Shown here: in pieces, positions 1-64,000 of the stretch
Position numbering within the stretch: position 1 is the first letter of the stretch
How the letters are laid out: each line of letters opens with the position of its first letter
Source of the DNA: Halichondria panicea
Taxonomy: Eukaryota > Porifera > Demospongiae > Suberitida > Halichondriidae
Direction: 5' to 3'
Assembly (NCBI RefSeq): GCF_963675165.1
Contig: NC_087391.1
Coordinates: 1,569,001 to 1,633,000 of the forward strand
DNA: 64,000 nucleotides
Notes under the pieces: model-generated
What the model saw: only the letters and a program-made list of their open reading frames with translations
Told to the model about the DNA's origin: nothing
Databases searched by the model: none
Translations under genes and position numbers: made by a program

Positions 1-49
1 TTTTGTGCTATGCATTAACCCAAATTTGGATTGTGTTTGTTAATTGATT

Positions 50-690
50 GTTTGTCTTTCTGCTGCAGATTTTACTCTCTACACTGCTTTCTCTACCCAT
101 CACTGCCCCGCTGTACCAAAAAAGCACGAGATAACTATATTAAACGACGAAAAAAACCAAAATAATTCTGCTTTTATAATTTTGTGCTTATTTTCCAACC
201 AATAATTATATCATTTATTCTTAAATTGAAGCTAAGTGACAAAAACAACAAGAAAATAATGACCACAGCATATTATACTTTATATTTTCTAACGGCCCGG
301 TTCAATGTATATAGCACGAAATTTCTGTTTTCGAGGGTTAGCAATCCTCCACCAAAATTGCTCCATGACATAGCAACAGCGGATGCAACATGCATTGACA
401 TATATACCCTAACGTTGCATTGACATACCCATATAGTGCCAACGAAATGTTTTTCCATGAAAGTTTAGTGTCTCAAAATGTCACGCTATACAGTATATTT
501 CCTTAAGCGGTTCAGTGTGAGCATTAAGCTCATGCAGGACGTTAGTTTGTGTCTGACTATAATTATAGCATAAATCCTGCACAGAACATAGAGACTTCCA
601 TGTATCTATATTTAAGCGACTTCACAAGGGTGTCGTAACAATCTTTCTTGCTCAGGCAATATCTATAGCACAACGTAATTATACTAATAT
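50..690 (-). pseudogene. Degenerate copy of the Syntaxin-5 last exon and 3' flank
   Basis: This stretch aligns by eye, with gaps, to 25430-26335, which holds the last STX5 exon and its 3' flank. Shared blocks are around 65-170 (matching 25435-25555), 215-270 (matching the C-terminal codons and stop near 25955-26010), 508-590 (matching the exon 5' end near 26060-26135) and 640-690 (intron side). The blocks keep the same order and minus orientation. The copy is broken by small indels and by an insertion at about 280-505 that ends like the local MITE family. No open frame survives across it. I read it as a non-functional duplicate. Nothing shows transcription. Confidence 0.65.
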
Positions 691-874
691 ACCTCAGGAT
701 GCATGCATGCATGCATGCGTGGTACTCAGCCTTCGGGCTTCAATTCAGTGCAATATATACCATGCATACGTCCCTCGTGCCCATGTTATAACTATACATA
801 TTAACACTTTAAGAACAATATAGGCAACACTAAAACACATGCAATATAGCACAGTCAATCATAATGTGCAACCT

Positions 875-2175
875 ATATACTGGTTGTATAGAAAAGTGAG
901 TTCTCTCACTTTTTTCAGTATAATGGTATAACAAAATAAAATTGCTGCTCTTTGATGTACTGAGCTAGGTACATCAAACACTGACTCAGTGCATGGACTG
1001 CATATATAGTGCATATACCCTTTTAGAAAAGTTATAGTGCCAAGTGAATGAATCTAATGCACAGGACATGATATAACAAAGCTGTATAATGTTAATGTCA
1101 GGTCGTGTAATCCTCCTGCAAGAGGAATGTACAGTTAGCATGGCTTCAGGCACATACAGTTACTGAGTTAGTCTTCTTCGCAGGCGTCTAATGAAGAAAA
1201 GGAGGCCTATATATACTACTGACTGTTTGCGCATGCGCAAAATTATTGTAAATTTGTATCAAGTCGTACACAGAGCTATATATATAGCTAGACACAGAGC
1301 TGTAGGTTTGTTGCAGCAGCTATGATGAAAGTGTTCGCTTCATTGTTTTCTCATTTATTGTTTTTGTCGCTTAGTTTCAATTTTATTGACCAAATCTATT
1401 AATAATTCAATCTGTTTGCTAATGTGCATTGGTTGGGGTGTAGCTATAGTGAAGTGAATGAATAATAATCGTGGATTGTAGGACAGCTGTACAGGTTGCA
1501 AGTTGTACACACCCATGCAATAAAGTAAGCATGATTTACAAGAACATGCACGGCCTCAACAATTAGATTCAGTTTTCCCCACAAAATTGACATTGTGCAA
1601 CAAATACCGTAGCTGGTTATTTTTGAGGATTGACCCAGAAAAACGAAAATTTAGTGCCTCGAAAATTAGGGTACATGCAGCAATGCTAGACTGGCGGCGA
1701 CAAGCGCAAGCGACTGGCCAACTGCCTATATAAGTCACTCGTCTCAGCGGAAGTGTATAGATCATATGACACTACCAAACATGCATGTAGATAATGTGGT
1801 TAAATTTTGCTATGAGATTTAGCTACTATATATTGAATTCCCTGAAGTGTAAGTGCGGTTACAATTACAGGGCTAATATGATGTTGAGCAATCTGATAGG
1901 CTGCAATGCTCATTGCAGCTGAGACGAGTGACTGATAGGAAGTTTGCCAGTCCCTCGCGCTACGCATGCGAGGGGCTGTCACCGCCAGTCTATAGCAATG
2001 CATGGACTATAAATACAATTCCACCCCGACATCGATCCAATTATCCTTAAATATCCTCCCCATTCTGACGAGCTATCAGTGCAGTGCATAGAGTTTTTAA
2101 TTTGATTCCTGCCAGCCAGTATAATGCAAGCTATATACATATATAGCACCGCTGAACTATATACTCTACAATTCA
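875..2175 (+). repeat. Dispersed repeat, copy 1, carrying an STX5-derived fragment
   Basis: Positions 875-1853 match 15075-16067 at high identity (about 95% by eye). Similarity resumes at 2055-2175 versus 16377-16490 after a divergent middle. Within it, 1318-1516 is the reverse complement of about 25765-25995: it contains the STX5 stretch ATGATGAAAGTGTTCGCT, the end of the tail-anchor codons with the TAG stop, and 3' flank. The segment 1675-1750 reappears inverted at about 1915-2005, giving a foldback. A 69-codon minus frame at 1556-1765 is shared by both copies but looks like chance. No transposase is encoded, so the element would be non-autonomous. Confidence 0.8.
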
Positions 2176-2664
2176 GATACGCAAATGTTCTTTTCTCTTC
2201 GAAGGCCGGTGAAGGAGGCTAAATAAATACCTTTCTGCATGCAAGTACACGGCAAAATTTTCGATGAACTGAAGTCTACAGACTAGACCTATATACACCC
2301 ATGTTTTCATTTATGATATTTAGTTTCTCATGCAAGACATTTCGAAAACACCATTATATTGTATTTTCACTGCAATAATTATACTTGAGGTGCCAATTTA
2401 TAAGCCATAATTTTCAAATTCCCTTGTAGCCCTGAGGTGCATGGCAAAAGTGCACGTCAGTATATAGGTGGGAAATATTATAGATTAACACTACATGGCG
2501 AGAGGCATTAGCACAGCTTACAACACTACCGTAGCTCGTTATAATTAGTTGACTTCTTTCTCTATGCTTATAATACAAAAACAAGACTAGATATAGTATT
2601 GAATTTCACCCATATTCTATTATAATTATGATGCATATAATTATCATTATAGCTGTGATATCGT
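2176..2664. other. AT-rich intergenic DNA, no gene seen
   Basis: AT-rich spacer 3' of the GT92 copy. It contains the short block at 2199-2225 (ending gaaggaggcta) that also ends repeats near 20765 and 44418. Nothing else recognisable. Confidence 0.5.
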
Positions 2665-3950
2665 TTAAATTTTGCAATTAGCATTACGAGGTAGGTGTAT
2701 TAATTCCTGAGCCCTAACATGAGCTATGTAAGCTACATTGCCAGGTGGATGAACGATTGTTGTTCCTCCCAACCTTCCAGCTGTAGAATGAATTCCAACC
2801 GATGTCGTCAGGGTTGGTCTACAAGCAAATTTTGTCTCCGGTGCCGTCCAGAATTCTTTAACTTTGAGTAAACGTGTTATATTTCCGTCTTTCAAATTTG
2901 ATAACGGTTGTGTTAAGCCACAATCCGGAAAATATTTGAGCCATACAAATTCAGCTGATACTTGATTGTCCTCAAGGAAAAATTGATTGATGTAGTCATG
3001 TATATTAGTCTTGTTAGGTAAACGTGGGATAAAAAAGTCATCAGTATCTAAAAAGAAGGCAAATTCAAACACTTCTCAATAGTGATACATACAATCATGA
3101 TAGTTTAGAAGTTGTGAGTGGTAGTAAATCTGTGATATATCGAAATATGTTTTGCGATTCTCTACTTTCAGGAAACCTTCTTGAATATAACTTTCAACAA
3201 TTTTGAGATTTTCATTGTCACTTATAAATTGCTCTTCAACATATAATTGAACCAAATCAACTCCAATAGTCTTCTGATATTTCAGCCACTCACTTAACCA
3301 AGGTGGTTTGCCAAAGCAGTTTGTACAAACAACAACTTTGTCTTTATAGTCATCTCTACGTGCAGGGTATGTAATGTCAATAGTACTTGTTATTGCTTCT
3401 TTCGAGTTTGGAAGTGGACGGTAACGCACAAAAGCGGTGCTGTTTTCATGGAGTTCAAGATCGTAACAATCAATCATTACTTCCTCATGAGTAAGTTTTG
3501 GGTAATGTTGAGTAATCCACAGAAAGTAAAGAGTAAAATCTTGAAAGTTTTAGCGTTAATGGAATCAGCACCACAGCCTTCATTCAATTAACCCATGTTT
3601 GCGTATTTCCATAGAGACCTCTGCAAAAATCACTACTGTGTTAACGGAATGTTTGCGACCATTTCTCGCACGTGTGTCAATGTATGCTGATCAAATAACC
3701 ATAGAAGAATAGACATCTGACCCTGAATGAACTTGTTGGGTTAACACTACCTTTTGCTCCCAAGTACCATTAGAAATAACTTCTAATCTAGTAACCTTTT
3801 GCTTCGGAGTACCTTCTATTTGTGGTGAGCTTTTAGTATATGAAGTAGCATATGTATTTGGAGCATATTGATAGATATAGATGACACCGACCAAAAGAAG
3901 TACCAATGAAGAAGATCCGTAAAAGTCCTCTTCAACTTGTTATCAATCAT
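2665..3950 (-). pseudogene. GT92 (DUF23) glycosyltransferase with several disabling lesions
   Basis: Read on the minus strand this is an intronless type II membrane glycosyltransferase of family GT92. Visible parts in order: Met at 3950, a hydrophobic anchor (VLLLVGVIYIY), a block SAYIDTRARNG typical of the family start, then VVVCTNCFGKPPWLSEWL, GVDLVQLYV, FFLDTDDFF (the acidic motif) and a GIHS...AHVRAQE C-terminal region ending at 2665. Lesions: a 1-base frameshift near 3905 inside the anchor, an in-frame TGA near 3691, frame loss with several stops around 3480-3600, and an in-frame TGA at 3076-3078 just before the acidic motif. Family members transfer sugars in the Golgi. This copy cannot make a full protein as read. 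Assembly error could explain one lesion but hardly all. Confidence 0.75.
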
Positions 3951-5728
3951 AATTATCCTAAAATCTACAACGTTCTTTTTGCAGCAAGGCCGAATCATTA
4001 TGCCTTGGTGCGCATGCGCAAGCGAGGTATACGGTAGTGTGTTTGTGTGTGTGTGTCTGTCACTCTGTGTCTGTGTCTGTGTAGACTACAGCTGCTCAAG
4101 GATGAATCAAGTGCAAGTAAGAGTTTCTATGGTTAGGCTGACTATTGGGTACTACCTGATTCTTCCAGGTACTACCTCAAAAAAGAAATTTCCCACCTAT
4201 TACAAAGTATTAAAACGTCAATAAAAAGCAATAAAGTAATTGGCAATAGTGTGCAAAAAATAATAAAATGTGAGTGCAAAAAGCTATAAACTGCATACAG
4301 AAATAAAATGTGAGTGTAACAGCCTATAAATTTAAACTGGGTACTGCTCAGCCATATTTTCTAAAAGTTTTTCGAGTAAATCCGATGCTCCAAACCTTCT
4401 TCTCCACAAAAACTCGATAGGATACGTGCTCTTCTGAAAAGGCTGCAATGGCATTCCAAGTAAGCAAAACAAACATTAATTTGTAGGTAACCATTCCTGG
4501 CAATTGAAGGCCACAATAATGTTGAATAGCATCCCATTATTGTTTCGAGCATTCGAAAGCAGCACTGCCATGTTAGTAGTTTGGTCAGCAGTACTTCACT
4601 TCAACATCTAGTCAAACACGTCTCCAAGATACATGCGTACATGTAAAGTGGGCTGTCCAGCACACATTCATGTATATGAGTTGATACTTCCCATCATTTG
4701 CTGTTTCCATTGAACCCAGCAACCATTCACTCGAATCTAGAAAACAAAGCAACAAAAATTGCAGCTCTAAAGCAAGTATTCTTTAACAGAGAAGTGGATA
4801 CAACAAAATATAGTAACATACGATACTATCGAAGACAGGTATATTTCGTCACTTTTCAAACATAATACTTGGTACATGCATTCTTTATACATTTTGTAGG
4901 CTAAGGAAAAATTACTAGAATAAAACGCTCCATCTAGCTAGTCTCATCCACAAAGCAGATTTGTTTCACTACACGTTTAAATTAAATGTATGAACGTACA
5001 TGTATGTAAATAGGATGTTTAATTATGACAAACAGGGAGGAAGAGGAAAAAAAGAGGTGCAACGAATGCTCTGAAGTAAAAGAAGATTGTGGTTTGTGTC
5101 AAACATGCAAAGACATATTGGGGGCAGTATATGCAAGAAACAATGATTATAGAAACTGCGTTTAAACAGTTAATACGTAACTTAATCATTGATACTCACC
5201 GGCACAATGCAGGCATCTTGTAACCAAGACAATCTTCTCAAAGTATGTGTTGTACCTCTTTCTCTTTTTTTCTCCCTGTTTGTCATACTCATTTATATAT
5301 CTCATGCATTTACATGCAGATACATTCATACATTAAAGCGTGTAGTGAAACAAAAAATTTACTGCTTTGTGGCTGAGATTAGATGGACTCAGGAGCGTTT
5401 TCTTCCAGTAATTTCTCCTTAGCCTACAAATGTATAAGGAAATAATTATAATGTTATGGTACCAATAATTGGAAAAGTGACGACATACCTGTCTTAGTGC
5501 TTTTATTCGCATGTTGTCCTATTATTCATTGTGATTCGTACAGTGATTAATCGCGTATCAGTAATTGCCTTGACGACCACACGTTCGAATAACGGCCGTG
5601 GCAAATTTTTTTTACTGAAACTGCAGCTAAAAATGTCCTTAAAACTGCATCACAAACGATTAACAATCAATAGTAAGGCTACTCGTGCAATATGGGATTA
5701 ATAGCACGAGGATACTAATTGTCTAATC
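3951..5728. other. Repeat-rich intergenic region without a recognised gene
   Basis: The part around 4000-4135 (gcctggtgcgcatgcgc-type start, GT-rich run, then agctgctcaaggatgaa) belongs to the same dispersed family as 22497-22990 and 63478-64000. Part of 4400-4480 is the reverse complement of about 63650-63700. Segment 5525-5720 resembles 21120-21290. Short ORFs here have no family features. Confidence 0.5.
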
Positions 5729-6368
5729 TCATACAACAATATTGAGAAACTGAAAGGCATTACAGTGCTCGCTAAGCTAAAGGTATAGTCAGTTGCTTTG
5801 GTGTGCATGTGTTTGTGGGTTTGTTTTGGTATTTGTGGTTGCTTGCATGTAGTGTGCATACAGTAACTTGGCTGATAATTGCAACTTGCCTCAGGTGCTG
5901 TACATGCATGTCTAACAATAATGTCAAAGAATGGAGTGAATTCCAGAAGCTTGGTGAACTACAGAACTTGAGGACCTCGTATTTGTAGGTAAGAACAAGC
6001 TAGGCGGTATGCTATGATTCACCAACCCAATGCCATTGCCTGTTTTTAACAAAGCCCGTGGTTTTGGAAAATATTAAGTTGGTGAACCATAGCACACCGG
6101 CTAGCTTGTTCCCTAACCCACTAACCGCAGTTGAATATCATGCATGGAGTTGAATTGGTGATAATTATAGCATACTGGCTAGCTTTGTGCTCGTACCTAC
6201 AAATACATAATTATGACATAGTATGGCCATACAGGCAATCCCCTAGAGGAGAAGCACTCAGGTGATGGAGACTGGAGGGAGCAGGCTCTCAAGAGAGTGC
6301 CCAAACTGAAGAAGTTGGATGGAGTTCCAGTGGTAGGTCAAGCAGACGATGAGGAAGAACAACAATAA
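5729..6368 (+). pseudogene. DNAL1: 3' half of axonemal dynein light chain 1 (DNAL1), frameshifted
   Basis: Three exons match the C-terminal half of DNAL1, the leucine-rich-repeat light chain of outer-arm dynein. Exon a (about 5729-5782) gives SYNNIEKLKG...AKLK and ends AAG/gtatag. Exon b (5895-5988, after a tcag acceptor) gives VLYM, MSNNNVKEW and EDLVFVG. Exon c (6235-6368) gives [27 protein letters not shown] and an acidic tail with a TAA stop. Exon b is broken twice: a 4-base ATGC insertion between VLYM and SNN, and a 1-base deletion before EDLVFVG. Exon joins a/b and b/c are otherwise in phase. The first half of the gene is not visible upstream. I call it a 5'-truncated pseudogene. The intron 5989-6234 holds a foldback (5990-6117). 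Confidence 0.75.
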
Positions 6369-6413
6369 CTATTAGACTCCCAAATTGCTTATATTAAATA
6401 GATCTACACTTAT

Positions 6414-6617
6414 TTAATTTGTGCTATCTGTCTGGATGCTTTTATTATCTGCTAGAGGAGCTACACTGAACTGAACTTGTATTGTTTTACCTTGCACGTT
6501 CTTTCCATCAGGTCCAGATGCACTGTTAAGCATTGCTCTAGGAATTTTCAGTATTCCAGTGACTAGCCTCGAGTCTTTCATTATACACCGGCCGCTTTCC
6601 TTCACTGCTGCTTGCAT
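6414..6617 (-). CDS. Unrecognised short ORF, 67 codons
   Basis: An open frame converges with the DNAL1 copy 45 bp away. It reads as low-hydrophobic protein with KIPRAMLNSASGPDG and IQVQFSVAPLADN in its middle. Composition looks coding rather than random, but I do not recognise a family. It could be the last exon of a gene whose other exons I did not find, or a relic. No signal peptide or membrane segment. Confidence 0.25.
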   Translation of the reverse strand: MQAAVKESGRCIMKDSRLVTGILKIPRAMLNSASGPDGKNVQGKTIQVQFSVAPLADNKSIQTDSTN

Positions 6618-6738
6618 AATTATGGTAGATCTATGTATACGTAGCTAGCTTGTACTGCACGACTTAGCCCCTCCCAACACACCCATTCATATAAATATAA
6701 ATTTGGCATATGGGCATGCGCACTAAAGCATTTATAGA

Positions 6739-7068
6739 TACCGTATAGCGGGTATATTTCGAGGGTATAAATGTTCGCGGTTTTCGCGGATTGAGCCTCT
6801 ACCGCGAAAATTTATACCCACAAAAATTTATATCTTTATTGAATAGTAGGCGTGTTCAGTATTATTGACCACACCTATCGACAATAAGAGGTGCCTCACC
6901 GTTATAGGCTAGGCCTGGATTCGAGGCTAACGGTGTGGTGGTAACAGCTGCATGTTGATGTGCGCATGCGCCAAAAGGCTGGAACTCAGACCACGAAAAT
7001 AAAATCCGCGAAATCCTTTGGTCCATCCGCGAAAATTTATACCCTCGAAATATACCCGCTATACGGTA
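6739..7068. mobile_element. MITE with ACCGTATAGCGGG terminal inverted repeats
   Basis: The 5' end taccgtatagcgggtatat and the 3' end tatacccgctatacggta are inverted copies. Similarity extends inward through TTTCGAGGGTATAAA. About 330 bp, no ORF of note (a 90-codon minus frame crosses it by chance). It lies just 3' of the GalNAc-transferase gene. Confidence 0.85.
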
Positions 7069-8437
7069 ATAGACAGTAGTTGTAGTTGATTTTGTGATGG
7101 AGCAAACATTTATGTTGATATGACAAAATCCCATTCAATAGAAGTGTCTGTATTGTGTTCAGTGTCACATTGTACTAGAGTGAGGTGCTGCTCATTGCTA
7201 CTGGTAGCACAGCGTCGGGTTGCAGTGTGCACCAAGAGACCATTAGACTGGAGCTGGAAGCTTTGAGCTGTCCTGAGAGTTACACCAAGGCACAGAGTTC
7301 GCTGCTTGACACCTCCCTTGGAGTACATAGACTATACGACTGCAGGACAATAAAAAAAGAAAAACAAATGATCAACATCAGTCTGCTGTTGAGCAACTTT
7401 ACAGGAGACAAAATTACACAAACTTGTAGATGTGGCATATGGCCTCAAATTCACCTTCAACCTTTTTCAACCAGCTGAGTCAGCATTTTTGTCTCCATCT
7501 TGTATTACATCTTTTGTTAGTTTAAGAATCGTAGTAGTGTAAGCCTATCATTGCTATACCTGCTGCTACATTAAGACAGGAGTCAAAGAAACAAGGAAAG
7601 TGCAGCAACAACTGGATGTTTGTGGTTAACTTAGTTTCTGGCTCATTGCTTCGAGTGTGACTATGCTACTCACTTACTGGGTATTGTTAGCATCATCTGC
7701 TACTAGTATAGAGTGCTACAATCGTTTGCATGCAGCCTTCTGGTTTTAGCTAGGATAGCTACTTTTCATGCTTTTCTCTGTAGGTTTCCGTATTTCTTTT
7801 CTCCGTGCACACACATTCCTCCATTTAATTATGGTGTTACTATACAGTTAGTGTTTACCTGTCCCTTGACAGACTTGTCTTTGGTTGGGGAGCACTGACT
7901 GAGGACCACTGGCTGACTAGCAAATGACCTCCTAGCATCCAGGCACAGACCACTGCCAATGGTGCGCAGTTGACCATAAGTGAAGTCTTGAATTGGTGGA
8001 GCACTGTAAAACAAATAATTCCATTGCATGTTGTACTTACATGTAGCACGCATGCATCATGACCTGACATGTGATTTATGTGAGATATCTATAAGAAAGA
8101 GAAGGAACATAGTGTACTCACCTAAACTGAGGGTAGATGTTATCCAAGAACCATTGAAAATAACTTGCAATGCAACTGCTCTCTCAACTCTTGTTTCTCT
8201 GAAATACTGAATGAACACAAGATAAGTAACATTGCTTCATTACTATTGTATGGGTTGAGTGTGTGCATGGCTAGTATAATAGCTATATACTTACTCTCCA
8301 AAATCCACCTTGAGATTCTGCTCATAGTAGTACGGCTTGTAGGAGTCCATCCAGACCTCAACAGTGCGCCTAATGTTCCTATAGGCAACCACACAAAAAT
8401 ACTAGTTCAATACAACCCATTTCACTTCACTTGAAGC

Positions 8438-8957
8438 TAGCCTCGAGACCAGGCCGATCAAAATACGGCCTGGTCTCTATTGCATGGGTGATAGTGCACA
8501 TGCGCGAACTGAGTCAAGAATCTGGGTGACTCGTTATACTTTAGTAAACCTTTGTAAAATTAAACCGTAAACTAGTTTGTTTACTAGTTTCTTTCCGTAT
8601 TAATTTTAACAAATACTTGTCTCCTCTGAAGCTGTGGCTTATGCTCTCTATTGCGTTGTCGAGAAGACTTGCTGGCTAGTCTGAAGCCAGAAGAAGCTCT
8701 CATTTGTACAGAAACCAAGTTCAAAACATCACGACCATCCAACCATCATAGAGGGCCTCTTCTGGTTTCAGACTAGTGTGCAAGCCTTCTCGACAACACC
8801 ATAGAGTGCCACAGCTAGCTAGCTAGGCTATAAAGCTTCAGAATACATATAATTATAGTAGATAGTACGTGGGCGTGTATGGACCACGCCTATGATTAAT
8901 TACACATGCAATAGGTGCCAGGCCGTATTTTAATAGGCCTGCATGGATTCGAGGCTA
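8438..8957. mobile_element. Foldback MITE with 8-bp target duplication (GALNT intron)
   Basis: Ends tagcctcgagaccaggcc and its inverse (ggcct...gattcgaggcta) bound a 520-bp element flanked by the direct repeat cttgaagc (8430-8437 and 8958-8965). Its centre, about 8631-8818, is a long imperfect hairpin with roughly 70-bp arms. An 8-bp duplication fits a hAT-type element. Confidence 0.8.
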
Positions 8958-9738
8958 CTTGAAGCAGGAGTTGCTCTCAAAGAAATGCTATACTTCAATT
9001 GACTGATTGACCTCAAATGTATAGTAGTAAGTGTAGCTATAGCCCATGCACTGTGTAGACACTGTAGTGGATATAGTGGCAGGGTGACTTGCACCTTCTC
9101 TCATGAGGTTGGCATTTAATTCAATTAAGGGACTGAAGAGGTGTACTACAAGCTAATTGTTTTTTATAAAGCTTCAAAAATTATACTGATTACTTACTCA
9201 CTACACTATAGTATCTGGTTGTAGCCCAGGATTCGAAACACTTCAATGGATACACTAGCTGAAGATCACCCCTCACCTTGTAACAGTACTGTGGTACGAG
9301 TTCCCCTCTCCAAACGAGTATGGCATGGCTGACCGGAAGATGTGTCCAACATGAGAACAAGGAATGATCTCCATACTACCTCCACACATCCACACTCGCA
9401 GGGATAGCTCTGTGTGTGCATGCATGGTGGTCATAAGAGATTATAATAATTATACAGTATAAGCTAGGACAACTCTGCATGAGATAGAGAGAGTGGAATG
9501 CTGTAAAATACAAGATTGTATAAGGGGGAATTCTTAAGATAAAAAGTTATAGCATGATGGTTGTTGCCACTATAGCAAAATTAAGAAGCCAGCTGTTATA
9601 TAGCTAATTGAGACAGACTTACTCACATTCTCTCCTCCCCATATCTCCATCTGTCCATCATACAGACCAATGTGCTCAAACCATGTCTTGTCCACTGCAA
9701 ACAGCCTTCCAGCAATTGCAGGGGTCCTGCAAACCCCA

Positions 9739-9863
9739 CCAGAGGGGGGGGGGGGGGGTGGTTATATAGTATGCCTGCATGTCTGGGTGAAGTGTTTGGC
9801 TAGTTTCCACCCTCACAATGCATATGTGGTGGTGGTGGTGGTGGTGGTGGTGGTGGTGGTGTA
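9739..9863. repeat. Poly-G run and GTG microsatellite
   Basis: A G-run at about 9745-9759 and a (GTG)n run at about 9827-9861 in a GALNT intron. The antisense His-repeat ORF they create is an artefact. (CA)n runs follow at about 10813-10880. Confidence 0.85.
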
Positions 9864-10846
9864 TAGCTAGACATGCACGGTTATATACAACTAGGTGTAT
9901 GGGTGGCTGGTACCTGATGGGGTCCACTGGTGATCGTGATCGCATCTCCTTAGAGGACATTGTGTCCCACTTGAAGTGAAGGTTGGACCCAAAACCACCT
10001 GCAGTGAGAGAACCAGTCAGAGCAGCTACATGCATGTACAAAACAATGCTAAGTATATACAAACAACAAATATTAATGTAGTGAATCTATTGCACTATCT
10101 ATATCATGTTGTTTCTGAGATGTAGCATTGTTTTGTTACAGGCAATCAATTCTACTGTGTTTTACATACAGGAGGATGGTTTTATCACTTGTCCCTTATA
10201 TAAACTCCCTATATGACCTCAATAGATGGTAGGGGATGCCCTGGGGGAATTCATAGGGTAACTAAATGTAACCCACCTCTGACCACGGGGCTAGCCAGTG
10301 TGTAGCTCATGTCGTCTTTGTTCAGAATATCAATAACTGGTGAAACAACGTGAGACGAGTTCTGTAGCACAAAAGAAACACACGTCTCTAAGAGGTGTGC
10401 ATGATATCTACACCATCGGTATAATAACACAATGTCCAAAAAAGTCCAGGCTGCATAGTTGGTTAAACTCTTAAAATGCTTTTCCTATTGGTAGGCACTA
10501 CTCACTTCCTTGATCCGACTGAGGAGAGGTTCTAACCATCCCTGAGTGGCCTCACAATGGCTGTCCAGGAATAGTACCACTGGACCAATGGCTTGTTCAG
10601 TTCCAATAATCCGAGACTTTATGAGACCATGTCTAGATTTCATACGGAGCAACTTCACTTTAGGAATGGCTTGCAACAGTTCACCATCTTGTGCTGTAGG
10701 GCAGATAGTTAGGTCATTGATTCAACTACAATAATAGCATTACGATCACGGCTGAAATCATCCACTAAAATGATCTCTTGTATTAGCTTTGGAGGGCTTC
10801 TGTTCAGCACACTACACACACACACACACACACACACATCAGTCAC

Positions 10847-10883
<37 letters not shown>

Positions 10884-12015
10884 CTATGCACACACTCCAA
10901 GGCTTGTTGCTTTTACCTGACTATTGTCCTGAGGAGAGCTGATCGAGCTTCATTATGGAAGCAGATGATGACACTGGTTGGAGGGAGGTTGTCTTGTTGA
11001 GCAGCAGGGGAGCTCTTACACCTACATGCAAGTGTGGGGGAATATGTCCTTATCTCTAGAAATGAAGCCATCAAGAGCAGACAATACAAACCACATATCT
11101 GTCAGGACGGGTAGCATCGCTAACTATCTGGTTGAACTGGAAGCTCTTCATAGCATCACCTTTCACTATCTTCTAAGCACCGAGATATGACTCCATGTCA
11201 AAATCACCCAGTACAGCAATTGATTGAGGCTTCTTCTCCAGTGGACTGCTAGTGGGCTGCTTACCAAACGGTCCAACTACCTTGTCCACAAGAAGCTTTC
11301 TCTGCTTGCCACTGTCCCTTGATTCTTGAGCCATTTTCATTCGATTCTGAAGTTTTGGACCTAGTGATTTTCTTTCCTCTTTCAGTCTGATCTGAACGAG
11401 TGGATCGTTTTTATCGGAGGGTATCTTTCATTTGATATTTCTACTACTAAGTGATTTCTGAATATCAATTGCAGCATGTTTTCTAGCCAAGTCAGAATCT
11501 ATGAGGTCCTTTCAAAGGTCAGCTCTTTTCTTCATATACTGGCGATTGAATTCGTCACCATCATTGGTCCTCTTGCCTGGTTGCTCTAGTTTATGTGGTG
11601 CCCTATACGCGTATGCAGGAGAACATTGTCTACTAGCACTGACTCAGCCTTGTGATTCACTAGTGGCTGTGAGGGTGAGGCAGTACGCAAGCTCAGGAAT
11701 GTGCTGTATTCTTAAAGGGTCAATAACTTTGTATGCACAGTCACGCAGTGCTGAATATACACCATTCATTATAGTTATATCCAAAATAATTTTTATAGGT
11801 AGTCAAAAGATATGCGTTAATTAATTAATGAGAACGTTGCCAAGTTCAATACATAATTATTAATAAGCCAAGAAATCACCCTCCTTTAGGATATCATACA
11901 TCACATAGTCATGCTACTATTGAGCAATGGCTGAGGCCTCTTTGCATCGAAGACAAAGGGATAGAGTTAATCAGGTTAGGGGACACCACTACCACTATCT
12001 CATATCAGGGTTCTG

Positions 12016-12081
12016 TTAATTGTCCTGGAGTGTGAGCGGGAGCATTGTAATACAACGCTCTGCTCACACTCCAGGACAATA
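12016..12081. repeat. Perfect-stem hairpin
   Basis: The arm ttgtcctggagtgtgagc is repeated inverted as gctcacactccaggacaa about 35 bases later, inside a GALNT intron. It is probably a minimal foldback element. Confidence 0.7.
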
Positions 12082-12297
12082 TAACAAGCCATTCAGACAT
12101 CAGCTACCACCCATTTAGTACATTCATAATCCAGCTAGAGCTACTGCACTGACCTTATCCACAATGCCCTGAGGGATGTCTGACCGGTTGTTGATAAACA
12201 GGAACACTCCTGCAACTACACAGAGCCCCAAGATGACCAGGACAGGCTTCTTAGTAGCACGTCTGGTCCACCGTATCTCCACGCTGAGCTGTGATGG

Positions 12298-12461
12298 CTA
12301 GAGCTATTCTCACCTAACTCCACTGTGGTTGGCTAGCTAGCTAGTAGCTCAAAAATAACAACACAAGTGGAGGAGGGGCTTGTACATGCCACTCCCATTA
12401 TTTGCAGCAGAACCAGACCCTCCCACCTTCCTAATTTACGCAGCAACTAGCCCCTCCCACT
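12298..12461. promoter_or_regulatory. Short divergent intergenic region, GALNT / ARSA
   Basis: About 160 bp separate the GALNT anchor exon (minus) from the ARSA start (plus), so any promoter is probably shared. Position is the only evidence. No TATA box is obvious. Confidence 0.35.
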
Positions 12462-14844
12462 ATGGCTAAAGCAAAACAAATGGAGTGTATCAGCAAGATT
12501 AGTTGCTTCTTGATCTTGTTGCTGGTTACCTTTGGAGCAGCTAGGGTGGCAACCAAGCCTAACATCATACTCCTCTTTGCAGATGATGTGAGTTGAACAT
12601 TGAAAAAACTGTCCTCTCTATTGATGGTTTGGTTCCATTCCCTTCATGCAGCTTGGCTATGGAGACCTGTCTGTGTATGGCCACCCCACCTCCAGCACCC
12701 CTAACCTGGACAAGATGGCCTCCCAAGGACTCCTCTTCACTCAGTTCTACTCAGCCAGTCCACTGTGTAGTCCATCACGAGTTGCTCTGTTGACGGGCCG
12801 CTACCAAACACGCAGTGGAGTGTACCCTGCAGTGTTTGCATCTGGAAGTGTGGGAGGTATTTTTGTAATGTATTCAGCAGCACACAGCTTCACTGTCATG
12901 CAGGTCTTTCACTGAATGAGACCACCATAGCTGAGGGATTAAAGGATGAGGGATATACCACAAGCATTGTTGGAAAGTGGCATCTAGGAGTAGGCAAGGA
13001 CAATGAGTACCTACCAACAAGACAGGGCTTCGACTCTTATCTGGTACGCATTTTCGATGTGTACTGGTGTTTAATTAATTATTACAGGGGATACCATACT
13101 CACAAGACATGTGTCCATGTGTACACAAAGTGTGCTTCTATCCCAATGTTCCCTGCATTGACAAAGCCTGTGAAAATGGTTGGTATACATTTTCAACTGT
13201 CAACATTGTAAATGACTTTCTGTATAGGGAATGTTCCTTGTCCACTCTTCCAAAACGAGAACATTGTACAGCAGCCAGCCGACTTTCTCCAGCTTATGCA
13301 AAACTACTTGAAAGGAGCTGAATCGTTTATTAAAACTTCTGCTGGTGAGTAATTACTTCTACACACAGGTATCATTTTCTATTTCCTCCAGATAAGAAGA
13401 CTCCATTCTTCTTGTACTTGGCCTTCCAACACATGCTCCTCAGTTTGCTGGCAAGATGTTCACTAACTCGAGCATAAGAGGACAATTTGGTGATGCTCTC
13501 AATGAAATGGACTGGGCAGTAGGCCAAATATTCCAGTACATAGAGGAGGCTGGAGTCAAGGACAATACGTTCATTTTCTTCACTGCTGACAACGTGTGAG
13601 TAAGTATACGTACCTCCTAGAGCATCTATTATCATATTGCAGACCATCTTTGGCGAGGGAGATTTATGGAGGGAATGCTGGTCCCCTGAGATGTGGGAAA
13701 TATTCGACCTGGGAGGGCGGTCACAGAGAGCCTGCCATCGCTTGGTGGCCAGGCAAAATTAAACCAGGGAGAACAATGGAGGTATTATTGCACTGTTCCT
13801 ATGTACGTAGTTGAGCATTTTTCAACAGCCATAACTTCAGTACCGTTGATCCGCAATGTAAAATATATATAAAAAGAGATCTTATAAATGATGTGTTCAA
13901 ATAAAAGTTGGTTGGAAACATTATTTTTGTTTTTCGCCCTTGGACCATTGTATTGGGCCGAAATTATCATGATGGTAAGTTTTTCATTGAAAGCACGGAA
14001 CTCAAATTATGGCGATTGAAAGCGTTCCCGAGCTATAATTAACGGGAGGAGAGGGTTTACAAGTTTCCCTAACCTCCTGCTTGTACAGGTAGCTGCTACA
14101 GTGGATGTGTTCCCTACTCTAATGAACATAGTGGGAGGAAAGATACCTGCAAATGTGACAATGGATGGAGTGGACATGGCCCCAATCCTCTTCAATGATG
14201 GCAAGGTATGATTCACAGCATGCTAGTTTGCTTGGGTACGTATATAGATTAAGATCTCGCTCATTTCTTACAGAGCAACAGAGACTTCTTTATTTTCTAT
14301 CCTGGTGATCCAAACAAGACTCTCGGTATATTTGCAATACGTTGGAAGGAATACAAAGCTCATTATTATTCCCACGGGTAATCACTGTACCTAGCCACAT
14401 GCAATACTTGACTGACCCTGTGCATGCAGTGGACTATGCACGACTACTCACCCTGATGTTGTGTGTCGGAGTAATTACACACTTCATGCCTACGACCCTC
14501 CTCTTCTTTATAACCTTCACAATGACACGGGTGAGATCTACAAACTGAATGTCAAAGAGTACAGCGATGTCATGAAGCAAATTGAAACAGTGAGTTGTCT
14601 ATAGTGTAACCCTTGTGCTATATTTATGGCTGTATAGCATTATGGTAGGAATCTTCCCACTACTCATGTATATATGCAGTTGAAAAAGACCTTTGAGGCT
14701 GACATGGTGTGGGGAGAAAGTCAGATGGGCCGAGGGCAGAGCCCAGAGCTGGAGCCATGTGCCAGGCCTGGCTGCACTCCCTTCCCTCTATGCTGTACAA
14801 CTAGTTCTTTCCTACAACAGGACATGAGCCTAGCTCTAATCTAA
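12462..14844 (+). CDS. ARSA: Arylsulfatase A-like sulfatase, one frameshift
   Basis: Eleven exons: 12462-12587, 12652-12856, 12904-13043, 13088-13178, 13228-13344, 13392-13595, 13643-13781, 14089-14205, 14274-14377, 14430-14589, 14680-14844. The protein has a signal peptide, the metal-binding start NIILLFADD, the sulfatase signature [13 protein letters not shown] whose Cys becomes formylglycine, [21 protein letters not shown] and a Cys-rich tail ([10 protein letters not shown]) as in ARSA. ARSA is a lysosomal enzyme that removes sulfate from sulfatides. All exon phases join except inside exon 6: after YLAFQH (about 13428) the frame shifts to [10 protein letters not shown]. One extra base (mod 3) is needed, and a lost 4-base CATG/ATGC unit would fit the sequence. 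Either the copy is a young pseudogene or the assembly has an indel there. Confidence 0.85.
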
Positions 14845-15074
14845 TCACTCTAGCTGTGGACAGATCTAGCTAGATAGGTAATTTGCATAATTTTGTTAAT
14901 GTTGTTGAGTAGTAGCTTAGAAATAGAATGCATGCATATAAGGGTGTCTCTCGATCTCCTAACTCAACTGACTCACAAAAATGACCATCAAGACTCAAAC
15001 ATCCGCGCCGCGCCGCGTGTCAAGGTAATGTTTTAGACACACATTCCTTAGGTCAAAGTTCAGGAATGTGCGTG
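14845..15074. other. Spacer after ARSA
   Basis: AT-rich, with a short GC-rich palindromic run (ccgcgccgcgccgcg) near 15003-15017. No gene seen. Confidence 0.4.
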
Positions 15075-16490
15075 ATATACTGGTTGTACAGAAAAGTGAG
15101 TTCTCTCACTTTTTTCAGTGTAATGGTATAACAAAATCAAATTGCTGCTCTTTGATGTACTGAGCTATGTACATCAAACACTGACTCAGTGCATGGACTG
15201 CATATATAGTGCATATACCCTTTTAGAAAAGTTGTAGTGCCAAGTGAATGAATCTAATGCACAGGACATGATAATAAAGCTGTATAATGTTAATGTCAGG
15301 TCGTGTAATCCTCCTGCAAGAGGAATGTACAGTTAGCATGGCTTCAAGCACATACAGTTACTGAGTTAGTCTTCTTCGCAGGCCTCTAATGAAGAAAAGG
15401 AGGCCTATATATACTACTGACTGTTTGCGCATGCGCCAAATTATTTGTAAAGTTTCTGAAATTTGTATCAAGTCGTACACAGCTATATATATAGCTAGAC
15501 ACAGAGCTGTAGGTTTGTTGCAGCAGCTATGATGAAAGTGTTCGCTTCATTGTTTTCTTCACCATTTATTGTTTTTGTCGCTTAGTTTTAATTTTATTGA
15601 CCAAATCTATTATTATGAATAATAATTCAATCTGTTTGCTAAATGTGCATTGGTTGGGGTGTAGCTATAGTGAATAATAATCGTGGATTGTAGGACAGCC
15701 ATACAGGTTGCAAGTTGTACACACCCATGCAATAAAGTAAGCATGATTTACAAGAACATGCACGGCCTCAACAATTAGATTCAGTTTTCCCCACAAAATT
15801 GATATTGTGCAACAAATGCCGTAGCTGGTTATTTTTGAGGATTGACCCAGAAAAACGAAAATTTAGTGCCTCGAAAATTAGGGTACATGTAGCAATGCTA
15901 GACTGGCAGCGACAAGCGCAAGCGACTGGCCAACTGCCTATATAAGTCACTCGTCTCAGCGGAAGTGTATAGATCATATGACACTACCAAACATGTATAG
16001 ATAATGGGTTAAATTTTGCTATGAGATTTAGCTACTATGGAATTTACTGAATTCCCTAAAGTGTAAGAGCTACGACGTTGCTATTCAACCAGCTTGTTCC
16101 TAAGGCATGTAAGTCGGCGTGTGTAGGGTCAGATTCTGCATAACCCTTTCCTTGCCATTCGTGAAATCTGGAACAGGAGCGTCTTTAGGTCGATCAATTA
16201 GTGTGGATCCGGCCTCACCACGCCTCCAAGTCATTCTATTAGTCTAGATCCGGCTAGCAATTCTAGCTGGGACTCCCAGTTCTAGCTCCTTTTGTTTAGC
16301 GTGTCAGAGACTGGGAGAAGATGATTGGCACTCCCTGGCTCCTTTGGATGTACAGCTGTCCAGATCCCTAGAACATACCCTCCATTCTGACGAGTTATCA
16401 GTGCATAGGGTGCTTACTAGATTCTTGCCAGCCAGTACAGTTCAAGCTACACACAGCACCGCTCAACTATTCTCTACCCCATTATCTAGC
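15075..16490 (+). repeat. Dispersed repeat, copy 2, carrying an STX5-derived fragment
   Basis: Second copy of the repeat at 875-2175, same orientation. The STX5-like part is 15528-15726: ATGATGAAAGTGTTCGCT, then TTTATTGTTTTTGTCGCTTAG, the codons for the last residues of Syntaxin-5 and its stop, followed by matching 3' flank. A middle portion (about 16068-16376) is unrelated to copy 1. It ends in cattctgacgagttatcag...agcaccgctcaact. Confidence 0.8.
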
Positions 16491-17274
16491 TAAATCTGGT
16501 CCAACTAGACAGCAGACACAGCTAGTTAATTCAGTAAAGCCAGGGGTAGCCCTACTTCTACGGTTGTTCAGTACCCACGGTAACAATTCCTCTGGGCTGG
16601 GCTAACTAGTTGAGCCACGCCTCCCAATTCTCAAGGCTAGGTACATGTCTCTGTCTAGCTGCTTCTTCAGCTTCTTGCTCAGTTTTGTGGCTTAGAGAAA
16701 GGCCAGCTACTCAGGGGGAAGAGTCCAGATGAAAGTCTGGCAGCCAGGTGACGTCCAAACGGTCAGTTATTCTTTCCACCAACTTTTTAATCTAGTCTAG
16801 TCCTGCTTGCACTGCTACTACTACTGCTGCCTACTGCTGCTACTCTTCCTAGCTAGTCAAAGGTTTCTTTTTTTTTTTTTTTTTTTTTTATAACTACATA
16901 TGCACAAAGAGACATCAAAGCTTACATCAAAGGACACAGATTTTTAGCCTACTTGACTGATAAGGCGGTTACCTAGACTACAGTTTGTTTGTCAGGGAGG
17001 AGCTCACATACAACTTCATCTAATTCATCATAACGATTCCTTACCCATTGTTGTAATTTCTACAACAGATTGCCAAGGAAAGAGATAACGCTGTTTGTTT
17101 TTGCTTACTGTGGTGCTAAATCGTTCGAAAATCCGTGTTCGAAGTTCCATTGTTTACTCTATATGTATATGTCTAGGGGCCCACCCGTACCCTAATCGAA
17201 TCCAAGATAGGAGGTACTAAGGCACTAGGCCTATATATATAGGTACAGGTAAGGTACGTACGTGTGTCCTTGCC
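16491..17274. other. Region upstream of the first Fringe-like gene
   Basis: Mixed low-complexity DNA with a T-run of more than 20 bases at about 16868-16889. It should hold the promoter of the gene starting at 17275, but no element is recognisable. Confidence 0.4.
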
Positions 17275-20200
17275 ATGGCAAAGAAGAATTGTAAACTGTG
17301 GTTGGCATGTGTAGTAGTAATATTACTACTGATTGTTCAAGGCTATTTTGTGGCAAAGCTTCTGAGCTCCAAGATTCCTAATCGAGAAAGTTTGACATTT
17401 GTACAGAAATCGGACATTTCCAAGAAAGACTACGTAGATGTCGATCACAAGGCAACTCAAAGAAACGAATTAGTAGACACTAAACCTAGGGCTGTTGATC
17501 GAGCAAATACGGAAAAAATGGTCGGTGGATTACCACAGAAAAAAGCAGCTTTACAACACCACCATTTAAAAAGACACCACTTAAATTTCTTAGCAGAGAA
17601 TCTAGATAATAAGGGTCCTGAGCCCTTAGTAGAAACAGATGACACACTGACTCCACGACCTTTAACTGCTAACGAACAAGCTGGTAACAACATACTTTTC
17701 ACATTGAGGACCACAAGGAAATTCCATGAGAAAAGACTGCCAGTTTTGTTTGATACCTGGCTCACTACAGTCAACACCAGTAACGTATTCCTGGTCACAG
17801 ATGGAGGAGAAGATAAGAAATGGAAAGGGAGAGCTGGTATGGATGTTTTATGTTGTACGTAATGGTTATTACATGGCATGCAATGAGTGCCACAAACAGT
17901 TTATTGGCCCAGTAGTAGCTAGTGTCCTAAAATATCTACTACAAATGTACTACATATACAAGGGCCAATAGTCCGTTTGTGGCACAAACAAGGCCCGAGT
18001 TCACATCTACTACAAGGGCCAATAAACTGAATTGCCACGTAATAACTCTTAGACTGGAAACCACTCTCTTTTTGGGGGGAAAGGAGTGGCCAGCTGCCGT
18101 GTTGAGAGTTTCCCGTTGGAATGCAATTAGTACAAACCACAAAAGAATGCGTGGGGTACGTGTGATATTACTTTCCTAACAGCTAGACCACCAGTGATGC
18201 GTTATAATTGAGGCTTATATTAATTATTGTGTACAGTAATAGTTAGTGCGGTGATGGAACATGAGCATTTGTGACGTTTGCATTCTTGTGGGAACATGAG
18301 ATTCTTCATGCGCACTGGGACAACTCTCAACACGGCAGCTGGCCACCCTTCCTTGGATGGTAATGTTTCATCTAGTGGGGGGGCAGGGGTGAAACTTCCC
18401 CCCAAAATGTTTGTATAATGACGTTATTACTGTCTGTGATGTGCAATATTATATTATAACTAGATTTACTGTGATGCACTAGCATGTAATAGAGGGTGTG
18501 GACAACAAAAATGTTGCGGCGTGCGCAAACCTCCCCCCAAACTTTTAATCCTAGATGAAACCCTGATGGTAATGTTTCCAAAGGTCATTTTCCCACATAC
18601 ATGGAGCTGTAATTATTGGCACTGCATTTCCTTTGATCTCCGAGGTCAAAAGGAAACAAATAATTATAGACAGTCCTCCGTATAATTATATATATCTTTT
18701 GCATTTGTATAGGTTACATGTAATATCATTTACACGTACTTATGCAGGACTCAAGTACATCGATGTTCCTTGCCGTGCATCATATCAAAGGTATACAAAC
18801 AACTACCGTATAACGGGTAATTTTCGTGGGGGTAAAAATTTGTTCAACTCGAAAAATGGTGGTTTTAGTGAGTAAACATTTCGTTTAGTCTCAGTTGCCT
18901 GCACTGCATTCCTACGTTCCGGTAAGCCACGCCTACGTTATAATTTCGTGGAGGTCAGCTTGCCCACGAAAATAACGAATATTTTACCCCACGAAAATTA
19001 CCTGCTATACGGTATATAAATTGATGTTGCACTTCTCTGCTATTATAGGAGCAGGATGTATAATTATGAGTGTGCTTGTACAACTGGACAAAATTTTTGC
19101 GGTTTTCGTGGTTTAATCTCAAACCTCGAAAATTTTCAATATTGAAAAACCTCTCTACTGAGGGGTGTGGTCATTTGAACCTCTATTCTCGAAAATAAAA
19201 TAAAAAAATAATGTTTAGTGTAAGTGAAACTTAGTACCTCGAAAATAACCCGTTATACGGTATATGCAGATATGACCTTTGCTGCAAGGCTGGCACTGAG
19301 CTGTCCCTGATGTTCAGAGATGAGAACCTCCATTATGAGTGAGTGTATAGTATGTCCTTTCAGGTAAATATGGTTTGGTCCTTGTCGCTTAGGGCAAAGA
19401 GTGCTATGACGGATGATTAGTCATACCAACCTCACCATACACTCAGGTTTATCATTGGGATTCCTTATAAGTGTTAGTGCTACTACGCTAAGGGGTGGTG
19501 TTAATTGAAGCTCTAAAGAAAATATTTTTATGTGGGTTTTAAATTTAATAATCACATTTTTATATATGAATCTCCTTCTCTCCCTTTAGTTGGTTATGCC
19601 ATGTTGATGACGATATTTACGTACTGTTGAAGTCTTTAGTTGAGCAGCTGTCAAAGTTCCGCCCAAGAGAAGAACCAATTTACTTTGGACGCTCTGGATC
19701 AGCTTGGACTAAACCCAGAGCTGTGATACACGGGGCAAAGTACGGGAAGCCTGGACAAAAGTATCACTTTGCTGTTGGTGGGATGTATTGTCTAAGTAGA
19801 GCCATGCTGGAGCTCGCCGAGCCTTATCTAGTGTGAGTTACATTATCATAGATAGAATGGTTAGTCCATTTCGGATCCATGTAGTACTCACTGTGGGCGT
19901 GTGCATTAAGTTTGATTTCTTTTTCCAGCAACGCTAACACTAGAGCTAGGCCTGAATGTGTGTTTAATTGTTTATAGCAACACATTCCCCTACTTTATCT
20001 TAGCTATTGTATCATAGCTCTGGGCTAGAACTGCATGCCTATTGCCTCCATTCTTCAAGCTGTTAACACTCATAACAAAATTTGCTGTGGATTTGTTGGG
20101 CCTACATTAAATTTACACTTGCTGTATTTACCACAATACTTTTGCTACATGTGCAGAGGTGGGCAAGAGTTTGCCTATATACTGCCTCCAGCCTCGATCC

Positions 20201-23200
20201 CAGGCCGCACTTCCCACTTCACTTAGGGAAGTGGGCCTGGTATCGACTGCTTGCGCATGCGCTAATATCCCCCGGTATCTGGGGGCTTTGGATAACATCG
20301 TATATTCTCAGTAAAACTATGACATCACAACGAAGGGAAGTGGATTGAAGGAAGTAGATAGAAAGTTCGATTGAAGGTTTCTAGCCCATCGGATAGCATT
20401 CTCTGATAGCTACCCTTAGCCTGCTATGTTAACAAAAGACTCACAGCCTGCAACAGTGTGGATGACGATCGTCTGAAAGGAGTGAAAGCTGAGACAAGAG
20501 CCTATATGGACAGGCCACGCCCATTTAACACTATCTTTGGTGAAAGTCTACTATACTACTGCTACTGGAAGAAAATAGCAGTACAACAAACCTACACAGC
20601 TCTGTCTCTAGCTAGCTAGCTATATAGCTCTGTGTATGACTTTTAAGATATTTTCTCTGATGAATCCAGTATTATAGGAAATTTTACGGGAAAAAAATCC
20701 AATAATTTGGCGCATGCGCAAGCAGTCGATAGCAGGCCTTCTTTTCTATGAAGGCCGGTGAAGGAGGCTACCATTCTTCAAGCTATTAACACTCATAACA
20801 AAATTTGCTGTGGGTTGGTTGGCCTACATTAAATTTACACTTGCTGTATTTACCACAATAAATACTTTTGCTACACGTGCAGAGGTGGGAAAGAGTTTGC
20901 AAAATCTTGCAGCAATACTCTAGAGCCAGAAGATGTGACTGTGGGCGTAGTGGTAGGTGAGTAACATCCACCGTGGTACATGTAGATCACTGTATAATGT
21001 ACTGTACTAATGGTTTATAGCATATGCACGTATATATACATTGTATATTGTGTACATGCAGTTATACACTAATCCTAAATAATCGTATGATGTACTGCAC
21101 TGGAATTCCTACTGTAAAGCAGTGCAATTAATAGCGTATCACACCCGGAGCAGTTGCATGTCGTCAAGCAAGTTAATTGCACGGGGATGTTTTCAAATGA
21201 TGGCCGTAACAATTAAAACTCGGGAAACTGCATCAATACTATGGTTACTCGTGCAATGATTAATAGGGTTAATTATAACTCGATCAAAAATCATAATACA
21301 GTAGAACCTCGATTATCCGGACACCTTGGTTCCAGAAGCAGGCCGGATAAGTGAATATGCCGGATTATCGAATAGATAAACCACGCCTTGATCCACCCAC
21401 TTTATTGATGAATAGCAGTACCGCATGTTGTCTGCGCATGCGCAAAAGAAAAGCAGGCATGTCTCCATGGTAACAGCTGCAACGCGCATGCGCATTTGAG
21501 GGACACGCCCATTTTCTGAATTATAACTGCCAAGCCGGATAATCGAGGTTCCGGATAATCGAGGGCCGGATAATCGAGGTTCTACTGAGGTAAATAGCAC
21601 AAGGCAAATTAGGCCATTGCTTAATCCCATACTGCACACTTAACTAATTACGTTATGTTGTATATATGTGGCAGGCTAAAACATTCTAAGGAGCAAGCTA
21701 CCCCCTTTTTCGCAAGAGCAGTTTAACTTTTGGCTCAATGGGCTTGATTATTGAAGTGTCAGGTACTGTATCTGGTGTTTTAATGTCAGTTTTGACATTA
21801 TATTCAAATGACCGTATAGCTGGTTATTTTCGAGGATTGACCTCAACGTCGAACCTCGAACATTTAGTGCCTCGAAAATTGGTTTACTTTTGGTTGAATG
21901 ACCTCTCTACTCCAGGGGTGTAGTCATTCTCAATCCTCAAAAATAAAATCCAGGACATGTTCAGTTTCAGCGATCCGCCAAAATCTAGTGCCTCGAAAAA
22001 ATGAAAGCACGCCGGTGCTGGATGCCTTGGTGGATGTGTCAAAGCTACATAACATAAAGCTACTAGATTGCTAATACACGATAATAATTATGATGAGAAC
22101 ATTTTTGCATTGATTTTTCTGCATGCATGCACATAGTTGGGCGGAGTCCAACCAACGCGAGTGCCTTGTGATTATCTCCAACTCCCTCAATTTATTATTC
22201 GTACGTATATTCACAACGATAATTCATAATTGTAGGAGTGTTACTGAATCAGAGTCTGTCAAGAACGGCGATGATATACACCCACGGATTGGAACTATGG
22301 AAAGAGACAAAGAGGTTCCCAAAGGAGCTAGACAAAAAGGTATGACATACAGGAAAGGTATATAACCTTCTTGAGAGTTCCCCTCACAGTACCGTATACC
22401 GTATAACTGGAAATTTTAGTGGGTATTTGATTTGGCAGATTTTTACTGAAGATCGCCAAATTTAACTGCCAAATTAAAGTTTTCTAGTGGACACAACGTC
22501 ATTATGCCTTGGTGCGCATGCAGGGAGGTATACAGTAGTGTGTTTGTGTGTAGACTGCTACAGCTGCTTAAGGATCAATGAAGTGTAAGTGAGAGTTTCT
22601 ATAGGCTTCTAGTCACGTTTTCAATTAGTGGATTTGCTTCGTTCTCGAGTTATGCCTAGTTTTGCTTACTTGGAATAATTATTATTGCATAGCAAACCTT
22701 ATCCATGGAATGTTACTACTCCACTTAGTAGTTAGCTCTGCACTAGAACACTAGCTGCAAGAGTGAGAAGAGAGTTGCAAGGCTCTACTGATGCAGCATG
22801 CAACCATTAATTTTAGACTTTATACTTTGGCATCGTCTTTAGTCACTATTTGAGTTTCCCTGTGATTACAGATGCAGCAAAATTACCGTAAGAACATTAT
22901 GATGTCTGTGTGTATTAGCAATAGCTATATAGTATCTTTATGTTATGTAGCATCCACCGAGTTATCAGCACCCGCGATGCTTTCATTGGTGTAGTAGCCC
23001 CGCCTGAGACACCAAATTAAAAAACCGCCAAGTCTGTTCAAATGGCTCATTTGCCAAATATAATACCCGCCAAGTACCCACCAAAGTTTAGTATAGCAGA
23101 GGTAATAAATAATAAATGGAGTATAAATTTAGTTTTTGCGACAGTATCCATTATTATTTTTATTATTGAACACAATTTTCATGGCTTGTGAAATCTGCGA

Positions 23201-23765
23201 AATCCGTATCGCTTATTATGACATCATGTACATGCTCATTGTGGTCAGACATCAGTGGATTGTACTACTGTTGTATATACAGTCAATGCCTGGGTAATAC
23301 AGTGTCACCAGGATGTAGTCGATATAACTGATATCAGACCGATTCAACCAAAGCACCGCCCACCTACCTATTAGCTTGAACTGGAGTGCATTGATGCGTG
23401 GTAAAATCCAATGCAGTCGGGTAGAATCCTGCAATCAGATTGGTCCATTAGGTAATGATCCTTGAATTTTGACATTATTACACAATCAGCAATAAGTAGG
23501 TTATTACGTCATGCCCCGTGCTGTACTGCTAATACAACTCTTGCCCTCGGGCTCGGGTTGTATTAGCTGCTTCCCTCTTGCATGAGTAATAACCTATATA
23601 CGTACATGTGTAGTACTAACATAATTATGTTATGGTAACATCATTGTTTTAACCACAGATTGCTTATGCTTACGGCTGGGGTGCAGTTCATTGGGGTGCG
23701 CCCGCACAAATCAACCATATCGTTGTGCCTCAGGCCCTCTACTCTATAAAAGAAGACCAAACACA
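17275..23765 (+). CDS. Fringe-like GT31 glycosyltransferase, paralogue A, last exon not found
   Basis: Exons: 17275-17836, 18748-18790, 19270-19338, 19590-19832, 20883-20956, 22236-22339, 23659-23765, all in phase. Type II anchor at residues 9-30 (LACVVVILLLIVQGYF), a long stem, then NILFTLRTTRKFHEKRLPVL (Fringe start), LCCKAG, HVDDDIYV (DxD metal site), YHFAVGGMYCLSRAML, PEDVTVG and a late block with APAQINHIVV. Fringe enzymes add GlcNAc to O-fucose on Notch EGF repeats in the Golgi. Whether this divergent member does is unknown. Intron phases equal those of paralogue B at 36155-39296. B has a final exon starting FKSIHCHIYP. I could not find its match here before STX5, and reading through the last donor meets TGA at once. 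So the C-terminus may be lost. Confidence 0.8.
17880..18040. repeat. Foldback sequence in Fringe-A intron 1
   Basis: tgccacaaacagtttattggccc (17889 onward) recurs inverted twice, at about 17963-17985 and 18017-18040. A separate inverted pair lies at 18080-18115 and 18308-18345 (caactctcaacacggcagctggcc). Confidence 0.6.
18366..18564. mobile_element. MITE with tttcatctag ends and about 10-bp target duplication
   Basis: Starts tttcatctag and ends ctagatgaaa(ccct). It is flanked by the direct repeat gatggtaatg at 18356-18365 and 18565-18574. The interior has C/G runs (ccccccaa). The same ends bound the element at 26570-26737, and a divergent start lies at 53627. The duplication length suggests a Mutator-like origin. 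Confidence 0.7.
18804..19014. mobile_element. ACCGTATA-type MITE (GTGGGG subfamily)
   Basis: Starts taccgtataacgggtaattttcgtgggg and ends ccccacgaaaattacctgctatacggta. In Fringe-A intron 2. A further half copy ends at about 19262 (cccgttatacggta). Confidence 0.8.
20049..20902. repeat. About 120-bp direct duplication around an inserted element, containing an exon start
   Basis: 20049-20172 and 20770-20902 are near copies (ttcaagctgttaacactca...aggtgggcaagagtttgc). Both include the 3' splice site and first codons of Fringe-A exon 5; only the second continues as the real exon. Between them lies repeat DNA, including an inverted match at 20575-20765 to 1180-1320 and to 44214-44420. Confidence 0.75.
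21299..21593. mobile_element. pogo/Tigger-like MITE
   Basis: 5' end cagtagaacctcgattatccgg and 3' end ccggataatcgaggttctactg are inverted copies, with extra internal copies of the ggataatcgagg motif. About 295 bp, no ORF. The cagtagaacctc end is typical of pogo-group Tc1/mariner elements. Confidence 0.75.
22399..23101. mobile_element. Nested insertion: dispersed repeat inside a MITE
   Basis: Outer element: 5' part 22399-22495 (taccgtataactgg...tggcag...gccaaattt), 3' part about 23015-23101 (gccaaatataatacccgccaag...agtatagc) as its inverse. Inner element 22497-22990 (attatgccttggtgcgcatgc ... accgagttatcagcacc) matches 63478-64000 and part of 4000-4135. Confidence 0.7.
23505..23605. repeat. 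Foldback repeat
   Basis: aggttattacgtcatgcc...ctaatacaactc / gggttgtattag...gagtaataacct form an imperfect inverted repeat. Related foldbacks lie at 715-800 and 49530-49620. Confidence 0.6.
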
Positions 23766-25434
23766 GTGAGCAACACATGCATACCATGTACAGTAAATGA
23801 GGACATTTTGGGTGCTTGTTTCTGATTAACTATTGAATTTGGGTACTTAGGTCGTAGTTTTAAATTTGATGTTAAAGCTTCGATATCGAGCAAAAGCTAA
23901 GTAGCTAAAAAGCTCAAACCTGCACGTTGGCCTAGATGTACACGCGGTTTTGACTCGAGGCTCTAGACTTACTAAACCTTGCAGAGGGTTTGCACTTCAG
24001 TGCTCTAAGTTGATTATAGGCACCAGTAACTGTATACTAGCTATTTCAGGGAGCACATGTAGGTAATGTACTGTAATGTCTCGGAGTGGTGCTTATAACC
24101 GTCGATCTGGAAGTGTTCCATCTTCTAGATAGTGGATCGAGTTCGAGAGTAATGGATTCTTTAGTTGCTCTTCTCTGAAAGATATACCGTAAGCAGGTTA
24201 TTTCGCGAGTGTACATTTTTTGCGGAAATGCCTTTAGAAAGGTTTTCCCTTAGCAGCCTTTTTGCAGCATGCATGCAATATTAAAATTCGCGGTTATAAT
24301 GTTCGCGGTACATGCTTAATCCATGAAAACCACATATACCCTCGAAATATACCCGCTATACGGTATATTCATGGGAGGTATACATGTACATAAAATCTAC
24401 AAGTGTCCCTGAGTAGTAGCCAACCTAACTTCAAAGGTGTATGTAGTACTTCAGTTTACCTGAGACAATCTTCCGGATTACATAATAATTATTTACATGC
24501 ACTGAAACTCATATTTGCAGTGTAACTCGTACATTACTCGTAGTCGTACACATTTTGAACTTGTTGGCATCTCCTTTTTAGCAACTATCATGAATCATAA
24601 TTATGGTTGACTCTTTTCACGTACCTATGTAAGGATGCTGAAAGTTCGAAGTCCATAATCCATAATTATTACCGCCGTATATAGCCGGTAATTTTTGTGG
24701 GCAAGCTGACCTTGATGGAAATTTTACTCATGACATGGTACGTAGAAAGTTAGGGCTTAACAATGACATCTGATTCTAGCTAGTCGTTTGTGTTCAACGT
24801 TCAAAGCTGTAGTTATGTGGGGGGTACCTCGAATAAAGGCCGTGTGTAGTTAGCTAGCTGCCAACGGTGTGGTTTACTGGAAAACATGCAAGTGCATCTA
24901 ATGAAACAAACAAAATTGTGACTCATGAAAATCACAGCTGTTCAAGTTCAACGAATTTTTTACGCCCCACGAAAATTACTTGCTATACGGTAATGGCTGA
25001 AAGCTAATGAACAGTGTGGATTTGCAGCTCTTTTCTCATGCAGCTACCAATTTAAATAGCTAACGTTCTAGTGCAGAGCTAAAAACAGTGTCTAACTATT
25101 AAAACTCGGAAAAAGAAATCAAAACAACACAGACACACACACGCACGCACGCACACACACAAATAAACACCTTGCGCACCCGAGGCATAATTATGCCAGG
25201 GTACAGGGACGTACATCAGAGCGAATGAATGCAAATTGCCCTACCAAACCCTTCATTAAGTTGTTTACTATAAAGCTGGAGGTTCCATTGTATTCTGTTC
25301 TGTAGGCTCAACTATAATTATTGATATATTCAACTGTTTACGTGTACACATAATTATATTACATGTAATTAATTATGCATACAGGTGCATGTAACATGTA
25401 CACCATTCAATGTATTAATTGTATCATTAATTCT
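23766..25434. other. Intergenic region between Fringe-A and STX5
   Basis: MITE remnants at 24185-24364 (taccgtaagcagg...ctatacggta) and 24669-24993 (cgccgtatatagcc...gctatacggta), and a CA-rich repeat tail at 25120-25200. The missing last exon of Fringe-A should lie here, but no block like its paralogue's FKSIHCHIYP is seen. Confidence 0.5.
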
Positions 25435-25958
25435 GCTGCAGATTTTACTCTTTACACTGCTTTCTCCACCCAACACTGTCCACCTGTATAAAAAAAGGCA
25501 CAGGATAATGTTAAATCACGAAAGACACCAAAATAGTCTTGCTTTTATTATTATTTTTGGACGAATTTTGCCTCATCATTAAATTAATCATCGATTATTT
25601 GTTTATAATTTTTATAAAGACTAACATAATTATAATTGTATTTGTAGTCCATTGCTATATATACATGTAGCAACAATATTTGCAGTGGGGTGGGATGGCA
25701 AACTGGTACTGAGGCTACGTATGCATGCATGTTCGCAAATTAAGCTGTAATTATAGTGCATGGCCATGGGTGTATACAATTACATGCAATTGCAACCTGT
25801 ACGGCTGTCCTATACAATCCACGATTCATTCACTTCACTATAGCTACACCCCAACCAATTAGAACATGTTAGCAAACAGCTAGTATCGATCATGCATTAA
25901 ATTATCATTCTGCATGCATGGTAATACATTGTAATAGATTTGGTCAATAACATTGAAA

Positions 25959-28900
25959 CTAAGCGACAAAAACAATAAATATGATGAAGAAAACAATGAC
26001 CACAGCGAATACTTTCATCATTAGCCAACGGTTCGAGGTAATTCCTTGGAAGTATTTGAGCAGTTCAGTGTGAGCAGCTTCCACGTTGGTTTGTGTCTCA
26101 CTCACGTTAGCATCAATCCTGTACAGAATAGAGACAGTAATAATTATTCCATGTACCGTATAGCGGGTTATTTTGTACGTATTGAAGAGCATCATACATT
26201 GAAAAGCATCATGAAATTATTCTACCGCAATAGATTCAATGTCACTATCCTGAGTTGTATGAAAATTACCCGCTATATGGGTGTCATAACAATCTGCTTA
26301 GGCAATAGTACAGCATAATTAAATAGGTTACCTATACCTGAGAAAAAAGAATGTAATATGAAACGTATACCAAGAAATCTATACCTAGAGAAAAAGAAAT
26401 GCAATGAAACGTATACAAGAAAAAAGAATGCCTACATCTATATGCATGTGTAATGTAGAGAAAGAAAAAATGCAATGCTAGAGAAAAGAATGTATAATAA
26501 TTATTACATGGAGGCTATTTCCAAATTACAACCATAATTATGGCCTACCGCCTACCATGCAGGGTTTCATCTAGGATCAAGTTGGGGGGGGGGGGGTATA
26601 TATTATATGCTAAGCACATCACAGTAGATCTAGTTACATATTGCACATCATAGACATGCATGCAGTACTAACGTGGTGATGTCATCATGTGTGGGGGGGA
26701 GGTTCACCCTTCCTCCCCTCCACTAGATGAAACCCTGCCTACTAGACTAATTTAATTAAAACCACTTGTATTTATACACAGACTCTAACGAAGGTCATGA
26801 ATTTACAATGACACAGATACTAAAACTTTCCTTCACTGATGTGGTTTGCTATCGTTATTATATAGTGTTGCTTAAAAGAACATTAATTATATTAACCGTA
26901 CTTGGATGGACTGCGGGCTAACATTACCTTCGAATACTAGCCCTGTGATAGGATCAATTTATACTCGTCCGGGACAAACATTTTTTACTGTCTTTTATGC
27001 TTACAAAGCCTACAGCAAATAGACTCAAACATTAGTCTTCAAACCAGTTCAACACACTCATTGGACCGGCAAAGTGAGCTGTATATCAATCAATTCAACA
27101 GTTACCATTATGCACGTAGTCACTACACAGAAAATCACTAACTACTTTCTATGAAGACAGGTGTGTTACCCCAGATAATATAGTTCTATTATACCACCAC
27201 TAATTGATCTATCTCTTTGACGGCTGCAAAATCCGGCATAGTCTTGCTCTTTTTGTAGTATGCATTGTGCACTGCATGAATTGTTGCTAGGGGGAGGTCC
27301 TTTTATAGTGCTGCAGTCATGTGGTATAAGTCAGATATACCACACCTACGAGGAAGATATGCACCCCATATATCCTCTGCTACTATGGTTACTCCGAAGA
27401 GTATGTAACCACGGTAGCGGAGGATATACTGGGTACATGTCCTCCGAGTATACTTGTTTAGACAGAGACACATAAAGTTGCAAAGCATAGATACAGTCAG
27501 TGCCACACCATCAGAGAGCATAACGGTACTAAGCATCTTACCTGACAACTTGCTCCTCTTGCTCCTTGACCATCTCTGCCAGCTGCCTGAAGATCGAGCC
27601 TAGCTCAACAATGGTCGAGTGGATGTTGTCCATTGCCTCTGCCCGCTCTTGAATGTATGTATCCTGTATGCAGAGGGTGGGAGCTAGTAGTTAATAGGTG
27701 GGATATTAAGTGTGTGAACATTAATACACCATGACTGTGTAAAAACTGCATGTTTAAAATCCACTTTAGAGCATCGAAATGCTAAATCCTCGGCAGTTAG
27801 ATATGGGGTGTCATTTATGTCAAAACACCATGACTGTGTAAAAACTGCATGTTTAATGTAGATGAAAATCCACTTCACTGTATCGGTCTAAATCGGTCTC
27901 ACATGTTAATAATTTGGTCTCACGCTTTATTAAATCGGTCTCCCCCTTTCCTAAATCCGCCTCCCAATTTACTAAATCGTTGTTCCGATTCATTTCCTGC
28001 AGCTGCTAACCCTCGGCTGTTGACATGACATGAATAAGTATAGAAACCAGAGGAGTGTTATACAATAATAAAGAAGCAACACAAACCACAATTTTAGCGT
28101 TCTACTTTAGGGGCCCTTTTCCACTGATCCTGGTAAGCCATTATGTGAAAAGCAGTATGTATGAGCATACATGAAGCAGCGTCTAACACGGGCAATAATA
28201 GATAGCAATAAGATTTGCGAGCTAGGATAAGTACAGCCACACGGCTTTGAAAACCGCAGTGCCAGACCAACCATATGTAATGGAACTAGGAACACAGCAG
28301 AGTCAGCAAAGACGCCTGAGGTGTTACAAATAGGGTAGTCTAATAGTAAAATCTGCAAAGAAACCTGGAGTTATCTCTCAGAACTCCTGTAGTGCACATG
28401 TGAATAGCGTGCCTGGAACTACAGTATAGCCATACTTAGCTAGCCTGTAGAGCCAACGTGCAAGGTAAGTTTCTTATCATTTGCTTGCTTGTATTCAATG
28501 ACGAAACTTTAACATAAAAATCTGCTAGGAGATAATTATGCTGTAAACGCAGTGCTATGGCAGCTAGGTGAGCAGACTCAAATATATATAAACAGACATA
28601 ATTATACGTAAAGAAGAGACAGACTGACAAACCAATGCATACTACTATAACCCGTGGCCCCCCACGCTACTTGGCACCCACATATACATGTTATTATATG
28701 TACAGTGCATGTGTCTTTTATAGTTACCTGCTGTTCTAGAAGCTGCATCTGGTTGTGCTGGTCTTTAGACAAAGAGTCCATGTCTATACTGACACTGCCA
28801 TTGCGATCACTTTGCATCAACACAGAGCCACCTATGCCAATAAAAATGATGGACTAGTGATTTAGAGATGTGCACACACTTGTACTGGTGGGTGGTTTGG

Positions 28901-31733
28901 TACGAACCACCTCTTGAAAAAATCACCACTTCGTTTATCGCATCATAAAGAGGAAAATTTGTGTGCTGAATTTAGATGAGGATTGAAAACAGCGACCACT
29001 GATCACTTCGAAAATTTGGGGCCCATCCACCAGGTAAACATTACAAGCGTTAGAAGCTACCACTGACCTCCCAATGCCGGAGAGCTGGTGAGTGACGTGG
29101 ACACGGTTGCTGATGAGAACTGCTCTCTCCTCTGCTTCTGTTGTTTCAAATTCTGTCAAGAACAAGACATAATCATCAAAAGATGGTTCCCAAGTGCATG
29201 TGATTGAAATACATATGAATGCAGGTGCACAGTAAAAGTACATTTTCACAAAGCACCACGGGTACTGATGCTTCGGTGGAAGCATAGATTGAAGAGTTAG
29301 AGGGATAGGAGACAGTTGGTATTTTCGAACACGTCCGCGCTACGCTGCGGTTCGAGGCCATCACAACAATACCTATTTAATTCTACACCCAGTGCATAAT
29401 AAACTACAAGTAACTGTGCTTAGTCCGTGCAACTCACTTATATTTCAAGGTCTATACCTATTGTAGTAGTCATAACCAGCACGCTTACACGTTACATGTT
29501 CCATTAGCTCTAAAACAGCCTTGGGAACTTATAACTTTATTGGAAAGTATCTTTTTACTGGGTGTGGTCAGTCATTAGCAAGTACTACACGTGGCTCATG
29601 GACTAGGCGTGTTATAAATTGCTGAAAGAGATGATGTCTCGAGGAAACACAACTTTCTTATTTGAGGGAGTTACCCGGCATAATAGCCTCGTTCATAGGG
29701 CGTAACGCGGATAGTTTTCGAGGCTCCACTGCAGATTCAAAGTAAAATCATCACGTGCACCACTCCGTTTCCTATCCCTCTAACTCTTCAATCTATGGTG
29801 GAAGCTACATGAATAGTTTGCACGCAGGGAATGATGAAATGAGTAGGAAATGATCGACCGTGATGTTGCTAAATGATGTTCAAAGTTCAAAGCAACAACA
29901 CGTGGTAGACTGAATTGGGAATGTGCATTGATGCGATAATTGATGCAATGGCTGCTCATAGATATACATGTAGGCAGTGGAACTTTTACAGCTCCTTTAT
30001 AACTCTGGCAACTAAAATAGCAGGGCTCTACTGCAGAGACAACTACTAAGTAGAATAGTTACAGATATTCCACACAAGGGTAGGTCTAAGCTGAGACTAA
30101 ATGGCCTTCCAAGTAAGTAACTCGAGAACTAAGCTTTAGTTTGCAAATCAAATCTGACTAGAAGCGTCTAGAAGTTATCACTTGCACCTGCATTGCAACG
30201 GTAGAGCCGTTACATCAGAAATACACACACAGACAAACACACTACCATATACCTCGCTGAGCATGCGCGCCCGGAGCATTATAATTCACACACAATCTAA
30301 ATGACCTACGCCTAGGGTGATACATATGGTTGTTGCCAAGCTACATACTACCATAGATTGAACTCTTCAATCTATGATACTACACAGCTTTTGGGAATGC
30401 TCTACAGGTACACCTCATGCATTACCACAGCACTATATGTACTAACACCCACCTCTGTTCTCACTTCCAGCACTCCTTTAAAGTCCTTGGACAGGTCCAC
30501 TAGTTTGCTCTGAAGTGAGACCACTACGGAGGATGAGTGAGAGCGCATGTGCTTTGTCTCTCCGTACGACTGGCTCTTGACTCTCTGTTGCAGATCAGCA
30601 ATGTCAGAGTTGAGTTTAGAGAGGTCTTGCTTTATGACTTGCGTCAGCTCCTGGATCTCAGAGGTGGGGTCTCCAAACAAACTCCGCCCTCTGGCCACTG
30701 TGGGGAAGGAGCAAAGGAAGGAGGAACCATTTGACCTTAGTTAATTAAGGTCACTAATTAGTTTTTGTGAAGCTTCGCCTGCAGTGCATGAATGATGCAT
30801 AGGCTATGCTTTATGCCAAAATGTGTATTAAGCCATAGCAACTCAAAATGTCTATTTCAAGTAGAGGTCATCTTTAAATCTTGCCAAATCGGTATAAGAG
30901 GGATAATAGCTGGCCACTCCTAGATGGGCGTGGCCCATGGTTAATAGGTCACGCCTATTTAGGCGGATACCTGTTCAATAACTTATTGACAGATTTCACA
31001 CACCTACTAAATGTTACATGTAGCTCAGCCTGAAAGCATTCTTATTGTTTGTGGGCCGTTCAAACTAAAGGCCAGAAAACGTACCATAGCTCTATGGAGG
31101 TCCAAACTGAAAAAATACCTAGTCAGCCTTAGGGTTAGGGCTAGGGTTACGGTTAGCCAGCCTTACCATTTATAAAATAATGACCTAAGGCTAAGCCCCT
31201 GGAAGCAGTGCATCAACCTTACATTCAGTGAGCTTCTCTAGTTTTGTGCAAGTACAGCTGATGTCATATCCAATTCGCCTAGAGGAAAGGAGGAAGGCAC
31301 ATGATGAAACAATGCAATCCCATAGAAATTGATATAATACCAGTAGCTCCTAAGAGAGTTGGTGACTTACTTTGCAGCCCTCATCACTTCTGAGGGTTTG
31401 AGTGATCTTTGCCTCACTGTCTTGTTAGGAGACTGTAGACAAACACATACATGTACTCGTATGACATAGATACACATACAAGACTCGAATTACGATCAAT
31501 GTATATGTTTACACTATTATTGGGGTGTACACGAGAAAATCAAACCTCTTCGAATACATAATTAAGACAAAACTACACAATCAAGATACACCTACATGTA
31601 TACCACGGAATCTTGTCTATTGTGGTCACACCAAACACGTTTATACCAGTACTGTTTCTGTACTCACCTGATAAGACTGCAAGGAACTAACTACTGAGGA
31701 GAACTCGGCCGTTCTGTCTCTGCCAGTTGTCAT
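25959..31733 (-). CDS. STX5: Syntaxin-5, Golgi Qa-SNARE
   Basis: Exons from 5': 31668-31733 (coding part), 31371-31432, 31223-31278, 30453-30697, 29068-29152, 28728-28831, 27542-27663, 25959-26118. All phases close, giving 299 residues, the size of short-form STX5. Start MTTGRDRTAEF equals the conserved internal start of animal STX5. The open frame runs upstream in the same exon to 31885 with a TMPxxDTM-like context, so a long form is possible. Then the N-terminal three-helix region, NLKQQKQRREQF, the SNARE motif (IQERAEAMDNIHSTIVELG...QLAEMVKEQEEQVVR, with the Qa glutamine) and the tail anchor SNRWLMMKVFAVVIVFFIIF. It mediates ER-Golgi vesicle fusion. It shares a divergent promoter region with the METTL21-like gene. 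It is intact, unlike the copies at 50-690, 1318-1516 and 15528-15726. Confidence 0.93.
26570..26737. mobile_element. MITE with cagggtttcatctag ends
   Basis: Inverted ends cagggtttcatctag / ctagatgaaaccctg, 168 bp, G-run near the 5' end, in an STX5 intron. Same family as 18366-18564. A rough ACCGTATA-type copy lies at 26155-26281. Confidence 0.75.
27180..27460 (+). repeat. Repeat copy, inverted relative to 57225-57425
   Basis: 27210-27365 matches the reverse complement of 57240-57425 (ggaggtccttttatagtgctgc...tataccacacct). Nearby, 27726-27760 and 27825-27857 are direct copies of caccatgactgtgtaaaaactgcatgttta, and 27885-27985 has a loose repeat of aatcggtctc. Confidence 0.65.
29284..29796. 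mobile_element. Mutator-like MITE with perfect 27-bp ends and 9-bp target duplication
   Basis: 5' end atagattgaagagttagagg(gatagga) is repeated inverted at the 3' end without mismatch over 27 bases. The flanks are the exact 9-base direct repeat ggtggaagc (29275-29283 and 29797-29805). 513 bp, non-coding, in an STX5 intron. A palindromic remnant of the same end lies at 30355-30379. Confidence 0.9.
31124..31157 (+). repeat. Short TTAGGG-like run
   Basis: About four units of TTAGGG/CTAGGG/TTACGG in an STX5 intron, resembling a very short interstitial telomeric repeat. Confidence 0.5.
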
Positions 31734-31885
31734 TGTGTCCAATATTGGTGTGGCGGTGGGTGTGGTCTGAATGAGGGGCGTGGAGTACGTCTGTGTAAGA
31801 GCAGGGCTTGTGGAGTCAGCCTGATAGATTGTTTCCTGAGATGGATACTGACGACGCCTGGAGCGAAGACTAGCCAGCGTGTTTT

Positions 31886-32220
31886 CTGTAAAAGATATAT
31901 AAAGAGAGTAGCTATGAAATTTGACACAGCAGTATAAAAGTAGACACAAACTAGACCTTATTAAAGAAACATAACTGTAGATCAATCTACACTACACTGA
32001 TTTGATGTGTGTACCTGGTAACTGGATAGTGTGCTAACAGGATCAGAGAGTTTTTTGCTGCTTGTTTGGATCTTGTGTAGCTAGCCTCTTGTTATTGAAT
32101 TGTTGACGTTGCATAATGAGGTCATTCATTCTATTTAATGCACATTTATTCTAATAAGAGCTCGAGTTACTTTGTTGAGTCCAATAGCTTGTGCTTTGCG
32201 CTTGCTAGTATGTTGTATAG
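31886..32220. promoter_or_regulatory. Divergent STX5 / METTL21-like intergenic region
   Basis: About 335 bp between the STX5 N-terminal exon and the METTL21-like start. A possible STX5 donor (CCAG/gtacac near 32017) suggests a non-coding or short coding 5' exon. Otherwise no motif is evident. Confidence 0.4.
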
Positions 32221-33523
32221 ATGTCTGGACAGTCAATGGGGCCATCTAAACTGTTTATAATATCTATCATCATCTTCATCGAGCTACTAGCACCAACATT
32301 GGAATCAAAGCAAGAAACAGCAATCAACGATACCACCATGCAGAACAAGTACAACAGTCATGCAACAATAGATGAAAGAGACTGTATACCGATCAGTGAG
32401 GAGAAGGGAAGCTCCTGTCATCAAGTGGTCCTCTATCAGCCAGTGTTCCCTGTCTTGCAACAAGACGAGCGACAGTTTGATATTGTAGGCAAAAAATGGA
32501 TTATCCGCCAGCAGTGGGACCAGATAGGACTCTCAGCTGTCATCTGGGAAGCGGTAATGAAGTAGTGGACTCTGTCTGTAGTACACATGTCATCACATGA
32601 GTGTATGAATTGTGCTCATATAGGCCTACATCTGCATGCCTTGTGTTTCTAAGCTGAGCTAGATATACTGAGTAGATCTCTACTAGTGTTATGAGACTGC
32701 AGTGTACATCATGCTATATCATTATGGTACTGTGACGCAGCTAGTGTGCAGTCATGAATTCCCCTTTGTATTCATGCCCAGGCGATTGCTCTAACTGAGT
32801 ATCTCGAGACACAGGGGCCTTCTCTGCTGACAGGACGGAGTGTGATGGAGCTGGGAGCTGGTACAGGCTTAGTCGGAATGGTGGCCAGTTCATTAGGTGA
32901 GTGTCGCCAGCTGTACGTATAATTATAGATCTATAACAATTTATAGTTGTCATTACATTGCCTAGTCAATTTTTATTCTCAAGATATCTCAATCTACAAT
33001 TTCACCTTGGTAGTATATAAATTTTTGACGTTTAGAGTGATGATAATAATACACTCGAGCTGGATGATATAATAAAGGGACATGGGTGGTTTTGAGCTAT
33101 AATTATGTTATTTCTTACTCAGGTGCTCAAAGGGTTGAGATAACAGACAAAAACATAGCGTCAGCCCGATCTAATCTAAAGTTGAACAGTGAAAATATCC
33201 AGAGAAATAGTGTGAGCGTCCTGGAACTGGAATGGGGAGTAACAGATCTATGTTCATTCCAAGCTCCTTATGATGTCATACTGGCAGCTGATGTGATTTA
33301 CATTGAGGACACATTTCCTGCTCTCCTGGACACTCTTTGGGAGCTCAGCTCAAATGAAACTCTGATTCTACTCTCTTGCAAGAGACGTTACGATCGAGAC
33401 GACAGATTCTTTGAGTTGGCTGAGAAAACACAGCAATTCAAGTATGAAATCATTATGAGATGGACAAAGTCAGACAATGTCACAATATATCGCCTTGTTA
33501 AAAACTTTGTAGATACAAAATAA
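32221..33523 (+). CDS. METTL21A: METTL21-type lysine methyltransferase with an N-terminal hydrophobic segment
   Basis: Three exons in phase: 32221-32553, 32782-32896, 33123-33523; 282 residues. Core motifs of the METTL21 (MTF16) family: WDQIGLSAVIWEA, the SAM-binding ELGAGTGLVGMVAS, the acidic ITD after the second strand, and ILAADVIYIED with the family's D-x-x-Y. Human METTL21A methylates Hsp70. The closest human relative here is not certain (21A or EEF1AKMT3). Odd feature: residues about 9-26 (LFIISIIIFIELLAP) form a signal-anchor-like stretch absent from cytosolic METTL21A, and residues 27-75 extend the usual length. A downstream Met at 32338 (MQNKYNS) would give a cytosolic form. It converges on the CHAC2-like gene 73 bp away. 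Confidence 0.85.
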
Positions 33524-33596
33524 TAGTGAAAGCTTTGTCAATTGTCTATAGTCTGTAACAGTACAGTATAGTAAGAGCACGCAATAATGAAAGCCT

Positions 33597-34396
33597 TTAG
33601 CTACAGTAGGAGCATGCACATAGTTTCTCCTTGCCATCAGTTTCATCCAACTTTCTCTTTTGTAGCAACTCCTTTATTTTAGCCTCCAACTCGCACAAGT
33701 GTGTGTCTTGAATGTGTGGTGCAATCCCTCTCATCCCCTTAGCTAGCTCCATGGCGTACTCGACATTGCAACCACTGGGACCTCTAGAGTTTACAATCTG
33801 CTGAGCTAGAGCTCCCATTTCTGTTGGACCCAGGTAGCTTGGATTCGTCTCTGTGGCAATGTACACTAGAACCTTCATTGTGGGCTGGTGGTTTGGAATA
33901 GCAGGGAAGAATTCCACTTGGTGAGTTTTATAGCCGTCAATTTCTCTTTTATCTAGGTAGGCCATTGTTTCAGAGACATCTTGTGGTTTCACTTTGTATG
34001 CAATGCCCCATGTCCTGTCTTCCTGAATTTAATATTGATACAACGTTAAAATGCCCTACGGGAAGGCTAAAGCCGTACGTACCTTTGATTGTACTAGAGT
34101 TACCACTCTGCCAGGCTGTATGGATTGAAAACATAGACATTATAATTTTAGTGTTTGTGGAAGTCGTACAATGTAGTAGATCTATATAGGTATAATTTAA
34201 ATATGTCATGCTAATGTACAGCTTTCGGAGTGCCTCTGTGGTCGGTGCTCCCCTGCCAGAACCTCCTGGAAAATCCACACACATAGCCCACCACCTTCTC
34301 CTGGTAGGGAAAATTGACCTTCCATATTAGAGAACCATAACCAAACAGCCACACAGGCTCTGTATTTGGCACTACATCCATCTGTGCTCCACTCAT
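33597..34396 (-). CDS. CHAC2: ChaC-type glutathione gamma-glutamylcyclotransferase
   Basis: Exons 34220-34396, 34083-34115 (only 33 bp) and 33597-34022, all phase 0; 211 residues. It starts MSGAQMD. The family motif [10 protein letters not shown] is at residues about 16-25, followed by [14 protein letters not shown] and [10 protein letters not shown] with the catalytic glutamate. The enzyme splits glutathione to 5-oxoproline and Cys-Gly in the cytosol. The C-terminus is about 25 residues longer than human CHAC2 and ends in a Cys-containing CACSYCS. Its start is 93 bp from ARV1 in divergent orientation, so a shared promoter is likely. Confidence 0.92.
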
Positions 34397-34489
34397 GTTC
34401 TTCTGTGTCTGCTGGTACGGATCGTGTCTGCTACATCATATCATTTGGCTTTCAAATAAATCCGCCCTCATAAAAGACCTGCCTCACCA
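34397..34489. promoter_or_regulatory. Divergent CHAC2 / ARV1 intergenic region
   Basis: Only 93 bp separate the two start codons, so regulatory sites must be shared or lie inside the genes. No clear motif. Confidence 0.45.
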
Positions 34490-35945
34490 ATGGAAGAAGG
34501 CAGTACCGATACCGGTACTAGTGTCTCCTCAGTGTGTGTGGAATGTGGTGAGAAGAATGACCAGGCTCTATACAAGAAATTCACTGGAGGAGCCATCCAG
34601 CTTTCTCAGTGTGTAAGATAACCTCGCATGCTGTATGAGGAGTGTCACTTTGTATGGCATGGCATTCATTGACATTGTTGGTATAATCATTTAAAACTTA
34701 TCTTGTGCGTAGGTCAAGTGCAAATGTGTGCTGGACAAATATGTGGAGTTTGATGCGGTGATACTATTGTTGGATATTCTCCTGCTCAAGATCCAGACGT
34801 ATCGCCACCTCATCTTTAACTATGGCCTCACCACCTCCTTCCTCACCAAGTTCTGTGTCCTCCTCATCCTCTGCCAAACCTATATCCTCACATTGGTGTA
34901 TAGTACATCTTGATGGCTGGTCAATAAAAGGCCGGAACCTATAGACAATGTCACTGTGATTTAATCGATTGTCCTATCCTACCGATTGCATGCATTTCCA
35001 ATCATTGTGTGAGCGTCTCTGTATGTATTCCTGTATTTGATGCTGTACTTGTTGTCTTGACAATACGTATGTGAACATTCCAAACTCCGCAGCCTGGGTT
35101 TGAATGATGCCTCCACCCTTACACTACAGGTCCACTTCCATTCTTTGCTCTTACAATCCACAGCAGGTACTATAATATAGCTCTTAATCACTGCTTGTGG
35201 GTAAATATATCCTCAGCACAGTTTGCTGTACTTGTACCGTCTACTGTATTATTTCCTAGAATTGGCATGTCTTTTGGCTGTCTCTTTTCTACTTGTGAGG
35301 GTTTTCTGTCCTGTCTCTGCTAAGTGAGTCTTTAACTCACAGTATGCAAGTGTGTATTACCTCCTCCTTCAGCAACACGCTTAGTGGTGTGTTTCGAGCA
35401 GTGGTCATCTCCAGTTTTGGTAAGCTGACCTCGGTGGCAGCTGTCGTGTGGACGGGGGACTACTTCTTGTGGTTACCCACTGTCCTCGTCCTACCTGCCC
35501 ACATCCAGGCTTTCAGAGGTCAGCTCCCATTCTGATGAGAGTGTCTGATGTTTGTTAACAAATAGCGATGGGGTAATAATTATTTTCCCTAGTGTATTGC
35601 CAAGGAGGTATTGTAAAATCCCTCATATAAATTATCCTGTACATGTGTGTACGTGTGTATTACAAATTATCTAGTCTTCTTGTGATCCCACCCCGGCTGT
35701 GAACCTGCTTGTTTTTGCCTGTAATCTACGATGTAATCTACGATGTGATCATAATCATGTATTTTGATCTAGTATAATTATATACATTATTGTCTGTTTA
35801 CCCTGTTGCTGTAGCTCTCCTGGACGTATCTCTGTCCCGGGCCTGTGCGATAGTATTACTACAGAGTGCCTTTATGTATTACGCTGACTACATCCTCAAC
35901 CAGTGGAGAACACACATACTTATGTACTTGTTAACATTACCCTAG
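34490..35945 (+). CDS. ARV1: ARV1 lipid-homeostasis protein of the ER
   Basis: Exons seen: 34490-34612, 34713-34895, 35260-35323, 35373-35518, 35815-35945. N-terminal ARV1 homology domain: CVECGEKNDQALYKKF and QCVKCKCVLDKYVEFD (two CxxC pairs, zinc-ribbon-like), then hydrophobic segments LLLDILLLKIQTYRH and LTKFCVLLILCQTYIL, VISSFGKLTSVAAVVW and a last segment ending LMYLLTLP with TAG. ARV1 acts in sterol and GPI-intermediate handling in the ER. The phase between exons at 34895 and 35260 needs one more base (mod 3), so a small exon between 34900 and 35250 is missing from my model. The terminal exons match the family well. It converges on Fringe-B at 210 bp. Confidence 0.85.
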
Positions 35946-36154
35946 CTATAGCCTCTACTAGTACCTAATTAAGTTCATTTTGTGCCGATTAGTGCACCTG
36001 ACTCATGCACGATCATAATTTTATTATGCAATTGTAATTTTTGCTGCAAGATTGAATTAGTGAAAATTGGTGAAAAATTAATTGTGAACACAAAGTACTC
36101 AAAACAGACAAAAATAACTACATGACATAACTGTATTGGCTAACAAACTTTTTA

Positions 36155-39100
36155 TCAGCTATCTGATGTTTTAGGTCTATAGGTATTAGGAATTTTTTTG
36201 CCTCTACGGAGCGCTTTTTGTTTAATAGTATTTTGTGTTTCTTCTGGTCTCGGTTTATTTTTATGTTCAGCGTTAGCTTTTTCTCCAGTGGAGACAGTCT
36301 CAAAGTATCCCGACCTGATGATCTCACAACACATGTACGTCTCCCAGGCACAGACACAGGTATGCTTTCCCTCTTGTTTTCGTTTTTCCCTGGCTTCAAC
36401 GAGGAATCTTTTCTGGTCAATACACCAGTGAAGGGTTGGGTAGATATGGCAGTGAATAGACTTGAACCTGGAGGAAAAGAATGACAAATTAATTATTATG
36501 ATAGTTGATTGCAAAGGACATGACATGTTGATTACACCTTCCATTTGGTATAGTTACAGAGTATATGCATTGCATGCTTTTAAAAGTATACGTCATTACA
36601 GTCTAAACTATATGATGTGCTTGTCAACCTACTGTGTGAGATCCTCGTCGATACTGAACAGTGCCCCGGGGACAAATACTACGTTAGGCACAGGCATCCA
36701 AGGAGCACCAGCCCCAAACCCATTGGAGAACGCTATCTGCGTAAACAAGAAACATTGGCTGATTTACACGACATTAAATTCAAACAAACTTTTACAAATT
36801 ATGACAAAAACAATGGTCACTCGCAAACAAATTTCATTGCAGTATGAAACACTGGGTGTACATAATTATATTCACCAAAGAAACAACGTTGACGTCATTA
36901 TCTCTCCTCTTACCATGTCTCTGATGTAGGGGGAAGGTGTAGAGGTGAGCAGGTCCAATCCATGGGTCCAGATCATCTGTGTGTGGGTGAGTGGCTTCCT
37001 CAGTACTGCACCTGTGAGCCGTAAACAATTAGTACCAATGCCTACAGACAGAACTTTGTGTTGCTTCTAAAGCCTAATTCAATGACAATCACTTTTCTCT
37101 AAGTATACATACAACCACAGAAATTCGTTACTGTTGCTTAGAAGGAGAACAATAATACATATGAGTGCTACAAGTGTGTAGCCGAGAAGCCACCATTGCT
37201 CATTATCACTCCCAATTGTACGTAACAGCTGCTCACCAGTGACTAGTCCCACTGTGACGTCCTCAGGCATTTGCGTCTTGCTACAAGACTCGTTAAAGGC
37301 ATGGCAACCACTGCAGAGATCAATGGAGTGAAAATGAACGTGTATACTTTCTTGCCGTATAGATTTAAGGTAATCAAAACAATAGTTGTAATGACTAGTT
37401 GAATAATTATAGACTTTGAGTGAGTAGCTATTTACTGTTAATACAAGACGACACTCACACTAGATAAGTCTTGGCGAGCTCCAACATGGCTCTACTAAGA
37501 CAGTACATTCCTCCAACAGCAAAGTGATATTTTTGTCCAGGCTTGCCCAGTTTTGAGGTGATGTTGACAATGCGAGGAGAGTCCCATTCAGAGCCAGACC
37601 TTCCCAGATACACAGGGTCTGTGCGAGGGTCGAACTTAGAGAGTTGCCGGGCCAACGGTGGTACATGCACATACATGTCATCATCAACATGGCATATCCA
37701 GCTGTGTGGGTGTTGAGAGAACACAGATGTACTAATTGTTTGTGTACACGCTGCAGTGATAACATAATTATGAATCCTTACACTGAGGTTCGAACTCATA
37801 CAAATGAACTCACTCAAAGTGCTTATTCTCAGGCTGAAACATTAGCTCCAGCTCCACTCCTGCCTTGCAGCACAGGTCCACTCTGTGAACAATAGCACTA
37901 CTAACTTCCATATACAGCTGCAATAATATTTAACAATGACTATTTACCAATGCTATGAATTACATAATGAATGCAAACACGGATCATAGAAGCTGCACAC
38001 TTACTTTAAGCCCACAACCATCTATAATAGTTATTGAGGCCACATTTTGGCCTTATAATTTTTAGGAAGATGAAATGTGAGCAAAGGGGCTGCATTTCAT
38101 AGTACAGATAATTACACAGACTTTGTACCCTATCTACGTACAAAAACAACTCACCTGTTGTGGGTGTGTCCAGACTTGGCATTGATGTAGTGCATGCCCA
38201 CCTCCTCCAGTTGCTCCGCTAGCTCACTGTCTTCATCATCCGTCACCAGGAACAGCGACTCGGGATACAACGTCATCACCCACGTCTCAAACATCACCCC
38301 CAGTCTCGTTTCATGGTAATCTTTCGTCGTTCGTATGGTGAACATAATGTTTCTACCTTGTTCTTCGTGAGGGGTAAGTTTCCGCATCTTTTTATTTGAG
38401 CATTCGAGTAATTCTTCAACAGAACCACTGCAAAAGTCTTTTAAGAATTGAGTGAGATTGCTGCTTCTGCCTAGAGATTGAATACGGGCCACATAGTCTC
38501 TAATAGAGACTCCAGATTTCAGGCCAGGGATTTTAAGCGATTGACGGTATGAATCCATGGGATTGACTCGAGCTAAAAGTGATTTCAGTTTACCACTTGT
38601 TTTGATTATTTTCAGTTGATGTTTCTCCCAGTTTTTCATTAGCTCTTCATTCTTACCTAGTTCTATAGATTCTGATTTTTTTGACGGACGATTCAAAACT
38701 CGACGTTTTTCTGTGGTGGATACATCTATATATCGTACTGTAGCTCGCCTTAAACCAGTGAATTCCCTACTAAAGTCATTAGGAGGCTTCTCTTTTGTAT
38801 CTAGCCCAATATCTTGTTTGTACTCCATATGACCGTCGTCGTGCAATTCATGTTTGTTGTCGTGCAATTCATCTTTGTCGATAGGCAATTCATCTTTGTC
38901 GTAGTGCAATTCATTTTTGTCCTGGTGCGATTCATCTTTGTCGTGATGTTTAGGAGCTTTTTCCAATTCGTCCATACCTTCTTTGGACTTTTTTCTCTGC
39001 ACTATCGTCTCCTCGAAAGCATCATCAGTTAGATTTTCATCATCGTCCATTTGGGGAGACTGTTTTACGGACCTCATATTTGCAAGTGATACATCGGCTG

Positions 39101-39296
39101 CTGCTGGAGAATCCTCAAAGTCTTGCAAACTTCTCGGGTGATGTTTTGGTTCCAGTAATGATGCATGTACAAGCCTGGGATGATGCACTGAGGGACTGAA
39201 ATAATTGAAGAGAGCAGAGAGAATGAAGAGTTGGGCTATCAGAGTCAAGAGCACAATGGCCATCATACCCAGCACGCCGTTCCTTTTGAGCCTCAT
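36155..39296 (-). CDS. Fringe-like GT31 glycosyltransferase, paralogue B
   Basis: Exons: 38155-39296, 37814-37882, 37459-37701, 37237-37310, 36914-37011, 36633-36736, 36155-36467. Phases close to 680 residues. Type II anchor MAIVLLTLIAQLFILSALF, then a very long stem (residues about 35-310) with a charged 7-residue repeat (DKDELHx-like, about 38825-38950). Catalytic part: NIMFTIRTTKDYHETRLGVM, LCCKAGVELELMF, ICHVDDDMYVHV (DxD), FAVGGMYCLSRAM, PEDVTVGLVTG, MIWTHGLDLL and FKSIHCHIYP near the end, all Fringe landmarks. It continues in a basic tail beyond the usual Fringe end. A Golgi location is expected. Notch O-fucose specificity is unproven. TGA is its stop, showing the standard code is used here. 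Confidence 0.88.
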
Positions 39297-39577
39297 CTTG
39301 AGAGTTTATTTTTAATACCTAAGTTTGGATTGAGATATAAAAGTTGCATCCATGAAAGAGACTAGAAAATATAAACATCTAGACTCTGTATGAACACAAA
39401 TATAGAAAGAGCCAGTAGTAAAATTAAGGCTGGTAGTATATTACCTTACCTAAAGATTCGTGTACAGTGTGTGATCTGATCTGACAGAACTGACAGATCG
39501 AAGCTTTATGTCCTGGAATCTCTTGTCAATAAGGGAAAGGTCGATAAACCAACAAAAATATCAAATGAATACTATTA

Positions 39578-39882
39578 ACTCTTCAATTAGGCATTCCTTC
39601 ATTATTATTGAATGTGGGGTATATATAGCTCAAGGAGATAAGCTACATGTACATGTTTACAGGAAAATATATTTTAATGACTCTTCAATTAGGCATTCCT
39701 TCATTATTATTGAATGTGGGGTATATATAGCTCAAGGAGATAAGCTACATGTACATGTATACAGGAAAATATATTTTAATGACTCTTCAATTAGGCATTC
39801 CTTCATTATTAGTGAATGTGGGGTATATATAGCTCAAGGAGATAAGCTACATGTACATGTATACAGGAAAATATATTTTAAT
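39578..39882. repeat. Triplicated 102-bp tandem repeat
   Basis: Three copies of a 102-bp unit (starting ctcttcaattaggcattcc) begin at about 39579, 39681 and 39783. They abut the TAA stop of SLC39A9, so they form its 3' UTR. Because 102 is divisible by 3, a plus-strand open frame of three 34-residue repeats results (39508-39906). It has no family likeness and I do not call it a gene. Confidence 0.85.
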
Positions 39883-42567
39883 GACCATGAGAATGAAAAG
39901 CATTGAACAAAAGAGGTAAGAATGCTCCAGATACTAACCAAACAAGTTCTGTTTTACTCAGTTTCCCGCCATTACTATTAGCCTCTCCACCGGCAGAGCT
40001 ATTGACGACCTCATTGAGGACGTGGACAGTGGAGACGTACAGGAATGTGCCGGCTGAGAACAGCATGGCTATGCCAGTCAGAGGGAGGTGGACAAGGTAC
40101 ATCACCTAGAAGTAGTATGTTGGTGTGGGTAAGATGTAATTACTATTCAGAACTGGTGGCAAATCAGTAAGCATAATTATGGTAATGGTCTAAGATACAA
40201 GATAACTACCGTATAGCGGGTAAGTTTCGTGGGGTAAAAAATTCGTTCAACTCGAGAAACGGTAGTTTTCGTGATAACTACCGTATAGCGGGTAAGTTTC
40301 GTGGGGTAAAAAATTCGTTCAACTCGAGAAACGGTAGTTTTCGTGAGTAAAAATTTCGTTTAGTCTCGTGGCTGCACGGCATTCCTACGTTCAGATAAGC
40401 CACGCCTACGATAAAATTTCGTGGAAGTCAGCCTGCCCGCCCACGAAAATAACGAATAATTTACCCCACGAAAATTACCCGCTATACGGTATTTAAGAGT
40501 AGCTTGTTTAAGTAAACGAGCCACGTGATGAACAAACTTATGCTCTGTGTTCAAAACAAAATCATGGTAAAATTACAAAAAAAACAGTCTACAAGACAAT
40601 ACGTTAGTTATGTAAATGTACGCGAGAGTTGTTAGGCAAAATCAACATAATTATCGTCAACAATAAGGGCCTCTATATACACTCAGTCAAAATTAATGAG
40701 TGTGCAAACGTGACTCACGATAGTAGTTATTTATTCACTCACTTTAACGAGTCCAAAGAAAGAGACGAAGGAAGCGATAGGAGCAGCTAGAGAGAACATC
40801 AGTAAATGCTTCTTTGCCGTGTATTTATCGTGGCCCTACATACAGTACACCATCATACATAATTATATCCAGGCTGACCTCACAAACTGTATAATCACGC
40901 ACACCACACATACCTCGTGAATCAGGAATGAGGTGAAACCGAATGCAGCTGGAGCCTATAGAGGAATATCCATACGGTGGTCATGTGACTATAAGCAGTA
41001 ACGCCACACCTTGTGTAGCATGATTGCTAAGAAGATGACGAGCTCGACGTCAGCTTTTGACAGGCCAGCAGCTGCTCCTAGTGCCAGACCATCAGCTGGG
41101 AAGGTAGACATCACATGACTCATACAGTAAACTACCATTTCAATGCGAAATAAATAAGCAAGATTTTCATGAATGCATGAGAACAACACTACCGTCACAA
41201 AGGTATACATAATATTGCGTTGCATGTAAATTAGAGACTCACCTGCTGCATGTACTACAAGTCCAATGGTGGCTGTCATCTTGTGTCTGCTGTGACGAGC
41301 ATTGCCATTGGCTCCATTCTCAGCATCTGAGGAGAGGGGAACAAAACACTGAGTGAGAGAATGACCACCATGGTTGATTATTTCCTAGAATATGACCTAT
41401 TAAATTTCTGAATCACTGAAAGTATTAATTGTGTTTGGTTTTTGATATACTGCAAGGACACTAGTGGAATAGCTTCGGCTACTAATCATGCAACAACATA
41501 TAAAGTAAAATGACTGAGCTAAAGTATCAGCAATTGTAGAGGACGGTTAGAGTGGCTGTGATACCGCATAACACAGTTTCAAATTTAAACGAGGACTATG
41601 TAATTAGAAGTTTACAGAAACATAGCACTACAAGTGTACCTAGAAACAAATACCTCAATCACCAAGTGTTTCTAGACTACCATAATTAATGAATTACTGG
41701 ACATTTGCTTCAACGACAACACGGTGACCACCCCCTCCCCTCTAGCTCATGTACCTGGAATTGAATGGGCGTGTCCCCCACTGCACTGATCTATGAGTAG
41801 CATGAACACAAAGCCCAGTATTAGGGAGAACCCCATCATGAACTGCAGCTGGTCTGTCGAGTACAGCCCCTCCTCACTGCCTGGTAGAGCACCCTCCTCT
41901 GATAAGGCTTTGATTTTCCGAACATGAGCACTGTTAGGGATAAGGTTATTGATTGGTCCTTCGTCGGCCGAGCGAACTTTCAAGGAGAGGTCGGAGAGAT
42001 CGGATTCGTGGGTGTGTGAGTGGTGGTTGTGATGACTGTGGAGTGCTGTGTGTGTGTTTAGGGGAGGGGGTGAAGAGGGATAGAAGATACGGTTCGTACA
42101 AATCATGCGTGATAAATAAATATTAGGAGTCATTCACAGGAGACGAAAGTCGGAGATGACACATAATGATCATAATTATACATACCCTCTCCAAAGAGTG
42201 CCTCCATACCCTCCGGTATGATCACAATCAGAGCCGTCCCAATAAGCAGACCAGCTCCAAATGTAGTCACTTTCCTTAGTACTCCCTATATATATATATG
42301 GGACCAGGAGTGGATTATGATAACATAAACAGTACTGACACATAACATCAGGCTTAAAACAATGCTATAAACATTGGTATAAATGCAGTTTGTGTCTATA
42401 TGTATACTCACAGCTGAGAGAGACAGCCCTAGGGGTATCAATGTGTGTAGTGTGTGTCTAGGTGTACTCACAGCTGAGAGAGACAGCACTAGGGGTATCA
42501 TTCCTGAGACATAGCAGCCAAAGAACATGGAGAGAGATAACAGCACCAATCTCCAGAATCCGTCCAT
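39878..42567 (-). CDS. SLC39A9: Zinc transporter ZIP9
   Basis: Eight exons, all in phase, 339 residues: 42472-42567, 42186-42285, 41755-42045, 41243-41326, 41010-41095, 40914-40955 (42 bp), 40743-40835, 39878-40105. First membrane segment [37 protein letters not shown], a His-rich loop ([12 protein letters not shown]), [13 protein letters not shown], then the metal-site helices [16 protein letters not shown] and MLHKAPAAFGF of the ZIP family, and the conserved [20 protein letters not shown]9 moves zinc into the cytosol from the Golgi/cell surface, and in vertebrates doubles as an androgen receptor. The first exon's 3' end is duplicated in the intron (42391-42450 against 42451-42510). Confidence 0.93.
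40207..40491. mobile_element. ACCGTATA-type MITE with tandemly duplicated 5' end
   Basis: taccgtatagcgggtaagtttcgtgggg occurs at 40207 and again 72 bp later. A single 3' end (gaaaattacccgctatacggta) closes at 40491. In an SLC39A9 intron. Confidence 0.8.
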
Positions 42568-42900
42568 ATCTTACCGGTATTCAACAGATTCGCCAGTTTG
42601 GAATCATTGTTTAAGGTAGATCAGATATTGTGTATCACTCACTCTTGCTTCTGGATTTACATGCAATGATTTCAATTTTTCATGTTTTATTAGTTAATTA
42701 GAGCAGAGATAATCTCTGATGAGAACCGTTCTATTCCCTTCTACTTCAAAATCTTGCATGACACCCTGACTCAATACAGTCATATGTACATGCAGTGTGG
42801 ATATAAAAGGCAATTTTAAAAAATATGGGCGGGAAAAACAACTTGTGCTTGAAAAAAAATCAGCATTGCCAATGTGAGGAGATAAATGTTGTAAGCAAAG

Positions 42901-45900
42901 TTAAAACATTGAGTCCAGCTCTGCGGCTAGTTCATCGTGTCCAACAGATTGGCTGCGTAGTGCTTTAAGGAGTTCCTCGTGTGATATGTTACTTGATTTG
43001 AGTCGAATGCGAAGTATATCTCTGAGACGGTCCCCATCGTCAGGTCTCTTGTTCTCGATGCTCTCAAGATCTACGCAAGGGAGGCCCAGACAAAGGCCCA
43101 GGTTGAACCACTTGTCCTTGGCAGGATACAATTGCTCCAAAAAACGTAGCAGGTCTGTTTCTTTCACTGTAATTAACATGTAGATATTGATGATGCTATG
43201 GATGGCATGGGAACATTATTTTACAGATTTCGTTACATGGGTAAAAAAATCCAATTACCAGGCTGGATGTCAGGGCGCTTGGAAGCTGGTGTTACAGGAG
43301 TTGCTCCAGTGTCATCTCTATTTCTTTTCCTACAAAGGACATCTGTACATGCATACAAACATTAGATTATCAAGGTAAACATAAGAAGACCGGTACACAT
43401 ATCTAATAGTTGAGCATGCCATTACTTGTGTCCTGGCTAGTAGTAGCCTCGTAATCTCCATTGGAATCATCTGCCATTTTTTTGGAAATCGAAATGAGTT
43501 CCTTGAGATTCTTGTCACGACATTGCTCCTCATACTTCCTCACTAACGTCTCGGCAGCATATTCTTCACGTGGTGGTAATGTCACTGACAACTTCATGCT
43601 ACACTTTTTATGAGGACAACACAAATTGTTCTTTATCCCCTCTATAATGCACGTGCAACAAAATAGGTGGGCGCATTTTGAAGCTATCGGTTGTTTCCAT
43701 GCACTTTTGCAGAGAGCACAAAATACATCTTCCTTGAAGATACTCGGATTAGCCCAACGGCAGATGTATAGCAAGTCAGCCCAAACGTCTGCTTCCATCA
43801 CCCAGAACTTGGAGTTGATCATCCTGAAGACTAGATCCATTGGAAGACTCCATTTTGAATGCAGGGTCTTGAGGAGGGCAATTAGTTCACTTAGTGTGAT
43901 TGACAGGAACATTTGAGCATTTTGAAGTTTGAGTATGCGAAGCTGAGATCTTTTTAGTCGCTTTTGTTCAGTGCCACAATCACATGTACATGTAACATGT
44001 CCATCCTCCTGAGACAAAGAAGAAGACAAGTATATTGAATTGGCTAAAGCCTCACTGTTGCTATGATTATATAGATAGAGCAGAGAGGGATTAGAAACGG
44101 AAGTACCCTCGAAGTACCATCCACGGTTTTAATCGAGGCTTAACACGAGGGCTAACATGAATAATTCATGAGAATTGTTTTGCTGTCTGTAAGAAGTCCA
44201 CAAGCAGTTTTGCTGCTAAACATCATTCGTTTCATACAGCTCTGTCTCTAGCTAGCTATAATAGCTCTGTGTAATGACTTTCAATACTTTGTCAGGATAT
44301 TTTCGTGATAAATTCAGTATTATAGGACATTTACGGGAACAAATATCCAATAATGTTGCGCATGTGCAAGCAGTCAGTAGCAGGCCTTCTCTTCAGGGGA
44401 GGCCAGTGAAGGAGGCTAAGGTACTATATAGGAACACAAGCATGAAAAAGCGCTCTGTGTACCTCTAGCTATTTCACGACAATCAAGCATTCTCGTTCTG
44501 TAATCAAATATTTGTATACAGTACATAGTACAACATACCCAGTCCATAATAGTCCGGTTCATTCTCATTTCAAAAGTACTTGATCCAAAGTGAACACGTT
44601 TTGGTATGTGTGCGAGTAGCTGGTGATTGAAAGATTCGACCCAGAACGTGTCACGACACTGCAAATAAACACAAGGCATGAATAGTAATCATAGTAATTA
44701 AATTAACATCCTTACTTGACAGTAAAACGGCGCATTTCTACAGATAAGAGTATCTTTTAGTCCTGCCTTACAAGCTTCAATGGCAGCAGGATCCTCAAGT
44801 TTTATCTTGGTAGGGCTGTCACCTAGATGCTTGAATAGTGAGCTTTTGTCACAATCCTCGTGCTCGTCCTGCAAACGCTTAGCCTTACGTTTGTCAGATA
44901 ACTCTGGAAACCAGGTTTTTCCTCTACCCTTTTTGGTACCAACTGCTATTTTCGCCATTTTCTTTGCTACATTTTTGGTGCCTGCAAATACACTGACTTG
45001 GTATTACAGAATGTACTTTGTTATCACTTACCGTTCCAGGTGTTGTACGAATTGAGATCATCAGCGACATACTTCTTCACTACAGGTTGATTGTCATGCT
45101 TTACTTCAACAACATTGAGACCTACACATACAACAAAATACATACACACAATGAATAAACAAACGGCATGGGGAATTTGATACCTTTTTCCAAAGTGCGA
45201 GGAAAAACTATTTTGGTACATGCAACTTTTCGAGTCGGTGCACAATTATGTTCGGTGTTGGACCCATTTGAGCAGCCAACAATTCTTTTTGCACTAATAA
45301 CGGTTAGATAACAAGTGTTACATAACAGACATACCTTCTTGACAGACAAGGAACGGTGATATTATACTCATTGGCTGTAGAGTCGTGGGGAGCATCTGTT
45401 ATTACCCATTGTTGATAAAGTACACTTGTTTCAAATACGATAATGGCCAGAAAAACATTTTCCTTGTTATCAAGTGTTGCGTTCACTTCCTCAATTGCAT
45501 TCAGCATGGATGACTTGGCACACGCGTCCACGTGTCCTCCTTTGTTACATACCATAATCACACAATGTTAATTATTAAGTGTAATAAAAAGTCCAAACAA
45601 ACGCACGTGAAGTAATGTATCGAGCACCGACTTTTCCCAAGCCGGCGGCATTGCCACTGAAGTGAATGCACTGACTTGGTAGAATTCCAGCACACGTGAA
45701 AGCATGAACGATCCTGGAACAAAGAGTCAAAAGTAAATAAAATAATGAACAAACTCACTTCTGGTTGACAATGTATCGTCCACCCTGTGTTCGTGAGCTA
45801 GCCCACCACTGACGCCTTCCGCTAGTGTCACACAAAAATTCAATGCGGAGGACATGCCCCTTCTGCAAAAAATTAATTACGGACAGTCATGTGAATTATG

Positions 45901-46225
45901 AGCAACGTACCTGCGAATATAAACTGGTGCAGAGACGGTGAAAAGTAGTTTGCTCACAAATGAACGGGAACTGGTCGTCACTGGCGTTGGCATTGCCAGT
46001 GAACATTCCTGAACAATAAATCATACAAACTTTTTCCCACGAGCTGACACAAACCTGACTTCTCCAACATTTGTTATACAGTGCAGTATCTATATTAGTT
46101 GGGCATGACTTTATGTTCAGAGTCGGGGCAAAATCTGTCAGGAAGGCTAAGCTGCCAGTTCTACAATATGTCCTAGATCCTGATCCAATCGATGTGTCTA
46201 CCACGTGGGCTAGATTTGCACACAT
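42901..46225 (-). CDS. Transposase-derived protein fused to RING finger and death domain
   Basis: Ten exons join in phase to 721 codons: 45911-46225, 45759-45862, 45607-45713, 45335-45539, 45184-45293, 45032-45121, 44716-44981, 44539-44658, 43426-44008, 42901-43166. The N-terminal two thirds resemble the large invertebrate transposase-like family with blocks GNAAGLGKVG, VVEVKHDNQPVVKKY, TWNGTKNVAKKM and DTFWVESFNHQLL followed by PKRVHFGSSTFEMRM. I know this family only by its pattern. Next is a helical linker and a C3HC4-like RING (FCALC...CAHLFCCTC...CPHKKC), then a C-terminal death domain (DLLRFLEQLYPAKDKWFNLG...LGLPCVDLESI...LAAELDSMF). RING suggests ubiquitin ligase activity and the death domain homotypic signalling. 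The start Met at 46225 is the first after the PNPT1-side spacer. An alternative is two genes, but the RING-death junction (A/gtaatg to TG) is in phase. Confidence 0.65.
44214..44420. repeat. Dispersed repeat in intron of the RING/death gene
   Basis: acagctctgtctctagctagct ... caggacat ... gcgcatgtgcaagcagtc ... ggaggccagtgaaggaggcta matches 20578-20768 and, inverted, 1180-1320. Confidence 0.65.
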
Positions 46226-46320
46226 GCGCGAAAATGAGAAACTCCTCCTAGCTGGGGCCAGACCACTCCTTTGGCCTCCAGCTGTGTAAGGTCGAAGGTC
46301 ACCCACGTGGCATAAAATTA
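46226..46320. promoter_or_regulatory. Divergent PNPT1 / RING-death-gene spacer
   Basis: About 95 bp between the two start codons, including cacgtgg and acccacgtggc (E-box-like CACGTG) near 46201 and 46300. Probably a bidirectional promoter. Inference from position. Confidence 0.45.
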
Positions 46321-49300
46321 ATGTCAATGGCTTTATGCAGTCGTAAGAACTTCTACCCTTCTTTTTGTTGGTCGTGCAGGCAGCTATGGAGGAGTAAGGC
46401 TGGATTGAGGTTGCTAAGAAACATAGGAGGTGAATTATCTGACAACCCACTAGCTCATTTCGTTCGTTTTCTATCTCCGAACACAAGTACTCTACCAGTT
46501 CGATATGTCCACACCTCATCCCAGTCATGCAGGGACAGTTCTGTATCCACCGAAGTAGGAGGAAGGTGTGTACAGATACGAATAGAATTCACAAAATACT
46601 AGTGGTCGCTTACTAAATAGCCATTTCGTTATTTTTCTTTCAGCTCCATAAATTTCTCCACTGGGAAGTTTGCCAAACTGGCCTCAGGCTCTGCTCTAGT
46701 GGAGGTATGCATGAGCCTGTATTGTTTTTAGTGGTTATGTGCCTATAATTATGTGTTAGTGTAAGGTTGGAGTAATTCAATGAATGTGTCCTATTCTGTT
46801 CTGCTCAGAGTGGGTCCACCAGTGTCCTAGTAACGGCTGTCAGTGAGTACAAAGCAGATTCGTCAGCCAGTTGGCTACCATTGCAGGTAGTATTTGTTTT
46901 AATTCGTCATAGTCTATGAAATAATTGATTGGTTAAAGACTTAGTTCACACATCTTGATAGAATAACCATAATGGTGGAAAATTTCGTTATTTCGTATTG
47001 TAGAGCATCATACTAAAGTCATAACTACGAAATTATTCCGTTCAACATCACTATCCTGGTATTTAAAATACTAAATGGGTAGTTTATACTAAAATTTGAA
47101 CCAACGAAAATTACCCGCTATACAGTAGCTACATGCAATAATGACAGCATGTACATGTACATGTATGTGCATGATAGAAAGTACCATATATCTTCATTAT
47201 CCATGCTCCACTGACTGTTGCTAGGTTGACTATCGAGAGCGTGGTTCTGCTACTAACAAGATTCCTCAGACCTTCTTCAGACGAGAGCTGAGGCCCTCCA
47301 CTAAAGAATACCTCGCCTGTCGCTTCATTGGTCAGTTAAAAAAAGTATTAACACTTATATTTATTTGAGGTTTCTTTAGATCGCTCCATTCGACCATTAT
47401 TTCCGAATGGCTACTACTACAATACACAGGTTGGAATGCTCGTATCCATCCATACTGTGTAGTGTCAGCTGTACTGTGCTCCTAGATCATCTGTAATATG
47501 CTGGCAGTGGACGGTAACGAAGACCACGAGATCCTGGCTGTCAACGGAGCAGCTGCTGCTCTCATGCTTTCGGACATTCCCTGGAATGGGCCCATCGGTG
47601 AGTCAATAGCCAGCTGCTGTAGTCGTAGTCAGAGGGAGGGTTTGGTTGCTATAAGTGATGTCTTACTTAAGTGACATCTTTGCAAGGAGCGATGCACTAA
47701 CTGTTCTTTCACTTTTCAGGTGTGGTACGAGTTTGTTTAATGGATGGCAAGTTCTGCATTAACCCCTCAACTAGAAAAGTAAGGTTGTGATTCTACTTGA
47801 ACTACGTTGTACTGTTACATAGTGTGCTTGTCAACCTCTGTAGCAAAGCGCTTGCCAACTGAACTTGATTGTGGCCTGTACGAAAGACAGAATAGGTGAG
47901 TGGTGTTTGCACTGTTGTACCCATAGTAACTGATGTGGACTAAGAGCTTACATATGTATGTATTAAGCACCCGTACTTTGTACATGTATTGCTTACTTAC
48001 ACGGTCCCCCTCCCCTACTCAGTCATGGTGGAGGGCAGCGGAGAGGAGGTACCAGAGGACATGATCTGTGAGGCTGTTCACTTTGCACTCAGTGAGGTGA
48101 GAGCTTATAAACTACTGCAGACTACAGGACGCAGTTATGATTATTGTAGAGATGTCTATTTTGTAGTCAGAAAGTCACAGGAAACTTGTATGGTTCATAT
48201 ACATGTAATGATCGACTGCATTGACGTTCCAGGCCCAACCTCTGCTAGAGTCACTCTCTGAACTGGCCCAGCATCGTAGAGTACCAACCAGAGAGTCTCA
48301 TCTTTTCCTGCCCTCTCAGCATGTGCTTGATACCGTGAGAAGGTCAGAACTTATCCAATATCTGTTTTCATTGCAAGGGAGTGTATGTAGAGCTCTATGA
48401 AAAGTGTTGAGTACCAGATAGAGACCTGATATTGCCAGATAATGGTAATCACACTTTTGTCCATGCACCTTAAGCTTGTGCCGAGAGCAGCTAATGACCA
48501 TCCTGTGTACAACCACTCACTCTAAGATGAGCAGAGATGAGCAGCTGTTCTCGTTATTGGATGCCACCAAGAAAATGTTGGCAACAGATGAGTTGGTGGA
48601 TGTGAGCAGAGTGGGAGATGCGTTCTGGGGCAATGTACATCATTGTATGCAGGAGCTGGTTCTGGAGAGAGGGATAAGGTACAACATTGAGATAGAAGTA
48701 CCTGAGTGTATGCACTACTTACCCTCCTTATATCCCGTTGCTATGCTGTTGCTATGTGCAATATGCAGCATAATGCACTGTATCTCATATTCTGCACTGA
48801 CCGCAAAGCCTTGAGGGATTAAATGATCATGATATACATGGCAAGAGCCCATAAAGGAGAGAGAGTGTGTAACTTACGTGTCTGCTACAGTACGGGCAGA
48901 TTCTAAAACCGCTACTATAAATAGAACTGTGGTCACGTGCGATTACATTCCATACACATCACTGTCACATGCAGCAGTGAGCGATTTCAAGAATTGTACT
49001 ACTTATAGTAGCGGTTTTTGATTCTGCCCGGTCTGTAGTGGGCGGGAGTTACACGCTCTTGACATATATTTAAAATAAATGCTGCATAGCAAAGGCTTCC
49101 AGTATTGTCCAGTTCTTTACTGTCCGCTTCAGCTTAGGACACAGTCGTATTCGTACTCGTTGAAGGCATCGTCGGAGTTGGCCGTTAATTGGGGAGTGGC
49201 TGTTTTGCAGGGGAGGAACTGTTTGCAGGCTGCAGCAGAGTTTGGGGTGGGGCTGCTTGAGTTGCAACTTGCATTGCAGCTTTGGGGTGGGATGTTTTGC

Positions 49301-52300
49301 AGTGTTGAAGGTTTTGCAGGGGTGGGGCTGCTTTACTCTTGTCTAGCGAGGTCCGAGGAGCCCGACGTTTTGTGAGTCAAGCCATTCGTTGTGCCAATGA
49401 CAGCAATGTTGAATGGTCAGATACTGGTGTCTTTGAGCAGAGATGCAAGCAGCTGGAACTAGTCTCTTTCAGCTGGGGTGTATTTTGTGTTGCTAGGGGG
49501 ATATAAACTAGTTATGACACATGCACTCGGGATGCATGGTGTATATTGCACTCAGCCCTCGTGCTTTAGTGCAATATACACCATACAATCCCTTGTGCCC
49601 GTGTTATAACTATTACATACCCCACACCCCACACCCCATACCCTGTTCATACCCTGTCCACCCTCTACACCCCACCCACATATCAATCCCTCTACACCAC
49701 ACACATCCCATACCCTCTACACCCCACACCCCACACCCATACCCTCTACACCCCACACCCATACCCTCTACACCACACATCCCATACCCTCTACACCCCA
49801 CACCCCACACCCTTACTCTGTTCACCCTCCACACCCACCCTGTACTCTGTTCACCCTAAGGCCTCTACACCCCATAACCCTGTTCATCCTCTACACCCCA
49901 TAACCCTGTTCATCCTCTACACCCCATAACCCTGTTCATCCTCTACTCCCCACATCCAGTTCACCCGGCACCCTAAAACAATAATGCTACATAATTTGCT
50001 CCGATTATTCCTTTTATTGGCTTTTCAGATTAAACCTACAGTATGTCTATACTCTCCTTTCTTTCACACATCGCCTTTGTGTCCTCACACACAGATGTGA
50101 TGGTCGTGGGTTCAATGAGCTGAGGAACATAGAGTGTGAGGTGGACACATTCAAGCCGCTTCACGGGACAGCTGTGTTTCGTAGGGGGGAGACCCAGGTC
50201 CTCTGCACTGTCACCTTTGACTCTCCAGGCTCAGCTGTCAAGGCAGACATACTGCAAACATTACTAGGGTGAGAAGTTCTTTATTTGTAGTTTCAGAAGA
50301 TTATAAGTTATGGCCACTCAACAGAGGAGGTCCGACATGCGTGTACGTATTTGGCCTGTACACTATCACGTGACCACAATGACACTAATGCACTGAACTT
50401 GTAGTGATTTGTGCACGCATGTCGGACCTCCTCTGTCCACTCAAAGATCATCACATGTACACGTAGCATAATATTATGTGATTATATGCCGCCAAATACG
50501 CTACTAACACTTTCTCTGCAGTGCTCAGAAGACCAGCAGCTTCATGGTACATTATGAGGTAAAAAGACCCATTCAAAGTGCTATAGCCACAATACTGTGA
50601 CATACTTTTCCTTCAGTTCCCGCCATTTGCGACAAACTCTATTGGAAACTTCATGAATCACAACAGGAGAGAAGCTGGACACGGTTAGAAACTAGAAGAG
50701 ATCGAGTTGTCTTTTGTTACACATACAATACTTTTGTACTTCAGAGTGTTAATTAAGTGAAGGTCACCTAAATATGTTTCTTTGTTGCTGGACAGGTGCC
50801 CTTGCCGAGAAGGCTCTTACTCCACTCCTTCCCAAGAACTTTCCTTTTACAATCAGACTCAACTCTCAAGTGCTCGACTCGAATGGTGAGCCTGTCGACA
50901 ATCTAAAGTGTCCCTTTCTCAATAATTTTATGTTTTTACACGCAGGCTCTAGTTCCATGGCTACCATATGTGGAGGCAGTCTTGCCTTGTTCGATGCAGG
51001 TGAATAGTATGTATACATGTACCTTCTGTGTAATGTTGCTGGCATCTTAATGTGCTTTGCGATTTAATTGACTCCCCCCTAACTTGGTTCAGGTGTTCCG
51101 ATGCCCCGCCCAGTAGCAGGTGTGGCTTGTGGTCTAGTGAGCAGGACACACCCCGAGACTAGGGAGATTGACCAGTACCAGATCATCACTGACCTACTGG
51201 TGTGTACTGTATGTCATAATCAATACCCAATCTTCTGTGTTAATTTAGTTAGTATATGTATACGGTCGCTGAACTTAAATTGATCGTGGAAGTGTTGTTC
51301 ATGGCGTAGATAAAAGTTTTGTCTTTTTTTCCAACCACACTGCAAGATGCAACCTTCAATGCAGGGTATAGAGGATGCCAATGGAAACATGGACTTCAAA
51401 GTTGGGGGCACGAGAGAAGGTGTCACTTCAATACAGGTCAGATGACAGTAGTCACGTGACAACCGTTTCACGTAGCAAATTATTCGGATATAGATGGATG
51501 TTAAGAACGTTCTTGGAATTCCTTTTCATATTTTCGAGGAAGCCCTAATAAAGTCAAAAGGTTAGCAGTCTGTTAGCCCCCTACTGAGACACTCACCTAC
51601 ACACCCTCACACGTATGCCCACCCACACACACCCCTCACATGTACGCCTACACCCCATTGCAGCTGCTCGTTTCCAGGTGCTGGACATTATGGACGAGTG
51701 TCTGTCAGCTCCACGAGAAGAACTAAAGAAGAACAGACCAGCACAGAGTAAGCTAAGATTATGGCAGTTGTACACATCAGCTACTGTATAGCCTGTAGGT
51801 GGAGCCTGGTCTAAAAATTGTGAATTTTGTGGATCAAATTACAGAGGCAGCCGTACTTTTATTATAATTATTGTACACCCACAAATTTTGCAATTGAATA
51901 GGTATATTTTGAGGGTGTAAATATCCGCGATTTTTGCTGATTAAGTATGTACTGCGAATATTTACATGTAAAACTGCGAAATCCTTTCTAATGGTCTCTC
52001 CGCAAAAGTTTATACCCTCGAAATAATAATACATACTTGTTAAAAATGCTAAATCCCTGCTGTGGTATGCAGATACCTCTTCTCATCACTACACACATAC
52101 ATGTACTCACATGCACACACACACACACACGCATGCAGCCGTGATGGAGGTTGCTCCGGACAAGCTGGGTCGTCTACTAGGGGTGGGCGGTCATCGTATG
52201 AAAGGCGTGGCAGAGGACACTGGTACCACGTTCCAGGTTTTGGGGGAGGGTCAGGTCTCCGTGTTTGGCCCCTCCCAGGAGGCTGTCGATGAGTTTATAG

Positions 52301-55300
52301 AGAAAGCAGACAGTTTCCTCAAGGAAGACGTGAGTGGTAGAAAAATTTATACGATCTTTTTGTAGTAGCTACGTGCACTAACGTTAGTCTAGTGCCATGG
52401 CTAGAAATCGTTCTTGGTTTGGGCCTAAATTTCAAAAAATGTTAACCATTAATCTGAATTTTTATTTTTATTTTATTTGCTCCAGCTTCTAACTAACTGT
52501 TGGTTGGTCATCCTCAATCATTTCATTTTCCATTTCTCGCTCAACCCAGGAACAAATTTTTGAGATTGGCTCTGTGATTAAGGCGAAAGTACTGGAGGTA
52601 CGAGAGATAGGACTAATGGTGGAGCTGTCCCCTCGCGTCTACACTCTGCTGCACATCTCCAGAATCAGTCACGACTTTGTGAGTGGAAGCGTTTGAGTCA
52701 CCATAATTATAGTGTAGCTGATCAAAGTATATGTACTTGTACGTTTGTTGGCAGTTAGTAATAGATACATGTAGGTGCAACCACTACTGACAATAGAGAC
52801 AATTAAGTTGAATATAACGTGAATGTGGTGAAGAGCTACTAGCATGTATTCTGTCTATATGTATGAAAGTCGTCAGCTGTGAGTAAAATTCGTACGAACA
52901 CATAATTTATTCAGATTACATCGTCATGTATGGGTATGTGTTCTGTAGATCATGTGACAGGACAGCTTTGTTCTACGTAATGTCAGTACCTCACACTCCC
53001 TCCTTATTCTTGCAGATAACGCATCCCTCTCAGATCGGTGTGGTAGTGGGAGACACAGTGAACGTCAAATACTTGGGCAAAGATTTCCTGGGAAAACACC
53101 TCGTCTCAAGAAAAGCACTCACGGAGCCACCCCCCAAGCCAGATGTTGTGCGTACCATGCTAGTAACTAAGTTACAGTGTACTTAACAACTTCTAGGTCT
53201 TGTATATTTGCAAGTATTGAACGTAGGTAAATGTATGTAGGTACAATCAGGAGCCCTATTTATGGGCTCCTGGTACAATGTAGATGTATCACATTCATTG
53301 TTATCCTAAAGTAAATAGAATATTGTTAGTTCTGTGTACTGCATGTACACAAGTATGTAGTAGACAACAGTATGCGATGCTTGTACCATGTCTTAGTAGT
53401 AGCCCATTCTAACATTGCTCTCTTGTACACTGTCTCTTTGCAGGCCCAGTCGAGCATGTTCAGCGTTGGTCAGGTGATCCAGGCCACTGTCAAGGAGCTG
53501 GTGAGCTTTGGCATCGTCATGGAGCTGGCCCCTGACGTCTCCGGGCTACTACACATCAGGAACCTAGACCACGCCTATGTGAGTTAATTAAGTAAAGTGC
53601 AAAATTACATCGACCACCATCAGGGTTTCATACAGGATCTTTAGCAGGGAGGGGGTTCTGGGGTCCTTCCCCGAAACATTTTTTGATGGTTATTCGAGGT
53701 GCAATGTGTTTCAAACCATAAATTTTCTCTATTAATGTATCATATTTCTAGGGGGGGGATTTTGGCTGGGGGTAGGAAATCCCAGGGCACCCTCTCTCTG
53801 TATTAAATCCTGACAATGCATTTTTGGCAGATAAGTTTGAGGGCTGATAAATGTCTAGTAACCTTTTACAGGTCAGCCGCACACAATCTGGAACCTGGAA
53901 CAGTTCCATCACTTTAGTTTGCATCACTTTAGTTTGCATCTGAGCCCAACCCACCAAATTAGCTTGATGTTATCGCCGCCCCCAATGAAGTGGCTATGGC
54001 TTGTAGAGATGGGCGTGGGTCAATGGCTGTGCACAAACTAATCATCGATTTTATGCCTTGCTGCTGCCTCGATGGAAGTATGTGTGGCCTCTAAAAGCTG
54101 CACTCTGGTCAACTAAGCTGCTTTAGCAAGCATGTAGACTATTGTAGAGCTTGTGTCCACTTGTGAAGTGCCTGTGTAACACAAATGGCTTGCTGCTTCC
54201 TCTTCGAAAATATTCTATGGCTACCAAGATAGTCCAGAGGGTCTGCCAATAGATACTACTCAGTCCTACATGCTGTATAGCTTGTTTTAAACCTCTTTTT
54301 TTTAAGTGTCCTAATTGAACAGCTCAGCAGAACTTCAAAGGATAATCGGATTCATGATACTATCCAATCTGCCACACAATCCAATACCATGCAACATTCA
54401 CAAGTTGATAACACGCTCCCTCCCAGATTGTTGTTGTAAAATTTACAACAATTTGACCGGCAAAGGGGTAAAGGGGTTATTCAATTACCGTATAGCGAGT
54501 TTACTTTTAATACTGGAAATAAAATAATCCCAAATTTTCGAGGTACAAAGTCAAATCCGCAAAAACTTCAAAAATGCGTGCTTCGAAAAAAACCAGCTAT
54601 ACGGTACATCCTTTAACTTTGTTGTTGTCATGAATTCATTATTATTCTGTAGATTCGTCAGACCTCTGATCTTGGGTTTAAGCCTGGTGACATAATCCCG
54701 GTGCAGTACATGGGCATCGATAATGTGGGTAGACACGAGGTGTCTCGTAAAGCCCTCCTCTCCACACCTCCTCAGCAGAAGGTCAGTTATTACAATTTCT
54801 GCGTAAACAATTAAATTATCGTAAAGGTGTGCATGTGTAACAGTTGTGTACAAGGCTTTGTAACAAAGAGCTCTGTCCATGTAGCAAGGATGTTGTTGTT
54901 CAGTGTTTCATCCCCAGATGCGTTTTGAGCCGGGTCAGGTGATCCCAGCAACAGTCAAGGAGGTGAGAGACATTGGGGTGATGTTGGAGCTGGCTCCTGA
55001 CGTCAATGCTCTACTGCACATCAGGAACCTGCAGCATTCATTTGTGAGTGTACTTATTTCTTAATCATGACTTCTTAGAAGCCATGTGCAAAGTCGACAA
55101 ATTGGTCCTGTTATAATACGTGTTTAGAAATGTTGCTTCTATATCCTGGTTAAGACATTTTTTTTAGGAACCTATTAATTATATTGTATTGCCATGCAAT
55201 GTATTACGTTCTTAGAGTTTACTAGGAAAACATGTGTGCACTGTATTCATTTGCATCTATTCTTCCTTCCCTGTCCCTACAGGTCCGCCACCCCTCTCAG

Positions 55301-55474
55301 CTCGGTTTCAAGCCCGGTGACAAGCTATCTGTCAAGTACATGGGTAGTGACGAGAAGGGTCGTCACATGGTCTCTCGTAAAGCACTCTTACCTCCACCTG
55401 ATGTACCTGACGCCGCCGGCATGACCAACAGGACTGTGGTAGAGGAGGTCACCTCTACGGTAACAGAACAATAG
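46321..55474 (+). CDS. PNPT1: Mitochondrial polyribonucleotide nucleotidyltransferase (PNPase) with three S1 domains
   Basis: 27 exons close in phase to 978 residues (human about 783). The Arg-rich, acid-poor N-terminus fits a mitochondrial presequence. First RNase PH domain: [13 protein letters not shown] and [10 protein letters not shown] (46644-48096). Helical linker 48233-48678. Second RNase PH domain 50095-51560 with [22 protein letters not shown]-type phosphate site and [13 protein letters not shown] containing the catalytic Asp. KH domain 52139-52329 ([13 protein letters not shown]). S1 domain 1: 52550-52678 plus 53016-53147. S1 domain 2: 53444-53578 plus 54653-54781. S1 domain 3: 54918-55043 plus 55283-55474. 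Each S1 is one exon pair cut at the same place (after LLHI...F/Y). PNPase degrades RNA 3'-5' with phosphate. Exon coordinates: 46321-46565, 46644-46704, 46809-46886, 47225-47330, 47380-47429, 47486-47597, 47720-47778, 47844-47895, 48023-48096, 48233-48342, 48475-48678, 50095-50268, 50522-50558, 50617-50683, 50796-50885, 50946-50999, 51093-51199, 51365-51436, 51494-51560, 51664-51747, 52139-52329, then the S1 exons. Confidence 0.93.
46965..47128. mobile_element. Degenerate ACCGTATA-type MITE (PNPT1 intron 3)
   Basis: Ends in attacccgctatacagta. The 5' end is diverged (ataatggtggaaaatttcg). Related remnants in PNPT1 introns: 51880-52036 (ggtatattttgagggtgtaaa...ataccctcgaaat) and 54486-54606 (taccgtatagcgag...agctatacggta). 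Confidence 0.6.
48842..49061. mobile_element. MITE with about 65-bp inverted ends (PNPT1 intron 11)
   Basis: caagag...gtgtaactt...acgggcagattctaaaaccgctactata is matched inverted by tatagtagcggtttttgattctgcccg...gagttacacgctcttg. 220 bp. Confidence 0.75.
49613..49955 (+). repeat. C-rich minisatellite (PNPT1 intron 11)
   Basis: Irregular repeats of ctctacaccccacacccatac and, at the 3' end, clean copies of taaccctgttcatcctctacacccca. The ORFs on both strands are artefacts of composition. Confidence 0.85.
50322..50435. mobile_element. Small hAT-like MITE with 7-8-bp target duplication
   Basis: Ends cagaggaggtccgacatgcgtg and its perfect inverse, flanked by ccactcaa (50314-50321 and 50437-50444). 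114 bp, in PNPT1 intron 12. Confidence 0.85.
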
Positions 55475-55971
55475 TTATAGAGGAGGAGTAATAATTTATT
55501 AATTTATTGTTTGTATACTATCAGCTATTAAATCACACCACCTCTTCAGAGGGCTTTGCAACAATTTTGTAATGCTGTTAAACTTAAACTTGAACTTGAC
55601 ATACCGTAATATTATTTATTATTAGAGCATGATGTACGAGCACTTTTAAAATGAATGGTACATCACACAAAACGTTGCTAATACCATTGGTACTGCCTAG
55701 TAATAAAAATTATATTAATAGTGTACCAATGGCAGATTATTTTCAGGCAGCTATAGATATATCTATATATAGCTTTTTGGCAATCTGAATTAAGGGGGTT
55801 TCCCAGGGAAATACCTGGCCATAAAAAAGCAAAGGCAAGTATTGAGCAGCTGTAGATCTATATTAAGTTGGCCTGATAATTGTGTACTCTTGATCGATCC
55901 TCAACCTCAGCGCAGCCAAGACTTAAGACATCAGATTCAAGACCAGCTGCCATACTGCACGCAATTAAAGG
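55475..55971. other. Spacer between PNPT1 and the RNF213-like gene
   Basis: AT-rich. An inverted pair gtaccattg...caatgg near 55690-55735. It must hold the PNPT1 polyadenylation signal and the next promoter, but nothing decisive is seen. Confidence 0.4.
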
Positions 55972-58900
55972 ATGTCGCAAACATCTGGTGGAGACAAGTG
56001 GTGGCGTTGCACCAATCCTGTGTGTAGTCATCCTCCTACCATTCCACTATCGGTTGGAATTGCCTTTAAAGTATGTCCCTTCTGTACAACAGCTCAGCCA
56101 AGCCAAGAAGCCACGTCCCAGAGAAGCAAGCTCAGACAAGAAGTCGCTGAGTCTCTGCAAAGACCCCCCCTCCATCTTGAGGCTGACCTGGTAGAACGAG
56201 CATCAAACCTTGAACTTTCCACTCCTAATATCTCTGAAATCCAAACCCAGGGATCACTGGAGAACGCTAGTCAAACCTCGTCCACATCTCGTAACGTACC
56301 GCAAGTACAGTTTTCCCCCGAAGGAAATGTAACTAATGCTAAGACGACGGTTGAATCTCACAGTTCTCAACAAAAACCCTCCAATGACCCACCAAGTGCT
56401 CCTGGAGAAAAACCCACACCAGGCAACAATGGCCCACCTGGAGAAACCCCCAAACCAGACAGCGGCTCACCTGGAGAAAACCCCATACCAGGCCCTCCAG
56501 AAGAAAACCCCACACCAGGCCCTCCAGAAGAAAACCCCACACCAGGCCCTCCAGAAGAAAACCCCACACCAGGCTCTCCAAAAGAAAACCCCACACCAGG
56601 CTCTCCAAAAGAAAACCCCACACCAGGCCCCCCAAGAGAAAACCCCACACCAGGCCCCCCAAGAGAAAACCCCACACCAAGCCCTCCAGGAGAAACCCCT
56701 AAACAAGAGAATACACCAGACAACAATGATACATCTGGTACTCCTGGAAAAGACTACATCCCAGGAACCACTGATAACCCAGCACCTCAATCAAACCATG
56801 AGGCCTCAGGAGCAGAAAACAAGGATAGCCACCCAACTGGAAACCCAAAGGTGAGTTGTTTTTATGTGGTATTTTGCTCTGTGTAAGTTTGACTCCTGTG
56901 GTTTTCAAAGTAAGTGATAACCCAGAAACTTGGTTCTTGGTAATCCATAATGACTTTTACTATACAATGTAGCCTTTCAAGAGCTTTGTCTTAGTTCTAG
57001 GAAAATAGAATGTCATATGGAAGCAATGATTATGGCTTTCACAAGAACTATAAATATAGCTATATGAACTTGTGCATGCATGGGAATGATGATACATGTG
57101 ATTGGACGGATACCTATACATATGTACATGGTGTGGCTTACATGGCACTTAATACAGTTGACTGCCCAGTGCCCCACCCCACTGACACCACCCCACTTAT
57201 TATCACAACTTATTATCATACGCTGAGTACGTGTATAGGATATACCACACCTAAGAGAAGGATATATGGGGTGCATATTCTCCGAGTAGGTGTGGCATAT
57301 CTGACTTATACTATGTGACCGCAGCACTATAAAAGGACCTCCACCTAGCAACAATTTAATTCACGATGCAGACTGCAAAAAGAACAAAACTATGCCCGAT
57401 TTTGCAGCTGTCAACGAGCTAGTTGAGCAATGCTTCGACTCCTACAGATGCTAAGAGCTTCCTTAGTCCAAGCGTTGACCATTCGACGTCCCTTACTGAA
57501 GTTGCAAGCTCTTCTTGGATAAAATGCATTTAAACCACGCCCATGGACCCATGGAAGCTTATAGCTATCTTGTTAGAGAGCAGCTGCCATGTTTCTGCAT
57601 TCGCTTTGAGTCTTAGTACCGTCAAGCATGGCTTATAAAAAAACTATAAAACAACTTGAAAAACTGTGCATGCCTGGGGCTGTATGCTACAGCTGTTGGC
57701 CAATGAGATCAATTAGTGGTAACGGAAGTGTGGTATAAGGACGTATAATTATGCATGCTTTTGCTACTGATTCACATGCAGGGTTTACAAGATGACCTCT
57801 CAGAGTCACAAAGTCCTCTGCATGTACAACGTGAACACTCCACTCCGGATAGTAATACGAGGGGTCCTGTTTGCCTTTATTGCGAAAAGCACCTACTTAC
57901 ACCTACGGCTACGACGTGTGCAGGCTGTGGACACTTGCACAGAGCCAGTATTAAACTTACACCAAAAGAAAGTATTACTGCCAGTGAGCATAATGTTCAA
58001 GAAACTAACCATCCAAGCAGTGGAATAGATACTCAAGACAAGCAGAGCAAATACCCTACTGTTTTTGGAGCTTATTCATCTGCTCAGGTACTCTCTTTGC
58101 CTGCTGGAACCCAATGTTCAAGTAGAAATCAAGAAGCCTCCTCCGAAACAAGTGATGATATACTGAAACGAAAGCGTAATTCTTCTTCAGATGGGACCAA
58201 CGAACAGTTAATAAAGCATATCAGGACAGATGATATGTCCGATCCAGGGGCTGCTGTTTCTGATGGAAAGAATGAAAGTAGCAAATCACCTGAAACAAAA
58301 GCTCTCAACCCTTCGCAAGATTCTGATGTAGGTTGTATTGTGTATATGCATGGTTGTAGCCGCAACATAATTTCTTTTATTATAGGCTAAAATGCAAACT
58401 TACAAAAAAGATGATTCTCCTGGAAATCTAGTTTACCCCAAAAAAGGTAAAAAGTCTAAAAAGAAAAAGAAAGGTAAGGATAAGCATCCTGGAACTATGT
58501 CTGAAGAACAGTCTGCTACACCTGACGTGGGGTATGTCAAAGTTTTTATGTTTAGTTAATCCTGCAATACGTATGTGTTTAGAATCGTGTCAAGGAATCC
58601 AGAAGTCACTGTCAACCTAATTTTCCACGTGATCATCCCAAAACAGTTCTGGGAATGGGATGATCAATCGTTTGTGTCTCTACGCTTTGGAAACGATGAG
58701 TTGGGGTCTTGGGAGAAAAATTGTGGTGATTTTCACATATCGTAAGTCAACTAGTATAAATTATTTTTCTCACATTCATTTTCAAATTTGGCAGACATGT
58801 CACTGAGAGCTTCCTTGAAGTGACTGGTCAATTGGAACTTAGTGTTCAGCTGTTAGAAATTAAAATTCCATACAAGTATGTTGTGTTCACCGATAAGTCT

Positions 58901-61474
58901 CGGACAAAAGAAGACGGGTGGTATGAGTTCATTCGTTTGGCTGAAAACAAACATGGAGGAGATCCGAATAGAGTACTCAACCTCACCGAGAGAGCAAGAA
59001 TTGATGAAAGTATAATAATTGTGTAATGTAAGTAACATGACCAGTATGTATGTGCAACACTGCAGGTGTGTACCATCAGTATGATAGCATGGTGTTCCCA
59101 AGGGATGCACTGATAACAAGGGGTCTTAGTGAAAGAGTTATATCCGGTGTGAAAAATTTGTTCCCTTGGTGGAAGAAGGATGAAGCAATTTCAAAGGATA
59201 ACCTTGAAGTTCCTGAATATCACATAATATTGCAAAATTGTCTCATGTTCTACATCGATGCTAGTTATAAAGGAATCATTTCTACTGGCCAATTTTCAGA
59301 CTCTATTCCTATTACAATGGTTGTTCAAGGAATTTATCACATCTTCACTTGTTTGCTTGAAAGTCAGTTTACACACGATGATGGTCCTCGGATTTTTTCC
59401 TTTAAACCATGGCTTAAAAATCAACCGTTACAAGAGGTATATTGATTGTTGAATTTGTATGATGCGAAATTTATTCTATTGTTATTTAGGCCATCGTTCG
59501 TGTATTAAATTCTGCCATACTTCCAAATGGAGAAACCAAGCAGTTGATGTGTGCTATCTTCATCTTGTCGTGCATATCAGAATTGGATATTCCATTCTAC
59601 ACTCAAGGTTTTCAAAGTCTCTCTTCTAAATTACTAAGGTTGATGTGTGCATATGGAGAAGAGGATGGCTTTACTGAGAAGTGGTCAGAGTTAAAGCAAG
59701 TTTTCAAAAACGGGAGTAACAGGCACGTAATTTTGTTATAATGTATAATTCATAGTGTATATAATTCTAACTCATAAATTATTAGGAGACGGATTGGTGG
59801 GATTGCTGGTCGTATGTTGAAGTACATTTCTGAGCAACAAGCAACAAATTTAGAATGGATGTACGGCTTACCTCTTCATAACTTTTTGATGGAAAATTCA
59901 GAACCATTTGACAGTATTAATTCAATGAGTGTGGATGTTCTTATGAATAACTGGAAGAAATTGGCTCATATTCTATTAAGTATCAGAGGAAAATTTGCTG
60001 GAAATCGTCAGCTCGCGTAAGGCACTGAGTTTTACTGCACGTTATTTATGTTTGTTATATGCAGGTTTATGCAGTACTTTCCAAGTATGTTCTTCCTCAT
60101 GAAGATGGACCCTCTCACTTTTCAAGCATTTGTATTCATTTGCCCTGATCATGAGCTTGGCAGTCTTTTTGCTTTGATTTCGCCGCATGTTGCTACTACG
60201 TGGGTCTTATACCTTCTTCATGAGTTCCGTTATAGACCATCAACCAAAGATGATGTAAGTCATGTATATACCGTGCTCTACCGAGATTACACCCACCCTA
60301 ATTGCATGCTACAAAGCAGCTATAGGCTTAATTTCGAAAACAGTTAGTTTTGCCTCGAAATTAAACCCACTCATTAAGGAATAAGTCTTTGTCTCATGCC
60401 TGCCAGCTCTTGTATTTCTTGAAATACAATGAATATACATCAATATGCAACAATATGGTAATGCATGGGTAAATAGCTAGGTATAAAGAGTATTATTATT
60501 ATAAAGATTCTGCATCAGAAGGTTGTTCTTTGTAACTGTCTTCAGAGAAGATTGTCCTTGTCTTTGTCTCTTATACGAGTAAGTATTAGTATAATTATAT
60601 CTATATAGCTATTATATCTAGCTATATTCAGAGCTAACCAGCTTACACAATAAATTATAAACAGCTAAACCTTTTCTTGACAACTTGCTCACTGACAACT
60701 GCATCACTTTTCCTGCATGGTGGGCGTATTCTCGAGGCAAATTAGCCTATGTAGGAACTTTTTATACTCAAAAGTGGGAATGGGCGTAATTTCGGACGTG
60801 GGCGTAATCTCGGTAGAGTACGGTATATACTTTTTGACATCAGCATTTCACTGAATTCTTAATACTATATTTAGGCAACAAAGTTGGCTAGCTGGCTGAG
60901 TGTAATCCAAAAGAATATCTCTTCAAATCTCGAAAGGTTTATATAATTATTATGTATATGTATGTGCATAAATTTAGTTTTATTCATGTTGTAGTGATCT
61001 ATTGCATCTCATGGAGTCGACAGTTCTCCTTTTCAAGAGATGTACTGCCAGTATGAAGAGCTCTGATGATCACTGTTTACAACTTCTTAGATCTGTGATT
61101 TCAAATTCTCTAGAGTCTTTTTCCTGCTACAGCTATGTCCACACTGCTAATAATATGTCTATTATTCAAACAAAAATTGAAGCAATTCAGCAACTGCTCC
61201 AAAGTTGGCTCTCTTCCCATGAAGTAGTTGGAGGAAACATGTTTGGCTACGGCCCACAATATCGAAAAAAATTCCTGTTGAAGAGCCGTGTTGAAGTAAA
61301 GGTAACTCAATCATATTTATTTATTACCCTGCCAACTTAAATTCTGTGTTATGTACATGTACGTTACATATATAGATTTGGAAGTGCTTTCTTTCCGCAA
61401 AGTGTTCTAGCAATGAAGTGGAAACTAAATGGCAACAAGCAATGGAAGTTGTTTTGAAGGGGCGATTGAGTAAG
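55972..61474 (+). CDS. RNF213: RNF213/mysterin-like protein, N-terminal part
   Basis: Exons in phase: 55972-56850, 57782-58327, 58386-58531, 58583-58741, 58795-59009, 59066-59436, 59490-59722, 59786-60016, 60065-60254, 60875-60936, 60995-61301, 61376-61474. N-terminal zinc ribbon (WWRCTNPVC...VCPFCTT), a Pro-rich region of about ten 9-residue repeats (ENPTPGPPE, 27-bp units, 56476-56700), a second zinc ribbon (CLYCEKH...CAGCGH), a Lys-rich stretch, then a CBM20-like domain as in RNF213 (VTVNLIFHVII, FGNDELGSWE, KIPYKYVVF) and the helical arm (YDSMVFPRDA...). Human RNF213 is a giant AAA-RING ubiquitin ligase that senses lipopolysaccharide and lipid droplets. No AAA or RING exon is seen by 64000; the gene may continue beyond or be truncated. 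The exon ending at 59722 needs a GC donor (AACAG/gcacgt). Confidence 0.75.
57225..57425 (-). repeat. Repeat copy in RNF213-like intron 1
   Basis: Reverse complement of 27210-27365. It includes gcagcactataaaaggacctcc and gcacaatttaattcacgatgca-like ends. Confidence 0.65.
60269..60825. mobile_element. MITE with taccgtgctctaccgagattac ends
   Basis: 5' taccgtgctctaccgagattacacccacc. The 3' end gggcgtaatctcggtagagtacggta is its inverse. 557 bp, in an RNF213-like intron. Inner ctcgaaattaa/ttctcgaggc blocks are also inverted. Confidence 0.8.
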
Positions 61475-62165
61475 GTTAGTTGCATAACCCACTGCCAATC
61501 CTAGGTTTTATTTGTATGCATGTAATCATAACTACAGCTAGGTCTGCGATTTCATTGTTTAGCTCATTTTGCCTGCTCAAGTTGTGAAATTAATGTTATT
61601 CATAGCGTTTCTAATTACTTGCAAGTGAATTTTTCAATTATCTGCAAGTAGCAATTTTACCCTCTCACAGAAATATAGCAGAAATTAATACTCGCTGAAA
61701 TAATTATGTCATCTTAACCCTTTCCCAGCTTTAATTAAATATTAAAACAAGAAAATACTACATATTTTTCTTTAAAAATGCGTATCTCATGAACCATACA
61801 TTGAAATCACTCGTAACTATTTCCTACAGGTAGCCCAGACCCCGGGGGTATCTTGATACCATCATCGTTACCTAGCAACAGACCACCCCCAACTAATTAG
61901 CTATTGTTTATAAACATTCACAATTATGTACACAAACAATATGCACTAAATAAGTGTTCTCACGGTGACATGGTTCAATCAGGATTTGCAGAAACTTGTC
62001 TATGAGGTAGTATCGGCAGACGCTCTTTTCCCGGGAAATGTTTTCTTCACCTACACACGTTTACAAGTTCAATGGTGGCTCATGATGTCAACTGCTGATG
62101 TAACTAGCCTAAACAAACTTATATTGAAGCTAGGAAGAGTACAGATGCTACTCTATAGTTACTTA
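61475..62165. other. Possible further RNF213-like exon, uncertain
   Basis: A frame at 61965-62183 on the plus strand gives DLQKLVYEVVSADALFPGN. An acceptor at 61982 would be in phase with the previous exon. I cannot tell whether it is coding. Confidence 0.2.
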
Positions 62166-62467
62166 CCAGGTCCAGGAACTTGATCCGTCTCAAGAGCTTC
62201 ATGAGCTTCTTCCTCTGGCTCTTTATTTTCTAGCTTGAACTCTGAGGAGTAGCTTCCTATCTGGTTATGATCCCAGTCACTCCCCTATGACTCAACAGGG
62301 CCATAGGCATCGATATCCTCACTGTCTAGCTGCACTAGAGCCTCGCTAAGATTATGATACGAAGATCTTGTAGCAATTATCAATTGGTCACTTTTCTTTT
62401 GACAATACTGTATGAAGCGTACCTCGAGGCAGCACAATGAAAATGCCACGTGAAAAAAAAAGCTCAA
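62165..62467 (-). pseudogene. Possible relic exon with one in-frame TAG
   Basis: Read on the minus strand, LSEALVQLDSEDIDAYGPVES is followed by TAG and then continues in the same frame as GSDWDHNQIGSYSSEFKLEN and an acidic stretch, ending at a good donor (CCTG/gtaagt). It looks like degraded coding DNA of unknown origin, perhaps a transposon gene. Confidence 0.25.
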
Positions 62468-62796
62468 TGTGCATGTGCTGGTACCTACAGCGTATGCATA
62501 GCTTCAACACAGCCCGCACACTCATTTTTTGAAAATTAACAGTAGCCATAATGCCTATAGGCGGCTAAAGCGGTGAAAGGATTAAAGTATGTGAAGTTTG
62601 GGAAAAGCGGGTATAATTTTTGTGGTTGAGCAACAGTTCATGGGATATATTTTTGTGGCTGCGTGCATGCAGGTAAAGGTTTTTTATTCGTGGGTAAAAT
62701 AATATCACAAGTATTCAATCCACAAAAAACTACAAGATTTTTACCCCCTTCCCTAAAAATTGCCTGATAATTATGTTGAAGCCATAAATTACATAA

Positions 62797-62937
62797 TAGT
62801 TAGACACTGTTTTGGAGGTGTGTATGGGATTTAGAAGCCCAAGGCACTGATTTAGTATCCCGAGCGTAGCGAGGGTACTACAAGTGGCTGAGGGCTTCTA
62901 AATCACATGGACACCGACAAACAGTGTCTAACTCATT
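62797..62937. repeat. Foldback element
   Basis: ttagacactgttt...ggatttagaagccc is matched inverted by gggcttctaaatc...aaacagtgtctaa. 141 bp. No gene nearby. Confidence 0.75.
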
Positions 62938-63477
62938 TAGATACTAGTGTGCATGCCCAAACTGCTTTACTACAATGCAATTACTTGACAACGGAATACT
63001 AGGTATACTAAGTCCCATAGTATACCTGCTGCACTTTTCCCATGTACTTCCCATGTAGATCTTATCAACTAGTGTCTAAAGTTTATTATTATACCTTACT
63101 CGTACTATAGCCTCGATCCCAGGCTCAAGAAAGAATAGAGGTAAAGTTAAGAAAAGGAGAGCCTGGTATGCGAAGTCACGTGCATGACGGTAGAAGGGTA
63201 GAAGGGTAAAATTGAGCGTGGGCAGGTAGACGTTGAGATATTGGACTGTCCACCTCGATCTCTTTGACTAATAAACTTTGTGGGCAGGACTGTACTGGTG
63301 ACATGCATGACCATAGACTTGGAATTGGCAAGCAGTTTATGTGTTATATAAGCTTGCTAGCTATATTTGCTAGTACTAGATTGTCTAGATCTAACTAGAT
63401 TCTACTATTTATATTCAGTTTTGTTGTGCCATGCTGAGCTAGATTTGCTAGATCTGCTAGATTAATAGCTTAGTCAT

Positions 63478-64000
63478 CATTATGCCTCGGTGCACATGTG
63501 CAAGCGAGGTATACGGTAGTGTATGTGTGTCTGTGTAGACTGCTACAGCTGCTCAAGGATGAATGAAGAGTTTTTATAGGCTTCTAGTCATGTTTACTTG
63601 GATTTCAATTCATGGATTTGCAAAATAATGCTTCGTTCTCGAGTTATGCCTAGTTTTGCTTACTTGGAATGCCATTGCAGCCTTTTCAGAAGAGCAGTAG
63701 CCAAACTTGTTTACCAAGTTTTGCTACTCTACTTAGTATAGTTAGCTCTAGCACTACAACACTAGCTATTGGTAGCTGCAAGAGTGAGAAGAGAGCTGCA
63801 AGGCTCTGCTGATGCAGCCATTAATTTTAGACTTTAACTTTTGGCATCAATCATTTTTAACAACAATCATGGTCGATCATTACCCATGCATGTACTCTTC
63901 GAGTTGCATGCAGCAAGTTCATTATGTAGTAGCTTTATGTTATGTAGCTTTGGCATCTCCACCGAGGCATCAGCACCTGCGGTGCTTTCATTTATCTAGG
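63478..64000 (+). repeat. Dispersed repeat, running to the window end
   Basis: cattatgcctcggtgcacatg...aagcgaggtatacggtagtg...accgaggcatcagcacc matches 22497-22990 over most of its length. Between 62940 and 63477 only AT-rich DNA and a short inverted pair (agcctcgatcccaggctc / gagcctggta, 63110-63170) are seen. Confidence 0.7.

Follow-up and report, generated by a model that had tools for sequence, protein, structure and literature searches.

Results

An open frame joins transposase-derived exons to RING and death-domain exons

A single open frame that links transposase-derived and host exons at GT...AG borders is present on the minus strand of the window, the 64 000-nucleotide stretch of Halichondria panicea DNA analysed here (NC_087391.1, positions 1,569,001–1,633,000; positions are those of the window unless a contig is named). 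The host exons encode a RING finger and a candidate death domain. Judged from its residues and exons, the transposase is dead. We lean, narrowly, towards a real fusion: the RING-death protein would then carry an N-terminal extension, made of the transposase exons and constrained only to keep an open frame. We give this reading somewhat less than an even chance, and lean to it because the frame is open while its residues look free, because the RING exon (exon 9) appears to be internal and because no native upstream exon is visible.

The chain consists of 11 joined segments (46225–42901) whose GT...AG borders and phases close, and reads 749 codons without an internal stop before the terminal stop codon. 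The first-pass annotation of this DNA was right to call the chain open and phase-compatible; its count of ten exons and 721 residues is replaced by 11 segments and 749 codons. The transposase frame has its ancestral first exon piece at 46055–46070, which starts at ATG 46070 and whose donor is joined to 46008; the ATG and the GT border are homologous in relatives. When the 46-nt ancestral intron (46054–46009) is spliced out, the variant from ATG 46070 is still open, so that the chain closes both ways, with 682 residues without this intron and 749 with it retained; the alternative ATG 46225 is in frame in the latter case. The remaining transposase-derived exons lie at 46008–45911, 45862–45759, 45713–45607, 45539–45335 (including a retained former intron, ∼ 45462–45409), 45293–45184, 45121–45032, 44981–44716 (with a 20-nt scar where an exon was deleted, ∼ 44888–44869) and 44658–44539 (exon 8). 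The structure as first drawn needs correction at these points: its exon 1 ran unspliced across the 46-nt ancestral intron, its exon 4 spanned the former intron, and its exon 7 carries the scar. Exon 9 (43426–44008, acceptor phase 0) holds an EQKRLKR segment, the SKFWVMEADVWADLL block and the RING (∼ 43720–43613), and its first Met in frame is at 43912. Exon 10 (43259–43342) encodes a linker, and exon 11 (42901–43166) the death domain (∼ 43152–42952) and the stop codon. All these exons are on the minus strand.

The housekeeping neighbour that had been claimed is there. The transposon-derived and RING-death exons lie head to head with the 5′ part of a PNPT1-like gene (mitochondrial polyribonucleotide nucleotidyltransferase; 46321–47674, plus strand), one exon piece of which matches PNPT1 chains with E 2.5e-12. 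Its frame is open, and its start at Met 46321 is a guess. About 250 bp of single-copy sequence lie at the PNPT1-facing side. The downstream neighbour (41500–42570, minus strand) gave no Pfam or PDB match for the fragments tried; it presumably resembles the ZIP-family metal transporters.

Mutator-like ancestry and decay of exons 1–8

By homology, exons 1–8 descend from a Mutator-like transposon (PF20700) present in many copies. In the genome to which the window belongs (131 Mb, 39 contigs), these exons have at least 135 exon-level matches (95 of 237 candidates scored), from which a hand count gives at least ∼ 47 loci of the transposase family. Between 46071 and 44488, DNA similarity to the relatives takes in introns as well as exons. 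One near-intact relative, L017, matches the PF20700 Mutator profile (41.7 bits, cut-off 26.5, E 9.5e-11), whereas the window chain matches neither PF20700 nor any other transposase Pfam entry, even at E ≤ 10; we assign the window copy to this family because of its DNA and exon-border homology to the relatives. It shares with L017 the exon borders, phases, intron similarity and the WVITDA.HDS and VESFNH blocks. The transposase-like N-terminal region of the first-pass annotation is thus upheld as regards descent from a transposon, but not as a domain that Pfam recognizes in the chain itself.

The other differences from L017 are those of a decaying copy. The second catalytic-type Asp is lost (YDTWHG to YNTWNG; D307N, H310N), as is the CxxC (CGKCGK to CDTSGR). 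A 101-nt core exon has been deleted, leaving a 20-nt intron scar in frame; a former intron that has lost both splice sites is now read through (54 nt, in frame); and the ancestral acceptor of exon 4 is gone, with a replacement 12 nt on. The 3′ (C-terminal) transposase exons are absent, cut off by nested short repeats. The D of WVITDA and the E of VESFNH are both retained, and we take D, D and E to be the acidic catalytic triad of this transposase; of the DDE residues that were to be checked, the second D is therefore N. An active transposase is ruled out by the missing catalytic-type Asp, exon and C-terminus. With the Asp and the CxxC cysteines lost, core and C-terminal exons gone and its branch unconstrained (see below), the copy is also not a domesticated transposase of the kind proposed, preserved either as an enzyme or for its sequence.

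The first-pass annotation had named many multi-copy loci with terminal inverted repeats as speaking against its reading. The loci are found (∼ 47); terminal inverted repeats were not recognized around L017, L020, L022 or the window copy. Within the family, C1:0.09–1.0 Mb holds many copies of the transposon, and the near-identical copies L017–L020 on C1 are followed by a minisatellite in steps of ∼ 40 bp. A sister copy on C14 (L022) contains a 209-nt inverted repeat (1927–2434 of that locus) whose arms are 99% complementary and 90 nt apart.

The RING and the death domain

The C3HC4-like RING of the first-pass annotation is confirmed. Exon 9 matches solved RING ligases (RNF125, E 1.5e-5) and its zinc ligands are readable by eye, the final pair being spaced C-x4-C; the zf-C3HC4 score of 17.6 bits lies below the curated cut-off of 21. 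An AlphaFold model of exon 9 (pLDDT 45) was set aside.

For the terminal death domain the evidence is divided. The PF00531 score, 16.7 bits and 13.8 bits in the whole chain, does not reach the cut-off of 22.6, but a structural model has six helices (pLDDT 66.5, low confidence), and when it was compared with 38 chains by VIA-align the top five were all members of the death superfamily (two chains of the Fas/FADD complex, Z 7.4 and 6.9; p75NTR, 6.0; CARDs, 5.0 and 4.5), the rest scoring ≤ 2.2. Middling Z values are common among helical bundles. Foldseek alone was weak for this model (E 7.9 and 9.9). The death-domain alignment, used as a profile against the PDB, returned engineered repeats as its best rows, with no single stretch passing, and the death domain of the window had no phmmer match. 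Within the genome the domain resembles C14:4989945, C4:3641043 and C2:6116645, all of which overlap Death matches above the cut-off. The model, the VIA-align scores and this similarity support a six-helix death fold in exon 11, even with PF00531 below its threshold. Death-domain matches (E ≤ 0.001) number at least 148 in the genome, with 150 of 503 candidates scored, and many of them cluster on C12, C14 and C1.

Homology places exons 9–11 in a separate RING-death family. Among the matches listed, its members are 11 genes in tandem on C6 (C6:2476000–2554000; L011–L013, L015, L016, L027, L028 and L031–L034) and one on C9, which share with the window the SKFWVMEADVWADLL block, the RING and the death domain at 38–50% protein identity. 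The C6 copies differ from the window in having their own coil exon and leucine-rich upstream frames and no transposase match listed; indeed, no transposase match was found at the C6 or C9 loci among those listed (95 of 237 candidates scored). The idea that the same fusion recurs at several loci was dropped, as transposase and RING coincide only at the window among the matches listed. In the C6 copies the RING exon is preceded by a short coil exon that splices to it in phase and has a phase-0 acceptor of its own. Window exon 9 aligns with coil and RING exon in one piece and starts in phase 0, and for these reasons we regard it as internal by homology. Between the short repeats and exon 9 just 62 bp are free of repeats, so that upstream of this internal exon we see no native coding exon.

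Differences between exon 9 and the C9 copy (0.39, 0.30 and 0.51 at codon positions 1, 2 and 3) indicate that its codons have been constrained over this long distance. One scan of prokaryote contigs gave no relatives of exon 9. Upstream frames in the C6 array contain a minisatellite, translated as leucine repeats of the LKALDAL type; the units L012, L015 and L016 have or adjoin further frames, MOB1-like in L015 and L016.

An open frame with apparently free residues

Substitutions, gaps and splice sites were counted in an alignment with L004, L005, L022, L023, L017 and L026 (L007, L018–L021 and L024 were left out), and changes on the window branch were polarized with four sisters and L017. This branch has 22/228, 23/239 and 7/165 changes at codon positions 1, 2 and 3, compared with 5, 0 and 11 on the sister stem and 21, 11 and 71 on the internal branch. 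Its N/S ratio of 0.71 (test against neutrality, P 0.067) is like those of the broken sisters L004 (0.64) and L005 (0.73); L022 and L023 have 0.25 and 0.40, both from few changes, and L017 and L026 0.20 and 0.22. Purifying selection on the transposase part was not detected in these counts. No amino-acid constraint is visible on the window transposase since its split from the sister copies, and its residues look free. The codon-position pattern means that the open frame is not explained by selection on a working transposase, and selection for transposition is ruled out as what kept it. Exons have changed less than introns (76/702 versus 55/224), which misfits residue neutrality unless the intron alignment is poor; the difference may be an alignment effect.

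Openness itself is less easily had by chance. With 52 of 632 exon sites changed on the window branch, or 101 of 858 when polarized by majority, the probability under neutrality that no stop arises is 0.030–0.009; a separate estimate gave 0.021. Frameshifting gaps occur in the four sister copies and the window frame closes; L022 and L023 are likewise free of in-frame stops in the aligned codons. When exon lengths are taken from splice site to splice site as used in the window chain, they depart from those of L017 by −36, 0, +3, +21, 0, −9, −81 and 0, so that all five differences are multiples of 3, largely because closure of the chain demands this of chosen splice sites. Counted by alignment columns, just two of the four unequal pieces of the window copy are multiples of 3; automatic gap counting yielded 3/8 for the window, 6/17 for L004, 4/11 for L005, 7/14 for L022 and 5/21 for L023. 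Kept splice sites were dropped as a mark of the window copy: it has lost 3 of 19 ancestral sites (the exon-4 acceptor and both sites of one intron), compared with 6 in L004, 5 in L005, 7 in L023 and only 1 in L022.

Fusion or neighbours

Transposon similarity ends at 44488, exactly where an outer short repeat starts (44071–44487; copies without the inner repeat at C9:1310781–1311076 and C2:1330765–1331065). Nested in it is an inner short repeat (44235–44418) that is found in at least 37 other places with 85–95% identity (40 of 956 candidates scored). A remnant of the ancestral next exon persists at the broken end (44483–44497, minus strand) and offers a rival 3′ end, reading NENA and then a stop, where the relatives L017–L021 read NENV onward. 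Its acceptor, after a 41-nt intron (44538–44498), is closer to exon 8 than that at 44008, is the ancestral site and gives an intron of the usual size for this gene. Pyrimidines make up 18/20 positions at the 44008 acceptor versus 10/20, a weak tract, at the rival, which was read one base off.

In a real fusion, the Mutator-like copy, sitting between the start of the PNPT1-like gene and the RING-death exons, would provide the RING-death gene with its 5′ coding exons, and exon 8 would be joined in phase 0, over the nested repeats, to the acceptor of the RING exon (44008). No enzyme role would be left to the transposase part, which would serve as an N-terminal extension only; a stop or frameshift in it would silence the RING-death part, so that its sole constraint would be to stay open and in frame. 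Splicing at 44008 has in its favour that the acceptor is rich in pyrimidines and is in phase 0, the phase of the upstream-exon junction in the C6 paralogs. The same exons could equally well, or nearly so, belong to two unrelated neighbours, a dead Mutator-like copy whose frame is open by mere luck and a RING-death gene with a non-coding leader and its start at Met 43912, the in-phase junction being a one-in-three coincidence; this, too, we put a little below even. Such an arrangement accounts for the unconstrained branch, the changed Asp, His and CxxC, the deleted exon and the C-terminus cut off by a short repeat. It fits the transposase-free RING-death genes on C6 and C9 among the matches listed, column-based gap and splice-site counts that do not single out the window, and the closer, ancestral acceptor that would end the protein at NENA. 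The chain was, moreover, picked for its openness among ∼ 47 loci (hand count), and some C6 copies have a Met (MAFLPFSMNEL) roughly in line with Met 43912. Several other C6 copies, however, lack this Met and have an in-phase upstream exon, and, for a transcript that begins on the side facing PNPT1, the transposase ATGs upstream would probably hinder initiation at Met 43912. The low probability of a stop-free frame also sits poorly with luck.

The retained ancestral acceptor, the usual intron size and the open frame would also suit a short transposase-derived protein that ends at NENA and is kept for itself, for example as a decoy, with splicing to the RING-death exons rare at most. Amino-acid constraint would be expected of such a protein, but none is seen on the branch and the cysteines of the CxxC are changed; we consider this improbable.

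Discussion

The fusion that we narrowly favour would retain one part of the union first proposed, the transposase exons standing in frame with the RING and death modules, but not a transposase kept for enzyme or sequence. That the whole core was captured as the N-terminus, as a passenger with free residues and a frame the host must keep readable, is a more doubtful step, which we hold tentatively. A shared transcript, its translation and every functional step are what we infer for such a protein: its RING would recruit an E2 enzyme and its death domain would bind partner death domains. The role in innate signalling that was first suggested is read from the names of these domains. If the fusion is real, it would be a snapshot of a transposase-host fusion in which the enzyme is already dead while the frame leading into a ubiquitin-ligase and death-fold module is still open, and looking for the same trace, a kept frame with unconstrained residues, could help to find further early captures. 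If it is not, the locus is a caution that a dead transposon and its neighbour can make an open multi-exon chain.

Capture of transposase domains by host genes is a known kind of fusion. A RING-death partner was not found among transposase-host fusions in the literature searched. In the sponge Amphimedon an expansion of TRADD-N proteins is described, many of which carry domains of the death superfamily, as is RING together with SPRY-like domains; the portion of that account drawn on here does not name a RING-death-transposase chain (PMC8195603). In Caenorhabditis, F-box genes have captured the HTH of a Tc1/Mariner transposase, with function shown and, according to a section heading of the report, purifying selection (PMC12062965). 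The putative fusion gene in the window resembles these in joining a transposase-derived segment to a ubiquitin-ligase component, and differs in that the segment is a whole dead Mutator-like core, on which no amino-acid constraint is seen, and not a Tc1/Mariner HTH, and its partner a RING-death module.
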